Source of the DNA: Sphingobacteriales bacterium
GTDB lineage: Bacteria > Bacteroidota > Bacteroidia > Sphingobacteriales > Sphingobacteriaceae
Assembly: GCA_026390835.1 (NCBI GenBank)
Contig: JAPLFD010000009.1
Span: 27,290-91,289 of the forward strand
DNA: 64,000 nt
Reading direction: 5' to 3'
Part shown: one piece after another, positions 1-64,000 of the stretch
How the letters are laid out: each line of letters opens with the position of its first letter
Position numbering within the stretch: position 1 is the stretch's first letter
Translations under genes and position numbers: made by a program
Notes under the pieces: generated by a model
The model's database searches: none
The model's input: the letters and a program-made list of their open reading frames with translations, nothing else
Told to the model about the DNA's origin: nothing

Positions 1-1805
1 GTAAGGTTGATGGAACACCAGCTTTAGGTGGTGATGTAATATCTGATGCCCGTGACGATTTCGATCAACGTGGTAACCCAGAAGTTGTGATGGTTATGAA
101 CTCCGAAGGTGCTCGTGAATGGAAAAGTATTACAGCTTTAGCCTCTTCAGATCCTAACAACAAGAAAAGTGTAGCCATTGTTTTAGACAACAATGTATAC
201 TCTGCTCCTACGGTTCAGGGTGAAATTCCAAATGGTGTTTCGTCCATTTCAGGAAGCTTTAAAGTAGAAGATACTAAAGATTTAGCCAACGTATTAAAAG
301 CAGGTCGTTTACCTGCACCGGCTAAAATTGTGAGCGAATATATTGTAGGTCCTTCATTAGGTGCCGAATCAATTAATAGTGGGTTAATTTCTACCTTGGC
401 TGGTATTGCCGTCATCTTATTATTTATGGCCCTATACTACAACAAGGCAGGGTGGGTAGCCAATGTTTCTTTAGTAGTCAATCTATTCTTCTTAATGGGC
501 GTATTAGCCTCATTAGGCGCTGTATTAACTTTACCAGGCATTGCAGGTATCGTATTATCTTTAGGTATGTCGGTAGATGCGAACGTGCTTATTTACGAAC
601 GTGTGCGTGAGGAAATGGCTACCGGAAAAAGCTTGCGATTGGCTATTGCAGAAGGATTTAAAAAAGCAATGTCTTCAATCCTCGATTCAAACATTACCAC
701 CTTCTTAACGGGATTAATTTTATACATTTTTGGTAGCGGCCCAATCTTAGGATTTGCCACTACCTTAATGATTGGTATCATGACCTCCCTTTTTGCCGCC
801 ATTTTTATTACTCGTTTAATATTTGAATGGATGTTGGGCAAAAACCAAAACATCAGCTTTTCTATTAAAGCCACTCAAAATTTATTTAAAGATTCCAAAT
901 TTGATTTTATTACTGGCCGTAGAAAATTCTATGTTTTCTCTAGCGTAATTATCATAGCTGGACTTATTTCCATGTTTACCCGTGGATTTAGCCTAGGTGT
1001 TGATTTCAAAGGTGGACGCTCCTATTTTGTAGAATTTAAAGAAGCAGTAAAAACTACTGACGTTCGTAAAGTATTAACAGAAGAATTTGGTACGGCCCCA
1101 GAAGTAAAAACTTTTGGATCAAGCAATGAGGTTAAAATTACCACTTCGTACTTGGTAGACGATAATTCTGAAAATGCAGATGCTACTGCCAACGAAAAAT
1201 TAATTGCCGGATTGAAGAAAATTAGCTCTGGCTTCGAAATTAAAGATTCACAAAAAGTAGGACCAACCATTGCAAATGACATTAAAGTATCGGCTATTTA
1301 CGCCGTATTATTTGCCATATTGGTGGTATTCTTATACATTTTAATTCGTTTCCGGAAATGGCAATTTGGTTTAGCGGCCATTGTAGCTTTGGCACATGAT
1401 GTGCTTATTTTATTGGCTTTATTCTCTTTATTAAATGGTGTATTGCCATTCTCATTAGACATCGATCAAGCCTTTATTGCAGCAATCTTAACCGTAATGG
1501 GTTATTCTATTAACGATACCGTTGTAGTATTCGACCGTGTGAGAGAATACATCAACCAACACCACACCAAAAACGAAAACCTACCATCGGTAATTAACAA
1601 TGCCCTTAACAGCACGCTGAGTCGTACCGTAGTAACTGGTTTATGTACCATGTTGGTATTAATTATCATCTTCATTTTCGGTGGAGAGATCTTAAGAGGA
1701 TTCTCCTTTGCCATGTTAATTGGTGTTATTTTCGGAACATATTCATCGCTATTCGTAGCCACTCCATTTGTGGTTGAGTTTATCCGCGAAAAAACAGAAA
1801 ACTAA
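1..1805 (+). CDS. secDF: Protein translocase SecDF fusion, 5' truncated by window edge
   Basis: Frame is open from base 3 (KVDGTPALGGDVISDARDDFDQRGNPEVVMVMN, a SecD motif) and continues into SecF-like membrane helices (GFSLGVDFKGGRSYFVEF; GYSINDTVVVFDRVRE). Confidence 0.96.
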   Translation, partial: KVDGTPALGGDVISDARDDFDQRGNPEVVMVMNSEGAREWKSITALASSDPNNKKSVAIVLDNNVYSAPTVQGEIPNGVSSISGSFKVEDTKDLANVLKAGRLPAPAKIVSEYIVGPSLGAESINSGLISTLAGIAVILLFMALYYNKAGWVANVSLVVNLFFLMGVLASLGAVLTLPGIAGIVLSLGMSVDANVLIYERVREEMATGKSLRLAIAEGFKKAMSSILDSNITTFLTGLILYIFGSGPILGFATTLMIGIMTSLFAAIFITRLIFEWMLGKNQNISFSIKATQNLFKDSKFDFITGRRKFYVFSSVIIIAGLISMFTRGFSLGVDFKGGRSYFVEFKEAVKTTDVRKVLTEEFGTAPEVKTFGSSNEVKITTSYLVDDNSENADATANEKLIAGLKKISSGFEIKDSQKVGPTIANDIKVSAIYAVLFAILVVFLYILIRFRKWQFGLAAIVALAHDVLILLALFSLLNGVLPFSLDIDQAFIAAILTVMGYSINDTVVVFDRVREYINQHHTKNENLPSVINNALNSTLSRTVVTGLCTMLVLIIIFIFGGEILRGFSFAMLIGVIFGTYSSLFVATPFVVEFIREKTEN

Positions 1806-1824
1806 TTTTCACAAAATCTAAATA

Positions 1825-1855
1825 AAAAGCCTTTCGAAATTCGAGGGGCTTTTTT
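1825..1855 (+). terminator. Rho-independent terminator after secDF
   Basis: AAAAGCCTTTCGA-aat-TCGAGGGGCTTTT stem (with G-U pairs) followed by a T-run. Confidence 0.85.
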
Positions 1856-1897
1856 ATTTCAAAAATATTTTAGATATTTGTTGTACTAATTATTGCT

Positions 1898-2341
1898 ATG
1901 TCAACAGACCCGTTTTACGCCTACTCTCACTTACTCGACCGAACGGCACGAAAGGTAAAGCAATACGCCCAGCGTCAATTCAATACCCAACAATTTGACA
2001 TTACGGTAGACCAATGGCTAGTGCTCAAAAACTTAAAAGAGCAAGAGCACCTCAACCAAAGTGAATTGGCCGACCTTTTAGGAAAAGATCATCCTACACT
2101 TACCCGCATTATCGATTTATTGTGCAAAAAAGACCTGGTTGAGCGTCGTATAAATCAGACTGATCGTCGTAGCTTTACGGTGCATTTAACAAGCATCGGA
2201 AAAAATAAAGCGGCAGAATGGAGCCCAAAAATGGGTGAAATACGTATGAAGGCCTGGGAAAACTTGAGTGAAAAAGATTATACCGACTTGAAACGAATTT
2301 TAAACACCATCTATACTAATTTAGATACGAAGACCCTATAA
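1898..2341 (+). CDS. MarR family transcriptional regulator
   Basis: 147 aa; winged-helix pattern LNQSELADLLGKDHPTLTRIIDLLCKKDLVERRINQTDRRSFTVHLT. Confidence 0.9.
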   Translation: MSTDPFYAYSHLLDRTARKVKQYAQRQFNTQQFDITVDQWLVLKNLKEQEHLNQSELADLLGKDHPTLTRIIDLLCKKDLVERRINQTDRRSFTVHLTSIGKNKAAEWSPKMGEIRMKAWENLSEKDYTDLKRILNTIYTNLDTKTL

Positions 2342-2343
2342 AA

Positions 2344-3348
2344 ATGATTACAACAGATATTTGCATTATTGGAGCCGGGCCGGTGGGCTTATTTACGGTT
2401 TTCGAAGCCGGATTGTTAAAAATGCGTTGCCATTTAATTGATGCCCTGCCTCAAATTGGCGGACAACTATCCGAAATTTATCCTCAAAAACCCATCTACG
2501 ATATTCCGGGTTATCCTGAAATTAAGGCCCAAGAACTTATTGATAGGTTGATGGAACAAATTGACCCATTTGAGCCAGGCTTTACCCTAGGCGAACGGGT
2601 AGAAGAATTGGAAAAACAGGCTGATGGCTCGTACATTGTACGCACCAACGAAGGGACGGCGGTACATTGCCAGGTGGTAGCCATTGCAGGCGGCTTAGGT
2701 TGTTTTGAGCCCCGTAAACCGGAGATTGAAGGCCTAGAAGATTTTGAAGGCAAAGGGGTAGCCTATATGGTTAAACAACCCGAGCTATTTCGCGATAAAA
2801 ACATTGTATTAGCAGGCGGTGGCGACTCTGCCCTCGATTGGACAATTTACCTAGCCGACGTAGCCAAAAAAGTAACTTTAGTACACCGTGGCGACACCTT
2901 CCGTGGGGCGCCTGATTCAGCCGAAAAAGTATTTGAATTGGCAAAAGAAGGAAAAATTAACTTGGTATTGCAATCAAACGTATTGAGCATTTCCGGAAAA
3001 GAACATATAGAATCTATTACGCTGGTTGGAAAAGATAAAGAAGAAAAAACCTTAGCAACCGACTACTTAATTCCGCTCTTCGGTTTAAGCCCTAAATTAG
3101 GCCCGCTAGCCAACTGGGGTTTAAGCATTGATAAATCTGCCATCGAGGTTAATACCTTTGATTATTCGACCAATGTAGAGCGTATTTTCGCTATTGGCGA
3201 CATCAATACCTATCCTGGAAAATTGAAATTGATTTTGTGTGGTTTCCACGAAGCAGCCTTAATGGTACAAAGTGCCTTTAAATTTGTGTACCCCGATCAA
3301 AAATTAAGTTTTAAATACACTACCGTTTACGGCGTAAATGCATTCTAA
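2344..3348 (+). CDS. Ferredoxin--NADP(+) reductase, thioredoxin-reductase type
   Basis: GAGPVGLF FAD motif, GGGDSALDW NADP motif, AIGDINTYPGK C-terminal motif. Confidence 0.88.
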   Translation: MITTDICIIGAGPVGLFTVFEAGLLKMRCHLIDALPQIGGQLSEIYPQKPIYDIPGYPEIKAQELIDRLMEQIDPFEPGFTLGERVEELEKQADGSYIVRTNEGTAVHCQVVAIAGGLGCFEPRKPEIEGLEDFEGKGVAYMVKQPELFRDKNIVLAGGGDSALDWTIYLADVAKKVTLVHRGDTFRGAPDSAEKVFELAKEGKINLVLQSNVLSISGKEHIESITLVGKDKEEKTLATDYLIPLFGLSPKLGPLANWGLSIDKSAIEVNTFDYSTNVERIFAIGDINTYPGKLKLILCGFHEAALMVQSAFKFVYPDQKLSFKYTTVYGVNAF

Positions 3349-3349
3349 T

Positions 3350-3673
3350 ATGATGATTAATGTAACTGTTGAAGATCGCGATGGCGCTAGCCAAGTAGTT
3401 GAATTACCTACGGATATCAATTTAAACCTCATGGAAGCCCTTAAAGCTTCGGGCTACAATATTTTAGCTACTTGCGGAGGAATGGCGTTATGCGCTACCT
3501 GTCACGTACAGGTATTACAAGGCTCAGAGCAATTACCCGAAGCACAGGATGCAGAGCTAGATATGTTGGATACCTTACCCGATGCCGGATTTGATAGTCG
3601 TTTGGCCTGTCAATTGCGGATTAATGAAAGTTTAGACGGGGTAAAAGTGAAAATTAGAGGCGACGAACAGTAA
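3350..3673 (+). CDS. 2Fe-2S ferredoxin, adrenodoxin type
   Basis: CGGMALCATCHV cluster ligands plus later LACQLRI. Internal ATG at 3350 preferred over the track start at 3338, which overlaps the upstream gene. Confidence 0.88.
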   Translation: MMINVTVEDRDGASQVVELPTDINLNLMEALKASGYNILATCGGMALCATCHVQVLQGSEQLPEAQDAELDMLDTLPDAGFDSRLACQLRINESLDGVKVKIRGDEQ

Positions 3674-3681
3674 AAAAGAAA

Positions 3682-4104
3682 TTAGCTTTTTAAAACCATT
3701 TTGAAGTGCTGAATGCCAGCTTCTTCAAACTGTGGGCCTTCGGACACGAAGCCAAATTTGCTATACAAACCCATAGCTTGTAGCTGAGCATTCAGGTAAA
3801 CGTAGGTTGCATCTTCTGGTAAATCGGCAAGTACTGCAGTTACCAAAGCTTGGCCAACACCCTTTCCTCTGTAGGCCATGGCCACCGCAAAGCGCTCTAA
3901 CTTATACCCTTTATCAGTTTTGCGCCAACGTGCTGCTCCCACTGGCAATTCGTCTAATCTGGCTAAAAAGTGGGTAGATTCTTCTTCAAACTCCCACTCC
4001 AATTCGGGTGGACAGTCTTGCTCGTCTACAAAAACCTCTCTACGAATTTCGAAGACGTGGGCTAATTCAAGTTCAGAATCTACTTTATTTACGAGTATAG
4101 ACAT
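3682..4104 (-). CDS. GNAT family N-acetyltransferase
   Basis: 140 aa; ERFAVAMAYRGKGVGQALV acetyl-CoA binding motif; ElaA-like. Confidence 0.85.
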   Translation of the reverse strand: MSILVNKVDSELELAHVFEIRREVFVDEQDCPPELEWEFEEESTHFLARLDELPVGAARWRKTDKGYKLERFAVAMAYRGKGVGQALVTAVLADLPEDATYVYLNAQLQAMGLYSKFGFVSEGPQFEEAGIQHFKMVLKS

Positions 4105-5183
4105 TAGAGTTTATCGTTTACGTTTAGGCAATTTAAATCTTCAAAAGCTTGCGTTAAACGAGTTACAAATTGCTCTTCGCCTTTACGCAACCACACACGT
4201 GGATCGTAAAATTTCTTATTGGGCACATCATCTCCCTCGGGGTTACCAATTTGAGCTTGCAAATAGGCTTGTTTTGCTTTGTAGAAGTCTAAAACACCCT
4301 CCCAATATGCCCACTGCATATCGGTATCTATATTCATTTTAATGGCACCATAGGAAATGGCTTCTCTAATTTCTTCTTGAGAAGAACCAGAACCACCGTG
4401 GAAAACAAAATTTATTGGCTTTTCTGGGCTTAAGGAAAATTCTTGACGGATAAATTCTTGCGAATTTTTAAGAATTACGGGCTGTAATTTAACATTCCCG
4501 GGTTTGTAAACCCCGTGTACATTTCCAAAAGCAGCAGCAATGGTAAATTTATCGCTTACACTGCTCAACTCTTTGTAGGCATAGGCTACTTCAGAAGGTT
4601 GGGTATATAATCTTGCGCTATCTACATCGGTATTATCTACCCCATCTTCTTCGCCACCGGTTACGCCTAATTCAATTTCTAGGGTCATGCCCATTTTGGC
4701 CATACGGGCCAAATAGGTTTTACATATTTCTATATTTTCTTCTAATGACTCTTCTGATAAATCAATCATATGAGACGAAAACAAAGGTTTTCCATGACGG
4801 GCGAAGAATTTTTCGCCATAATCTAACAAACCATCAATCCAAGGCAATAATTTTTTAGCCGCATGATCGGTATGTAGAATTACCGCAATACCGTAATGCT
4901 CAGCTAGCAAATGTACATGCTCAGCAGCAGAAACTGCACCCAAAATACAAGCTTGTTGATTCTCGTTGCTTAATGTTTTACCGGCATAAAATTGAGCACC
5001 ACCGTTTGATAGCTGAATAATAACTGGCGATTTTACCGCTTTGGCAGTTTCCATAACTGCATTGATAGAATTGGTTCCAATTACGTTTACAGCCGGCAGG
5101 GCAAATTGATGTTTTTTGGCAACTTCAAACAGTTCTTGAACGGCATCGCCTACTAACACTCCAGTAAAATTTTTTAAGCTCAT
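4104..5183 (-). CDS. fbaA: Class II fructose-bisphosphate aldolase
   Basis: LHTDHAAKK, GVTGGEEDGVDN, VFHGGSGSS and KMNIDTDMQWA motifs. Confidence 0.95.
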   Translation of the reverse strand: MSLKNFTGVLVGDAVQELFEVAKKHQFALPAVNVIGTNSINAVMETAKAVKSPVIIQLSNGGAQFYAGKTLSNENQQACILGAVSAAEHVHLLAEHYGIAVILHTDHAAKKLLPWIDGLLDYGEKFFARHGKPLFSSHMIDLSEESLEENIEICKTYLARMAKMGMTLEIELGVTGGEEDGVDNTDVDSARLYTQPSEVAYAYKELSSVSDKFTIAAAFGNVHGVYKPGNVKLQPVILKNSQEFIRQEFSLSPEKPINFVFHGGSGSSQEEIREAISYGAIKMNIDTDMQWAYWEGVLDFYKAKQAYLQAQIGNPEGDDVPNKKFYDPRVWLRKGEEQFVTRLTQAFEDLNCLNVNDKL

Positions 5184-5335
5184 ATGGTTTTTTATTAAGG
5201 GAAATTATATTGCCTAAAAATACGCATTTTGCCTATATAACGGATAAAATTGGCGATTAATATTGCAGTATTTGGAAATTTATAGCGGTATGATTTCTTA
5301 TTTTTTTGTTTCTTTGTAACTCAATTACTAACAAT

Positions 5336-6181
5336 ATGCCTTGGTTTAAGAGAGATAAAAAGGGAATTCATACGTCTACCGAAGATAAATTAGAGGCTCC
5401 GGACGGTATTTGGGAAAAATGTCCATCCTGTAAAAAAGCCCTTCACTATCAAGAGCAAGTAGATAATTTACATGTTTGCCAGTACTGCAATCACCATTTA
5501 CGCATTGGGTCTAGAGAGTATTTTGAACTGTTATTTGACCACAATGATTTTAAAGAATTGTTTGGCAATTTAACTTCTGGAGACCCCCTAGAATTTACGG
5601 ATAGTAAAAAGTATACCGAGCGCATTGTCGAAACCACCAAAAAAACAGGCTTAAAAGATGCTATTAGAGCTGCTCATGGGAAAATTGAGGGGCAAGATTT
5701 AGTGATAGCTTGTATGGATTTTGCGTTTATTGGAGGCTCTATGGGATCGGTAGTGGGCGAAAAAATTGCACGTTCTATTGATTATTGCATTAAAAATAAG
5801 ATTCCGTTTTTATTGATTTCTAAATCGGGCGGAGCCCGTATGATGGAAGCGGCTTTTTCCTTAATGCAAATGGCCAAAACATCGGCTAAATTGGCTTTGT
5901 TAAGCAGAGCTAAAATTCCCTATATTTCGTTATTAACCGACCCAACCACGGGTGGGGTAACCGCTTCTTATGCCATGCTTGGCGATATTAATATTGCCGA
6001 ACCAGGCGCCTTAATTGGCTTTGCTGGCCCAAGAGTTATTAAAGAAACCATTAAACGAGATTTACCCAAAGGATTCCAAACATCGGAGTTTGTGCTAGAG
6101 CACGGCTTTCTAGATTTTATTGTCAATCGTGGCGAAATGAAGTCGAAAATAGCCTCTTTTGTGCGCATGATGGCGAATTAA
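5336..6181 (+). CDS. accD: Acetyl-CoA carboxylase carboxyltransferase subunit beta
   Basis: N-terminal zinc finger CPSCKK...CQYCNHH, then [19 protein letters not shown] and [21 protein letters not shown] 5336 ([10 protein letters not shown]) preferred over track start 5306. Confidence 0.95.
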
Positions 6182-6182
6182 A

Positions 6183-6785
6183 ATGGATTTGTTTGGGGTA
6201 AATTCTGAGCACAATATATTACCTTTTGAAGGTACGGTTAATTATTTTGGATCAGTGCTTACACCTAAACTTGCCGATCATTTTTACCATCAATTATTAA
6301 ATACTATTGACTGGAAAAATGATGAGGCTCGTATTTTTGGCAAACAATACATTACCAAACGAAAAGTTGCTTGGTATGGCGATTTAGGCTATTCTTATGC
6401 CTATTCCAATAGCACCAAAGTGGCTTTACCCTGGACTCAAGACTTGCTTGAATTGAAAAGAGTAGTGGAAGATTTAAGTGGTTTTACCTTCAATTCATGC
6501 TTACTTAATTTGTATCATTCTGGCGATGAGGCTATGGGCTGGCACAGCGATGACGAAAAATCTTTGGGGAAAAATAGCTGCATTGCTTCACTAAGTTTAG
6601 GTGCAGAACGAAAATTTAGCTTTAAACACAAAAATAGTGGGCAAACAGTATCTCTAGATTTAGAACACGGGAGCTTGTTGCTTATGAAAAACGAAACTCA
6701 AACCTATTGGCTTCACAGACTAAATAAAAGCACAAAAATTAAAAATCCTAGAGTTAACCTCACCTTTCGGACCTTTGTAGGCTAA
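6183..6785 (+). CDS. Alpha-ketoglutarate-dependent dioxygenase, AlkB family
   Basis: 200 aa; NSCLLNLYHSGDEAMGWHSDDE (HxD), SLSLGAERKFSFKH, and terminal RVNLTFR. Confidence 0.9.
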   Translation: MDLFGVNSEHNILPFEGTVNYFGSVLTPKLADHFYHQLLNTIDWKNDEARIFGKQYITKRKVAWYGDLGYSYAYSNSTKVALPWTQDLLELKRVVEDLSGFTFNSCLLNLYHSGDEAMGWHSDDEKSLGKNSCIASLSLGAERKFSFKHKNSGQTVSLDLEHGSLLLMKNETQTYWLHRLNKSTKIKNPRVNLTFRTFVG

Positions 6786-6995
6786 TTACTTTTTCTTCAA
6801 ATAACAGGTTTTTATAACAATAACAGAACCTTCTACTTTGCCTTCAATGGTATCTTCATTGTCGGTTAAACGGATATTTTTTACCACGGTGCCCCGTTTA
6901 ATACCACTCGAAAATCCTTTTACTTTGAGGGTTTGTGTCACTACTACCGAATCGCCGGCCTGTAGGATATTTCCATTACTATCTTTTGGTTCCAT
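6786..6995 (-). CDS. PhnA-domain (alkylphosphonate utilisation-like) small protein
   Basis: DSNGNILQAGDSVVVTQTLKVKGFSSGIKRGTVVKNIRLTDN matches the PhnA C-terminal domain pattern. Confidence 0.8.
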   Translation of the reverse strand: MEPKDSNGNILQAGDSVVVTQTLKVKGFSSGIKRGTVVKNIRLTDNEDTIEGKVEGSVIVIKTCYLKKK

Positions 6996-7008
6996 GGTGT
7001 GTATTTAG

Positions 7009-7080
7009 TGTACCCAGAGGGATTCGAACCCCCATCTGCAGAACCGGAATCTGCAATTCTATCCATTGAACTATGGGTAC
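7009..7080 (-). tRNA. tRNA-Arg (anticodon CCG)
   Basis: Reverse complement GTACCCATAGTTCAATGGATAGAATTGCAGATTCCGGTTCTGCAGATGGGGGTTCGAATCCCTCTGGGTACA: 7-bp acceptor stem, anticodon loop TTCCGGT, GGTTCGAATCC T-arm. CCA not encoded. Confidence 0.96.
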
Positions 7081-7109
7081 AGGTTAAATAGGTTTATATA
7101 AAGGTACTA

Positions 7110-8210
7110 TTAAACATTAAAGCGGAAGTGCATCACATCACCATCGGCCACGAGATAACTTTTACCCTCTACATTTAATTTTCCTGCTTCTTTACAAGCA
7201 TTTTCAGAACCTAGTGTAATATAATCGGTGTATTTTATGACTTCGGCACGTATAAAACCTTTTTCAAAATCAGTATGAATAACACCTGCAGCTTGCGGAG
7301 CAGTCCATCCTTTTTGAATGGTCCATGCTCTTACCTCTTGTACCCCTGCTGTAAAATAAGTGGCAAGGTTTAGTAAAGAATAAGCCGCTTTTATAAGTTT
7401 GGCTACGCCCGATTCGGCTAAACCTAAATCTTCTAAAAACAATTGACGCTCTTCGTAGCTTTCTAATTCGGCAATTTCCGATTCTATTTTAGCTGAAATA
7501 ATCAATACTTCGGCGTTTTCTTCTTTTACCGCTTCTTTTACACGGTCCACATAGGCATTGCCTTTGGTTACCGAGCCTTCGTCTACGTTACAAACGTATA
7601 AAACCGGCTTGGCGGTTAGTAAAAAGCAATCGGCTAAATAGTCCATATCTTCGGCACTAATGGGTGCCGTACGCACCGATTTTCCCGACTCTAAATGACT
7701 TTTCGTTATTAAAGCAATCTCGTAAGCCTTTTTTGCATCTTTATCGTTGCCAGTTTTGGCCTGTTTTTCTACTTTTTGAATTTTCTTAAGTACCGTATCT
7801 AGATCTTTCAATTGCAGCTCGGTATCAATAATTTCTTTATCACGAATGGGATCAACAGAGCCATCAACGTGTACCACATTACCATCATCAAAACAACGTA
7901 AAACGTGTATAATGGCATCAGTAGCACGAATATTTCCTAAAAATTGGTTGCCCAAACCCTCTCCTTTGCTAGCTCCTTTAACCAAACCGGCAATATCTAC
8001 TATTTCTATGGTGTTGGGTAAAATACGTTGTGGTTTTACCAATTCGGCCAATTTGGTCAGGCGTTCATCGGGCACAGTAATAACCCCTACATTGGGTTCT
8101 ATGGTACAAAACGGAAAATTTGCCGCTTGTGCTTTTGCGTTAGATAAACAATTAAATAAAGTCGATTTTCCGACGTTGGGCAAGCCAACAATTCCGCATT
8201 GTAATGCCAT
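7110..8210 (-). CDS. ychF: Redox-regulated ATPase YchF (Obg-like GTPase family)
   Basis: GIVGLPNVGKSTLFNCLSNAKAQAANFPFCTIEPNVG, DIAGLVKGASKGEGLGN. Confidence 0.96.
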   Translation of the reverse strand: MALQCGIVGLPNVGKSTLFNCLSNAKAQAANFPFCTIEPNVGVITVPDERLTKLAELVKPQRILPNTIEIVDIAGLVKGASKGEGLGNQFLGNIRATDAIIHVLRCFDDGNVVHVDGSVDPIRDKEIIDTELQLKDLDTVLKKIQKVEKQAKTGNDKDAKKAYEIALITKSHLESGKSVRTAPISAEDMDYLADCFLLTAKPVLYVCNVDEGSVTKGNAYVDRVKEAVKEENAEVLIISAKIESEIAELESYEERQLFLEDLGLAESGVAKLIKAAYSLLNLATYFTAGVQEVRAWTIQKGWTAPQAAGVIHTDFEKGFIRAEVIKYTDYITLGSENACKEAGKLNVEGKSYLVADGDVMHFRFNV

Positions 8211-8272
8211 GTGTGTTGTAAAATTTGGCGCAATTTAGCAAAAAATGCCCATTCTATAAAGCTTAGAAACAG

Positions 8273-8304
8273 AAAGAGGCCGTTCTTTGGGGAACAGCCT
8301 CTTT
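8273..8304 (-). terminator. Terminator downstream of the DUF3276 gene (minus strand)
   Basis: AAAGAGGC..GTTC..GAAC..GCCTCTTT inverted repeat between DUF3276 and ychF. Confidence 0.65.
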
Positions 8305-8320
8305 ATATGATTTAGGTTGA

Positions 8321-8653
8321 TTAAATTTCGAAGTTAAAATCGTCGTCGCTTACTTTGGTAGACTCAGTTGAATTTTCGTTGTATTCATAGCGTTTTTCTA
8401 CCACTTCTTGATTTGCTTTCACATAATCAATCGTTTCTTTTAAGCCTTCGGCAAATTTTTCAAAATCTTCTTTGTACAAAAAGATTTTGTGTTTTATAAA
8501 AACGCCATCTTCTAATCTTTTTTTGCTCTCTGTTACGGTCACGTAATAATCGTTAGAACGTGTGGCTTTTACATCGAAAAAATAGGTGCGTTTACCCGCT
8601 CTCACTTTTTTTGAAAAAACTTCTTCCCGCTCTTTGTTGTCAAAATCTCCCAT
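8321..8653 (-). CDS. DUF3276 family protein (PUR-alpha-like nucleic-acid binding)
   Basis: EEVFSKKVRAGKRTYFFDVKATRSNDYYVTVTESKK, typical of the Bacteroidota PUR-like family. Confidence 0.85.
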   Translation of the reverse strand: MGDFDNKEREEVFSKKVRAGKRTYFFDVKATRSNDYYVTVTESKKRLEDGVFIKHKIFLYKEDFEKFAEGLKETIDYVKANQEVVEKRYEYNENSTESTKVSDDDFNFEI

Positions 8654-8729
8654 TCGTATTATGTTTTTTATTGCTTAACGTAAATATAAAGCATAAATAT
8701 AGAAATATCCAAAAAAGAAAAACAATTGC

Positions 8730-10514
8730 TTAGTGCTCTACTATTTCTTCTTCTAACAATTGCTTTTGGTAAAGTTCATAATAGAACCCTTTTTGAGAGA
8801 GTAACTGATCGTGACTGCCCGATTCAATAATTTCGCCTGCATCTAATACCAAAATTTGGTTGGCTTGTTTAATACTGGAAATTCGGTGCGCTATAATAAG
8901 TGTAGTACTATGCTGCGTATAGCTATCTAAATTTCTCAAAATCTGTTCTTCGGTGCGGGTATCTACGGCCGATAGCGAATCATCCAAAATTAATAAGGAA
9001 GGTTTTTTAACCAAGGCCCTAGCAATAGAAACTCGTTGTTTTTGTCCACCCGATAAAGTAATACCACGTTCTCCCAATTGCGTTTGGTATCCTTTTTCGA
9101 AAGTGCTTATATTTTCGTGTACAGCGGCTTGCTTGGCAGCTGTTTCTATTTCGGGCAAGGTGGCGCTACAGCCAAATGCAATATTATTGGCAATGGTATC
9201 TGAAAATAAAAACACTTCCTGAGGCACAAATCCTATTTGGGAGCGGTAGTGCATGAGATTTAGATTTTTTAAGGGCTGTTCTTCTACCCAAATTTCTCCT
9301 ACTTGTACATCGTACATGCGCATTAATAAGTTGGCTAAGGTTGATTTACCAGAGCCTGTTTTACCTATTATAGCTAATAGTTCGCCTTGTTTAAGCTCAA
9401 AATTCACGTTTTTAAGGGCTTGTATTCCCGTATCGGGGTAGGTAAAACTGACGTTTTTAAACTGAATATTGCCCTTTAGCTGCACTTCGGTTTGTCCGCT
9501 CTTAATCTCTGGCTCGGTGTGCAAAAATTCATTGATGCGCTTTTGAGAGGCTGCAGCTCGTTGAATGAGGGAGGTTACCCAACCTAATGACATTACAGGA
9601 AACGTAAGTTGAGTGACATACACTACAAATTCTGCAATATTACCAGCAGTGATATGGCCATTAATTACTTCAAAACCACCTACATATACCGTAATAATGG
9701 TGCTTAAACCTACCAAAAGTAGCATAATGGGGTAAAACAAAGCTTGCACTTTTACTAAATCCATGGAGTTGCGCTGGTAGTTTAAACTCGATTCTGTAAA
9801 ACGGCCTGCTACCTCATTTTCTCTCACATAGGCTTTAATTAAGCGAATACCCGAAAAAGTTTCTTGTACAAATGATGACAAGTTTGAGAGTTGTGCCTGA
9901 ATGCGTTCGCTACGACTATTAATGATGTTGTTCACCAAGTAAATAGTTAAGGCTAAAAATGGTAGAGGTAAAAGACTCAAAATGGCCAATTTCAAATTCA
10001 CCGTTACCATGGCATATATAACCAAGAGGAATAGCACAGCAGTATTGATGGAATACATAATTGCCGGGCCTAAATACATACGCACACGGCTTACATCTTC
10101 GGTAACCCTATTCATTAAATCGCCCGTATTATTTTTTCTAAAAAAAGCCAAAGAAAGGGATTGGTAATGGCAATAAATCTCATTTTTTAAATCATACTCT
10201 ATATGCCGCGACATGAGGATAATGGTTTGGCGCATAAAAAAGAGAAAAATGCCTCTAATAAGAGCTAAAAGCAAAACTACCACCCCAAAAAAGAGTACAC
10301 TATAACCAAAAAGCTGCAGCACAATGGTTTGACGCTCGAAACCTGAAAAAAGTCGAAAAATTACGATATTATCACTAACCAAATTAAAAGTAGTTCTAAT
10401 AACTTGTGCGGGCAAAACAGCAAAAAGGTTGGCAATTATCACAAAAATAATTCCTGGTATGAGCCTCCATTTATATTTTAAGAAGAATTTGTTGATATAT
10501 GCTAGGTCTTTCAT
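8730..10514 (-). CDS. ABC transporter, fused permease/ATPase (MsbA-like exporter)
   Basis: Walker A GKTGSGKST, signature LSGGQKQRVSIARAL, Walker B LLILDDSLSAVD. Confidence 0.93.
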   Translation of the reverse strand: MKDLAYINKFFLKYKWRLIPGIIFVIIANLFAVLPAQVIRTTFNLVSDNIVIFRLFSGFERQTIVLQLFGYSVLFFGVVVLLLALIRGIFLFFMRQTIILMSRHIEYDLKNEIYCHYQSLSLAFFRKNNTGDLMNRVTEDVSRVRMYLGPAIMYSINTAVLFLLVIYAMVTVNLKLAILSLLPLPFLALTIYLVNNIINSRSERIQAQLSNLSSFVQETFSGIRLIKAYVRENEVAGRFTESSLNYQRNSMDLVKVQALFYPIMLLLVGLSTIITVYVGGFEVINGHITAGNIAEFVVYVTQLTFPVMSLGWVTSLIQRAAASQKRINEFLHTEPEIKSGQTEVQLKGNIQFKNVSFTYPDTGIQALKNVNFELKQGELLAIIGKTGSGKSTLANLLMRMYDVQVGEIWVEEQPLKNLNLMHYRSQIGFVPQEVFLFSDTIANNIAFGCSATLPEIETAAKQAAVHENISTFEKGYQTQLGERGITLSGGQKQRVSIARALVKKPSLLILDDSLSAVDTRTEEQILRNLDSYTQHSTTLIIAHRISSIKQANQILVLDAGEIIESGSHDQLLSQKGFYYELYQKQLLEEEIVEH

Positions 10515-10586
10515 CCGGCATAAAAGTACAGATTTTTCTACAGCTATAAAGTCCTGTATTTAACAGAAATCTTGTTTAAATTTTAC

Positions 10587-10594
10587 TACTTTTG
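10587..10594 (+). promoter_or_regulatory. Bacteroidota -7 element TACTTTTG upstream of leucine dehydrogenase
   Basis: Matches TAnnTTTG, 22 nt before ATG 10617. Confidence 0.55.
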
Positions 10595-10616
10595 CCCAAC
10601 GATATCATTCGAACAC

Positions 10617-11705
10617 ATGTCATCAAACACCAAAAATACGCTTTCTATTTTTGAACAAATGGCCCAATTTGGTCACCAAAATGTTGTTTTTTGCAACGAT
10701 GCCGAAACTGGGCTTAAAGCTATTATTGCTATACACGATACTACCTTAGGCCCTGCATTAGGTGGTACCCGCATGTGGAGCTACGCAAATGAGCAAGATG
10801 CCTTACACGATGTATTGCGCCTATCGAGAAGTATGACCTATAAAGCAGCCATAACTGGCTTAAATTTAGGTGGTGGCAAAGCGGTAATTATTGGCGATAG
10901 CCGGACCGATAAAAACGAAGCCATGATGCGTAGATACGGTAAATTCATAAAAAATTTAAACGGCTCTTTTATTACTGCCGAAGATGTGGGCACCAACCCT
11001 AAGGATATGGAATACATTCGCATGGAAACTGAATATGTTACCGGCGTTCCAGAATCATTAGGAGGTAGTGGAGATCCATCTCCTGTTACCGCAAAAGGCG
11101 TTTTTATGGGCATTAAAGCTTGTGTAAAAGAGCAGTTCGGGAACGATAGTTTAGCTGGAAAATCTATAGCTGTACAAGGCATTGGCCATGTGGGCGAAAA
11201 TTTGGTACAACTACTTCGCGAAGAAAATGCTAAGGTTTATGTTAGTGATATTGACGAAGACCGTTTACAAAAAGTAGCAAAAAAATACGGTGCCGAGGCT
11301 GTAGCCAATAATTCAATTTTCGATTTAGATATGGATATTTATGCGCCTTGTGCCTTAGGTGCTACCGTAAATACCGAAACTATTGAGCGCTTAAACTGCT
11401 CTATAATTGCTGGAGCGGCAAACAACCAATTGGCCGACGAATCGGTACACGGAAAACTGCTTTTAGAGAAGGGTATTTTATATGCCCCCGACTATTTAAT
11501 TAATGCAGGTGGCTTAATTAATTGTTATTCAGAAATTGCCGGTTATAGCAAAAAGAGAACCATGCAATTGGCCGAAAACATATATGATGCCACCCGAAAC
11601 GTATTAAAAAAATCGAAAATAGAAAATATACCAACTAACGAAGCGGCCAATAAAATTGCCGAAAAACGCATTGAAGATATCAAGAAGATAAAAGCAAGTT
11701 TCTAA
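10617..11705 (+). CDS. Glu/Leu/Phe/Val dehydrogenase (leucine dehydrogenase-like)
   Basis: LGPALGGTRMW, GLNLGGGKAVI, AVQGIGHVGENL. ATG 10617 preferred over track start 10572 because it follows a -7 element. Confidence 0.92.
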   Translation: MSSNTKNTLSIFEQMAQFGHQNVVFCNDAETGLKAIIAIHDTTLGPALGGTRMWSYANEQDALHDVLRLSRSMTYKAAITGLNLGGGKAVIIGDSRTDKNEAMMRRYGKFIKNLNGSFITAEDVGTNPKDMEYIRMETEYVTGVPESLGGSGDPSPVTAKGVFMGIKACVKEQFGNDSLAGKSIAVQGIGHVGENLVQLLREENAKVYVSDIDEDRLQKVAKKYGAEAVANNSIFDLDMDIYAPCALGATVNTETIERLNCSIIAGAANNQLADESVHGKLLLEKGILYAPDYLINAGGLINCYSEIAGYSKKRTMQLAENIYDATRNVLKKSKIENIPTNEAANKIAEKRIEDIKKIKASF

Positions 11706-11745
11706 AAATTACACCCGGTTAATTTTAACCAAATCGTTCTTTATT

Positions 11746-12693
11746 ATGCTAAATAGAAGGCAACTGAGAGTAAAAGTATTACAAACCCTATATGCGTACC
11801 ACCAAGCCGAAAACAAAGAATTAAAATCTTTCGAAAAAGCCTTGATAAACCTTATAGAATCGGTAAATGAAATGTATTTCTATACCCTTTCTTTACTCAT
11901 TTTGGTGGCCGATTATAGTAGCACAGATGCCGAAGATAGAGCAAATAAGTACCTCCCAAGCGCCGAAGATTTAGATGCTCCTACGAAATTGAATCAGAAC
12001 TTATTTATCAGTGCGCTACGCAATCACCCTGCATATCTACAGGGCATAAAAGAACAAAAGGTAAATTGGAATTTCGAGCCAAGTATTGATAAAACCATAT
12101 TTTCTTTACTAAAAACTGCACCGGAATATGCTTCTTTTTTGCAACTAAGCGAACATAGTATTGCTAGCGATAAAGATGTGATTAATCATATTTTCAGAAA
12201 AATTATTCTTAAAACACCTGCTATTGAACAAATTTTCGAAGAAAAATTCATCAACTGGTCGGTAGATAAAGAAGTACTAAAAGGCATGATTGCTAAAACC
12301 TTAAAGAACTTTAAAGGCAATAGCCCTCTTGAAAATTCCTTGGCTCCATTGTTACAAGATGAACAAGAGGATCGGTATTTTGTGTTAGATTTATTTCAAA
12401 AAACCATCAACCATCAAGACGAGTATTTAGAATTGATAGATAAAAAAACAACCAATTGGGATTCTGACCGAATTGCCCTGATGGATGTGTTGTTGATGCA
12501 AATGGCTATTACAGAATTGGTGCACTTTAAAGAAATTCCGGTGAAAGTAACCATTAACGAGTACATCGAAATATCTAAAGATTACAGTACACCAAAAAGT
12601 AATTCGTTTATAAACGGTATTTTAGATAAAATTTTAGCCGACTTAAAAAAGAGAAAACAAGTACTAAAAGTTGGCCGAGGCTTATTAAATTAA
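11746..12693 (+). CDS. nusB: Transcription antitermination factor NusB
   Basis: MLNRRQLRVKVLQTLYAYHQA N-terminus; C-terminal PVKVTINEYIEISKDYSTPKSNSFINGILD. Long Bacteroidota form (315 aa). Confidence 0.93.
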   Translation: MLNRRQLRVKVLQTLYAYHQAENKELKSFEKALINLIESVNEMYFYTLSLLILVADYSSTDAEDRANKYLPSAEDLDAPTKLNQNLFISALRNHPAYLQGIKEQKVNWNFEPSIDKTIFSLLKTAPEYASFLQLSEHSIASDKDVINHIFRKIILKTPAIEQIFEEKFINWSVDKEVLKGMIAKTLKNFKGNSPLENSLAPLLQDEQEDRYFVLDLFQKTINHQDEYLELIDKKTTNWDSDRIALMDVLLMQMAITELVHFKEIPVKVTINEYIEISKDYSTPKSNSFINGILDKILADLKKRKQVLKVGRGLLN

Positions 12694-12696
12694 TTT

Positions 12697-13116
12697 ATGA
12701 AACAGTTTATTCTACTCCTATTTATTGTCGTATTAACTAGCGCATGTACAACTTCTAACAGCACCGAAGGCAAATCAACAGTAAATAAGGCTACCGCACC
12801 TGTTATGACTTTTGCGAAAGAATCTCACGATTTTGGCCAAGTTAATGAAGGCGATAAGGTGGTGTACGACTTTTTCTTCACCAATACCGGCAAATCAGCC
12901 TTAATAATTAGTAGTGCCGCCGCTACTTGTGGTTGCACCGTACCCGAATATCCCAAAAAACCCCTTGCTCCGGGCAAAACAGGCATCATTCATGTGGTGT
13001 TTAACACCACCGGAAAATCGGGCATGCAAAACAAAACCATAACCTTAACAACCAATACCTTTAAAGGCAACGAAGAGTTGCACCTAGTGGGTAATGTAAA
13101 ACCTAAAAACAAGTAA
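12697..13116 (+). CDS. DUF1573 lipoprotein
   Basis: LTSACTTS lipobox; HDFGQVNEGDKVVYDFFFTNTGKSALIISSAAATCGCTVPEYPKKPLAPG. Confidence 0.9.
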   Translation: MKQFILLLFIVVLTSACTTSNSTEGKSTVNKATAPVMTFAKESHDFGQVNEGDKVVYDFFFTNTGKSALIISSAAATCGCTVPEYPKKPLAPGKTGIIHVVFNTTGKSGMQNKTITLTTNTFKGNEELHLVGNVKPKNK

Positions 13117-13118
13117 AC

Positions 13119-13427
13119 ATGATGCTAAACTCAATTTTATTACAAGCTCAAGCAGCTAACCCCATTATGCAATTTTTGCCAATTGTATTAATTATTGTGG
13201 TATTCTATTTTTTCATGATTAGACCGCAAATGAAAAAAGCGAAAGATCACAAAAAGTTTATAGAAGAACTTAAAAAAGGTGATAAAGTGGTAACCAGCGC
13301 CGGAATTCACGGTAAAATTGTTGATCTGAACGAGACCACTTTTTTAATTGAAGTGGAAGGTGGCACCAAAATTCGTTTCGACAAATCGGCTGTTTCATTA
13401 GATGCCTCCAAAGCAATCAGTAAATAA
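13119..13427 (+). CDS. yajC: Preprotein translocase subunit YajC
   Basis: VFYFFMIRPQMKKAKDHKKFIEELKKGDKVVTSAGIHGKI. Confidence 0.95.
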   Translation: MMLNSILLQAQAANPIMQFLPIVLIIVVFYFFMIRPQMKKAKDHKKFIEELKKGDKVVTSAGIHGKIVDLNETTFLIEVEGGTKIRFDKSAVSLDASKAISK

Positions 13428-13443
13428 CTTACAACCAAAATCT

Positions 13444-13484
13444 ATCAAAAAGCCACACCAAACATCGGTGTGGCTTTTTTGATG
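13444..13484. terminator. Bidirectional-looking terminator after yajC
   Basis: ATCAAAAAGCCACACC-aaacatc-GGTGTGGCTTTTTTGAT. Confidence 0.88.
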
Positions 13485-13513
13485 CCCCAGTTTCGGGGTA
13501 CAAATATGTTTCT

Positions 13514-13521
13514 TACTTTTG
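13514..13521 (+). promoter_or_regulatory. -7 element TACTTTTG immediately before ybbR-like gene
   Basis: TAnnTTTG followed by agc-ATG (3 nt spacing), just after the yajC terminator. Confidence 0.6.
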
Positions 13522-13524
13522 AGC

Positions 13525-14451
13525 ATGCCCTGGAATCTAATAACCAAAGTCCAAAAAAGAAAAATCAACATTTTCTTAAGCTCTTTGCTTATGGCATTGT
13601 GCTTATGGGTTTTTTTTTCGCTATCCAAACCTTATACATTCCAGAGTAGCATTGCCGTTCGATTTAGCCATTCACTTTCTACTAAAAGTTTCCGAACCGA
13701 TACGTTTAACGTAAAAGTGCTAGGCACTGGCTGGGATTATTTATTCCACACACTAAAACCTACCCCAACGCTAACCTTAAAAATTAGTACCATACTAGCC
13801 GATGTTGAGTTAGACACCCAATTAGACAGTTTAAACAAACAGTTAGGTAAAAGCTCACGTATTTTATCGATCTGGCCCAATAAAGTTATATTTTCAACAA
13901 AAATTGCAGGCACTAAAGTAGTGCCCGTGGTGCTACGCTATAAACTTTCTTTTGAGCACTTTTACGGTTTATACGACACCATTACCCTTCGGCCTAGTAC
14001 GGTTACCCTCAGCGGATCGGCAGAAAAACTTCGCCAAATTAAGGCTATATATACCGAAGTACTCGAGCAAAAAGAAGTAAATACCACTATTAAACAATGG
14101 GTAAAACTAGAAAACACGTATGACGAAATTGATATGTACCCTAAGCAGGTATTAGCAACTATTCCGGTTAGTAGTTTTACAGAAAAACTAATCACCTTAC
14201 CCATTCGAATTAAGAATAATAAAGAGCACTTAAAATTAACCCTCCTACCTACAAAAGTACAAGCTCATGTTTTGGTAGCCCTACCTAATTATAGAAAAAT
14301 TAGTGCCAAAGATTTTGAAGTATCTATCGATATATTAAATTGGAATCCTCAGAAAAAAGGCATAATGCCCATTAAATTTGATAAAATGCCAGATTTTGTG
14401 CGTCTGATTAAAACTGAACCTCAAACCGTTGATTTACTTATATATCCCTAA
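13525..14451 (+). CDS. YbbR-like domain protein
   Basis: Single N-terminal TM, YbbR-type repeats (VVPVVLRYKLSFEHFYGLYDTITLRPSTVTLSGSAEKLRQIKAIYTE), between yajC and coaE. Confidence 0.8.
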   Translation: MPWNLITKVQKRKINIFLSSLLMALCLWVFFSLSKPYTFQSSIAVRFSHSLSTKSFRTDTFNVKVLGTGWDYLFHTLKPTPTLTLKISTILADVELDTQLDSLNKQLGKSSRILSIWPNKVIFSTKIAGTKVVPVVLRYKLSFEHFYGLYDTITLRPSTVTLSGSAEKLRQIKAIYTEVLEQKEVNTTIKQWVKLENTYDEIDMYPKQVLATIPVSSFTEKLITLPIRIKNNKEHLKLTLLPTKVQAHVLVALPNYRKISAKDFEVSIDILNWNPQKKGIMPIKFDKMPDFVRLIKTEPQTVDLLIYP

Positions 14452-15047
14452 TGTTAAAAATTGGACTAACCGGCGGAATTGGAACGGGAAAAAGCACCAT
14501 TGGTGAAATTTTTGCCCTCTTGGGAATACCTGTGTATTATGCCGACCAAGCGGCAAAAAAGCTAATGGCCACTAATGCAGATTTAAAAGAACACCTAATA
14601 ACCACTTTTGGAACCGCCACATTTACAAAAAAAGGCGAACTTGATACCAAGTATATAGCCAATAAAGTATTTAATGACGAAAAGGCCCTAAAGCAATTAA
14701 ATAAACTCGTGCATCCGGCAGTTTTAGCCGATTTTGATAATTGGTGTAGCCAACAACATACACCCTATATACTTAAGGAAGCCGCCCTGCTCATAGAAAG
14801 TGGTTCGTATAAGCAATGTGATTATACCATTTTAGTAGAATCGCCCATGGCATTAAGAATAAAACGATTATTAAAAAGAGATAAAAGCAATTTACAGCAA
14901 ATTAAGGCACGAATAGCCAGTCAATTGCCCGATGAGGAAAAGGCCAAATTAGCTAATTTTTTAATTTTAAACGACGAAGAACACTTGCTCATTCCGCAAA
15001 TTATAGCGCTCCATACTCAATTTTTAAAAGGCAGTAGCGGAATATGA
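14451..15047 (+). CDS. coaE: Dephospho-CoA kinase
   Basis: MLKIGLTGGIGTGKSTIGEIFALLGIPVYYADQAAKKL. Confidence 0.96.
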   Translation: MLKIGLTGGIGTGKSTIGEIFALLGIPVYYADQAAKKLMATNADLKEHLITTFGTATFTKKGELDTKYIANKVFNDEKALKQLNKLVHPAVLADFDNWCSQQHTPYILKEAALLIESGSYKQCDYTILVESPMALRIKRLLKRDKSNLQQIKARIASQLPDEEKAKLANFLILNDEEHLLIPQIIALHTQFLKGSSGI

Positions 15048-15982
15048 TATTAGCTGATTTTATTATTCGCACAGAGCAGGGTTTATATTGTCCCTATGGC
15101 TTGTTTTACCTCGACCCGAGCATTGCTGTAGATCAAGCCCTTATTTCACATGCCCATGGCGACCATGCGTGTAGAGACAATAAACAGGTGTGGTGTACCC
15201 CAGAAACAGCCGATATTATGCGTTTACGCTACAAAAAATCCGCTGGAGCTGCATTTACATTAAAAACCTATGGTGAATCTTTTGAGCTAAACGGCGTCAA
15301 GGTTACTTTCCACTCAGCTGGGCATATTTTAGGCTCTGCACAAATCCTTTTGGAGTATAAAAATATACGCTACCTCTATACCGGCGATTATAAATTACAA
15401 GAAGATGCCACTTGCACAGCAATAGAATTCATTAAAGCCGATGTATTGATCACCGAAACAACCTTTGCCCATCCAGATACACAACACCCCAACCCCATTG
15501 AAGAAATAAAAAAACTAAACGAACATTCTGAAAACGTACTTCTAGGTACCTATTCTTTAGGCAAAGCCCAGCGTTTAACCCGTTTAATTAACGACCATTG
15601 TCCCAACCGAAAAGTGGCCATTCATTTCCAAATATTGCCCCTGCACCAATTGCATGAAAAGTGGAACATAAACCTGGGCAAATACCAGCTTTATACCCGT
15701 AAAATGATGAAGGAGGTAGAAAAAAACTATGTTTACCTCGTACCTCCTCTTACCTTTAAAAGCTACGCCAGAGCTACTAATGTGTGTAGAGCATTTGCAT
15801 CGGGCTGGAAAAAATTACAAAACCACAATGATTTGCAACTTCTTATTTCTGACCATGTAGACTGGAACGATATTCTAAAAATGATAGAGCAAGTTAAACC
15901 CACTGAAGTATGGACTGTACATGGTGATGGAGTAAATTTAAAAGCTTATTTTAAGGATAAAATTCCAATAAAAAGCTTATAA
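15044..15982 (+). CDS. MBL-fold exonuclease/RNA-processing-like protein (beta-CASP related)
   Basis: LISHAHGDHAC, HSAGHILGSAQI, YTGDYKL, C-terminal VDWNDILKMIEQVKPTEVWTVHG. Confidence 0.85.
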   Translation: MILADFIIRTEQGLYCPYGLFYLDPSIAVDQALISHAHGDHACRDNKQVWCTPETADIMRLRYKKSAGAAFTLKTYGESFELNGVKVTFHSAGHILGSAQILLEYKNIRYLYTGDYKLQEDATCTAIEFIKADVLITETTFAHPDTQHPNPIEEIKKLNEHSENVLLGTYSLGKAQRLTRLINDHCPNRKVAIHFQILPLHQLHEKWNINLGKYQLYTRKMMKEVEKNYVYLVPPLTFKSYARATNVCRAFASGWKKLQNHNDLQLLISDHVDWNDILKMIEQVKPTEVWTVHGDGVNLKAYFKDKIPIKSL

Positions 15983-16089
15983 AAATGGGATTAATCTTAA
16001 TAAACGATTAAAAAAATTACTTCTTATTTTCTAAAAAATTTCTTAAATTATCTTTTTAATTAAATTTTTTATTAAAATTGCATAACATT

Positions 16090-16539
16090 ATGAAATTAGA
16101 AGACGAAATATCCTCAAACAAATTTACTAGCAACTACCATAAAGCTATTGTAGATATATTGTATACCTATGGCTGGATTACTAATTTATTAAAAGAGCGT
16201 TTAGACGATCGAGATATCACACTCCAACAATACAATATTTTGCGCATTCTTAGAGGGCAATTCCCTAACCCAGCTACTGTAAATTTATTGCGTGATCGTA
16301 TGTTAGACAAAATGTCTGACGCTTCTAGAATTGTAGAACGATTGCACAAAAAAGGCTTATTAAGCCGAATGGCGAACGAAAAAGATCGCCGAGCGGTAGA
16401 TATACTCATTTCTAAACAAGGCTTAGCTATTTTACAAGAATTAGATGTAGCTATGAATATGGATGAACTTTTAAAAGAAAATTTAACTGTAGAGGAAGCA
16501 GCTAAACTCTGCCATTTACTAGATAAATTTAGAGGCTAA
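16090..16539 (+). CDS. MarR family transcriptional regulator (second copy)
   Basis: QYNILRILRGQ, DRMLDKMSDASRIVERLHKKGLLSRMANEKDRRAVDI. ATG 16090 preferred to TTG 16078. Confidence 0.88.
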   Translation: MKLEDEISSNKFTSNYHKAIVDILYTYGWITNLLKERLDDRDITLQQYNILRILRGQFPNPATVNLLRDRMLDKMSDASRIVERLHKKGLLSRMANEKDRRAVDILISKQGLAILQELDVAMNMDELLKENLTVEEAAKLCHLLDKFRG

Positions 16540-17230
16540 AACCTAAAATGGCTCCGGCTAAACCCAATAGTACCGCCAACATTTTCTTAAAATTAAATCG
16601 ATGATCTACACTCGATTCGAATAAAATGGTGGTGGAAATATGTAAAAACATACCAATCACTACCGCCATAATGGGTTGTATCCAAGCGCTAATACTACCG
16701 GATTGTGCTTGCGCCCCTACTAAATACCCCAATGGCGACATTAGGGCAAATAAAATTAAATAAGCCAATAAGCGGTAGCCCGAAATTTTGTGATGTAATA
16801 ATACCGTACCCAAAGCAAAAGCGGCAGGTAAATGGTGCAAAGCTATACTAAATACCAATTCATTACCTCCACCACTTACTAATGGAATGCCTTCAAAAAA
16901 AGCGTGAATACATAAACTCAATATTACTCCCAATGGAAAAGCCTTTTGCGCATGAGCATGTACGTGGATATGCCCATGCTCAATACCTTCAGAAAACTGC
17001 TCCAAAATAATTTGAAACACAAATCCACCTAAAATATATAAGCCAATACTAGCCGTACCTCCTAAATATACCTCCGGAATTAAATGTAAAACAGTAATGG
17101 CAAATAAATAGGCCCCACTAAAAGAAAGGATAAGCTTAAGTCCGTTGGCACTAATTTGTTTCGAAAGAAAAACGGTTAAACCGCCCAATAAGGCACTACT
17201 AAATAGTACTATTACTTTCCATATTTCCAT
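16529..17230 (-). CDS. ZIP family metal transporter
   Basis: HLIPEVYLGG, His-rich HGHIHVHAHAQK, LCIHAFFEGIPL, HHLPAAFALGTVLLHH. Confidence 0.9.
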   Translation of the reverse strand: MEIWKVIVLFSSALLGGLTVFLSKQISANGLKLILSFSGAYLFAITVLHLIPEVYLGGTASIGLYILGGFVFQIILEQFSEGIEHGHIHVHAHAQKAFPLGVILSLCIHAFFEGIPLVSGGGNELVFSIALHHLPAAFALGTVLLHHKISGYRLLAYLILFALMSPLGYLVGAQAQSGSISAWIQPIMAVVIGMFLHISTTILFESSVDHRFNFKKMLAVLLGLAGAILGFSL

Positions 17231-17786
17231 AAGTCTGTTGAAAAAAGTGTTTAAAAATATAGCCCAAAGCGATACCTATGAGAGACCCTATACAGGCTCC
17301 GCTTAATACATCAATAGGAAAATGTACACCTACATATACCTGGGCAAAGGCAATTGAAAATGCCCAAAATAAAGGCCAAAATATTGTCCATTTAAAATAC
17401 TTACCAAACAGCATTACAAAAAAAACGGCCAATGCAAAGTGGTTAGAAGCATGCGATGATGGGAAACTGAAACCAGTGCCACAATCTACTAAAGTACGTA
17501 CACTCAGTCCGGGTGTATTGCATGGCCTCAACCGAGCTACCCAAGGCTTGAGTATACTAGCCGATGTATAATCAGCTAATGCAAAACATAAAACACCAAA
17601 CAAGAGCATAAAGCCACCCACTCGACCAAATTTTTTGATAGCAAAATAAATAGCCAAAAGATAGAGTGGCACCCAGGTTAAACGGTTCCGAAGAATAGGC
17701 ATAAGCACATCAAAGACTGGATTAGCCAGGTCCTGATTGATAACAGAAAACCAATGTTGATCTAGCTGAGTAAGTTGATTTATCAT
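17199..17786 (-). CDS. PAP2 family phosphatase
   Basis: KPWVARLRPC, FSFPSSHASNHF, VYVGVHFPIDVLSG signatures. Confidence 0.92.
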   Translation of the reverse strand: MINQLTQLDQHWFSVINQDLANPVFDVLMPILRNRLTWVPLYLLAIYFAIKKFGRVGGFMLLFGVLCFALADYTSASILKPWVARLRPCNTPGLSVRTLVDCGTGFSFPSSHASNHFALAVFFVMLFGKYFKWTIFWPLFWAFSIAFAQVYVGVHFPIDVLSGACIGSLIGIALGYIFKHFFQQTYGNMESNSTI

Positions 17787-18517
17787 AGCGTTTTCTTACA
17801 AATAAATATCAAGCGATCAGAACGCTCTTCGTCAAAGGGATTCAACTCATAATCTCCAAATCTATCCTCAATAACCCAACCACTTTGTGCAAACAATTGT
17901 TCAAAATTAGACGGAAGAAAGGCATGTACCCGTTCTTGAAAAGAATAATTATCGCCCTTATCACTAAAAGCTATTGTCTTTATCAATTGCTCGTTAAGCA
18001 CTTCTTTAGCAATGCTAAACTCAATTCCCTGAACGGTTTTATGCTCGATGGGCGCTAAATTCTTCATTATTTTCGCGGTATTAAAAAAATCTAATACTAA
18101 AGCCGCATTGGGCTTTGCAGACCTATTAAACTGCTGCAATGCAAGTACATGATCTTCAAAAGTATCAAAGTAACCAAAACTAGTAAACAGGTTAAAAATA
18201 GTATTAAAAGATTCTCCAATAAAGGCATTGCGCATATCGTGCACAAAAAAATGCAGATTTTCTTGTTGAAATTCTTGGGCAAATAAAATATTCGATTCAG
18301 ATAGATCGATACCTGTAACCGAAAAGCCTTTTTTATTTAAATAGATGGCATGTCGGCCTCTTCCGCAAGCAATATCTAAAAAACTAGCCTGTGGTTCTGG
18401 TTGCAAATAAGCCAATAAATTATCTATAAATAACTCTGCCTCAGCATCGTTGCGCTGATGGTAAAGTATATGATAATAGGGCGAATCGAACCAATTTTTA
18501 AACCACTCCTTAGTCAT
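17783..18517 (-). CDS. Class I SAM-dependent methyltransferase
   Basis: ASFLDIACGRGRHAIYLNKKGFSVTGIDLSESNI. Confidence 0.9.
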   Translation of the reverse strand: MTKEWFKNWFDSPYYHILYHQRNDAEAELFIDNLLAYLQPEPQASFLDIACGRGRHAIYLNKKGFSVTGIDLSESNILFAQEFQQENLHFFVHDMRNAFIGESFNTIFNLFTSFGYFDTFEDHVLALQQFNRSAKPNAALVLDFFNTAKIMKNLAPIEHKTVQGIEFSIAKEVLNEQLIKTIAFSDKGDNYSFQERVHAFLPSNFEQLFAQSGWVIEDRFGDYELNPFDEERSDRLIFICKKTL

Positions 18518-18539
18518 CTCTTAGCTTTTGTTTAAGTCA

Positions 18540-18547
18540 CAAATATA
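18540..18547 (-). promoter_or_regulatory. -7 element TATATTTG upstream of methyltransferase-PAP2-ZIP operon
   Basis: Minus-strand TATATTTG matches TAnnTTTG, 22 nt before the start. Confidence 0.5.
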
Positions 18548-18605
18548 TCGAATAAATTTTGGCAGATTAGGCGGAAAATCTACTGCTCATTTAAGCCGAA
18601 AAGTG

Positions 18606-18613
18606 TATTTTTG
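18606..18613 (+). promoter_or_regulatory. -7 element TATTTTTG upstream of glmM
   Basis: TAnnTTTG, 20 nt before GTG 18634. Confidence 0.5.
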
Positions 18614-18633
18614 AGATATAAAGAAAATTTAAG

Positions 18634-20022
18634 GTGAGTTTAATAAAATCCATTTCGGGCATACGAGGAACCATTGGCGGCAAACCAGGAGAAGGCCTTA
18701 CCCCATTAGATATTGTGAAATTTACTGCTGCTTACGGTACTTGGGTAGTGCAAAATACCCATAACCGCAAAATTGTAGTAGGCAGAGATGCCCGTATTTC
18801 GGGCGATATGGTACGTAATTTAGTAATTGGCACCTTGCAGGGTTTAGGAATTGATGTAATTGACCTAGGGCTATCTACCACCCCAACGGTAGAATTAGCC
18901 GTACCCATGGAACAAGCCGGCGGTGGTATTATTTTAACAGCTAGCCACAACCCAAAACAATGGAATGCCTTAAAACTGTTAAACCATACCGGCGAATTTA
19001 TTAGCGACGAAGATGGAAAAGAGGTTTTACGTTTAGCCGAAAGCAAGGAATTAACCTTTTGCGAAGTAGACGACTTAGGTAAAGTTAGCCTCAACGATAG
19101 CTATTTACAAAAACACATAGACCACATACTAGCACTAGATTTAGTAGATGTGGCAGCCATCAAAGCCGCTAAATTTAACATAGCCGTAGATAGCGTAAAT
19201 TCTAGTGGGGGTATTTTTGTGCCGGCACTTCTAAAAGCCTTGGGTGTACAAACCATTTTTTCTATACACGATACCCCTAATGGTCAATTTCCGCATAATC
19301 CGGAACCATTGCCCGAAAATTTAAAAGATTTATCAAACGAAGTAGTAAAACAAAAAGCCGATTTAGGCATTGCAGTTGACCCGGATGTAGATCGCTTATG
19401 CTTTGTTTGTCAAGACGGCTCCATGTTTGGCGAAGAATACACCCTGGTAGCGGTAGCCGATTATGTGCTTAACCATACTCCGGGAAACACGGTTTCTAAC
19501 CTCTCTTCTACCCGAGCGCTACGAGATGTAACCGAACAAAAAGGTCAAAAGTACCATGCTGCAGCCGTTGGCGAAGTAAATGTGGTTACCCTAATGAAAG
19601 CTAGTAATGCCGTAATTGGCGGCGAAGGCAATGGTGGAGTAATTTATCCAGCTTCGCATTATGGCCGTGATGCTTTAGTAGGCATCGCCTTATTTTTAAC
19701 TCATTTAGCAAAATCTGGAAAAGATATTTTAAGCCTAAGAAATAGCTATCCGAGCTATTTTATCTCCAAAAATAAAATCGATTTAACACCCGATTTAAAC
19801 ATTGATAACGTACTTAAACAAGTAGCAGAAAAATATAAAAATCAGCCTATTAGTACCAATGATGGTGTAAAAATTGAGTTTGATAAACAATGGGTACATT
19901 TGCGAAAGTCTAATACCGAGCCTATTATTCGTATTTATTCGGAAAGCAATACGGCTGCCGAGGCCGATGCATTGGCTCAACGCATTATTTCAGATATTAA
20001 AACCATAGCGAATCTCCACTAA
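18634..20022 (+). CDS. glmM: Phosphoglucosamine mutase
   Basis: GIRGTIGGKPGEGLTP, VGRDARISGDM, LTASHNPKQWNALK, DPDVDRL. GTG start. Confidence 0.93.
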   Translation: MSLIKSISGIRGTIGGKPGEGLTPLDIVKFTAAYGTWVVQNTHNRKIVVGRDARISGDMVRNLVIGTLQGLGIDVIDLGLSTTPTVELAVPMEQAGGGIILTASHNPKQWNALKLLNHTGEFISDEDGKEVLRLAESKELTFCEVDDLGKVSLNDSYLQKHIDHILALDLVDVAAIKAAKFNIAVDSVNSSGGIFVPALLKALGVQTIFSIHDTPNGQFPHNPEPLPENLKDLSNEVVKQKADLGIAVDPDVDRLCFVCQDGSMFGEEYTLVAVADYVLNHTPGNTVSNLSSTRALRDVTEQKGQKYHAAAVGEVNVVTLMKASNAVIGGEGNGGVIYPASHYGRDALVGIALFLTHLAKSGKDILSLRNSYPSYFISKNKIDLTPDLNIDNVLKQVAEKYKNQPISTNDGVKIEFDKQWVHLRKSNTEPIIRIYSESNTAAEADALAQRIISDIKTIANLH

Positions 20023-20026
20023 CATC

Positions 20027-21157
20027 ATGAGAGTTTATTTAGATAATGCCGCCACTACCCCTCTAGATAAAGAGGTAATAAAAGAAATGTGCAATGTAAT
20101 GGAGAACCAATTTGGCAATCCATCATCCATACATGCACACGGCCGTGAAGTACGATCGGTGGTGGAAAAAGCCCGAAAAACGATTGCAAGTTTATTAAAT
20201 ACCTCCCCAGCAGAGATATTTTTTACCTCAGGAGGCACCGAGGCAGATAATACAGCCATTCGCTGTGGCATTCTAGATCATGGAATTACGCATGCCATTA
20301 CTTCTAAAATTGAGCACCACGCCGTTTTACACACCTTAGAGGCTTTGGCATACGAAGGTATTGTAAAACTCAGCTTCGTAAACATAAACGATAAAGGAAA
20401 TATTGATTTAGCGCATTTAGAAGAATTACTTAAAACCCATCCCAAAACATTTGTATCGCTCATGCATGCCAATAACGAAATTGGTACCCTTACCAATATT
20501 GAGCACGTTGGCGAACTTTGTGAACAATACGATGCGCTTTTCCATAGCGACACGGTTCAAACAATGGGGCATTATCGCCACGATTTAAGCAAACTAAAGG
20601 TTCATTTTTTAGTATGTGCAGCGCACAAAATACACGGCCCAAAAGGCGTTGGATTCTTATATATCAACCATAAAATAAAAATAAAACCGTTTATATATGG
20701 TGGCGCACAAGAGCGCAACATGCGGGGTGGCACAGAAAATGTATATGGTATTGTAGGCCTAGCTAAAGCTTTGGAATTGGCTTATGCAAATATGGATAAA
20801 CATCAGGCTCATATTCAGGAACTAAAAGTATACATGATGGAAGAGTTGAAAAAAACTGTTTCTGGAGTTGATTTTAATGGAGAAACAACAGCAGAAAATA
20901 GCCTATATACGGTACTTAATGTTGCTTTCCCAAAAATGGAAATGGCCGATATGTTGCTGTTTAATTTAGATATTGCCGGCATTTCTGCCTCTGGAGGCAG
21001 TGCATGTAGTTCGGGAACTAACATTGGCTCCCATGTATTAAGTGGTATTGGTGCCGATAGTTCACGACCTGCAGTTCGTTTCTCTTTTAGTAAATTTACT
21101 ACTAAAGAGGAGATTGATTTTGTAATCAACAAAATCAAAGAATTGAATTTATTCTAG
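20027..21157 (+). CDS. Cysteine desulfurase, NifS/IscS family
   Basis: YLDNAATTPLD, NPSSIHAHGREVR, FTSGGTEADNTAI, CAAHKIHGPKGVGF, SGGSACSSGT. Confidence 0.94.
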   Translation: MRVYLDNAATTPLDKEVIKEMCNVMENQFGNPSSIHAHGREVRSVVEKARKTIASLLNTSPAEIFFTSGGTEADNTAIRCGILDHGITHAITSKIEHHAVLHTLEALAYEGIVKLSFVNINDKGNIDLAHLEELLKTHPKTFVSLMHANNEIGTLTNIEHVGELCEQYDALFHSDTVQTMGHYRHDLSKLKVHFLVCAAHKIHGPKGVGFLYINHKIKIKPFIYGGAQERNMRGGTENVYGIVGLAKALELAYANMDKHQAHIQELKVYMMEELKKTVSGVDFNGETTAENSLYTVLNVAFPKMEMADMLLFNLDIAGISASGGSACSSGTNIGSHVLSGIGADSSRPAVRFSFSKFTTKEEIDFVINKIKELNLF

Positions 21158-21218
21158 GCCGCTAAATCGACAAAAAGCCGCATATAAGGCCTCTACACAT
21201 ACAAAAAGAACAATACCT

Positions 21219-23528
21219 ATGAAAAAATTTGTTCTATTCAGTCTCATGTTATTTGCACTAAACCAAGTAAAAGCGCAAAAAGTGGGCTTAGTATTGAGTG
21301 GTGGTGGTGCAAAAGGCTTGACTCATATTGGCGTTTTAAAAGCATTAGAAGAAAATCACATTCCTATTGATTATATCACGGGAACCTCTATGGGCGGAAT
21401 TGTAGGTGCATTATATGCTGCTGGTTATTCTCCCTCAGAGATCGAATACATTGCTCAAAGCGATGATTTTCAAGAATGGGTAAACGGACGTTTTAAAAGT
21501 GATTTCAGGTATTACTTTAAGAAAAAACCCGATAACCCTACCTTTTTAAATGCCAAGCTAGAAATTGATACCAGTTTCAATGCTAGCTTTAGAGCCAATT
21601 TAGTAAACGATATTCCACTAAACTTTGCTTTGTTGCAATTATTGGGACAAGCCTCGGCCACGGCTCAAAACAATTTTGATAACCTTTTTGTACCCTATCG
21701 GTGTATTGTATCCGATATTTTTGATAAAAAAATGGTACCTATTGGTAGCGGTAGTTTAGTAGAAGCCGTACGAGGCACTATGGCCGTTCCGCTAGTTTAT
21801 CGGCCGGTAAAAGTGGGCAATAGGTATGTATTTGATGGGGGAATTTATAATAACTTCCCAGTAGATGTGATGAAAAATGATTTCAAACCCGATTATATCA
21901 TTGGAGTAAACGTATCGTCAAAAACATATAATGAGTACCCAAAAGAGAATGACGACAAAGTGGTAAACCGTTTTTTAATGTATATGTTTTTAGCTAATTC
22001 GGATACCGCGAATGTGGGCAAAAACGGAACGGTTATACAACCTGATATTACCCCATTTTCAGCAACGTCATTTAGTGATGTAGAGGCTATTATTAAGAGT
22101 GGCTACGACGCTGCTATGAAGGATATGCCCAATATTTTAAAGGCCGTAAAACAACGCAGCGATGCTTTCCAACTTAAAGAAAATCGGATTGCCTTTAAAA
22201 ATAAAAACGCCAATCTTGTTTTCGACCAAGTTCTTATACATGGAATTAACTCTAAGCAAACCGATTATGTACAACATGTTTTTTTGCCAAAGAAACAAAA
22301 ATTAGACTTGCCAGGTATAAAAGATGGGTACTATAAGCTAGCTGCCGATGAAAATTTCGAAACCATATATCCACGCATTTACCAAGATTCTTTGGCCCAA
22401 CACACCACGTTTGAGTTACAAGTAAAACCACAAAAAAACTTTAGGATAGACTTTGGAGGCAGTATTTCTACCCGGCCGGTAAGCAATGTATTTTTATGCC
22501 TACAGTACAATATTCTAGATAAACAATCGTACACGTTTGGAGCAAACTTATACTCTGGTAGGTTTTATGAATCGGTACAAACTACGGTTAGAATGGATGT
22601 ACCCACAGCACGTCCCTACTATCTAGAAACCGAGTTTACCTACAACCATTGGAATTTTTACAGCACCAGTCAAATCATTCTAGATAAAGTTAAACCAACT
22701 TACGTTGATCAATCTGACAGGCAATGGATAGCCAAATTAGGCACCCCTTTTGGTCGTAGTGGTAAACTAGAGTTTTTAGCTGGTTATTTCGATTTCAATG
22801 ATCGCTTTAGTCCAAACAATAATTATGTGTATGGCGACATTTTTGATAAAAGCACTTTTGCTGGCTTGAAAGTAGCCATTGATTTAAGCAAGAATAGCTT
22901 AAACAGAAAACAATATGCAACCAAAGGCCTATTTTTTCAATTACAAACAGCATTTTTTGGAGGTACAGAAAACTACGTGCCCGGTAATGTATTACGTAAC
23001 GAACCTGTTTTTGCGCAATTACATCCTATTGAAAAAACACATAATTGGTTACGCCTAAAAGCAAGTATAGAGCATTACCCCATCAGCAGTAAACACATTA
23101 CATTTGGCTATGTATTAGAATCGATACTGACGAATAAACCACTATTCAGTACCTATAAATCTACCTTATTGAGTGCCCCCGCATATTTTCCGTTACAAGA
23201 TTCAAAATCGATATTTTTCGAAGGATTTAGAGCCAATTCCTATGTGGCTGGAGGTGTAAAAAATATCATTTCGCTGCGCAAAAATATTGATTTACGATTG
23301 GAGGCTTACTTGTTTAAATCCATTAAAGGTTATGAACTTGTTGGTTTGCAAGATGTATCTTGGAAACAGGCTTCTAAAGCTCGTTATGTGGCTACTGCAG
23401 GGTTAGTGTATCAGAGCCCAATTGGTCCCATTAGCTTCAGTATAAATCGATACGATGATTCACAAAAACCTATCGGAGTGATGTTTCATGCAGGCTTTTT
23501 GCTTTATAACAAGCGTAGTTTAGATTAA
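21219..23528 (+). CDS. Patatin-like phospholipase with C-terminal Omp85-type barrel
   Basis: Signal peptide; GLVLSGGGAKGLTHIGVLKALEE, ITGTSMGGIVGALYAAGYS, DGGIYNNFPVDVM; C-terminal beta-rich region ending in GPISFSINRYD...MFHAGFLLY. Confidence 0.9.
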   Translation: MKKFVLFSLMLFALNQVKAQKVGLVLSGGGAKGLTHIGVLKALEENHIPIDYITGTSMGGIVGALYAAGYSPSEIEYIAQSDDFQEWVNGRFKSDFRYYFKKKPDNPTFLNAKLEIDTSFNASFRANLVNDIPLNFALLQLLGQASATAQNNFDNLFVPYRCIVSDIFDKKMVPIGSGSLVEAVRGTMAVPLVYRPVKVGNRYVFDGGIYNNFPVDVMKNDFKPDYIIGVNVSSKTYNEYPKENDDKVVNRFLMYMFLANSDTANVGKNGTVIQPDITPFSATSFSDVEAIIKSGYDAAMKDMPNILKAVKQRSDAFQLKENRIAFKNKNANLVFDQVLIHGINSKQTDYVQHVFLPKKQKLDLPGIKDGYYKLAADENFETIYPRIYQDSLAQHTTFELQVKPQKNFRIDFGGSISTRPVSNVFLCLQYNILDKQSYTFGANLYSGRFYESVQTTVRMDVPTARPYYLETEFTYNHWNFYSTSQIILDKVKPTYVDQSDRQWIAKLGTPFGRSGKLEFLAGYFDFNDRFSPNNNYVYGDIFDKSTFAGLKVAIDLSKNSLNRKQYATKGLFFQLQTAFFGGTENYVPGNVLRNEPVFAQLHPIEKTHNWLRLKASIEHYPISSKHITFGYVLESILTNKPLFSTYKSTLLSAPAYFPLQDSKSIFFEGFRANSYVAGGVKNIISLRKNIDLRLEAYLFKSIKGYELVGLQDVSWKQASKARYVATAGLVYQSPIGPISFSINRYDDSQKPIGVMFHAGFLLYNKRSLD

Positions 23529-25882
23529 AATGGCATGCCTATACCAAAGTTATATTGCACAAAGCGATATACATCTGGATAGTGTGTGGTGGCATAGATT
23601 TGTTTAAACTCTTTATTAAACATATTTTTTATAACCCACTGATCGGAGCCCGTAAATTGCGGATCACGAATTTTAACCGCGGCATCTAATCGGAATATAA
23701 AATAATCCATATCGAAACGTAAGCCAGCACCAGCACCAATGGCAAATTGCTTTAAGAATTTAGAAGAATTGAATTCCCCTCCAGGGTTTTCGGCCACAGC
23801 ACGTATACGCCAAATATTTCCAAAATCGGTAAAAGTAGCACCTTTTACTTTGGCACCAAATAAGTTATTGAGTATTTTAAAGCGATATTCTAAGTTACCC
23901 TCAAATTTAATCTCTCCTAACTGATCTAAATTACGTAGGTTTTGCCGAATCTGCGGATCAATATCTGCTCTATTGTAATTACCCGGACCAAGTGTTCTAG
24001 CTTGCCAAGCTCTAATTCCATTGGTTCCTCCTGCATAAAAATTCTTTTCAATAGGTAAGGCAGAATTGTTACCATATGGAATACCAAATCCTGGATTCAG
24101 TCTAAACACCAATTGCTTATCGCCACCAAAATGTTTGTACCAACGTAAATCTAATTCTGTTTTAGCGTATTGCAAATAAGGTAAGCCAAACATGGTTCTA
24201 TAACCTTTCGCATCTATTTTTAAATTCAATGCTTTACTTAACAAGCCCAAGGTATTGCCACTTAAATCTGCAGAGGCTTTTAAATAAAAGAAATTGCTTT
24301 TGGTGCTTAATAAAATATTATTGAGCGTAAACGCATACTGACTGCCAAAGTTTACAAATTGTCTGTCGTTGGTTTTAACATACAATGAAAAGCCATTTGC
24401 ATTTAAATAATCTCTAAAATCGGCATCTAACTGACCATTTCTATACTCTAAATTAAAGGGCGTAAAAGTGTGTTTTTTATACTTGGTTTCCATCCAATCG
24501 TATGAAATTGCATTGATGAAGGTGCGATTTTCGAAAGCGTTTGTTTGGCGAAAATATTGGAAACTCGTAGAAAAAGTGGTGTGAGGCAAGCCATTTTTAC
24601 TCGAAACGGTATTCTTAAAAGGTATTACAATACGAGGGAATATTAAATTAGCACCAAGTTCAAATTCTCGGTTAAATGCTCTATCAGAAAGCTGGCTCAA
24701 GGATTTTGATTCGAACAATACACCATATCTAAACTTAAGATCGAACTGCTCGGCGCCACCAAATAAATTACGATTGGTGTAGGTATTACCAATATTAAAT
24801 CCATTTCTGGCTCCATTTAAGGTATATTCACCCTCAAGCCGGTTAGACATTTTTTTAAGTAGGGTAAAATCATAAATGGCATCTAACACATGTGAGGTAT
24901 CCGATTGTTTTTGATAACTAATTTTTATATTCCTAAATACGTTTAAATCATACAAGCGGTCGTAAGTTAGGTTCTCAGCCTCTAAATTATAATTAGTGCC
25001 TTTTTTAGAAAATATATATCTTGTAATGGGTTTCAATTTAAACCTACCTGAATAATCTTTCAGGTAATACTTATTATCTAATACTGCAGAATCTAATGTT
25101 GTGGAACTAAGCAAGCCAGCACTGGTACGAATAGCCAAATAACTATTCCCAATAGTAAAAGCTTCGTGTGCTAACTTACCAGAGGGATTGCTAATAAACA
25201 GTTTTAAATTCGTTTTGTTTTTAAGGCCATTCGTATCTACCTCAAATCGTAAATACTGACGTAAATACTCATAATAACCACTTTTTCGCATCAATTGGTA
25301 AACTTGTTCTCTCTCTGCGTTTAAGGTATCGGCATCGTAGCGTTTTTCCTTTGCTACACTTGAAAATGCAGCTTGATTTTTTAAATATAAACTCCGCACC
25401 GAGGTATCGGGAATTGTATAACTCAAGGCATTTATGGTGAATTCTTCTCCAGTGTTTGCAGTAAACGTAATTCGGGCTTTTTGTTTTTCAATAGCAATAG
25501 CACTTTCAACTTTTGCACGCAAAAAACCCTTCGTTTGTAAAAATTTCTCTATTTGTGTTCTAGATATTTCTACCAAAGAACTATCTAAAAATGCAGGTGC
25601 TTCGCCTATTTTTTTTATGTTATCGGTACGATAACGACCTTTTTTAACATTTACCAGATTATATAAACGCAAATTTAACCAAGATGGTTTACGCAAATCC
25701 CGTTGCACGTATTCGTAGGCTTGTTCCTCAAAACGAGGGTCTATATTTTTTAAATGTATCTTTCTAACAAGTACCTGCTCCTTTTCTAAAAACCTAGTAG
25801 GCGAACAGCCAATCACAGAAGTGAAGAGAAAAAGCAGTATTATTGTACGAACAAAAAATGGCTTAGTGGCGTATGCTTTCAA
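23525..25882 (-). CDS. tamL: BamA/TamA-family outer membrane lipoprotein, TamL-like
   Basis: LFLFTSVIGC lipobox; POTRA-like N-terminus; NFYAGGTNGIRAWQARTLGPGNY and C-terminal KFLKQFAIGAGAGLRFDMDYFIFRLD barrel motifs. Apparent TTG start. Confidence 0.85.
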   Translation of the reverse strand: MKAYATKPFFVRTIILLFLFTSVIGCSPTRFLEKEQVLVRKIHLKNIDPRFEEQAYEYVQRDLRKPSWLNLRLYNLVNVKKGRYRTDNIKKIGEAPAFLDSSLVEISRTQIEKFLQTKGFLRAKVESAIAIEKQKARITFTANTGEEFTINALSYTIPDTSVRSLYLKNQAAFSSVAKEKRYDADTLNAEREQVYQLMRKSGYYEYLRQYLRFEVDTNGLKNKTNLKLFISNPSGKLAHEAFTIGNSYLAIRTSAGLLSSTTLDSAVLDNKYYLKDYSGRFKLKPITRYIFSKKGTNYNLEAENLTYDRLYDLNVFRNIKISYQKQSDTSHVLDAIYDFTLLKKMSNRLEGEYTLNGARNGFNIGNTYTNRNLFGGAEQFDLKFRYGVLFESKSLSQLSDRAFNREFELGANLIFPRIVIPFKNTVSSKNGLPHTTFSTSFQYFRQTNAFENRTFINAISYDWMETKYKKHTFTPFNLEYRNGQLDADFRDYLNANGFSLYVKTNDRQFVNFGSQYAFTLNNILLSTKSNFFYLKASADLSGNTLGLLSKALNLKIDAKGYRTMFGLPYLQYAKTELDLRWYKHFGGDKQLVFRLNPGFGIPYGNNSALPIEKNFYAGGTNGIRAWQARTLGPGNYNRADIDPQIRQNLRNLDQLGEIKFEGNLEYRFKILNNLFGAKVKGATFTDFGNIWRIRAVAENPGGEFNSSKFLKQFAIGAGAGLRFDMDYFIFRLDAAVKIRDPQFTGSDQWVIKNMFNKEFKQIYATTHYPDVYRFVQYNFGIGMPF

Positions 25883-26616
25883 AATCAGAGATCGGTTTTA
25901 TAAAATCATTACAGCAAAAGAAATTCCGTAAAGAGCAGGCTCTTTTTGTGGTGGAGGGGCTAAAATCTGTTCTCGAATTTCTTCAATCTGGATATCGTAT
26001 ACACTCCGTATATGGCACTTCTACTATACTCCCAAAATTGGGCAAAATCTCCCAAAATATAAAGTTATTAGAGGTTAAAGCTGATGAAATTGCAAAAATA
26101 TCAGGTTTAAATACACCTCAAGACGTATTGGCGGTGGTATATATTCCACAAAAAGACGAAAAAGAGCTTATAATTGAAGCCAATACCTTCCATTTACTTC
26201 TCGATGGCGTTCAAGATCCGGGTAATTTGGGTACCATTATTCGTACCGCCGACTGGTTTGGATTTAAAGAACTTATTTGCTCTATCGATACGGTAGAAGC
26301 TTACAACCCTAAAGTGGTGCAAGCTAGCATGGGCTCTTTGGCTAGAATAAAGGTTATTTACACGGATTTAGAGGATGTAATCCGTCGGAGTAGTTTACCC
26401 ACTTTTGCCGCTACCTTAGGCGGAACCTCTATTTTTGAAACCAAATTTGGTACCGAAGGGCTACTTATTTTAGGCAACGAAGGCAATGGCATTCGACCCG
26501 AAATTTTGGAAAAAGTAAGCAATCAGGTAACTATACCTTTATTTGGTGCTGCCGAATCGTTAAATGTGGCAGTAAGTGCCGGTATTTTTTGTGCCGAAGT
26601 ACGCCGTAAAGCTTAA
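25873..26616 (+). CDS. TrmH/SpoU family RNA methyltransferase
   Basis: LLLDGVQDPGNLGTIIRTADWFG, VVQASMGSLARI, LLILGNEGNGI, LNVAVSAGI. Confidence 0.94.
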   Translation: MLSKSEIGFIKSLQQKKFRKEQALFVVEGLKSVLEFLQSGYRIHSVYGTSTILPKLGKISQNIKLLEVKADEIAKISGLNTPQDVLAVVYIPQKDEKELIIEANTFHLLLDGVQDPGNLGTIIRTADWFGFKELICSIDTVEAYNPKVVQASMGSLARIKVIYTDLEDVIRRSSLPTFAATLGGTSIFETKFGTEGLLILGNEGNGIRPEILEKVSNQVTIPLFGAAESLNVAVSAGIFCAEVRRKA

Positions 26617-28499
26617 GCTTGTTTTTCGCTCAATTCTAACCAGCGCAATTCTTTTTCATCCAACAAATCTACCATTTCACGTACTCGTTCAGCGGCTTTT
26701 TGCAATTCATCGTAGTCCATGCCAGCATTCATAGCAGTCTCCAAAGCGGTTTTTTCTTCTCCCAGCAGCGCAATTTCTTTTTCTAATGCTTCAAACTCTC
26801 GTTTTTCATTAAATGATAGTTGTACTTTTTCTTTGGTGGGAGCCTTAGGCTGGCTTTTATCTACCATGATTTGGTGTGCTGCTTTTTCATCCTGTATTAA
26901 GCCATTAAGCAAGGCCTCCCGATATTGGGTATAATTGCCCGGATAATCACGCACTACGCCGTTTCCTTCAAAAGCAAAAAGGTGATCAACCATACGGTCC
27001 ATAAAATACCTATCGTGGCTTACAATGAGTATACAGCCGGGATATTCTAGTAAAAACTCCTCCAGTGTACGCAGGGTTTGTAAATCTAAATCGTTGGTTG
27101 GCTCATCGAGTACCAAAAAATTGGGGTTGCGAAACAATACGCTCAACAATTGTAAGCGACGTTTCTCTCCGCCACTCAGTTTACTTAATGGAGTATATTG
27201 CTGTTGGGCATTAAAGCCAAATTTTTCCATAAACTGGCTGGCGCCAATTTTAGATCCATCGGCCATGGGGAAATATTCGCCCATAGTTTTTACGTATTCA
27301 ATGGCTCTTACATCTTCTTCGTAGCTCAGCCCATCTTGGCCAAAATTGCCAAAAACCACCGTGCCACCATGATCAATGGTACCGCTATCGGGTTGTTCTA
27401 GTTGTAGGGCTATTTTAAGAAAAGTAGATTTACCAACGCCATTTTTACCCACTACCCCAATGCGTTCGCCTCGTTGAAAAGTATATTCAAAATCGTTTAA
27501 AATGCATAAATCACCGAAACTCTTCGATACATTTTTCAACTCCAGAATTTTTCCACCCAATCGGGTCATTTTTATTTGCAGAGTTACTTCATTTACTTCA
27601 TTTTTCTTTTTAACCCGATCTTCCACACCAGTAAACGCATCTTGTCGGCTTTTACTTTTAGTGGTCCTGGCTTTAGGTTGCCTACGCATCCACTCCAACT
27701 CTCTGCGGTAGGTATTTTTATCTTTTTCTAGTTCGCTTTGCTCCATTTCTTGGCGCAAACTCTTTTGCTCTAAAAAATAATCGTAGGTACCTTTGTATAC
27801 AAAAACCTTTTCCTCATCAATCTCTACAATCTCATTGCATACGGCATCTAAAAAATATCGATCGTGGGTTACCAGCAATAAGGTAAGTTTTTGGGCACTT
27901 AAATAATCTTCCAACCATTCAATCATGCCTACATCAAGGTGGTTGGTGGGCTCATCTAAAATAAGCAAACACTTACCTTCGTGTAATTGTGCCTCAATAA
28001 GTGCCTGGGCAAGTGCTACACGTTTCTTTTGTCCACCACTTAAGGTAGCCATGGGTTCGTTAAGATGATGGAGATTTAATTTTCCTAAAATCTGTTTTAA
28101 ATCGCTTTCAAAAGTCCAGGCATTTAACTCATCCAAATCGCCCATAAGCTTGGCCAATTTATCGTGATCATCAGAGCCTTCTTCTAAAAACAATTCATAC
28201 TCTTTTACCACCTGCACAACGGGGTTTTCTAGGCGAAGAACATTATCCCAAATAGATTTAGTTCCGTCAAAATCGTTATCCTGCTGCAACATCACGGTTT
28301 TAATATCTTTATGCACCCAAACGGTGCCGCTATCGGGCGTATCTAAACCGGCCAGTATTTTCATGAGCGTGCTTTTGCCACTCCCATTACGGGCCACTAA
28401 GGCAATTTTATCGCCTTCATCTATATTAATCGTAATATTTTTAAAGAGAGTGCGTATTCCAAACGACTTGCTAACATTTTCTACCGAGGCATAATTCAT
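26613..28499 (-). CDS. ABC-F family ATPase
   Basis: Two ATPase domains (GRNGSGKSTLMK-like GSGKST and GKNGVGKST), LSGGQKKRVALAQALI and LSGGEKRRLQLL, no TM segments. Confidence 0.93.
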   Translation of the reverse strand: MNYASVENVSKSFGIRTLFKNITINIDEGDKIALVARNGSGKSTLMKILAGLDTPDSGTVWVHKDIKTVMLQQDNDFDGTKSIWDNVLRLENPVVQVVKEYELFLEEGSDDHDKLAKLMGDLDELNAWTFESDLKQILGKLNLHHLNEPMATLSGGQKKRVALAQALIEAQLHEGKCLLILDEPTNHLDVGMIEWLEDYLSAQKLTLLLVTHDRYFLDAVCNEIVEIDEEKVFVYKGTYDYFLEQKSLRQEMEQSELEKDKNTYRRELEWMRRQPKARTTKSKSRQDAFTGVEDRVKKKNEVNEVTLQIKMTRLGGKILELKNVSKSFGDLCILNDFEYTFQRGERIGVVGKNGVGKSTFLKIALQLEQPDSGTIDHGGTVVFGNFGQDGLSYEEDVRAIEYVKTMGEYFPMADGSKIGASQFMEKFGFNAQQQYTPLSKLSGGEKRRLQLLSVLFRNPNFLVLDEPTNDLDLQTLRTLEEFLLEYPGCILIVSHDRYFMDRMVDHLFAFEGNGVVRDYPGNYTQYREALLNGLIQDEKAAHQIMVDKSQPKAPTKEKVQLSFNEKREFEALEKEIALLGEEKTALETAMNAGMDYDELQKAAERVREMVDLLDEKELRWLELSEKQA

Positions 28500-28503
28500 G
28501 CCG

Positions 28504-28511
28504 CAAAGGTA
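28504..28511 (-). promoter_or_regulatory. -7 element TACCTTTG immediately before ABC-F gene
   Basis: Minus-strand TACCTTTG-CGGC-ATG (4 nt spacing). Confidence 0.55.
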
Positions 28512-28624
28512 ACATTGGCAAGGTTAATACAGCGTTAAAGCCTAAATTTTGCAGCATATATTTTCAACAACTAGTTTCAACAAAGAAAAGCTGAGTATTT
28601 ATAGATATAAAAATAATATTTTAC

Positions 28625-28632
28625 TATTTTTG
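28625..28632 (+). promoter_or_regulatory. -7 element TATTTTTG upstream of tRNA-Cys
   Basis: TAnnTTTG, 16 nt before the tRNA 5' end. Confidence 0.55.
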
Positions 28633-28648
28633 CAGTCCTTGAATAAAG

Positions 28649-28719
28649 GGTCGGATGGCCGAGTGGCTAGGCTCAGCTCTGCAAAAGCTGCTACAGCGGT
28701 TCGAATCCGCTTCCGACCT
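28649..28719 (+). tRNA. tRNA-Cys (anticodon GCA)
   Basis: GGTCGGA/TCCGACC acceptor stem, CAGCT-CTGCAAA-AGCTG anticodon arm, GGTTCGAATCC T-arm, U73 discriminator. Confidence 0.95.
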
Positions 28720-28746
28720 CAAGAAAAAACTTAAAAAAGAAAGACC

Positions 28747-28926
28747 ATGGGAGTAACTCGTTTAAAAAGAAAAGACAGAAGAAACAAAACCGTTTCTCGT
28801 TTAGAAGTGCAATTTTTGAAAATGGCTCACAACATTGAAGTGGGTAGCCGTTCAAAAGAAAAAGCTAGCAGCCAAGTTTCTAAAAACAATGCTGTTTTAG
28901 CTCAAATTGAGGCTAAAGCGAAGTAA
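28747..28926 (+). CDS. Small basic conserved-looking protein (59 aa), below the ORF-track length cutoff
   Basis: ATG...TAA translating to MGVTRLKRKDRRNKTVSRLEVQFLKMAHNIEVGSRSKEKASSQVSKNNAVLAQIEAKAK, followed by a strong terminator. Confidence 0.85.
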   Translation: MGVTRLKRKDRRNKTVSRLEVQFLKMAHNIEVGSRSKEKASSQVSKNNAVLAQIEAKAK

Positions 28927-28967
28927 GTAGCATAACCGGCATTTTGCCGAGAACAATATATAGATCA

Positions 28968-28996
28968 CCCGATTAAGCAATTAATCGGGTTTTTTT
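28968..28996 (+). terminator. Rho-independent terminator after the 59-aa ORF
   Basis: CCCGATTAA-gcaa-TTAATCGGG then TTTTTTT. Confidence 0.93.
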
Positions 28997-29017
28997 GTTT
29001 AGAGCAAATCAAGGAAA

Positions 29018-30043
29018 TTAATTTTGGGCTATGCCTTTATTAATGGCTTTAATTAAATCCGGGCCTTCGTAAATGAAGCCAGTATACACCTGAACCAGAC
29101 TGGCGCCTGCCTGTAGCTTTTCGAGAGCATCTTTGGCAGAGTGAATGCCACCCACCCCAATAATTGGAAATGCATTTTTAGATTTTTTATTGAGGTAAGC
29201 TATTACCTCGGTAGCACGTTGGCTGAGTGGCTTTCCGCTGAGGCCTCCAGCTTCATCTGTTAAAGTTTTAGCAGAAGCTAAGCCCTCACGATTTAAAGTA
29301 GTATTGGTGGCAATTACGCCGGCAATTTGGCTTTCTAATACAATTTCTACAATATCATCTAATTGAGCATCGCTCAAATCGGGGGCAATTTTTAACAAAA
29401 TAGGTTTAGATAGGCCTCCTTTATTATTGCGCTTTTGCAAGGTTTTCAGAATGTGTTTAAGAGGTTCTTTTTCTTGCAATTCACGCAAACCGAGCGTATT
29501 GGGCGAACTCACATTCACCACGAAATAATCCACCACATCAAATAAACGATCGAAACAAATCACATAATCGTCTACCGCCTTTTCATTAGGCGTGGCTTTG
29601 TTTTTGCCAATATTTCCACCAATAATCAATCCATTGCGCTCAACACGGCTTAGTCGATCGGCTACCACATCAACCCCTTGGTTGTTAAAACCCATACGAT
29701 TGATTAAGCCTTCATCAGCAGGCAATCGGAACATACGAGGTTTAGGATTTCCGGGCTGAGGCAAAGGCGTTACGGTTCCTATTTCGATAAAACCAAAACC
29801 AAAAGTGGCCAAATCTTCAATATATTCTGCATTTTTATCGAAACCAGCTGCTAATCCCACCGGATTTTTAAAGGTTAAACCAAACACTTCTTTAGCCAAT
29901 TTGGGGTCATTAAGCGTATACACCGATTGTATAGCCTTTCTAAAAACACCAATCGAACAGGTTGCTTTTAGCCCAGCCATTACCCAATGGTGAACTCGTT
30001 CTGGTGAAATTAAAAAAAGAATGTATTTAACAAGGCCGTACAT
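29018..30043 (-). CDS. pyrD: Dihydroorotate dehydrogenase (quinone), class 2
   Basis: [68 protein letters not shown]. Start moved to ATG 30043 ([19 protein letters not shown]); the track start would run through the divergent PAP2 gene. Confidence 0.95.
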
Positions 30044-30114
30044 GCTGTAAAAATAGGGTTTTAGATTGAATAGACAACAAATGCGAATCAGATACGTATA
30101 TTGTAAAAATAAAT

Positions 30115-30717
30115 ATGAAAGTTCTAAAAAATAGTCTTTGCTTTTTTCTTTTAGTGTTGAGTTTATCAGCTCATGCTCAAAATTGGGATATTCGCTTATT
30201 AGACAAACTGAATAGTGCACCCCAGACACAAGACAAAACCTGGCAATTTATTTCTAACAGCTCGGGCACAATAGATTTAGCCTTACCAATAGGGCTTTTT
30301 ATTGCAGGATCCATAAAACACGATGCAACTATTAAAAATTATGGAGCAAGTATGGGCGTTTCGTTTTTAGCCAATGAAGTAATGACCATTTTACTCAAAA
30401 GAACCTTACAACGGACCAGACCATTTGAAGCTTATCCAGAGTTAATTTTCAAAAAAGGAACCGGTGGAAGTTATTCCATGCCATCGGGTCATACATCATC
30501 GGCATTTTCTACAGCTACTTCACTCAGCCTAAACTTCCGCAAATGGTATGTAGTTGCACCCGCCTATACCTATGCAGCAGCCGTGGGCTACTCACGCATG
30601 TATTTGGGTGTGCATTACCCAAGCGATGTGATAGTAGGCGCACTACTAGGTTCAGGAACGGCTTACCTTACTTGGAAAATAAATAAAAAGCTACAAAATA
30701 AACGAAAAAACAGGTAA
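30115..30717 (+). CDS. PAP2 family phosphatase with signal peptide (second copy)
   Basis: [43 protein letters not shown]. Confidence 0.9.
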
Positions 30718-30748
30718 TTAAGGTCGTTTTTCGTATTTTCGCGGCTTC

Positions 30749-32662
30749 ATGATCGCAATAAACAACTTAACCTTCGAGATTGGCGCCAGAGCCTTATACG
30801 ACGATGCCAACTGGCACATTAAACCAGGCGAAAAAATTGGACTTATTGGCGCCAATGGAACCGGTAAAACTACTCTCCTTAAAATTATTGTAGGCGATTA
30901 TACACCTACCAGCGGAACCATTTCTATGTCAAAGGATCTTAAAATGGGATACCTGAATCAAGATTTACTCTCTTCACAAGTAGATAACACCATTTTACAT
31001 GTAGCCATGGAGGCGTTTGAACGCCAAAACCAATTGCACGATGAAATTGAAAGCTTATTAAAAAAACTGGAAACCGATTATTCGGAAGACCTATTGCATA
31101 AACTAAGCGATAAACAACACGAATTTGAAGCCCTAGATGGCTACAATATTGAATACAGGGCACACGAAATTTTAGCGGGTTTAGGTTTTTCTGATGCCGA
31201 TACCCGACGTCAGCTTTCTGAATTTTCTGGAGGTTGGCGCATGCGGGTTATTCTTGCCAAAATACTCTTACAAACACCAGATATTTTATTACTCGATGAG
31301 CCTACTAACCACTTAGATTTACCCTCCATTAAATGGCTAGAAGGCTATTTGCAAGCTTTTGAGGGAGCCATAGTTATTGTATCCCACGATAGGTATTTTT
31401 TAGATCGTGTAGTGAATAAAATTGTAGAATCTCGTAAAGGAAAATTAACACCGTATGCCGGAAATTATTCTTTTTATGTAGAAGAAAAAGGACTTAGAGA
31501 AGAAATTCAAAGCGGGCAATACAAAAATCAACAAGCAAAAATTAAGCAAGAAGAAAAGCTCATTGAACGCTTTAGGGCCAAAGCCAGTAAGGCTAAAATG
31601 GCCCAATCACGAATTAAAGCGTTGGAACGCATGGAACGTGTGGACGATGTAGATGACGATAACCCGAGTGTAAACTTCAGCTTTAAATTCAGCAAGCAAT
31701 CGGGTCGCCATGTTATTCGTATGGAACACGTTTCTAAATCGTACCCGAACCTGCCTATTTTAACAAATACTACCGCCACCATTGAAAAAGGTGATAAAAT
31801 TGCTCTTATTGGCGCCAATGGGCGTGGTAAATCAACCTTGTTGCGTATTATTGCCGCTGCTGATAAGAAATTTGAGGGTACCTGCGAAACCGGACATAAT
31901 GTTACGCAAACCTTTTTTGCGCAACATCAGCTAGAGGCTTTACACCTAGATAATACAATTTTAAACGAATTACAGACCTTTGCGCCCAAACATACCGAAA
32001 CAGAATTACGCTCTATTTTGGGTTGTTTCTTATTCACAGGCGATGATGTATTTAAACGGATAAAAGTACTTTCGGGAGGTGAGAAATCGAGGGTAGCCTT
32101 AGCTAAAGCACTTACTGCCGATGCCAACTTTTTAATTCTCGATGAGCCCACCAACCACTTAGATATTCAATCGGTAAACATCTTAATACAAGCCTTAAAG
32201 CAATACGAAGGCACTTTTATTGTGGTTTCCCACGACCGTTATTTATTAGACAATGTGGCCAATAAAATTTGGTATATCGAAGATCAGCAAATTAAAGAGT
32301 ACCCGGGCACCTATGCCGAGTACGAAGAATGGCTAGCCAAGCGTCCGAGTAAACCAGCTAATTTGGTGCCTTCACCGCTAAAAGAAACAAAAAAAGTTGA
32401 AAATGCTCCAGTGGAAGAAGATAACAACAAGATGCTAAAAAAATTGAATCAAGAAATTGGTACCTTGGAAGAAAGTCTTGCTAGCTTAAAACAAGATTTA
32501 AGTGCAATTGAAAATTCGCTTGCCAAGCCCGAAATTTACAGCGATGTTGCTAAACTTTCGGAGCATACCACACGTTATGAAGAAGTAAAAAGCACGCTCA
32601 ACCAAACACAAATAGCATGGGAAGCATTGGCCGAACAAATTCTGGAATTAGAATCTTGCTAA
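30749..32662 (+). CDS. ABC-F family ATPase (second copy)
   Basis: [55 protein letters not shown], coiled-coil C-terminus. Confidence 0.93.
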
Positions 32663-33960
32663 AAACCGCATTAACCGTACTTTTCATGGCGTTTTACAGC
32701 TTTGCTTGGGGACAAAAAAAGCCGAAAGTATTCCCATTAAGCGCTCCAGAGCAAGCCTATAGCTACGAAAACGCAACCTATATTCCAGAAATACGCACGG
32801 TAGAATTTTACAACCGAAACAAAGAACAATCTTTTCCTATTTACACCTTAAATTCTTCCGAAGAACTCTTGTTGGGCTTTGATGATTTACGCCCTGGTAT
32901 CCGATCTGTATATTATAGTGTAGAGCATTGCGATGCTGAGTGGAATAGCAGTCGCCTCTCCCCCATTGAGTATTTAGAAAGTTTTCCAGAAGAGCGGATA
33001 ACCAACTACCGTTCTTCTTTTAATACCCTGCAAAAATATACGCATTATGAAATCATTCTGCCGAATTTTAGCATCAAACCAAAACTATCGGGTAATTATT
33101 TGCTTAAAGTGTATGAAGATGCTAACCCTCGTAAAATACTGCTAACTAGGCAATTTTATGTAGAAAGTAAGCGTGTAAGCATTTTGGCTGAACTAGTACG
33201 CTCTGCAAACGTGTCGCAAAGAAACGAAAATCAAAAAATTAATTTCAGCATTCAACCTTCGGGCCTAAGTATACAAAACCCCTACCTCGATGTGTGGGCC
33301 AAGGTTTTTCAAAATGGCCGGGTAGCGGGTGCTCAAAAAATAACAAAACCAACCTTTGTGCGTGGCGATGCACTTATTTATAACGACCTAAACACGCTTG
33401 AATTTACTGGCGGGAATGAGTTTCGGCATTTCGATTTGCGAAGTTTGCGCTACCAATCGGAACGTGTAAGTGCCATTAGTAAAGATTCTGCCAATTGGGT
33501 AACACTAACGCCCGAACCTTCTTTTGCAACAGCGGCATATAGTTTTGTATTTGATGCAAATGGCTCATTTTTTATACGAAACCAAGAAGGCCGAAGTGCT
33601 AGCAACGATGCCGATTATGCCACCGTTCAATTCCGATTAAATGCCCAAAAATCTAAAGAAGAAGGTGCTGCATATATTGTAGGGGGGTTCAATAATTTTC
33701 AATTAAAAGAAGAAAATAAACTTACTTACCTAGAATCGAGCCGAAAATTTGTGGGAAATGCATTTGTGAAACAAGGCGTGTACGATTACCAGTACGTTTG
33801 GCTAGCCGCCGATGGGGTGTTAAATGACACGTATTTTGAAGGTTCGCACATAGAAACAGAAAACAATTACCAAATTTTGGTGTATTATCGCAAGCCGGGG
33901 GGCCGTTGGGATGAATTGGTTGGCTATACGCAAATAAACTCGGCTAATCGTTTAAACTAG
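32656..33960 (+). CDS. DUF5103 / type IX secretion system plug protein-like
   Basis: [37 protein letters not shown]...[26 protein letters not shown]...[23 protein letters not shown]. Signal-like [20 protein letters not shown] requires TTG 32656; ATG 32686 is the alternative. Confidence 0.8.
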
Positions 33961-34629
33961 TTTAACCGCTCTAAGCATTTCTCTCTTTCCGGGTGCACCA
34001 GGGGCTTTCTCAATGGCAAAACCTAAAGATTTCATACTGCGTTTTAAATTTCCGGTAATGGCATAGGATACAAAAACACCGCCAGGCTTTAAATACCTAC
34101 ATACTCTTTCCAAAGCTTCGGTCGTCCACATTTCGGGTTGATGGATGGCTGCAAACGCATCAAAATAAATCACATCCACTTGGCCATCGATAACAAAATC
34201 GGCTAATAAACACTTTTCAACTTTCAGGTTAATACCCTGTGAAATAAAGGTAGTTTCAGTAAATGCCGCTTGATATTTAGACAGAAATCCATCCCAAATG
34301 GCATCTTGTATATACTGATTGTAGCCCATTTGTGCTAGCAAGATTTCGGGTAGTGGAAACGCTTCTATTGCGCAATAATCTACCTGTAAATTCTGTTTTT
34401 GAGCATAATCGGCAGTTAACAAAAAATTTAAACCGGTACCCAATCCCACTTCAAGAATATGGACTGAGGGCTGTGGGTTTTTGGCCAAAAAGTACCCCAA
34501 CCCCGACTCCAAAAATACGTGCTTGCTCTCTTGCACTGCACCGTGTTTAGAATGGTAATGCTCTCCTACTTCGGGCTGAAATAAGGTTAATGAACCATCG
34601 GCAGTGGGGACTAAAAAGGGCGTTTGCAT
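33952..34629 (-). CDS. mnmD: tRNA U34 methyltransferase MnmD-like
   Basis: [69 protein letters not shown]. Confidence 0.9.
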
Positions 34630-34633
34630 TGCC

Positions 34634-34641
34634 CAAAGATA
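34634..34641 (-). promoter_or_regulatory. -7 element TATCTTTG immediately before mnmD
   Basis: Minus-strand TATCTTTG-GGCA-ATG (4 nt spacing). Confidence 0.55.
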
Positions 34642-34665
34642 CTAGCCAAACCTCTGCTTGCCTAA

Positions 34666-34935
34666 TTATTTAAAATCAGGCTTTAGAATAATAACCAAAA
34701 AGATTAAAAAAAGATACAGCAGTACTGGTAATGCAGGAATAGCCAATACAAAAATAGCCGCTAGCAATTGATTGAAATAGGTTTGTAAAATAATACCAAG
34801 TACAAATAAAAAGACCTCCAGCAATAAAATAGTGACCAAAAGCCCCATATCATTGTTCGCATATTTCAAATTAAATAAAATAAATATGATCGTACAAAAC
34901 GTAATAAAGAGTTCTATGCGGTAAATCCAAATCAT
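34666..34935 (-). CDS. Small hydrophobic membrane protein, unknown function
   Basis: 89 aa with about three hydrophobic segments. Confidence 0.55.
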   Translation of the reverse strand: MIWIYRIELFITFCTIIFILFNLKYANNDMGLLVTILLLEVFLFVLGIILQTYFNQLLAAIFVLAIPALPVLLYLFLIFLVIILKPDFK

Positions 34936-34981
34936 ATGGTATTAACACAAAACACAGGCACTTTAGTATATACCCATAAAA

Positions 34982-35005
34982 AAAGCCCCTGAAATCAGGG
35001 GCTTT
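34982..35005 (-). terminator. Terminator of the M13 peptidase gene (minus strand)
   Basis: AAAGCCCCTGA-aa-TCAGGGGCTTT with A-run on plus (T-run on minus). Confidence 0.9.
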
Positions 35006-35013
35006 AAATTTGT

Positions 35014-37059
35014 TTACCAAATCTTAATTCGGTCTTCAGGTTTTTTGTACAATTTATCGCCCGGTTGAATATTGAAAGCCTTATACCAGGCATCCATATT
35101 TACAGGAGCGCCAATAGTACGGTATTCACCTGGTGAATGCGAATCGGTTAAAATTAACTGAGCTGCTGTTTCGGGCAAAATGGTAGTACGCCACACTTGT
35201 GCCCAAGCTAAAAAGAAACGTTGATCTGGTGTAAAGCCGTCTACCACTTTTCCAGCCTTCCATTCGTTTGTCATTTTGTAAGCTTCATAGGCAGCATTTA
35301 AACCACCCAAATCGCCAATGTTTTCGCCCATGGTTAATTTACCATTTACGTGAATAGTATCTAACACGGTATAGGCATCAAACTGTGCTTGTAAGGCTTT
35401 GGCTTTTTCTTTGAATTTGGCTAAATCTTCCGCAGTCCACCAATTTTTAAGGTTACCATCTTTATCGTATTGGCTTCCAGAATCGTCGAAACCATGAGAA
35501 ATTTCGTGACCAATAACGGCTCCAATTCCACCATAATTTACGGCATCATCAGCATTGACATCAAAGAATGGGAATTGCAAAATACCTGCCGGAAATACAA
35601 TCTCATTTAGCACCGGACTGTAGTAAGCATTTACCGTTGGGGTACTCATGCCCCATCGAGTTTTATCAACCGGTTTACCCAATTGGCTCACCATATCATT
35701 ATAACCCCAAATAGCCGAATTACGTAAATTTTGCATGAAATTAGTTTTATCAACCATTAGGCCATCGTAATTTTTAAATTTATCTGGATAGGCGATTTTA
35801 GGGGTAAATGCATGCAATTTATCCAATGCTTTCACTTTGGTTTCGGCGCTCATCCAATCTAAATTTTTAATACGTATTTCGTAGGCCTTAATTAAGTTGG
35901 CAACCATTTGCTCCATACGGACTTTGGCTTCTGGTTTAAAATGTTTTTCTACATACAACTGGCCTAACAATTCACCCAAGGTACCATCGGTTAATTGCGA
36001 CATGCGCTGCCAACGTGGAGTTTGCACTTTTTGGCCACTTAGCACTTGAGTAAAGGCAAAATTGGCATTCACAAAAGCAGAACTTAAATACGGTGCGGAT
36101 GTTTTTAGCACATTCCACTGCAAATACGTTTTCCAATCGCTTACCGGAGTAGCTACTAAAAGTGCATTTAAATCGGTAAAAAACTTAGGAGCACCTACCA
36201 AAATCGTATCCTGACCGCTTACCTTCATTTTAGGTAATAAGGTAGCCCAATTCATGTTGGGTGTGGTTTTAGCAAAATCGGCTACCGAAAATTTGTTGTA
36301 GGTTTTATACGGATCACGCATTTCTACTCGACTCATTTGCGAATTGGCCAAAGATTTTTCGATGGCGAAGATAGCTTCGGCATTTTTCTTAGCTAGCTCT
36401 TCCGTAGTACCACTTAATACAAATAACTGCGTGATGTATTTTTTGTAAGCATCCTGAATTTTCAAGGTACGGGCATCTGCTTTTAAATAATAATCGCGAT
36501 CGGGTAAAGTAGTTCCACCCTGCCCAAGCTGGGCTATCATTTTGGTGGCTTCTTTACGATCTTGTCCTACGTAAAAGCTAAATAGCGGAGAACCTAAACC
36601 TTGCGTACGCATCAGGGCTACTTCACTAATAATATCATTTAAACTTGTACCCGATGCTACTTTTGCTAATTCTGGTAAAATCGGGCTAGCACCCAATTTT
36701 TCGATACTCATACTATCCATACCGGCAGCATAAAAATCGCCTATACGACGTTTTACCGAGCCTACTTTAGCCGTTTTATCATTTTGGGCTTCTAGTAAAA
36801 TATTTTTAACAGCATTGCTATTAAAATCACGCAATACGTTAAAACTACCCCAACGGGTTTCTTTGGCAGGCACTGGATTGTTCTTAATCCACGTACCACT
36901 AGCATACAAGTTAAAATCATTACCTGGCTTATAATTCAGGTCCATGTTACTTGCGTCAATAAATTTTTTCTTTGGAATTTTTGGCGAATCGTGCTGTGCC
37001 GAGGCCGTTAATCCACAAAGCAAAGCTGCACTTAACAGCCAAGAGGATGAATATTTCAT
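35014..37059 (-). CDS. M13 family (neprilysin-like) metallopeptidase
   Basis: VIGHEISHGFDDSG zinc motif, MGENIGDLGG, NAYYSPVLNEIVFPAGILQ, signal peptide. Confidence 0.95.
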   Translation of the reverse strand: MKYSSSWLLSAALLCGLTASAQHDSPKIPKKKFIDASNMDLNYKPGNDFNLYASGTWIKNNPVPAKETRWGSFNVLRDFNSNAVKNILLEAQNDKTAKVGSVKRRIGDFYAAGMDSMSIEKLGASPILPELAKVASGTSLNDIISEVALMRTQGLGSPLFSFYVGQDRKEATKMIAQLGQGGTTLPDRDYYLKADARTLKIQDAYKKYITQLFVLSGTTEELAKKNAEAIFAIEKSLANSQMSRVEMRDPYKTYNKFSVADFAKTTPNMNWATLLPKMKVSGQDTILVGAPKFFTDLNALLVATPVSDWKTYLQWNVLKTSAPYLSSAFVNANFAFTQVLSGQKVQTPRWQRMSQLTDGTLGELLGQLYVEKHFKPEAKVRMEQMVANLIKAYEIRIKNLDWMSAETKVKALDKLHAFTPKIAYPDKFKNYDGLMVDKTNFMQNLRNSAIWGYNDMVSQLGKPVDKTRWGMSTPTVNAYYSPVLNEIVFPAGILQFPFFDVNADDAVNYGGIGAVIGHEISHGFDDSGSQYDKDGNLKNWWTAEDLAKFKEKAKALQAQFDAYTVLDTIHVNGKLTMGENIGDLGGLNAAYEAYKMTNEWKAGKVVDGFTPDQRFFLAWAQVWRTTILPETAAQLILTDSHSPGEYRTIGAPVNMDAWYKAFNIQPGDKLYKKPEDRIKIW

Positions 37060-37167
37060 ATTTTAATTTGTGATTTTTATACTATGAAGATAAGAGTAAA
37101 ATAAAGTGAAATGAAATTTTTCTCCTAAAAAGGCTATAAAATCCGTCGAAATTGTTTACTTAAATGC

Positions 37168-37175
37168 TATTTTTG
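37168..37175 (+). promoter_or_regulatory. -7 element TATTTTTG upstream of valS
   Basis: TAnnTTTG, 17 nt before ATG 37193. Confidence 0.55.
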
Positions 37176-37192
37176 CAGCCATACAACCTAAA

Positions 37193-39814
37193 ATGAGTAT
37201 ATCTAAAACATATAACCCAAAAGAAGCGGAAGCAAAATGGTACAGTTACTGGCTAGAAAAGAAATTTTTTCGTTCCCTGCCCGATGAGCGTGAGCCTTAT
37301 ACCATCGTTATTCCGCCACCCAATGTAACGGGGGTATTGCACATGGGGCATATGTTAAACAATACCATTCAGGATGTATTAATTCGTAGAGCCCGCATGC
37401 AAGGTAAAAATGCGTGTTGGGTACCGGGTACCGACCACGCTTCTATTGCTACCGAAGCAAAAGTGGTAGCCATGCTCAAAGAAAAAGGCATAGAAAAAAA
37501 AGATTTAAGTCGTCAAGAATTTTTAGGCTATGCCTACGAATGGAAAGACAAATACGGAGGCATCATTCTCAAACAATTAGAGAAATTAGGTGCTTCTTGC
37601 GATTGGGATCGCACCCGTTTCACGATGGAAGAATCGCTTTCAGAAGCGGTTATAGACACCTTTATTCACCTATACAAAAAAGGCTGGATTTACCGCGGTG
37701 TACGCATGGTAAACTGGGATCCGAAAGGAAAAACGGCCGTTTCTGACGAAGAGGTAATTCGTAAAGAAGTAAATCAGAAACTATATTACATTAAATACGC
37801 CATTAGCGGAGAGGCTGGAAACTATTTAACCATTGCCACTACCCGACCGGAAACGATTATGGCCGATGCTGCCATTTGCGTAAACCCGAACGACGAGCGT
37901 TATGTTCATTTAAAAGGCAAAACTGTATTCATTCCATTACTCAATCGGGAAATACCTGTAATTCAGGATGAATATGTAACCATGGATTTTGGAACCGGCT
38001 GCTTAAAGGTAACTCCGGCCCACGATTTAAACGATTACGAATTGGGCATTAAACACAAATTGCCCGTAATTGATATTTTAAGTGACGATGGCACTTTAAA
38101 CGAAAAAGCGGAAATATTGATAGGCGAAGATCGTTTTACCGCCCGTAAAAAGATTGCCGTGCTTTTAGAAGAAGCTGGCCACTTAGAAAAAGTAGAAGAT
38201 AATAAATCGCAACTAGGCTATTCTGAGCGTACCGATGCGGTAATTGAGCCTAAACTATCTATGCAATGGTTTTGCAAGATGGATGAAATGGCCAAGCCTG
38301 CATTAGACTATGTATTGGATGGCGAAGTAAAACTCATCCCCGAAAAATTCACCAATACCTACAAACATTGGATGGAAAATGTGAAAGATTGGTGCATTAG
38401 CCGCCAATTGTGGTGGGGACAACAAATTCCGGCTTGGTATTTACCAAACGGAGAGTTTGTAATTGCAAAAACCAAAGAAGAAGCTTTTACTGAGGCGCAA
38501 AAACTAGATAGCACCATTCAGTTAGCGGATTTAAAACAAGACGAAGACGTGGTAGATACCTGGTTTTCTTCTTGGTTGTGGCCAATTTCTGTTTTCGATG
38601 GCTTTAAAGACCCTGATAATAAAGAAATTAACTACTACTACCCTACCAACGATTTGGTAACTGCTCCCGAAATTTTATTCTTTTGGGTAGCCCGTATGAT
38701 TATGGCCGGACACGAATTCCGTGGCCAAGCACCCTTTAAAAATGTGTATTTAACCGGTATTGTACGTGATAAAATTGGGCGTAAAATGTCTAAATCTTTA
38801 GGCAATTCCCCCGATCCTATTGACTTAATTGAGAAATACGGTGCCGATGGCGTGCGTGTGGGCATGTTATTATGTTCTCCGGCGGGCAACGATTTAATGT
38901 TTGACGAAAGTTATTGCGAACAAGGCCGTAATTTCTCTAACAAAATTTGGAATGCCTTCCGCCTAGTAAAAGGTTGGGAAGTAGATACCAACCTAGCCTG
39001 CCCCAACGAGCAAAGCATTGCCTGGTTCGAAAGCAATTTCAACCAAGCCTTACAACAAATTGAAGACGATTTTACGAATTACCGCCTTTCTGAAGCACTA
39101 ATGGGTATTTACAAATTGGTTTGGGACGATTTTTGTGCCTGGTACCTAGAAATGGTGAAGCCGGCTTATCAACAACCTATAGATGCGAAAAGCTACCAAG
39201 CTACACTGAACTTTTTCGAGAATATTTTAAAACTCATACATCCGTTTATGCCCTTTTTATCTGAAGAATTGTGGCACGATGAGGTTTTCGAAAAACGGGG
39301 CGAATTGGAGTGCTGTATTGTTGCCACCTATCCTAAAGTAGGTGCAATTGATTTAGCCATCACCAAAGATTTTGAAAGCATCCAACAAGTAATTTCGGAG
39401 ATTAGAAACATCAGAAACTCAAAACAACTTTCACCAAAAGAAGCGCTTGATTTACAAATTAAGGCCAATTCTGGAATTGAATACCAACGCTATGCAGCCA
39501 TTATTAGCAAATTAGCCAATATTGCTAAGATCAGTTTTGTAAGCGATAAACCGGCTGGAGCCGCAGCCTTTATGGCCGGTACCGACGAATTCTTTGTTCC
39601 ATTAAGTGAGAACATTGATGTCGATGCCGAAAAAGAGCGCATTGAAAAAGAATTGAACTATTTAGATGGTTTCTTAAAATCGGTAGACTCCAAGTTAAGC
39701 AACGAACGTTTTGTACAAAATGCCAAACCAGAAGTACTAGCAAACGAACAGCAGAAAAAAGCGGATGCCGAAGCAAAAATTGTGTTGCTCAAAGCAAATC
39801 TTGCCGCTTTATAA
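37193..39814 (+). CDS. valS: Valyl-tRNA synthetase
   Basis: PPPNVTGVLHMGHMLNNTIQD, TRPETIMADAAI, GRKMSKSLGNSPDP. Confidence 0.97.
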   Translation: MSISKTYNPKEAEAKWYSYWLEKKFFRSLPDEREPYTIVIPPPNVTGVLHMGHMLNNTIQDVLIRRARMQGKNACWVPGTDHASIATEAKVVAMLKEKGIEKKDLSRQEFLGYAYEWKDKYGGIILKQLEKLGASCDWDRTRFTMEESLSEAVIDTFIHLYKKGWIYRGVRMVNWDPKGKTAVSDEEVIRKEVNQKLYYIKYAISGEAGNYLTIATTRPETIMADAAICVNPNDERYVHLKGKTVFIPLLNREIPVIQDEYVTMDFGTGCLKVTPAHDLNDYELGIKHKLPVIDILSDDGTLNEKAEILIGEDRFTARKKIAVLLEEAGHLEKVEDNKSQLGYSERTDAVIEPKLSMQWFCKMDEMAKPALDYVLDGEVKLIPEKFTNTYKHWMENVKDWCISRQLWWGQQIPAWYLPNGEFVIAKTKEEAFTEAQKLDSTIQLADLKQDEDVVDTWFSSWLWPISVFDGFKDPDNKEINYYYPTNDLVTAPEILFFWVARMIMAGHEFRGQAPFKNVYLTGIVRDKIGRKMSKSLGNSPDPIDLIEKYGADGVRVGMLLCSPAGNDLMFDESYCEQGRNFSNKIWNAFRLVKGWEVDTNLACPNEQSIAWFESNFNQALQQIEDDFTNYRLSEALMGIYKLVWDDFCAWYLEMVKPAYQQPIDAKSYQATLNFFENILKLIHPFMPFLSEELWHDEVFEKRGELECCIVATYPKVGAIDLAITKDFESIQQVISEIRNIRNSKQLSPKEALDLQIKANSGIEYQRYAAIISKLANIAKISFVSDKPAGAAAFMAGTDEFFVPLSENIDVDAEKERIEKELNYLDGFLKSVDSKLSNERFVQNAKPEVLANEQQKKADAEAKIVLLKANLAAL

Positions 39815-40273
39815 ATTAGCGTAAATAGGCAATTCGGGCACAAATTGGTAGCTATTTTGATCCCAATTTAGTAAACAGCAATAATGGGTCAAACCATTAC
39901 TTACCAATAGCCAAGGCACTCGGTGTACAAAATTATAGCGGGCAATTTGGTCGAACGTATCTTGGCTAATTTTTACACTAGGCGCTTTGCATTCTACCAA
40001 CAATACTTTTTCGCCGGCCGCATTAAACACCAACACATCACTTCGTTTTTGCAGGCCATTGTAGTTCAATCCGCCTTCTAATTGAATGAGCCCTTTGGGT
40101 ACTTTTTTCTCTTGAATAAGAAATTGTACTACGTGTTGTCGTACCCATTCTTCAGGCGTTAGCACCAAAAACTTTTTTCGCACTTCATCAAAAATGGATA
40201 ATGTATCTCCTTCTTCCTTCAATTTAAAGGAATAAGGCGGAAAAGCTAAAGGCGTTTGTTGGTACGGGAACAC
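39809..40273 (-). CDS. Stand-alone HSDR_N (type I restriction R-subunit N-terminal-like) nuclease-fold protein
   Basis: PD-(D/E)xK-like KRSDVLVFNAAGEKVLLVECKAPSVKISQDTFDQIARYN; GTG start. Confidence 0.8.
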   Translation of the reverse strand: MFPYQQTPLAFPPYSFKLKEEGDTLSIFDEVRKKFLVLTPEEWVRQHVVQFLIQEKKVPKGLIQLEGGLNYNGLQKRSDVLVFNAAGEKVLLVECKAPSVKISQDTFDQIARYNFVHRVPWLLVSNGLTHYCCLLNWDQNSYQFVPELPIYANL

Positions 40274-40337
40274 AGCGGCTAATTTCAGAAAAAAATGGTA
40301 GAAATGGGGCTAAATAATTTGTAATTTGGCAACACCC

Positions 40338-41244
40338 ATGACACTTGCCGAAATCGTTAGAGATATAAAAGCCCGCAGTTTTAAACCCCTGTATTTAGTA
40401 CACGGCGAAGAACCGTATTATATCGATAAAATAAGCGATTTACTAGAAAATACCGTTTTAAGCGATGCCGAAAAAGGCTTTAACCAAACGGTATTGTATG
40501 GCAAAGAAACCGATATAGCCACGCTGTTAAATACCGTAAAACGCTACCCCATGATGAGTGATTACCAGGTGGTAATGGTAAAAGAAGCACAAGAAGTAAA
40601 ATGGGGCAAAGACGACGACGATAAAAAAGGAAGCGACCCCTGGTTGGCTTATTTAGAAAATCCACTGCCAAGCACCATTTTGGTGCTATGCTACAAATAC
40701 GGGAAATTTGACAAGCGGAAAAAAACCTATCTTAATGGCCGAATACCTAGGTAACGATCTTTCTAAAATTGCCAATGAACTGGATAAATTATTGCTGAAT
40801 TTGGCAAAAGGCCACGAAATTACGCCCGAACAAATTCAAGATAATATTGGCATTAGCAAAGAGTACAACGTGTTTGAATTGCAAGATGCATTGGCTAAAC
40901 GGAACGTAGTAAAAGCCAATCAAATTATCGATTATTTTGCGGCTAACCCAAAAGCAAACCCAATTCAAATGGTGTTGGGCGTACTAAATACCTATTTTAG
41001 CAAGGTGTTAAAATACCACTATGCCATAGATAAATCGCCACAAGGTTTAGCTAGAGAATTGGGTGTTAACCCGTTTTTTGTTAAAGATTATGAATTTGCT
41101 GGCCGCAGCTATAACAAAGCCAAATTATTTCAAATTATTGGCTATTTGCGCAGTTACGATTTAAAATCTAAAGGTGTAGATGCCAGTGGGAATACCACCG
41201 ACGGCGAATTATTAAAAGAACTTATTTTTAAAATTATCCATTAA
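40338..41244 (+). pseudogene. holA: DNA polymerase III subunit delta, apparently disrupted (internal deletion plus frameshift)
   Basis: N-terminal fragment (IKARSFKPLYLVHGEEPYYIDKI...ILVLCYKYGKFDKRKKTY) in one frame stops at 40754; the C-terminal part (LMAEYLGNDLSKIANELDKLL...YFSKVLKYHY) continues in another frame to 41244. Linking residues are absent. Confidence 0.82.
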
Positions 41245-41245
41245 T

Positions 41246-41650
41246 ATGAACTATTGGTTAGTAAAATCAGAGCCCTTTAAATATAGCTGGGCAAAGTTTA
41301 ACGAAGATAAACGGACCTTTTGGGATGGCGTTCGCAATTACCAAGCCCGAAATAATTTAAAGGGAATGAAAGAGGGCGATTTAGTTTTATTTTACCACAG
41401 TAACGAAGGTATGTGCGTAGTGGGAGTTGCCAAAGTGGTTCGCGAATTTTATCAAGACCCCAGCACCGACGATACCAATTGGGTAGTGGTAGATTTAGCC
41501 CCGGTAGAAAGTTTGAAAAACCCAGTAACCTTGAGCCAAATTAAGGGCGACGAATACCTGAAAGATATTTCTTTGGTACGCCAAGGCCGTTTATCGGTAA
41601 TGCCACTAAAAGCAGCCGAATTCGATCGAATATTAGAATTAGGGAGCTAA
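41246..41650 (+). CDS. EVE domain-containing protein
   Basis: MNYWLVKSEPFKYSWAKF...FWDGVRNYQARNNLKGMKEGDLVLFYHSNEG. Confidence 0.93.
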   Translation: MNYWLVKSEPFKYSWAKFNEDKRTFWDGVRNYQARNNLKGMKEGDLVLFYHSNEGMCVVGVAKVVREFYQDPSTDDTNWVVVDLAPVESLKNPVTLSQIKGDEYLKDISLVRQGRLSVMPLKAAEFDRILELGS

Positions 41651-42175
41651 TTATTCTTTCGTAAAAAGCGCTTTCAATTCGGTAGCATCGTCGGCTTTCA
41701 TTTTACCGGCCAACACCAAACGCAATTGTCGGCGACGCAAAGCCCCATCAAATAGTTTTTGCTCTTCGGCAGTTTCTACCAAAATTGGCGGAACCGTAAC
41801 GGTTTCTCCCAATTCATCTAAAGCCACAAAAGTATAATAAGCCTCATTCGATTTAAACCTCGTTCCCGATGGAATGTTTTGTGCCCAAACATCCAAACGA
41901 ACTTCTACCGAGGTATTAAATGCTCGGGTAATTTTCGATTCAATGGTTACCACATCGCCCAATTTAATAGGCTGATGAAACGATACATTATCTACCGAAG
42001 CCGTTACCACAATGCGGTTGCAATGCTTTTGTGCCGAAATAGCAGCAGCAATATCCATCCAATGCAATAAACGGCCTCCCATTAAATTATGTAGGGTATT
42101 GGTATCGTTGGGCAATACTAACTCATTCATTACTACAAATGAAGACGAAGCTAGTTTAGCAGAATTGGTTTCCAT
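41651..42175 (-). CDS. Acyl-CoA thioesterase, hotdog fold
   Basis: NELVLPNDTNTLHNLMGGRLLHWMDIAAAISAQKHCNRIVVTASVDNVSFHQPI. ATG 42175 chosen over 42193. Confidence 0.9.
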   Translation of the reverse strand: METNSAKLASSSFVVMNELVLPNDTNTLHNLMGGRLLHWMDIAAAISAQKHCNRIVVTASVDNVSFHQPIKLGDVVTIESKITRAFNTSVEVRLDVWAQNIPSGTRFKSNEAYYTFVALDELGETVTVPPILVETAEEQKLFDGALRRRQLRLVLAGKMKADDATELKALFTKE

Positions 42176-42180
42176 ACTTG

Positions 42181-42188
42181 CAAAAATA
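42181..42188 (-). promoter_or_regulatory. -7 element TATTTTTG immediately before thioesterase gene
   Basis: Minus-strand TATTTTTG-CAAGT-ATG (5 nt spacing). Confidence 0.5.
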
Positions 42189-42265
42189 CACATTTTGATT
42201 GATTGCTTGTTTTTGACATTAAATTAGAAAATTAAGCCTTACCTTAGTTTTAAAAAAAATAATAT

Positions 42266-42841
42266 ATGAAAGTACTATTAACCCTTGCCGTGTTGGCACT
42301 TAGCAGTGCAGCAGCATTGTATTACCTTAATTTCTTTCAAAAAGGTAATGAAGTAAATAACGTTTCCGGAAAATCATTTTACGATTTATCTATTACTGCC
42401 TTAGATGGAAAAACTAAAATCAACTTTAAAGATTTTAAAGGAAAAAAAGTGTTGTGCGTAAATACTGCTTCTAAATGTGGTTTTACACCACAATACGAAG
42501 GATTACAGCAACTACAAGAACGTTATAAAGACAAATTAATCATTGTAGGCTTTCCTTGTAACCAATTCTTAGGACAAGAATCAGGTAACGCAACCGAAAT
42601 AGCAGAATTTTGTTCTAAAAACTATGGCGTTACTTTCCAAATGACTGAAAAGATACACGTGAAAGGAAAAGAACAGCACCCCGTATATCAATGGCTTTGC
42701 CAAAAAGTAAATAACGGGAAAGAAGATGTTACTGTAGGATGGAATTTTGGTAAATTTTTAATTGATGAAAATGGAAATTATGTTGCCTATTTCCCATCAA
42801 AAGTAACTCCTTTAAGCACAGAGATTACTTCAAAACTATAA
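42266..42841 (+). CDS. Glutathione peroxidase family protein (peroxiredoxin-like)
   Basis: NTASKCGFTPQYEGLQQL, GFPCNQFLGQE, WNFGKFLIDENG. Confidence 0.93.
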   Translation: MKVLLTLAVLALSSAAALYYLNFFQKGNEVNNVSGKSFYDLSITALDGKTKINFKDFKGKKVLCVNTASKCGFTPQYEGLQQLQERYKDKLIIVGFPCNQFLGQESGNATEIAEFCSKNYGVTFQMTEKIHVKGKEQHPVYQWLCQKVNNGKEDVTVGWNFGKFLIDENGNYVAYFPSKVTPLSTEITSKL

Positions 42842-43650
42842 TGCCCGCCAATATTCCGCCAGCTTCAGCAGCTAGCCCAGCGCCAGCTTTTGAACGCTTA
42901 TTAACCATTATGGATACCTTAAGGGAGCAATGCCCATGGGACCAAAAGCAAACCATGGAAAGTTTGCGGCACCTTACCATTGAGGAAACCTACGAATTGT
43001 CGGATGCTATTTTAGATGGCGATGTACAAGAAATTCGGAAAGAATTAGGCGACCTCATGCTCCACCTGGTGTTTTATGCCCGAATTGCTTCTGAAACACA
43101 GCAATTCACCATTACCGAAGTACTTAATGGCATTTGTGATAAATTAATTTCACGCCACCCACACATTTACGGAGATATTACGGTAAAAGATGAAGCCGAG
43201 GTAAAGCGTAATTGGGAACAATTAAAACTTAAAGAAGGCAATAAATCGGTATTAGGTGGCGTACCCAGTTCTCTACCAGCTCTCATTAAAGCATCACGTA
43301 TTCAAGAAAAAGCACGTGGTGTGGGCTTTGATTGGGAAGAAAAAAGCCAAGTGTGGGATAAGGTAGAAGAAGAAATGCAAGAATTTAAAAACGAATTTAA
43401 TGCCACTTCTACCGAAAAAATAGATCTCGAAAAAGCCGAAGCTGAATTTGGCGATTTATTATTCTCTCTTATTAATTATGCACGCTTCATAAACATTAAC
43501 CCCGAAGATGCGCTCGAAAAAACCAATAAAAAATTCATTAAACGCTTTCAATATTTAGAAAGCAAAGCGCAAGAATTAGGTAAAAACCTCAAAGAAATGA
43601 GCTTAGAAGAAATGGATGTGTTTTGGAATGAGGCAAAGAAATTAAGCTAA
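42841..43650 (+). CDS. mazG: Nucleoside triphosphate pyrophosphohydrolase MazG
   Basis: CPWDQKQTMESLRHLTIEETYELSDAI, ELGDLMLHLVFYA. Confidence 0.95.
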   Translation: MPANIPPASAASPAPAFERLLTIMDTLREQCPWDQKQTMESLRHLTIEETYELSDAILDGDVQEIRKELGDLMLHLVFYARIASETQQFTITEVLNGICDKLISRHPHIYGDITVKDEAEVKRNWEQLKLKEGNKSVLGGVPSSLPALIKASRIQEKARGVGFDWEEKSQVWDKVEEEMQEFKNEFNATSTEKIDLEKAEAEFGDLLFSLINYARFININPEDALEKTNKKFIKRFQYLESKAQELGKNLKEMSLEEMDVFWNEAKKLS

Positions 43651-44871
43651 TTAAGAGAAACGAAGGGCTTTTACAGGCAGTATACGGCTAATAAGCAGGC
43701 TTGGCAGCAAGAGCACCAGCAAGCAAACAAAAAGCGTTCCCAGGTTAATACCAATTACATCCATCCATTCTAATTGAATAGGCACAAAACTCATGTAGTA
43801 CGATGCCTCATCTAAGGGCAATACGTGTGTATACTGCTGAATAAGGCCAAAACCCAGCCCCAAAACATTACCCAAGAGCAAGCCCAACCCAATAATATAC
43901 ACCGCTTGATATAAAAATATTTTGCGGATCGCCCAGTTCGAACTGCCTAGTGCTTTTAACAAGCCAATAAATGTGGTTCGCTCTAAAATCATAATAAGCA
44001 ATGCCGATACCATGTTGATGAGCGCTACAGCCAGCATTAAGGCAAAAACCACTTGGGTATTAATATCCAAAAGCGATAGCCACTGAAAGATAGTGGGGTA
44101 CAATTCTTTAACCGTAAAAGCCTTCTCTTCAATAGGTAAACTTTGGTGAATGGCCGCTGCCCGCTCTTCCAAAAGATTAAAATCTTTCAATCTAATTTCA
44201 TAACCACCTACTTGGCTATCAGCCCAATTATTAAGCCGGCGTATAAGCGATAAACTACCAATTACATACGAATTATCTACTTCTTCTACCCCTAAATTAT
44301 ACATGCCCACTACGGTAAATTTCCGTTTACGGAGCGGCTCTTGCACAAAATACATCACCAAGCCATCGCCTAATTTCACATGTAATAACTTGGCTGTATG
44401 CGTAGAAACCAAAATTTCTTTCTGTGCTTGCAGCGTATCGGCAAAGTTGATGTGCCTGCCCGATACCAATATAGATTGCATACTTTTCGCTGAATAGCTT
44501 GCATCGATGCCTTTAAGCACAACCCCCTCAATTTCGTTATTTACTTTAATAATACCGGGCTTGGTGGCAAATGCTTCTACAGAAAGTAGCGTGGAATCAC
44601 TCTTAAGTTGTGCCAAAACTGACTCGGGCAGGCTAAAGCTCGAATTTTCGAGCGAATAATTTAAATCATTTTTAAGCACCTGCACATCACCAGAAAAAGC
44701 TCGTACCTTTTCTCTAATTTCCTGCTTAAAGCCTTTTACAATGGCCAAAGAAAGAATCATAACCGCTACACCCAGTGCAATAGCCAAAACCGACATCCGA
44801 ACGATTAACTTCGAAAAGGTTCGTTTAGATTTTAGGGTAAGACGCTGGGCTAGATAAAAGCTAAAATTCAA
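43651..44871 (-). CDS. FtsX-like / LolC-LolE family ABC transporter permease
   Basis: Four TM segments, large periplasmic domain, LERTTFIGLLKALGSSNWAIRKIFLYQAVYIIGLGLLLGN; TTG start. Confidence 0.88.
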   Translation of the reverse strand: MNFSFYLAQRLTLKSKRTFSKLIVRMSVLAIALGVAVMILSLAIVKGFKQEIREKVRAFSGDVQVLKNDLNYSLENSSFSLPESVLAQLKSDSTLLSVEAFATKPGIIKVNNEIEGVVLKGIDASYSAKSMQSILVSGRHINFADTLQAQKEILVSTHTAKLLHVKLGDGLVMYFVQEPLRKRKFTVVGMYNLGVEEVDNSYVIGSLSLIRRLNNWADSQVGGYEIRLKDFNLLEERAAAIHQSLPIEEKAFTVKELYPTIFQWLSLLDINTQVVFALMLAVALINMVSALLIMILERTTFIGLLKALGSSNWAIRKIFLYQAVYIIGLGLLLGNVLGLGFGLIQQYTHVLPLDEASYYMSFVPIQLEWMDVIGINLGTLFVCLLVLLLPSLLISRILPVKALRFS

Positions 44872-44936
44872 GGAAATACTATTTTTTGTACCTTAGCAAA
44901 GGTGCAAATTTTTCTGATAAGACCTTTACAGACCAA

Positions 44937-46124
44937 ATGATAAAACAACTTGCTACAGCTTTTTTTCTTCTCCAATGCGCATATTTTGCAGCAAAAGCAC
45001 AAGTAGCTACCTCCAGCATAAGCCCTGGCGCCAACCAAACAGCAACCTATTATCCAGGCCTTAAAAACAAAAAAATTGGTTTGGTGGTTAACCACACCTC
45101 TACTATTGGGCAAAAATTGAGTGTAGATAGCCTTTTGGCTGCCGGTTTTTTACCAAGCAAGATTTTCGCCCCCGAACATGGATTTAGAGGAGAAAGTAGT
45201 AATGGAGCAAGCATTGCCAACAACATAGATGAAAAAACGGGCATCCCCATAATTTCATTATATGGCAAATATTTAAAACCTAGTGCCGCTGATTTAAACG
45301 ATTTAGACTTAGTTATTTTCGATATTCAAGATGTTGGTGCACGTTTTTACACTTACATCTCTACCCTACACTACGTGATGGAGGCGTGTGCCGAAAACAA
45401 CATCCCCTTACTGGTTTTAGACCGGCCCAATCCGAATGGCTTTTATATAGATGGGCCTGTACTCGAACCAGCCTTTAAATCCTTTATAGGTATGCATCCT
45501 GTTCCTATTGTGTATGGCATGACTATTGGCGAATACGCACAAATGATTAATGGCGAAAAATGGCTAAAAGATGGCATAAAGTGTAACTTAACAGTAATTC
45601 CATTAGCTAATTATACCCACAAAAATCGCTACACCTTACCCATTAAACCATCGCCCAACCTAAATACACAACAAGCCATTTTACTATACCCAAGCTTATG
45701 TTTGTTCGAAGGAACCATCATTAGCCAAGGAAGAGGTACCTACCATCCATTTCAAGTTCTTGGCGCTCCGGCTTTGGAAGGTAAATTTTCGTATGCCTTT
45801 AGCCCTCAATCTATACCTGGAATGAGCGAAAATCCAATCCACTTAGGCCAAAATTGCTATGGGGTAGATTTAAGTAACCAGCAAATTGGTGAACAGCTTA
45901 ATTTAGATTGGTTACTCACTTTTTACAAGGCTTATCCAACTAAAAAAGCATTTTTTGACAATAAAAACTATCCGCAAATGGGTAATTTTGACAAATTAGC
46001 CGGCACGGCTAGTTTAAAAAACCAAATCATACAAGGCAAAAGTGCCCGGGCCATTCGCAAAAGTTGGGAACCCGCACTAAGCCGATTTAAATTGATTCGA
46101 AAAAAATATTTGATATACCCCTGA
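44937..46124 (+). CDS. DUF1343 protein (exo-beta-N-acetylmuramidase NamZ family)
   Basis: KIGLVVNHTSTIG, FAPEHGFRGE, DLVIFDIQDVGARFYTYISTLHYVMEAC, LDRPNPNG. ATG 44937 gives a clean signal peptide. Confidence 0.92.
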   Translation: MIKQLATAFFLLQCAYFAAKAQVATSSISPGANQTATYYPGLKNKKIGLVVNHTSTIGQKLSVDSLLAAGFLPSKIFAPEHGFRGESSNGASIANNIDEKTGIPIISLYGKYLKPSAADLNDLDLVIFDIQDVGARFYTYISTLHYVMEACAENNIPLLVLDRPNPNGFYIDGPVLEPAFKSFIGMHPVPIVYGMTIGEYAQMINGEKWLKDGIKCNLTVIPLANYTHKNRYTLPIKPSPNLNTQQAILLYPSLCLFEGTIISQGRGTYHPFQVLGAPALEGKFSYAFSPQSIPGMSENPIHLGQNCYGVDLSNQQIGEQLNLDWLLTFYKAYPTKKAFFDNKNYPQMGNFDKLAGTASLKNQIIQGKSARAIRKSWEPALSRFKLIRKKYLIYP

Positions 46125-47041
46125 TGAGTAGCTGGAGAATTGTTTTTATGGGTACGCCCGATTTTGCTGTAGAATCGCTAAAGGCATTGCTACATGCAGG
46201 CTACAACGTAGTAGGTGTAGTTACCGCCCCCGATAAGCCTGCCGGTAGGGGGCAAAAACTGAGCGAATCGGCAGTAAAACAATATGCTCAAGAGCAAGGT
46301 TTGCCCATATTGCAACCATTAAAATTAAAAGATCCCGAATTTATTGCCCAATTAAGTGCATTAAAACCCGATTTACAGGTCGTGGTAGCCTTCCGCATGT
46401 TACCCGAAACGGTATGGAATCTGCCTCCGCAAGGAACCGTAAACGTACACGGCTCCTTACTCCCCAATTACAGAGGAGCTGCCCCCATTAATTGGGCCAT
46501 TTTAAATGGAGAAAAAGAAACTGGCGTTAGCACCTTTAAATTACAACACGAAATAGATACGGGCGATATTCTCTTGCAAGAGAAAATGCCCATTGGCCCG
46601 AACGAACCGGCCGGCGAACTACACGATCGCATGAAAGTAGTAGGTGCACAACTCTTGGTTAAAACGCTTCAAGAATTAGCCAATGGTACGCTTAGTGCTA
46701 GTCCTCAACAGCTAAATGCCAATACCAAACACGCACCAAAATTATTTAAAACCGATTGCGAAATAGATTGGAATAATACTGCGGAACAGATTCACAACCA
46801 GATTCGAGGTTTAAGTCCATACCCTACTGCTTTTACGGTTTTAGGTGATAAAACGCTTAAAATATTTAGTGCGGAGATAGAACCGGGCAAGCCCGAAATT
46901 CCTGCCGGAACTTTCAGCACCGACCACAAAAGCTATCTAAAATTTGCAGCAACAGACGGGTATCTATCGTTGAAAGAAGTGCAGTTAGAAGGCAAGAAAA
47001 AAATGGAAATTGACGAATTTCTTAGGGGTATTCGCTTATAA
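46124..47041 (+). CDS. fmt: Methionyl-tRNA formyltransferase
   Basis: VFMGTPDFAVESLKALL, VTAPDKPAGRGQ, NVHGSLLPNYRGAAPINWAI. Confidence 0.97.
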   Translation: MSSWRIVFMGTPDFAVESLKALLHAGYNVVGVVTAPDKPAGRGQKLSESAVKQYAQEQGLPILQPLKLKDPEFIAQLSALKPDLQVVVAFRMLPETVWNLPPQGTVNVHGSLLPNYRGAAPINWAILNGEKETGVSTFKLQHEIDTGDILLQEKMPIGPNEPAGELHDRMKVVGAQLLVKTLQELANGTLSASPQQLNANTKHAPKLFKTDCEIDWNNTAEQIHNQIRGLSPYPTAFTVLGDKTLKIFSAEIEPGKPEIPAGTFSTDHKSYLKFAATDGYLSLKEVQLEGKKKMEIDEFLRGIRL

Positions 47042-47875
47042 TTTAGCCAACTCTTCGCTTAAAAATTTAGAAACGCTGTTGAAATAACGCTTGTTATCGT
47101 AACCCAATACCCACTGAATACCTTTGCTGGCATTGGTTAAAAACACCTCATCTGCTTGCGCTAAAATGGCCGGATTTAATTGTGCTTCGAGCACTTCGAA
47201 ACCATGTTTCTTAGCCAAGCCAATAACTACTTGTCGCATTACGCCTGCAATACAGCCCTCTTGCAAAGAAGGCGTATAAATTTTTTTATCGTACACTACA
47301 AAAACATTACTGCTATTGGCTTCACACAAAAATCCTGCTTGATTGAGAATAAATACTTCATCTAAACGCTGTTGACTTTTATAAATACCCGCCAACACAT
47401 ATACCAAGGCATTGCCCGATTTAATAGCAGATAATACTCCCGTTGGCTTTGTTACCTCCGAAAACACTTCCACCAACAAACCTTTCGCATTCAGTTCATA
47501 GTTTGGCGTATCGCTATTTGCAACTTCTAAAACCCAACCCATTTGGTTGGTTTCTGGTGCATACAAACCTTGGCCATCACGGTATGCGGTTAATCGAGCA
47601 CGAACATGGGGTCCGAGCTTATTTCTTCGGGCCAAATCTTGTACTTTATCTTGTAAAAAAGCAGCATCTACTTGCGTATAGCCTTCCATTTTGAGTATTT
47701 TCATACCTCTTCGCAACCTATCGGCATGCAATTCAGCAAACTTGAGTACACCGTTTACCATACGCATCGATTCAAACAAACTATCTCCATATCGCCATGC
47801 ACGGTGTGTAGAAGCAAATATGGGATGTGTGGTTGGCACCAACTCATTATTAAGATAGATAAACTGCGTACTCAT
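47036..47875 (-). CDS. Aminotransferase class IV (BCAT / aminodeoxychorismate lyase-like)
   Basis: RYGDSLFESMRMVNG, LNQAGFLCEANSSNVFVV, GCIAGVMRQVV. Confidence 0.9.
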   Translation of the reverse strand: MSTQFIYLNNELVPTTHPIFASTHRAWRYGDSLFESMRMVNGVLKFAELHADRLRRGMKILKMEGYTQVDAAFLQDKVQDLARRNKLGPHVRARLTAYRDGQGLYAPETNQMGWVLEVANSDTPNYELNAKGLLVEVFSEVTKPTGVLSAIKSGNALVYVLAGIYKSQQRLDEVFILNQAGFLCEANSSNVFVVYDKKIYTPSLQEGCIAGVMRQVVIGLAKKHGFEVLEAQLNPAILAQADEVFLTNASKGIQWVLGYDNKRYFNSVSKFLSEELAKL

Positions 47876-47884
47876 GCTATTTAA

Positions 47885-48922
47885 TTATACAGATTGATTA
47901 TAGTGAATATAATGTCTCCACTTCGCTAAAACCGCAGTAAAGTCTGCAGGCAATTCCGTTTCAAAATGAATAAACTCTTTGGTACCCGGATGAATAAAGC
48001 CCAAACTTTTAGCGTGTAAAGCCTGCCGAGGAATGATGTCAAAACAGTTTTGTACAAACTGCTTGTATTTTGCATTCACCGTACCTTTTAAAATTCGATC
48101 GCCCCCATAGCTTGCATCGCTAAACAACGGATGACCAATATGTTGCATATGAGCTCTAATTTGATGCGTACGCCCTGTTTCTAATTGACACTCTATAAGC
48201 GTAACGTAACCAAAACGCTCCAAAACTTTATAATGTGTTACCGACCATTTACCCTTCGTTTCATCGGCATAAATATCCATCGTTCGTCTATCTTTTACAC
48301 TGCGGCCAATGTATCCGGTAACAGTACCATCTTCGGAAACATCGCCCCAAACCAAGGCAATGTATTTACGTGCAATGCTATGATCAAAAAACTGACGAGC
48401 CAACTGGGTTAAGGAGGCCTCATTTTTACTGATAAGCAATAATCCGGAAGTATCTTTATCTATACGGTGTACTAAGCCAGGCCTACCCTCATTACCGGGC
48501 AACTGTGGCAATTGCTTTATATGAAACGCCAAAGCATTAACCAATGTTCCGGTATAATTGTTAAAGCCAGGATGTACCACCATACCGGCAGGTTTGTTAA
48601 CGAGAATCACATCATCGTCTTCGTATAAAATATCTAATGGAATATCTTCTGGGTACACCTCTGTATCTCGAGGTGGATGTGGCAATACCACCGAAATAAC
48701 ATCAAATGGCTTTACTTTATAACTTGACTTAATTGCTTTATCGTTTACTAGAACGTTACCCGCTTCAATGGCATTTTGTATACGGTTTCTAGTGGCATTT
48801 TCGATGCGATGCATTAAGAATTTATCAATGCGCAACAAAGATTGGCCTTTATCTACCACCAATCGGAGGTGTTCGTACAAATCCTGTTCGTCTTGTTCTA
48901 CTGCATCGAGCAATTCATCCAT
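47885..48922 (-). CDS. rluD: RluA/RluD family pseudouridine synthase
   Basis: S4-like LRIDKFLMHRI, VNKPAGMVVHPG, GLVHRIDKDTSGLLL, TGRTHQIRAHMQHIGHPL. ATG 48922 preferred over TTG 48928. Confidence 0.93.
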   Translation of the reverse strand: MDELLDAVEQDEQDLYEHLRLVVDKGQSLLRIDKFLMHRIENATRNRIQNAIEAGNVLVNDKAIKSSYKVKPFDVISVVLPHPPRDTEVYPEDIPLDILYEDDDVILVNKPAGMVVHPGFNNYTGTLVNALAFHIKQLPQLPGNEGRPGLVHRIDKDTSGLLLISKNEASLTQLARQFFDHSIARKYIALVWGDVSEDGTVTGYIGRSVKDRRTMDIYADETKGKWSVTHYKVLERFGYVTLIECQLETGRTHQIRAHMQHIGHPLFSDASYGGDRILKGTVNAKYKQFVQNCFDIIPRQALHAKSLGFIHPGTKEFIHFETELPADFTAVLAKWRHYIHYNQSV

Positions 48923-48925
48923 GTC

Positions 48926-48933
48926 CAAAAATA
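48926..48933 (-). promoter_or_regulatory. -7 element TATTTTTG immediately before rluD
   Basis: Minus-strand TATTTTTG-GAC-ATG (3 nt spacing). Confidence 0.5.
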
Positions 48934-49072
48934 AGGCTATTTCTGATTGGGAACGAAAAGATTGGCATAATAGTTGACATCACATTATACGAACAGGCGC
49001 TAAAAATATTTAAAATCGATGCGTTATAGTTCAAAAACTGTAAATTTAAATACAAACCAACCCAATTCAATT

Positions 49073-50125
49073 ATGAAAACAACCCTATTTTCTAAAAAAG
49101 GCATTGTATTAACAATGTTATTTTCAGCGCTTTGCATACAAGGTTTTGCACAGTCTGACATTGAAGGATTATTTAAATCGAGCCAATCCGATGCTCAGAA
49201 ACTCATCCAAGCATACATGAACCCTTTCTTTAAAGGAATGGGCACTGGCCTGAATTCGGGTTGGAACAATACTGCTGCTAGTAAAAAATTGGGCCGCTTT
49301 GAGCTACGTTTTGGCCTATCCGGAGCAATGATTCCGGAAAAAGATAAGACTTTTGACGTGACAAAATTGGGTTTATCTAGCAATTTAGAACCAAGCAATC
49401 CGGCTCTGGTACTTAGCCCCACCATTGGGGGTGAAAAAACAGCAGGACCATCTATGAATATAAAAAATGGGGGTTCTATAGTGGGGACATTTATAATGCC
49501 TCAGGGTGCAAAACTACCTTTTGTGCCGGCACCACAATTACAAGCTAGCATTGGCCTGATTAAAGGGCTAGAACTTACCTTACGTACTATGCCAACCATT
49601 AAACTTGGTGACAATGCAGGTTCAGTTGGTATGACTGGAGCTGGATTAAAAATGAATCTAGTGCGCATGTTGGCCGGTAAAAAAGCCGACAAAGTACTAC
49701 CATTCGATCTAGCTGCTGCAATTGGCTATACCAAGTTTAGTTACAACCTGCCCTTAGATGTACAAACTAGCAATAGTACCTACACCGATCAAATGCTAAA
49801 AGCTAAATTCACTGGAGTAAACGTAGAAGCAATTATCTCTAAAAAATTAGCCTTCTTTACTCCTTTTGCAAGCATTGGTTACCAAAGTGCTAAAACAACT
49901 ATAGATTTAAAAGGTACTTTTCCTTTTGAAACCGGTGCACAGGGCGCTAATGATCAATATACGACAATTGTAGATCCTATTGCCATTTCTCAGAAAGATA
50001 TCAGTGGGCTGCGTACCAATCTCGGATTTCAACTACACTTAGCTTTTTTACGTGTGTACGGATCATACAGCATGGGCACCTACAATTCGTTTAATGCAGG
50101 TCTAGGACTTGGTATTGGCAAATAA
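49073..50125 (+). CDS. DUF6588-like outer membrane protein, unknown function
   Basis: Signal peptide MKTTLFSKKGIVLTMLFSALCIQGFAQ; beta-rich, glycine-rich; terminal GSYSMGTYNSFNAGLGLGIGK. Confidence 0.7.
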   Translation: MKTTLFSKKGIVLTMLFSALCIQGFAQSDIEGLFKSSQSDAQKLIQAYMNPFFKGMGTGLNSGWNNTAASKKLGRFELRFGLSGAMIPEKDKTFDVTKLGLSSNLEPSNPALVLSPTIGGEKTAGPSMNIKNGGSIVGTFIMPQGAKLPFVPAPQLQASIGLIKGLELTLRTMPTIKLGDNAGSVGMTGAGLKMNLVRMLAGKKADKVLPFDLAAAIGYTKFSYNLPLDVQTSNSTYTDQMLKAKFTGVNVEAIISKKLAFFTPFASIGYQSAKTTIDLKGTFPFETGAQGANDQYTTIVDPIAISQKDISGLRTNLGFQLHLAFLRVYGSYSMGTYNSFNAGLGLGIGK

Positions 50126-50152
50126 GCCGTTCTCAACTACTAACATTTTTTT

Positions 50153-50178
50153 GGAAAGCTCTCTTCGGGGGGCTTTCC
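50153..50178 (+). terminator. Stable hairpin with UUCG tetraloop, possible terminator
   Basis: GGAAAGCTCTC-TTCG-GGGGGCTTTCC (11 bp including G-U pairs), but only a weak downstream T-tract. Confidence 0.5.
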
Positions 50179-50180
50179 GT

Positions 50181-51134
50181 ATGTTTGTACCTATGCAACT
50201 ACACTTGCCAAGCCCTATTCAACAATTAGTAGAGCCATTGTATGAAAAAATGGGTGTGCAAGTATTTGTAAAACGAGAAGATTTAATTCATCCACAAATT
50301 TCGGGAAATAAGTGGCGAAAACTTAAATACACCCTTCAGAAAGCAGCCGAAAAAGGAAAGCAGCATATAGTTACTTTTGGTGGAGCATATTCTAATCATG
50401 TGTTGGCCACGGCTGTAGCTGCACATGCACTAGGTTTACAAGCCAGTGCCATTATACGAGGTGAAGATCAACATAACGAAGTACTCAACTATTGCAAATC
50501 GGTGGGTATAAAACTTCATTTTGTTGATCGATTAAATTATACAGATAAAGATGAATGTTTAGCCCGTTTGTTTAAAGGCAATACCGAAATTTTTGTCATA
50601 CCCGAAGGGGGTGCTTCACCCGAAGGGGTGCAGGGCTGCGAAGAGATATTAGCCGAAAACACCGAAATTTTTGATCATATTTTTTGTGCCGCTGGTACGG
50701 GTACTACGGCTTCGGGCTTATATTCCTACATACAAAAAAATAAATTAAATACCATACTACATGTTGTTCCGGTACTAAAAAACGGTGATTTTATACATAA
50801 TGAAATGGCCAAGTATATTTCCATTAAGGAGCAATTGGAATTGCATACAAGCTACCACTTTGGCGGCTATGGGAAAAGCACAACCGAACTTCTCCGTTTT
50901 ATTATACGTTTTTACCATAGGCATCAGGTATTGCTCGACCAAGTTTATACCGCTAAATTGGTTTTTGGCTTGCACGATCTGATTGGTAATGGGTATTTTA
51001 CTCGAGGTAGTCAGATTTTATGGCTGCATACGGGCGGGCTCACTGGCTTACACGGCGTTAAAACAGATCTAGAGCAGATTGATCCTAATTTCACCGAAGT
51101 ATTCAGTAAAAATGATCCACTTCAATTTAAGTAA
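50181..51134 (+). CDS. PLP-dependent D-cysteine desulfhydrase / ACC deaminase family protein
   Basis: VFVKREDLIHPQISGNKWRKLKYTL, TFGGAYSNHVLATA, PEGGASPEGVQG. Start at 50181 or 50193; track start 50109 lies in the previous gene. Confidence 0.9.
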   Translation: MFVPMQLHLPSPIQQLVEPLYEKMGVQVFVKREDLIHPQISGNKWRKLKYTLQKAAEKGKQHIVTFGGAYSNHVLATAVAAHALGLQASAIIRGEDQHNEVLNYCKSVGIKLHFVDRLNYTDKDECLARLFKGNTEIFVIPEGGASPEGVQGCEEILAENTEIFDHIFCAAGTGTTASGLYSYIQKNKLNTILHVVPVLKNGDFIHNEMAKYISIKEQLELHTSYHFGGYGKSTTELLRFIIRFYHRHQVLLDQVYTAKLVFGLHDLIGNGYFTRGSQILWLHTGGLTGLHGVKTDLEQIDPNFTEVFSKNDPLQFK

Positions 51135-51223
51135 TTTATTTAGCCAGCCATAAAATCATATAATATACGTTAGTAGTATAAATAATTAGGCCAAAAAGAG
51201 CAAGATTACAATTTCTTTTTTGG

Positions 51224-51231
51224 TAAATTTG
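51224..51231 (+). promoter_or_regulatory. -7 element TAAATTTG upstream of the lysine transaminase gene
   Basis: TAnnTTTG, 21 nt before ATG 51253. Confidence 0.5.
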
Positions 51232-51252
51232 AGTATACCTCAACTACCTATT

Positions 51253-52584
51253 ATGTATAAATTAAACATAGATCCAACCGAGGTTCACCAAACCTTAGGC
51301 AAACACATCTTAGCTGATGGCTTTGACTTAACCTTTGATTTAGAAAAAAGTAAAGGCGTATACATTTACGATGCCAAAAACGAGAAAAAGCTATTGGACT
51401 TTTTCACCTGCTTTGCATCGGTACCGCTCGGATACAACCATCCAAAAATGTTGGAAGACGAGGTATTTAAAGAAAATTTACTTTTAGCTGCATTAACCAA
51501 CCCCTCAAATTCGGATGTATACACCACGCAGTATGCACAATTTGTAGATACTTTTTCGAGAGTAGGTATACCCGAGTATTTACCGCATGCGTTTTTTGTG
51601 GCCGGTGGTGGCTTGGCTATCGAAAATGCAATTAAAACAGCTATGGATTGGAAGGTGCAAAAAAACTTTCAAAAAGGCTATAAAGAAGAACGGGGCTTTC
51701 AGGTTTTACATTTCGAACATGCTTTTCACGGTAGAACGGGATATACACTAAGTCTAACCAATACGCATCCCGATAAAACAAAGTGGTTTGCCAAATTCAA
51801 TTGGCCCAGGGTAAGCACCCCTAAAATTGAATTTCCGCTAACGACGAATAATTTAGAGGACCTGAAAAAAAGAGAAGCCCTATCTATTTCACAAATAAAA
51901 AAGGCCTTTGCAGACAATAAAGACGATATATGCGCCATCATCATAGAACCTATACAATCGGAAGGTGGCGATAACCATTTACGAAAAGAGTTTTTTGAAC
52001 AATTGCGAATTATTGCAGATGAAGAAGAAGCTTTACTTATTTACGATGAGGTACAAACGGGCGTAGGCCTTAGCGGTAAATTTTGGTGCCACGAACATTT
52101 TGGCGAAAATGCCCGACCCGATATTTTAGCCTTTGGCAAAAAAATGCAGGTATGCGGAATTTTAGCTAGTAAACGGGTAGATGAAATTGAGCAAAATGTG
52201 TTTACAACCGCTTCTCGTATAAACTCTACTTGGGGTGGGAATTTGGTAGATATGGTACGGGCTAGCAAGATTATGGAAATTATTGAAGAAGATAAACTCG
52301 TAGAAAAGGCGGCAACTACAGGAGAATATTTACAAACTAAACTTCTTACCATCGCAGATAAATATTCTATAATACGCAATGTAAGAGGTAAAGGTCTAAT
52401 TGTAGCTTTCGACTTTCCGGATAAAAACACCCGAGATCATTTTATTAAAAAAGGGCTAGAAAAAAACGTAATGTTTTTGGGATGTGGGAATCAAAGCATA
52501 CGCTTTAGACCAGCACTAATCATGGAGAAAGCAGATTTAGATCTTGGTTTAAACGTGCTAGAAGATGTAGTTAAAACGCTCTAG
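51253..52584 (+). CDS. lat: L-lysine 6-transaminase
   Basis: DGFDLTFDLEKSKGVYIYDAKNEKKLLDFFTCFASVPLGYNHPKM, FFVAGGGLAIENAIK, LIYDEVQTGVGLSGKFWCHEHFG. Confidence 0.92.
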   Translation: MYKLNIDPTEVHQTLGKHILADGFDLTFDLEKSKGVYIYDAKNEKKLLDFFTCFASVPLGYNHPKMLEDEVFKENLLLAALTNPSNSDVYTTQYAQFVDTFSRVGIPEYLPHAFFVAGGGLAIENAIKTAMDWKVQKNFQKGYKEERGFQVLHFEHAFHGRTGYTLSLTNTHPDKTKWFAKFNWPRVSTPKIEFPLTTNNLEDLKKREALSISQIKKAFADNKDDICAIIIEPIQSEGGDNHLRKEFFEQLRIIADEEEALLIYDEVQTGVGLSGKFWCHEHFGENARPDILAFGKKMQVCGILASKRVDEIEQNVFTTASRINSTWGGNLVDMVRASKIMEIIEEDKLVEKAATTGEYLQTKLLTIADKYSIIRNVRGKGLIVAFDFPDKNTRDHFIKKGLEKNVMFLGCGNQSIRFRPALIMEKADLDLGLNVLEDVVKTL

Positions 52585-52586
52585 AC

Positions 52587-53303
52587 TTATTTTAAATCGA
52601 ATAAAGAAGCTACACCCAAAATTTTGTTAGAGGTGAAGCCTTCGGCGTAACTGCATGGTATTGACCTACCAAATTCTCTGGCACGAGCCTCTACTCCAGC
52701 TAAAAAATCGGATGAAGAAATATAGGTTGCTGGCTCTTGCAATTCGGGGTTAAAAAACTGGGTTTTATAGGCTTTTATAGCGGCTACTTTTTGTTCCCAA
52801 AACGGAGTTATATCAATTAAAATATCGGGTTTAATATATCTATCTTGAATGTAATGTAGCAGTAAATTAGGGCGCCAAGCCTCCTGATCTATACCGGTTT
52901 CACTTGTTTTTATTTTAGACAAGCCAGCCAAAAAAACTGCGTCTGTTGCTAAAGCAGCAGCCCTACCATGATCTGGGTGGCGATCATCTATCGCATTAGC
53001 TAACACAATTTGCGGACGGTATTTACGAATGATTTCAATAAGTTGAAGTTGATGCACTTCATCGTTTACAAAAAAACCATCCCGCATTCCTAAATTTTTT
53101 CGCACATGAACGCCTAAAATTGCGCTGGCATCGGCTGCTTCTACCTTACGTGTTTCTTTACTGCCTCTACTACCTAACTCACCGGCAGTTAAATCAACAA
53201 TACCTACTTTTTTACCTTCGGCAATATATCTTAAAATGGTTCCAGAACAGCCGAGTTCAGCATCATCTGGGTGTACGGCAAATACGAGTATATCTAATTT
53301 CAT
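52587..53303 (-). CDS. bshB1: Bacillithiol biosynthesis deacetylase BshB1
   Basis: VFAVHPDDAELGCSGTI, LTAGELGSRGS, NAIDDRHPDHGRAA (LmbE-like). Confidence 0.93.
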   Translation of the reverse strand: MKLDILVFAVHPDDAELGCSGTILRYIAEGKKVGIVDLTAGELGSRGSKETRKVEAADASAILGVHVRKNLGMRDGFFVNDEVHQLQLIEIIRKYRPQIVLANAIDDRHPDHGRAAALATDAVFLAGLSKIKTSETGIDQEAWRPNLLLHYIQDRYIKPDILIDITPFWEQKVAAIKAYKTQFFNPELQEPATYISSSDFLAGVEARAREFGRSIPCSYAEGFTSNKILGVASLFDLK

Positions 53304-53341
53304 TAAATAGCGTTTAATTACGAAAACCAGTGACCAAAGCC

Positions 53342-53956
53342 TTACATACTTTGGTAATAATAGGGTGATGATTGTATAATACTTTCAATATCGCGGTCTT
53401 CTTGTGCATCATAGCGGTTTTTTAAATTATTACCAAAAACCCTGGCTAAAGATTGGTATAAAAAAGCGGTAAATCCACCTTTCATCTCCTTTAAAATATC
53501 AAAGCTACTCGTGTTCAATTCCCTATCTATCAGCTTAATTAAAATACCACCTTGCGTAATGGTCAGTTCTTTAATTTCTCTATTAAACATATCTTTAACT
53601 TCTTTTTCGAAGGCTTTTTGTAAAATTCGCTGTTCCTTTTTATTGTTAGTTCTAGACAATTCGGTTTGTAATTGTGCATACCTAGACCGTGCATACATGG
53701 CATAAGGCAGCACCTTTAGCACATTAAAGCGCAATCTGTTATAGGCTACTTGTTGCTCAGCACTACGCCAAATTCGGCTGTCCACAATTTTCACTTCAGG
53801 CAAAGCAAGCCACGGAATAAGTTCATTATCCACTAGGGTTAAGGCCACCCGAATGGTATCGTTTTTACCTTTTACAAAAGGGTCGTGCGGCTGCTGTGCC
53901 CTTGCTGTAAGGGCAAAAAATGTACAAAAAAGAACTAAAAGCTTGAAAAATTTCAT
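53342..53956 (-). CDS. DUF4294 protein
   Basis: Signal peptide MKFFKLLVLFCTFFALTARA; LPEVKIVDSRIWRSAEQQVAYNRLRFNVLKVLPYA. ATG 53956 supported by signal peptide and a -7 element. Confidence 0.85.
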   Translation of the reverse strand: MKFFKLLVLFCTFFALTARAQQPHDPFVKGKNDTIRVALTLVDNELIPWLALPEVKIVDSRIWRSAEQQVAYNRLRFNVLKVLPYAMYARSRYAQLQTELSRTNNKKEQRILQKAFEKEVKDMFNREIKELTITQGGILIKLIDRELNTSSFDILKEMKGGFTAFLYQSLARVFGNNLKNRYDAQEDRDIESIIQSSPYYYQSM

Positions 53957-53968
53957 AAATTTAGCAAA

Positions 53969-53976
53969 CAAAGTTA
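53969..53976 (-). promoter_or_regulatory. -7 element TAACTTTG upstream of DUF4294 gene
   Basis: Minus-strand TAnnTTTG, 12 nt before ATG 53956. Confidence 0.5.
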
Positions 53977-54072
53977 CGGCTATTTTTAAATATATAGCAT
54001 TGGCATTATCTAGCAAAAATCAGACCAAATTTAATCTATTCGCTAGCTTTTGCACTAGCTAATTTACGCATT

Positions 54073-56292
54073 ATGACCCAATTAATAATTGATTTACAGG
54101 CAGAAAAATCCGAAATCTTAAAAAGATATCGTGCATTGTTGCGTGCCTGTAAAGAAACTTTGCAAAAAGGTGATAAGAAAATGATTAGAAGGGCCTTCGA
54201 TTTGGCCCTAGAAAGTCATCAAGATATGCGTAGAAAATCTGGTGAGCCTTATATCTACCACCCCATTGCTGTAGCTCAAATTGCAGCTGAAGAAATTGGC
54301 TTAGGAACAACTTCTATAGTGTGTGCACTATTACATGATGTGGTAGAGGATACCGATATAACCCTAGAAGATGTTGAACGTGAATTTGGTAAGAAAGCAG
54401 CTAAAATTATAGACGGCCTAACCAAAATTTCGGGCGTATTTGATTACAACAGTTCTTTGCAAGCAGAGAATTTCCGAAAAATGCTTCTTACCCTAGCTGA
54501 TGATGTTCGGGTAATTCTTATAAAGCTTGCTGATAGGTTACACAATATGCGCACCATGGAGTTTATGCCACGGGAAAAGCAACTTAAAATTGCTTCGGAA
54601 ACAGTATACCTCTATGCACCACTGGCACATCGTTTGGGTTTATACGCCATGAAATCGGAATTGGAAGACCTTTCGATGAAATATACCGAAACAGCCACGT
54701 ACAAATACATTGCCCAACGCTTAAATGAGAAAAAAACCGAACGGGAAAAATTCGTTAAAGAATTTATTGACCCTATTCAAAAAATTTTGGATGAACAAGG
54801 ATTAGCAGCCAAGGTATATGGTAGACCGAAGTCTATCAATTCTATTTGGAACAAAATGCGCAAAAAGAACATTCCATTTGAAGAGGTGTATGATTTATTT
54901 GCGATACGAATTATTTTAGACAGCCAAATAGAGCAAGAAAAAGCCGATTGTTGGAAAGCCTATTCCATTGTAACCGATTTTTATCGCCCAAATCCTGATC
55001 GACTTCGCGATTGGATATCTTCGCCAAAATTTAACGGATACGAATCGTTACACACTACGGTAATGGGCCCAAAAGGCCAATGGGTAGAAGTGCAAATACG
55101 CACCGAACGCATGAACGAAATTGCCGAAAAAGGCTTTGCAGCACACTGGAAATACAAAGAAGCCCCACATGCCGAAAGTAGCGGACTAGACCAATGGCTA
55201 CAAAAAGTACGCGAATTATTAAATAATCCAGAATCAAATGCCCTAGACTTTTTGGACGATTTTAAGATGAATTTATTCTCTGACGAGATTTTCATTTTTA
55301 CCCCAAAGGGTGCACTTATGCAGTTACCCGCTAATGCCACCGCCTTAGATTTTGCTTTTGAAATTCACTCCGATTTAGGCGTCAAATGTATTGGGGCCAA
55401 AGTAAATCACAAATTGGTGCCCTTATCGTATCAATTACAAAATGGTGATCAGGTTGAAATTATCACCTCCAACAAACAAACCCCCAAAGAAGATTGGCTA
55501 AATTTTGTTATAACTGCCAAAGCTAAATCAAAAATTAAATCGTCATTAAAAGAAGAGAAACGCAAAATTTCTGAAGAAGGGAGAGAGATTTTAGACCGCA
55601 AACTAAAATCATTAAAAATACCAAGCACCATTGAAAATATTAATAAAATTACCCACTTCTTTAAACTACACGCAAGCCAAGATTTTTTATACCAAATTGC
55701 CAAAGGAGGTATTGATATTGGAGACTTAAAAGAGTACGTTAATTTCGAAAAAAATGCAGGATACAAGCCATTTGAGCGTACTGACCCGGCAGAGTTTGTT
55801 AAAAAAATAAAAAGTGAAGAAGATACACTACTAATAGGCGAAGATCTTCAGAAAATAGATTACAAGCTTTCTACGTGTTGCAACCCCATACCAGGCGATG
55901 ATGTGTTTGGCTTTGTTACCGTAGGAGAAGGCATAAAAATACACCGTACGAGTTGCCCCAATGCCACCAAGCTCATGTCTAATTTCGGCTACCGCATTGT
56001 AAAAGCACGTTGGAATTCCCAAAAACAATTGGCGTTTTTAACTGGATTAAATATTACTGGAATTGACGATGTGGGCTTAATCAATAAAATAACAACCATT
56101 ATCTCGAACGATTTTAAAGTGAATATGCGCTCCATTACAGTAGATTCACACGAAGGAATTTTTGACGGCAGCATTATGGTTTACGTAAATGATACCCACC
56201 ACCTTAATAACCTAATTGCTAAATTGAAACAAGTAAATGGCGTAACCGATGTTCGTCGGTTCGACTCTGACATCACTGTGGAAAAAGCGTAG
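54073..56292 (+). CDS. RelA/SpoT family (p)ppGpp synthetase/hydrolase
   Basis: HD domain (HLLHDVVEDTD-like ALLHDVVEDTDITL, IKLADRLHNMRT), synthetase GRPKSINSIWNKM, TGS and ACT domains. Confidence 0.97.
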   Translation: MTQLIIDLQAEKSEILKRYRALLRACKETLQKGDKKMIRRAFDLALESHQDMRRKSGEPYIYHPIAVAQIAAEEIGLGTTSIVCALLHDVVEDTDITLEDVEREFGKKAAKIIDGLTKISGVFDYNSSLQAENFRKMLLTLADDVRVILIKLADRLHNMRTMEFMPREKQLKIASETVYLYAPLAHRLGLYAMKSELEDLSMKYTETATYKYIAQRLNEKKTEREKFVKEFIDPIQKILDEQGLAAKVYGRPKSINSIWNKMRKKNIPFEEVYDLFAIRIILDSQIEQEKADCWKAYSIVTDFYRPNPDRLRDWISSPKFNGYESLHTTVMGPKGQWVEVQIRTERMNEIAEKGFAAHWKYKEAPHAESSGLDQWLQKVRELLNNPESNALDFLDDFKMNLFSDEIFIFTPKGALMQLPANATALDFAFEIHSDLGVKCIGAKVNHKLVPLSYQLQNGDQVEIITSNKQTPKEDWLNFVITAKAKSKIKSSLKEEKRKISEEGREILDRKLKSLKIPSTIENINKITHFFKLHASQDFLYQIAKGGIDIGDLKEYVNFEKNAGYKPFERTDPAEFVKKIKSEEDTLLIGEDLQKIDYKLSTCCNPIPGDDVFGFVTVGEGIKIHRTSCPNATKLMSNFGYRIVKARWNSQKQLAFLTGLNITGIDDVGLINKITTIISNDFKVNMRSITVDSHEGIFDGSIMVYVNDTHHLNNLIAKLKQVNGVTDVRRFDSDITVEKA

Positions 56293-56324
56293 TAAATATG
56301 TTGGGTGCTATCCATTTTTTTAAA

Positions 56325-56332
56325 TAAATTTG
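56325..56332 (+). promoter_or_regulatory. -7 element TAAATTTG upstream of fur-like gene
   Basis: TAnnTTTG, 19 nt before ATG 56352. Confidence 0.5.
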
Positions 56333-56351
56333 AGCGCACACAGCAACGCAT

Positions 56352-56825
56352 ATGTCTAGCACCGAAACCCGAGATCTAGTTAAAAAAATTTTTGAGGCTT
56401 ACCTTGAAAACAAAAGCTTAAGAAAAACCCCCGAACGCTTTGCTATTTTAGAAGAAATTTATTCTAGAAACGATCATTTTGATGTAGAATCCCTTTACAT
56501 CCATATGAAAAATAAAAAATACCGTGTGAGCCGAGCAACGGTGTACAATACCCTCGAACTATTGGTTTCATGCGATTTAGTAACCAAACACCAGTTTGGT
56601 AAAAATATGGCCCAATTCGAAAAATCATACGGCTATAAACAACACGATCATATTATTTGCCTCGATTGCGGAAAAGTAGTAGAATTTTGCGATCCCAGAA
56701 TTGAGCAAATACAAAGTATGATGGGCGATTTACTCCAATTCGACATTAGGCACCACTCTTTAAATTTATATGGCAATTGTGCCAAACTAAAAGCAGGAAA
56801 CTGCAATTCATATCCCAAAAATTAA
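56352..56825 (+). CDS. Fur family transcriptional regulator
   Basis: RKTPERFAILEEIYSRNDHFDVESLYIHM, VSRATVYNTLELL, HDHIICLDCGKVVEF. Confidence 0.94.
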   Translation: MSSTETRDLVKKIFEAYLENKSLRKTPERFAILEEIYSRNDHFDVESLYIHMKNKKYRVSRATVYNTLELLVSCDLVTKHQFGKNMAQFEKSYGYKQHDHIICLDCGKVVEFCDPRIEQIQSMMGDLLQFDIRHHSLNLYGNCAKLKAGNCNSYPKN

Positions 56826-56833
56826 ACACATAT

Positions 56834-58108
56834 ATGGCTGTTGATGTACTACTAGGGCTCCAATGGGGCGACGAAGGAAAAGGCAAAATTGTAGATGTAT
56901 TGAGTCCTGATTACGACCTCATTGCCCGCTTTCAAGGAGGTCCAAATGCTGGGCACACCTTGGAGTTCAACGGACAAAAATTTGTGTTAAATACCATCCC
57001 ATCGGGTATTTTTAACCCGAAAACAATGAACCTTATTGGGAATGGAGTAGTGGTTGATCCAATCATATTAAAAAGAGAATTAGATGGCCTAAAAGCTCGT
57101 GGTTTCGACCCCGTAGCCGATAAAAAAATGGTAATAGCCCGCCGAGCACACCTCATATTGCCCACGCACCAATTGTTAGATGCCGCTTCTGAGAGCCGTA
57201 TGGGCCTTGGTAAAATTGGCTCTACGCTAAAAGGTATTGGCCCAACCTATATGGATAAAACGGGTAGAAATGGACTACGAGTAGGCGATACACAATTACC
57301 CGATTTTAAAGAGCGTTACCAAAAATTGGTCAACAAACACCTATCTATTTTAGCCTATTACGGCGATGTACCCGATTTTTCAGAAAAAGAACAAGCTTTT
57401 TTCGAAGCCATAGAAGCCTTAAAAATTATTCCACAAGTAGATGGCGAACATTTTGTAAATCAATATCTGCAACAAGGCAAAAAAGTTTTGGCCGAAGGCG
57501 CTCAAGGTACCATGCTCGATGTAGATTTTGGTTCCTACCCATTTGTTACCTCGTCTAACACCACCACCGCTGGTGCATGCACTGGCTTAGGTATTGCACC
57601 GAAAAATATTGGCAAAGTAATTGGCATTTTTAAAGCCTATTGCACTCGAGTGGGTGGCGGTCCTTTCCCTACTGAATTAGAAAATGAAACCGGCGAAAAA
57701 TTACGGGCTATTGGCCACGAATTTGGTGCTACGACTGGGCGCCCTCGTCGTTGTGGATGGATTGATTTACCTGCCCTTAAATACGCTATTTTATTAAATG
57801 GTGTAAGCGAAATGGTGATGACCAAAGCCGATGTACTTAGTGGATTTGACACCATTTACGCCTGTACACATTACCAATACAACGGCGAAACCATTGATTA
57901 TATGCCATACGATATCAATGCCATTACCCCAATACCCGTACTAGAAGCTATACCAGGTTGGAACGAAGATTTAACCGGTATTAGAGCTGAAAGTGAGATT
58001 CCAACTAAGCTTAAAAACTACATTGCCTATCTAGAAAAACACCTAGAAGTGCCCGTTCGGTATTTATCGGTAGGGCCAGATAGAGAACAGACCCTCATTT
58101 TATCTTAA
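56834..58108 (+). CDS. purA: Adenylosuccinate synthase
   Basis: GLQWGDEGKGKIVD, GGPNAGHTLEF, STLKGIGPTYMDKTGR. ATG 56834 preferred over 56777. Confidence 0.97.
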   Translation: MAVDVLLGLQWGDEGKGKIVDVLSPDYDLIARFQGGPNAGHTLEFNGQKFVLNTIPSGIFNPKTMNLIGNGVVVDPIILKRELDGLKARGFDPVADKKMVIARRAHLILPTHQLLDAASESRMGLGKIGSTLKGIGPTYMDKTGRNGLRVGDTQLPDFKERYQKLVNKHLSILAYYGDVPDFSEKEQAFFEAIEALKIIPQVDGEHFVNQYLQQGKKVLAEGAQGTMLDVDFGSYPFVTSSNTTTAGACTGLGIAPKNIGKVIGIFKAYCTRVGGGPFPTELENETGEKLRAIGHEFGATTGRPRRCGWIDLPALKYAILLNGVSEMVMTKADVLSGFDTIYACTHYQYNGETIDYMPYDINAITPIPVLEAIPGWNEDLTGIRAESEIPTKLKNYIAYLEKHLEVPVRYLSVGPDREQTLILS

Positions 58109-58131
58109 CAAGCGTTTCAATCGCCTAAGCG

Positions 58132-59406
58132 ATGACCACTAAGCAAACCTTTGCACTTGGCAATCCTGCAGAATTTAAACTGAAAGCCCTGCACTGGGCC
58201 AATCAATTTGATACGGCTTGTTATTTAGATTCGAACAAATACCCAAGCAAATACAGCAATTTTGAATGCCTCATCGCCGCCGGCGCTGAAGAAGAGTTAA
58301 TTGCAAGCTGCGGTACTGCCCTTGCGCAAGTTGATGCCTTTATAAAGAACCAAGACCGCATTATACCCGGTTTTCTCAGCTACGATTTAAAAAACGAATT
58401 AGAAGCGCTTGAATCAAATAACCCGGATCATTTAGATTTCCCTGACGCCTATTTCTTTAAACCAAAACACCTCATTACCATTTCGGGGAAAGAAGCGGAA
58501 ATAACATCCGAAAATCCGAATGAAGTATGGGAAGAAATTAGCCAAATTCAACTAAGTGAAACTTCTTTAAACTTCAAAGGAAGCGTAGCACAACGTTTTA
58601 GCCAATCAGCATATATCACTACGGTAAAAAAGCTCCAAGAACATATCCAACAAGGCGATATTTATGAAGTAACCCTCTGTCAAGAGTTTTATGCAGAAGA
58701 AGTAAACTTCGACCCATTGGCAGCTTTTATAGCCCTAAATCGCATATCTCCCACGCCTTTTTCCAGCTTTTTTAAGCAGCAAAACAAATACATTCTCTCT
58801 GCAACACCCGAACGCTATCTAGCCAAAAGAGGCAACAAGCTCCTCTCCCAGCCCATTAAAGGCACCGCCCGCAGAAGTAGCGATAAAAAGGAAGATGAAG
58901 CCAGTAAACAAAGTTTGGCCCAAAGCGAAAAAGAACGAGCCGAAAATGTGATGATTGTAGATTTGGTTCGTAACGATTTAACCCGATGTGCGCTACCCGG
59001 CACCGTACAAGTAGAAGAACTTTTTGGTGTGTATAGCTTTACGCAAGTTCATCAACTCATTTCAACCATTTCATGCCAAGTAGCAGCCGAACAAACTCTT
59101 TCGAATATATTGAAAGCCACTTTTCCTATGGGTTCTATGACAGGCGCACCAAAAATTAGGGCCATGCAACTAATTGAACTCTACGAACGCAGTAAACGAG
59201 GAGTTTATTCGGGCTCGGTGTGCTACATACAGCCCAATGGCGATTTTGATTTCAACGTCATCATCCGCAGCATGCTGTACAATGCCAACACCAAATACCT
59301 TTCTTTTCAGGTTGGTGGAGCCATTACAGCCAAATCTATACCGGAAGAAGAGTATGAAGAATGCCTGCTAAAGGCAAAAGCCATTAGCCAAGTATTGGGG
59401 CTTTAA
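58132..59406 (+). CDS. Anthranilate/aminodeoxychorismate synthase component I family
   Basis: IQQGDIYEVTLCQEF, QPIKGTARR, ENVMIVDLVRNDL, FPMGSMTGAPKIRAMQLIE. Confidence 0.92.
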   Translation: MTTKQTFALGNPAEFKLKALHWANQFDTACYLDSNKYPSKYSNFECLIAAGAEEELIASCGTALAQVDAFIKNQDRIIPGFLSYDLKNELEALESNNPDHLDFPDAYFFKPKHLITISGKEAEITSENPNEVWEEISQIQLSETSLNFKGSVAQRFSQSAYITTVKKLQEHIQQGDIYEVTLCQEFYAEEVNFDPLAAFIALNRISPTPFSSFFKQQNKYILSATPERYLAKRGNKLLSQPIKGTARRSSDKKEDEASKQSLAQSEKERAENVMIVDLVRNDLTRCALPGTVQVEELFGVYSFTQVHQLISTISCQVAAEQTLSNILKATFPMGSMTGAPKIRAMQLIELYERSKRGVYSGSVCYIQPNGDFDFNVIIRSMLYNANTKYLSFQVGGAITAKSIPEEEYEECLLKAKAISQVLGL

Positions 59407-60218
59407 CGCTTGGCAGCCTGGTAATAGGTAAGTGCTTCGGGCAAACTTTTCTTGATATCGGCAATACGGGTAGCATCGCTCGGGTGGGTGCTTAAAAATT
59501 CGGATGGGGCACCGTTTGCACCTTTAGAACTAGCCATTCGCTCCCAAAAATCTACGGCTTTTTCGGGGTTATAACCCGCCATAGCCATAAAAAGTAGCCC
59601 TAAATGATCGGCTTCCGATTCTTGATTACGAGAATATTTTAACAAAGCCAAAGAGCCGCCTATACCATATAATTTACCAATAGCTTGCTGGGTGGTTTGA
59701 GATTGATTACCCGTAATGGCTCCTAAAATATTGCCGCCAGCTTGGGCTGCCAAAGTTTGCGAATAGCGCTCGGCCGAGTGACGGGCAATGGCATGAGAAA
59801 TTTCGTGACCCATAACTGTAGCCAACCCTACATCGTCTTTAGTAATTGGTAAAATACCGGTATAAACCGCCACTTTACCGCCGGGCATACACCAAGCATT
59901 AATCTCTTTACTTTCCACCAAATTAAACTCCCATTGGTAGTTTTGAGCCGCATTGGGATACTTTTCTTTTAAATAGGCGTCAATTACCGAAGCAATTTTT
60001 TTGCCTACTATTTTTACCCGTTCGGCATCGGCGGTATTGCTAATCACCTTCGTTTTAGGCTCTTTTAAAAAATCTTGGTAAGCCGTAACTGCCGATTTAT
60101 TAATCGTTTCGTCGCTTACCAAACTCAACTGCCTGCGACCCGTAACCGGTACTTTAGCACAAGAAACTGCGAACATAGCCAAAGCCAGCGCCGCGAAGAA
60201 ATGTGAACTTTTTTTCAT
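59403..60218 (-). CDS. M48 family metalloprotease, lipoprotein
   Basis: FAVSCAKV lipobox; VMGHEISHAIARHSAER (HExxH); QESEADHLGL. Confidence 0.94.
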   Translation of the reverse strand: MKKSSHFFAALALAMFAVSCAKVPVTGRRQLSLVSDETINKSAVTAYQDFLKEPKTKVISNTADAERVKIVGKKIASVIDAYLKEKYPNAAQNYQWEFNLVESKEINAWCMPGGKVAVYTGILPITKDDVGLATVMGHEISHAIARHSAERYSQTLAAQAGGNILGAITGNQSQTTQQAIGKLYGIGGSLALLKYSRNQESEADHLGLLFMAMAGYNPEKAVDFWERMASSKGANGAPSEFLSTHPSDATRIADIKKSLPEALTYYQAAKR

Positions 60219-60239
60219 ACAGATCTAACGATAAAAAAA

Positions 60240-60887
60240 CTAAGGTGTTTTTCGTTTAAACAAATTTACTCGGCTTTCACTTCCTCTGAGCAAACGTTCT
60301 AGATTTTTTTGATGCGTAACCAAAATAAGCACGCAAATACACATTCCATATAATAAAATAGACCGTATGGGCGAATGAAACACAAACACAATACTCAGCG
60401 GAAAAGAAAATCCGGCAGCAATAGAACTCAAAGAAACGTATTTAGATATGCTTAACACCACCACAAACACCACTACACAAATGATAGCCGCCTGAAAATG
60501 AATGGCTAAAATCATCCCAAAAAGTGTGGCAATGCCTTTACCCCCCCTAAAACCCGCAAAAATGGGAAAGAGATGGCCTAACACCGCCGTGATACCTAAA
60601 GCCAATTGGTAATTTACAAATTGCACCGAATCTTGCGGACCCGTAACGGATAAGCCAATAAAAGCAGCCAAATTGGTAGCTGTCCATCCTTTAAAAATAT
60701 CAATCAACATCACTGCAATGCCCGCCTTTTTTCCCAAAACCCTAAAGGTATTGGTAGCCCCAGCATTTCCACTACCATATTCCCGAATATCAATACCATA
60801 AAAGCCTTGCCCTAGCCATACCGCAGTAGGTATAGAGCCAAATAAATAGGCTAAAATGAGTGCCGATATAGAATAAATAGAAATCAT
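60240..60887 (-). CDS. plsY: Glycerol-3-phosphate acyltransferase PlsY
   Basis: YLFGSIPTAVWLGQ, GSGNAGATNTFRVLGKKAG, FRGGKGIATLFG. Confidence 0.96.
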   Translation of the reverse strand: MISIYSISALILAYLFGSIPTAVWLGQGFYGIDIREYGSGNAGATNTFRVLGKKAGIAVMLIDIFKGWTATNLAAFIGLSVTGPQDSVQFVNYQLALGITAVLGHLFPIFAGFRGGKGIATLFGMILAIHFQAAIICVVVFVVVLSISKYVSLSSIAAGFSFPLSIVFVFHSPIRSILLYGMCICVLILVTHQKNLERLLRGSESRVNLFKRKTP

Positions 60888-60973
60888 GCGGGTACAAGTA
60901 TACGGATAATCAGTTTTAAACGCTAATTAGAGGGTTTATTAAGCTGAATTAGCAGGATATTTGGGCATTTTGG

Positions 60974-60981
60974 TATATTTG
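60974..60981 (+). promoter_or_regulatory. -7 element TATATTTG immediately before gpmI
   Basis: TATATTTG-TAGA-GTG (4 nt spacing). Confidence 0.55.
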
Positions 60982-60985
60982 TAGA

Positions 60986-62509
60986 GTGAAATCTAAAAAG
61001 ACCGTACTCCTCATTATGGATGGTTGGGGCTTAGGCAAGTCCGACTATTCTGACGCTATTGCCCAAGCCAAAACGCCTTTCTATAAACACTTACTTCAAA
61101 CCTACCCGAATGCTCGTTTAGAAGCATCTGGCGAAGCTGTGGGCTTACCTGCAGGGCAAATGGGCAATTCGGAAGTGGGCCATATGAATTTAGGCGCCGG
61201 AAGAATTGTGTATCAGGAATTAGGTAGAATAAACAAAGCCGTACAAGATGGCGATTTGGCTAGCAATCCGGTATTAACAGAAGCCTTTGATTATGCCAAA
61301 AAAGAAGGCAAGAATGTGCACTTCATTGGTTTATTATCCGATGGTGGCGTACACGCACACATCGATCATCTAAAAGGTTTATGTGATGCAGCCAAAGCAA
61401 ACGGACTAACAAACGTGTTTATTCATGCCTTTTTAGATGGCAGAGATACTGACCCTAAATCGGGCTTAGGCTATATTAATTCACTGAATAAACACTTAAA
61501 AACAAGCGTTGGCACCCTAGCTTCGGCTGTGGGCAGGTATTATGCCATGGACCGCGATAACCGTTGGGAACGTGTAAAATTAGCTTATGATTTAGTAGTA
61601 AAAGGCAAAGGAAAAGCCTGCACCAATATTGCCGATGCAGTAGAGCAATCGTATAACGAGGGCATTACCGACGAATTTATGCCTGCCCTTGTAAGGGTTG
61701 ATGCAGAGGGAAAAGCACTTACGCATATAGCAGAAAACGATGTGGTTATTTGTTTCAATTTCCGCACCGATAGAGGCCGAGAAATTACACAGGCATTAAC
61801 GCAAAGGGCTTTTCCGGAGCAAGAGATGCAGCCCCTAGCTTTGCATTACATTACTTTTACTAGTTACGACGAAACTTTTAAAAACGTACAGGTAATTTTT
61901 CGCACCGAAGATTTGACCGATACGCTCGGAGAAGTGCTATCACAGAACCATAAAAATCAGATCAGAATTGCCGAAACAGAAAAATATCCACATGTAACCT
62001 TTTTCTTTTCCGGTGGCAGAGAAGCGGAATTTCCACAAGAAAAACGTAAAATGGCAGCTTCTCCAAAAGTGGCTACCTACGATTTGCAACCCGAAATGAG
62101 TGCTGTTGAACTAGCAGAAATTGCTTGCGAAGAACTACGTTCGAGCTGGCCAGATTTTATGTGCCTAAACTTTGCAAATCCTGACATGGTTGGACATACC
62201 GGCGTTTTTGAAGCTGTAGTAAAAGCCGTAGAAACGGTAGATAACTGTGTAAAGCAAGTGGTAGCATGTGGCATAGAAAATGGCTATTCTTTTATCATTT
62301 TAGCCGATCATGGAAATGCCGATTTCATGATTAATGCCGACGGTACACCAAACACTGCCCATACCACCAATTTGGTGCCTTGTATTTTAATTGATAGTGA
62401 ATTTACCCACATTAAAGATGGTAAACTAGGCGATATTGCACCCAGCCTTCTAAAATTAATGCACCTACCTATTCCGCCAGCAATGACCGGAACTGTATTG
62501 GTATCTTAA
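60986..62509 (+). CDS. gpmI: 2,3-bisphosphoglycerate-independent phosphoglycerate mutase
   Basis: VLLIMDGWGLGK, GQMGNSEVGHMNLGAGRIVYQ, DGGVHAHIDH. GTG start; no in-frame ATG between the upstream stop and the conserved N-terminus. Confidence 0.96.
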   Translation: MKSKKTVLLIMDGWGLGKSDYSDAIAQAKTPFYKHLLQTYPNARLEASGEAVGLPAGQMGNSEVGHMNLGAGRIVYQELGRINKAVQDGDLASNPVLTEAFDYAKKEGKNVHFIGLLSDGGVHAHIDHLKGLCDAAKANGLTNVFIHAFLDGRDTDPKSGLGYINSLNKHLKTSVGTLASAVGRYYAMDRDNRWERVKLAYDLVVKGKGKACTNIADAVEQSYNEGITDEFMPALVRVDAEGKALTHIAENDVVICFNFRTDRGREITQALTQRAFPEQEMQPLALHYITFTSYDETFKNVQVIFRTEDLTDTLGEVLSQNHKNQIRIAETEKYPHVTFFFSGGREAEFPQEKRKMAASPKVATYDLQPEMSAVELAEIACEELRSSWPDFMCLNFANPDMVGHTGVFEAVVKAVETVDNCVKQVVACGIENGYSFIILADHGNADFMINADGTPNTAHTTNLVPCILIDSEFTHIKDGKLGDIAPSLLKLMHLPIPPAMTGTVLVS

Positions 62510-62510
62510 C

Positions 62511-63041
62511 ATGATAAAAAAACTAGCACTAGTATTTTGGGCATTAAGCCTGTCCGCTTGTCAGCAAAAAGAAATCCGCAATAAACAACTAGAATATGTT
62601 GATTTGCAGGGATTTTTTAGCGCCGAAGCCAGTAGATTAAATGCCCAAAAACCCACATTTACCAAAACTGTGGGCATTAATGAAAAAAAAGAAAGTAAAG
62701 TGGTCAACAAAAACATCGATTGGGAGAAAGAACTAAACGTATTTAAAGAGGCTGATATTAATAAGCCTGCATTTAAGGGCATGTACCAAATAAGTAAGCT
62801 GCCTAATAAAACCCTTTACACTTCCCTCAACAAAAAAAACTTGGTTCAACAAATTGAGGTAGATTGGAACCTTGCTAAAAAACCTACCGGCATTCGCATT
62901 TTTCAGCTCACAAAAAACATGATTTATCGTGCTTCAGATACCCTTAGCTATTACCCAGACTCTGTATACAGCATTCATAAAAAGCAAGAGGTACGCGTAT
63001 TGGGCACCACGGTTTACACCATCGACGGGAAATTTAATTAA
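62511..63041 (+). CDS. Lipoprotein of unknown function
   Basis: LSLSACQQ lipobox; 176 aa; no family recognised. Confidence 0.7.
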   Translation: MIKKLALVFWALSLSACQQKEIRNKQLEYVDLQGFFSAEASRLNAQKPTFTKTVGINEKKESKVVNKNIDWEKELNVFKEADINKPAFKGMYQISKLPNKTLYTSLNKKNLVQQIEVDWNLAKKPTGIRIFQLTKNMIYRASDTLSYYPDSVYSIHKKQEVRVLGTTVYTIDGKFN

Positions 63042-63043
63042 GC

Positions 63044-63667
63044 TTACTGGTTACTTACGTTTAGCAGGTGCGAACGTGCTTCCTCTAACTGAGTAGCAAT
63101 ATCTTTGCGACCGGGGTTGGCTACTAACACTTTCTGAAAATCAATAATACAAGCTTTTAGCGCCTCAATGGCTCTAGGCTTATCGTACAAACGAGGTATT
63201 TTTTGTGCTTTTAATACACCATAATCGTGGTAGGCAATGGCTCTATTTTGATAGTATTTCAGATCATCGCTATTCAAATCTATTGCCCTACTGAAATCTC
63301 TAATAGCCGATAGCAATAATTTTTCTCTTTCTGAATTGGCGATGCTAGGTGTATAATTAGCCATAAAACTTCGGGCCTTACCACGATAATAATACGCTGA
63401 AGTTTCACTTGGCTTTAATGAAATCAGTTTCCCAAAAGCAGCCACCGAGTTTTTATAATCTTCGGCATGGTAATAAGAATAGCCCAACATGTATAAGGCA
63501 TTTAAATTGGTAGAATCTGCAACCATAGCCTTTTCTAAATGTAGCACCGCTAACTTAAAATTACCATCCAAAAGTGCCTTTTTGCCTAAATCTTGATAAG
63601 AATCTTGCGCAAATACCTGAGCACCTATAAGCATTAAAAAAATAGTAAAACGGAATACGGTGCTCAT
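63044..63667 (-). CDS. Tetratricopeptide repeat protein with signal peptide
   Basis: AVLHLEKAMVADSTNLNALYMLGYSYYHAEDYKNSVAAFGKLISLKPSETSAYYYRGKA. Confidence 0.85.
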   Translation of the reverse strand: MSTVFRFTIFLMLIGAQVFAQDSYQDLGKKALLDGNFKLAVLHLEKAMVADSTNLNALYMLGYSYYHAEDYKNSVAAFGKLISLKPSETSAYYYRGKARSFMANYTPSIANSEREKLLLSAIRDFSRAIDLNSDDLKYYQNRAIAYHDYGVLKAQKIPRLYDKPRAIEALKACIIDFQKVLVANPGRKDIATQLEEARSHLLNVSNQ

Positions 63668-63785
63668 GGGCTGTTTTTATAATGATTGGTGATTTACCAA
63701 AACATGTGTAAAATTAACAAATTATGACAAGCAGTAATTCATTCATCTAATTATTTTAATTCGATGAAATTATACCATGCCAATT

Positions 63786-63832
63786 TCTGCCGTTTTAGCA
63801 GAGTATATAGAGATAGCCGTATCTTAGCAGGC
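63786..63832. promoter_or_regulatory. Twice-repeated GCCGT...TTAGCAG motif, candidate activator-binding sites
   Basis: TCTGCCGTTTTAGCAGA at 63786-63802 and GCCGTATCTTAGCAGGC at 63816-63832, 27 bp apart. Confidence 0.35.
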
Positions 63833-63854
63833 CTAAAATATAGCAAATTACTTA

Positions 63855-63871
63855 TTGGCATGACGCTTGCT
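63855..63871 (+). promoter_or_regulatory. Sigma-54 (-24/-12) promoter
   Basis: TTGGCATG-ACGC-TTGCT against YTGGCACG-N4-TTGCW: one mismatch, GG and GC with exact 12-bp register. Confidence 0.72.
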
Positions 63872-63939
63872 TAGTAATCAGTCCGCCTTAGTGAGCGGAG
63901 AAGCATTTATATTAATGCCATATTGACGCAAAAGAATTT

Positions 63940-64000
63940 ATGAGTAATCACAATCCATACGATTTTAACAACGCCATGCCGCTAATCAATGAAGATACGG
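63940..64000 (+). CDS. 5' end of an unidentified CDS, cut by right window edge
   Basis: ATG MSNHNPYDFNNAMPLINEDT, open to the window end, downstream of the sigma-54 site. Confidence 0.6.
   Translation, partial: MSNHNPYDFNNAMPLINEDT

Follow-up and report, generated by a model that had tools for sequence, protein, structure and literature searches.

To our knowledge, both sigma-32 and HrcA are lacking in Bacteroidota, and we know of no settled answer to the question of how the heat-shock genes of this phylum are controlled without them. A transcription start of the sigma-54 type has been mapped upstream of lon in Flavobacterium psychrophilum (PMC9723704), and a co-expression cluster of this organism unites lon with groES-groEL, dnaK, grpE-dnaJ and htpG (PMC9723704). 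COG0466 (Lon) is among the enriched Bacteroidota targets in a PSSM survey published in 2025 (PMC12316311). Since the sigma-54 start of lon is already mapped in F. psychrophilum, the lon promoter treated below is the known part of this study. The dyad element found in its vicinity and the assignment of an activator to this element appear to be new, as judged against the open-access literature, in which no description of either was found.

The window, i.e. the whole 64-kb stretch of DNA that was analysed, originates from a freshwater member of the Sphingobacteriaceae (Bacteroidota), the genome of which is small (1.46 Mb, assembled in 20 contigs) and 87.6% complete. The contig stops at the end of the window and interrupts an open reading frame after its first 20 codons (63940 to 64000, forward strand), which reads MSNHNPYDFNNAMPLINEDT. 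These 20 codons match the N-termini of Lon proteases of the same genus and are identical in the congener G001, while the remainder of lon, devoid of its N-terminus, is located at the end of another contig (C16). From both findings, the gene starting at 63940, of which the first-pass annotation had seen only the beginning, is identified as lon. The gap upstream of lon is bordered by a divergent gene for a TPR-repeat protein (63044 to 63667, reverse strand). This gap had been taken for the largest of the window, which was not confirmed: it comprises 272 nt and is exceeded by five others (581, 523, 518, 324 and 290 nt, from open reading frames called at >=80 amino acids), two of which hold tRNAs. 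The three longest (25292 to 25872, 39815 to 40337 and 28500 to 29017) each extend over more than 500 nt without an open reading frame of at least 80 amino acids, and the last of them carries a tRNA-Cys. Rfam and tRNA scans gave no match at the lon promoter locus.

A sigma-54 element with one mismatch to the consensus had been proposed in this gap. Such an element, TTGGCATGACGCTTGCT, is located at positions 63855 to 63871 of the forward strand, with GG at -24, GC at -12 and exactly the 10-nt spacing (GG-N10-GC) of sigma-54 promoters, which carry GG and GC/GA dinucleotides at these positions. It is the sole match to YTGGCACG-N4-TTGCW with at most one mismatch within the window. When up to three mismatches are allowed, 44 matches are found in 64 kb compared to 45.5 by chance, so that the motif alone is weak evidence for a promoter. 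Placing the C of GC at -12 leads to a predicted start at 63882 and a 5' untranslated leader of 58 nt, the same positions as in the first-pass annotation. The TCCGC...GCGGA hairpin noted there is present as well and starts at the predicted 5' end (63882 to 63899, forward strand; weak, z = -1.55). In near relatives, the corresponding part of the lon leader also holds hairpins, but of different sequence, while Pedobacter has none. General conservation of the hairpin was therefore rejected, and its confinement to near relatives suggests that it may be a lineage-specific stem protecting the mRNA.

The element is conserved before lon. Among 81 lon loci of Bacteroidota (the window and 80 loci of a named collection with Pedobacter, Mucilaginibacter, Sphingobacterium, Flavobacteriales and others), 70 have the pattern NTGGCAN6TTGN within 200 nt of the lon start, compared to none for the reversed pattern, none on the other strand and a mean of 0.39 (maximum 2) in shuffled sequences. 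The bases TGGCA...TTG are invariant across the 70 matching loci, and several of the 11 loci without the full pattern have near-misses. The -24/-12 bases are thus kept in close and distant relatives alike. TTGGCATGACGCTTGCT is a real sigma-54 promoter of a known kind driving lon; its start at 63882 is a predicted one in this organism.

The promoter had been made dependent on two further genes, rpoN and one for an enhancer-binding protein (EBP), and both are present in the genome. RpoN is encoded with all three sigma-54 domains (activator-interacting, core-binding and DNA-binding). It was matched in 391 of 393 genomes; the two genomes without a match were too few to serve as negative control, and this comparison was dropped. 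With the sigma-54 activator domain as query and a threshold of E < 1e-30, one EBP was found in this genome and one in the congener G003, compared to two to nine in other relatives. At 87.6% completeness a second EBP could escape notice, against which the 99% complete congener G003 (four contigs) argues. The EBP has 419 residues or slightly fewer. Its layout is of the PspF type: the AAA+ domain starts within the first approx 20 residues, no sensor domain is present and the C-terminal end is a Fis-type helix-turn-helix (HTH). Both scores against PspF family cut-offs are far too low (263.9 bits with a cut-off of 443.55 for NCBIfam PspF, and 220 bits with a cut-off of 529), for which reason the protein is described as having a PspF-like architecture and not as a PspF. 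In the 30 genomes examined, the HTH sequence LGISERTLYRK is nearly invariant, and the EBP gene is located behind miaB in 29 of them. In this genome, groES-groEL follows a few genes downstream of the EBP gene, beyond lptE and secG.

Aligning the lon regions brought to light a further conserved leader element, the dyad TGNCA-N3-TGNC(A/G). In the window it is found once, as TGCCA-TAT-TGACG at 63916 to 63928 (forward strand), 61 nt downstream of the T of TTGG, and is a candidate EBP site; it had been overlooked in the first reading of the sequence. Exact palindromic pairs of 4-mers were also searched for, but these were mostly AT-rich noise. The dyad is present in 38 of the 81 lon regions (0.55 expected). 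From the promoter, the dyad is separated by 60 to 63 nt in 27 loci and by 83 to 84 nt in another five, two classes that differ by two turns of the helix. Its spacing to the ATG, by contrast, ranges between 24 and 42. Being locked to the promoter and not to the ATG, the dyad goes with transcription rather than with translation. A degenerate dyad, TGCCG-TTT-TAGCA, is located 67 nt before the -24 element (63788 to 63800, forward strand) and is a possible upstream enhancer. Elements of this class (CTGMC-N-TTT) occur at preferred distances in the lon regions of relatives, with weaker evidence than for the leader dyad.

The same combination was found in front of the major chaperone genes. In this genome, dnaK (dyad TGCCATCCTGTCA), groES (TGACAGCATGACA) and grpE (TGACAGCTTGTCG) each have a dyad upstream and a -24/-12 element of their own, that of groES with a variant -12 element deviating from TTG. 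Sigma-54 elements are thus located before dnaK, groES, grpE and lon, as in a regulon of the F. psychrophilum type (B254). In relatives, dyad and -24/-12 element were found together in 18 of 25 dnaK, four of five groES and nine of ten grpE regions. Most other -24/-12 matches of the genome are located inside open reading frames and were set aside. In a blind scan, 121 family genomes were searched with nothing but TGACA-N3-TGTCA and TTGGCA-N7-TG separated by a gap of 48-78. This gave 35 matches compared to none for the reversed pattern, and 29 of the 30 loci inspected are positioned directly upstream of dnaK. An earlier class-wide scan with CTGACA returned matches at chance level only, partly because TGCCA forms and the -12 variant of groES were omitted. 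The gaps of the blind scan cluster at 63-66 and at 73-76, offset by one turn of the helix. Relative to the -24 element, the dyads of dnaK, groES and grpE are found near -24, -46, -67, -77, -88 and -99, corresponding to a period of approx 10.6 bp (best period 10.0-11.1; p ~0.0002 for distinct positions, a value made optimistic by the relatedness of the loci). One extra site at -70, overlapping a phased site, was excluded from this test. As far as positions in the sequence can tell, this phasing is the pattern expected of an activator having to face the polymerase.

Besides the chaperone genes and lon, the operon of the EBP itself is marked by the dyad. The 19-kb locus around the EBP gene contains two dyads, one before groES and the other one, TGACATTCTGTCA, just before miaB at the head of the EBP operon (L009:11608-11620). 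Of 30 genomes, 27 carry a dyad at the miaB-EBP promoter, where 0.18 would be expected, and 26 of them also have a housekeeping TAnnTTTG element 8-21 nt further downstream. The form TGNCA-N3-TGTCA is found at the miaB promoters (L210 to L239) of most Bacteroidia examined. The dyad is tied to the EBP by this association, from which we infer binding by the EBP. Autorepression of PspF acts through its own site, and the position of the dyad at the housekeeping promoter of miaB-EBP suggests an EBP that controls its own synthesis. By analogy, the EBP probably represses its synthesis through the miaB dyad, the direction of this autocontrol being modelled on PspF. The tRNA-modification gene miaB would share this control through the common operon promoter.

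Taken together, a sensor-less, PspF-like EBP is likely to bind the dyad, to activate a sigma-54 regulon for proteostasis, of which lon is a member, and to control the operon in which it is encoded. The different regulatory logic that the first-pass annotation had assumed for the gene at 63940 is supported in this form. The proposed regulon would comprise lon, dnaK, grpE and groES-groEL, and its activator would most likely be the sole EBP of the genome, encoded behind miaB. Bound to the dyad, the EBP would always face the -24/-12 element from the same side of the helix, and would contact and remodel the closed RNA polymerase-sigma-54 complex so that the lon, dnaK, grpE and groES promoters open. 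At lon, the enhancer might be the leader dyad, the degenerate element at 63788 to 63800, or both. The regulon may respond to heat or unfolded protein; protein damage would free or activate the EBP, which, having no sensor, might be governed by a partner protein, at a guess a chaperone. The same dyad at the miaB operon would limit EBP synthesis. A wider proposal, put forward tentatively and with slightly less than even confidence, is that the miaB-linked sensor-less EBP might be the general heat-shock activator of Bacteroidota in place of sigma-32 and HrcA, activating dnaK, groES, grpE and lon via a phased TGNCA-N3-TGNCA enhancer and sigma-54, repressing its own operon and sensing stress by its free state, e.g. 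through chaperone titration. If true, a major phylum would rely on sigma-54 as a core factor of its stress response; rpoN was matched in 391 of 393 genomes. With a single gene, DNA site and geometry named, all of them conserved, heat-shock control in this phylum becomes directly testable.

Several observations speak against the proposed regulon under a single EBP, among them the variant -12 element of groES. The lon dyad is located downstream of the start, an unusual position if it is an enhancer, and the dyad on the upstream side is degenerate. A second sigma-54-like site, TTGGCATAATAGTTGA (48962 to 48977, forward strand), which was missed in the first-pass annotation and is kept in the congener G003 as TTGGCATAATAGTTGC, has the -24/-12 element but no TGNCA-N3-TGNC dyad, though only one EBP is known. 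The open reading frame directly behind this site (49019 to 50125, likely start at 49073) encodes a protein that carries a signal peptide and is probably exported. Moreover, since the dyad occurs at sigma-54 as well as at housekeeping promoters, it could also be the operator of a repressor, for which the miaB-EBP housekeeping promoter and the lon leader are typical places. The -24/-12 promoter would then be real, but the dyad would be bound by another protein, e.g. one that represses the chaperone genes, and the EBP would activate from solution or from other sites. We consider this unlikely in view of the phasing with the -24/-12 element, the upstream positions near -77 and -88, which are typical of activators, and the dyad marking the EBP's own operon in 27 of 30 genomes. 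Even less probable is a lon gene transcribed mainly from a housekeeping promoter, with the sigma-54 element in a minor role. The sequence TATCTTAG (63820 to 63827, forward strand), which weakly matches the housekeeping -7 element TAnnTTTG, is retained in the two nearest relatives and could add a basal promoter for lon, but it is lost in other congeners that keep the -24/-12 element, and the lon start mapped in F. psychrophilum is of the sigma-54 type (PMC9723704). That the match before lon arose by chance, as the chance rate of weaker matches in the window might suggest, is refuted to near certainty by its conservation (70 of 81 loci compared to 0.4 expected), by rpoN and an EBP in the same genome and by the mapped orthologous promoter (PMC9723704).

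The reading preferred here, a sigma-54 proteostasis regulon under a sensor-less EBP, shares its target genes dnaK, groES-groEL, grpE and lon with the sigma-32 (RpoH) and HrcA/CIRCE systems, but differs from them in the sigma factor and in the operator: CIRCE consists of 9-bp inverted repeats separated by 9 nt, whereas the dyad has 5-bp halves and a 3-nt spacer. The EBP resembles the enterobacterial phage-shock activator PspF in lacking an N-terminal sensor domain and in its Fis-type HTH, and PspF autorepression is the model for the dyad at miaB-EBP; the targets of PspF are, however, the psp operon, instead of cytoplasmic chaperones and Lon. The closest counterpart is cluster B254 of F. psychrophilum, a member of the same phylum, with its sigma-54 (SM4) starts before lon, dnaK, groES-groEL and grpE-dnaJ (PMC9723704). 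While the activator is left open among three EBPs there and the text gives no enhancer site, the genome analysed here offers one EBP and one dyad.
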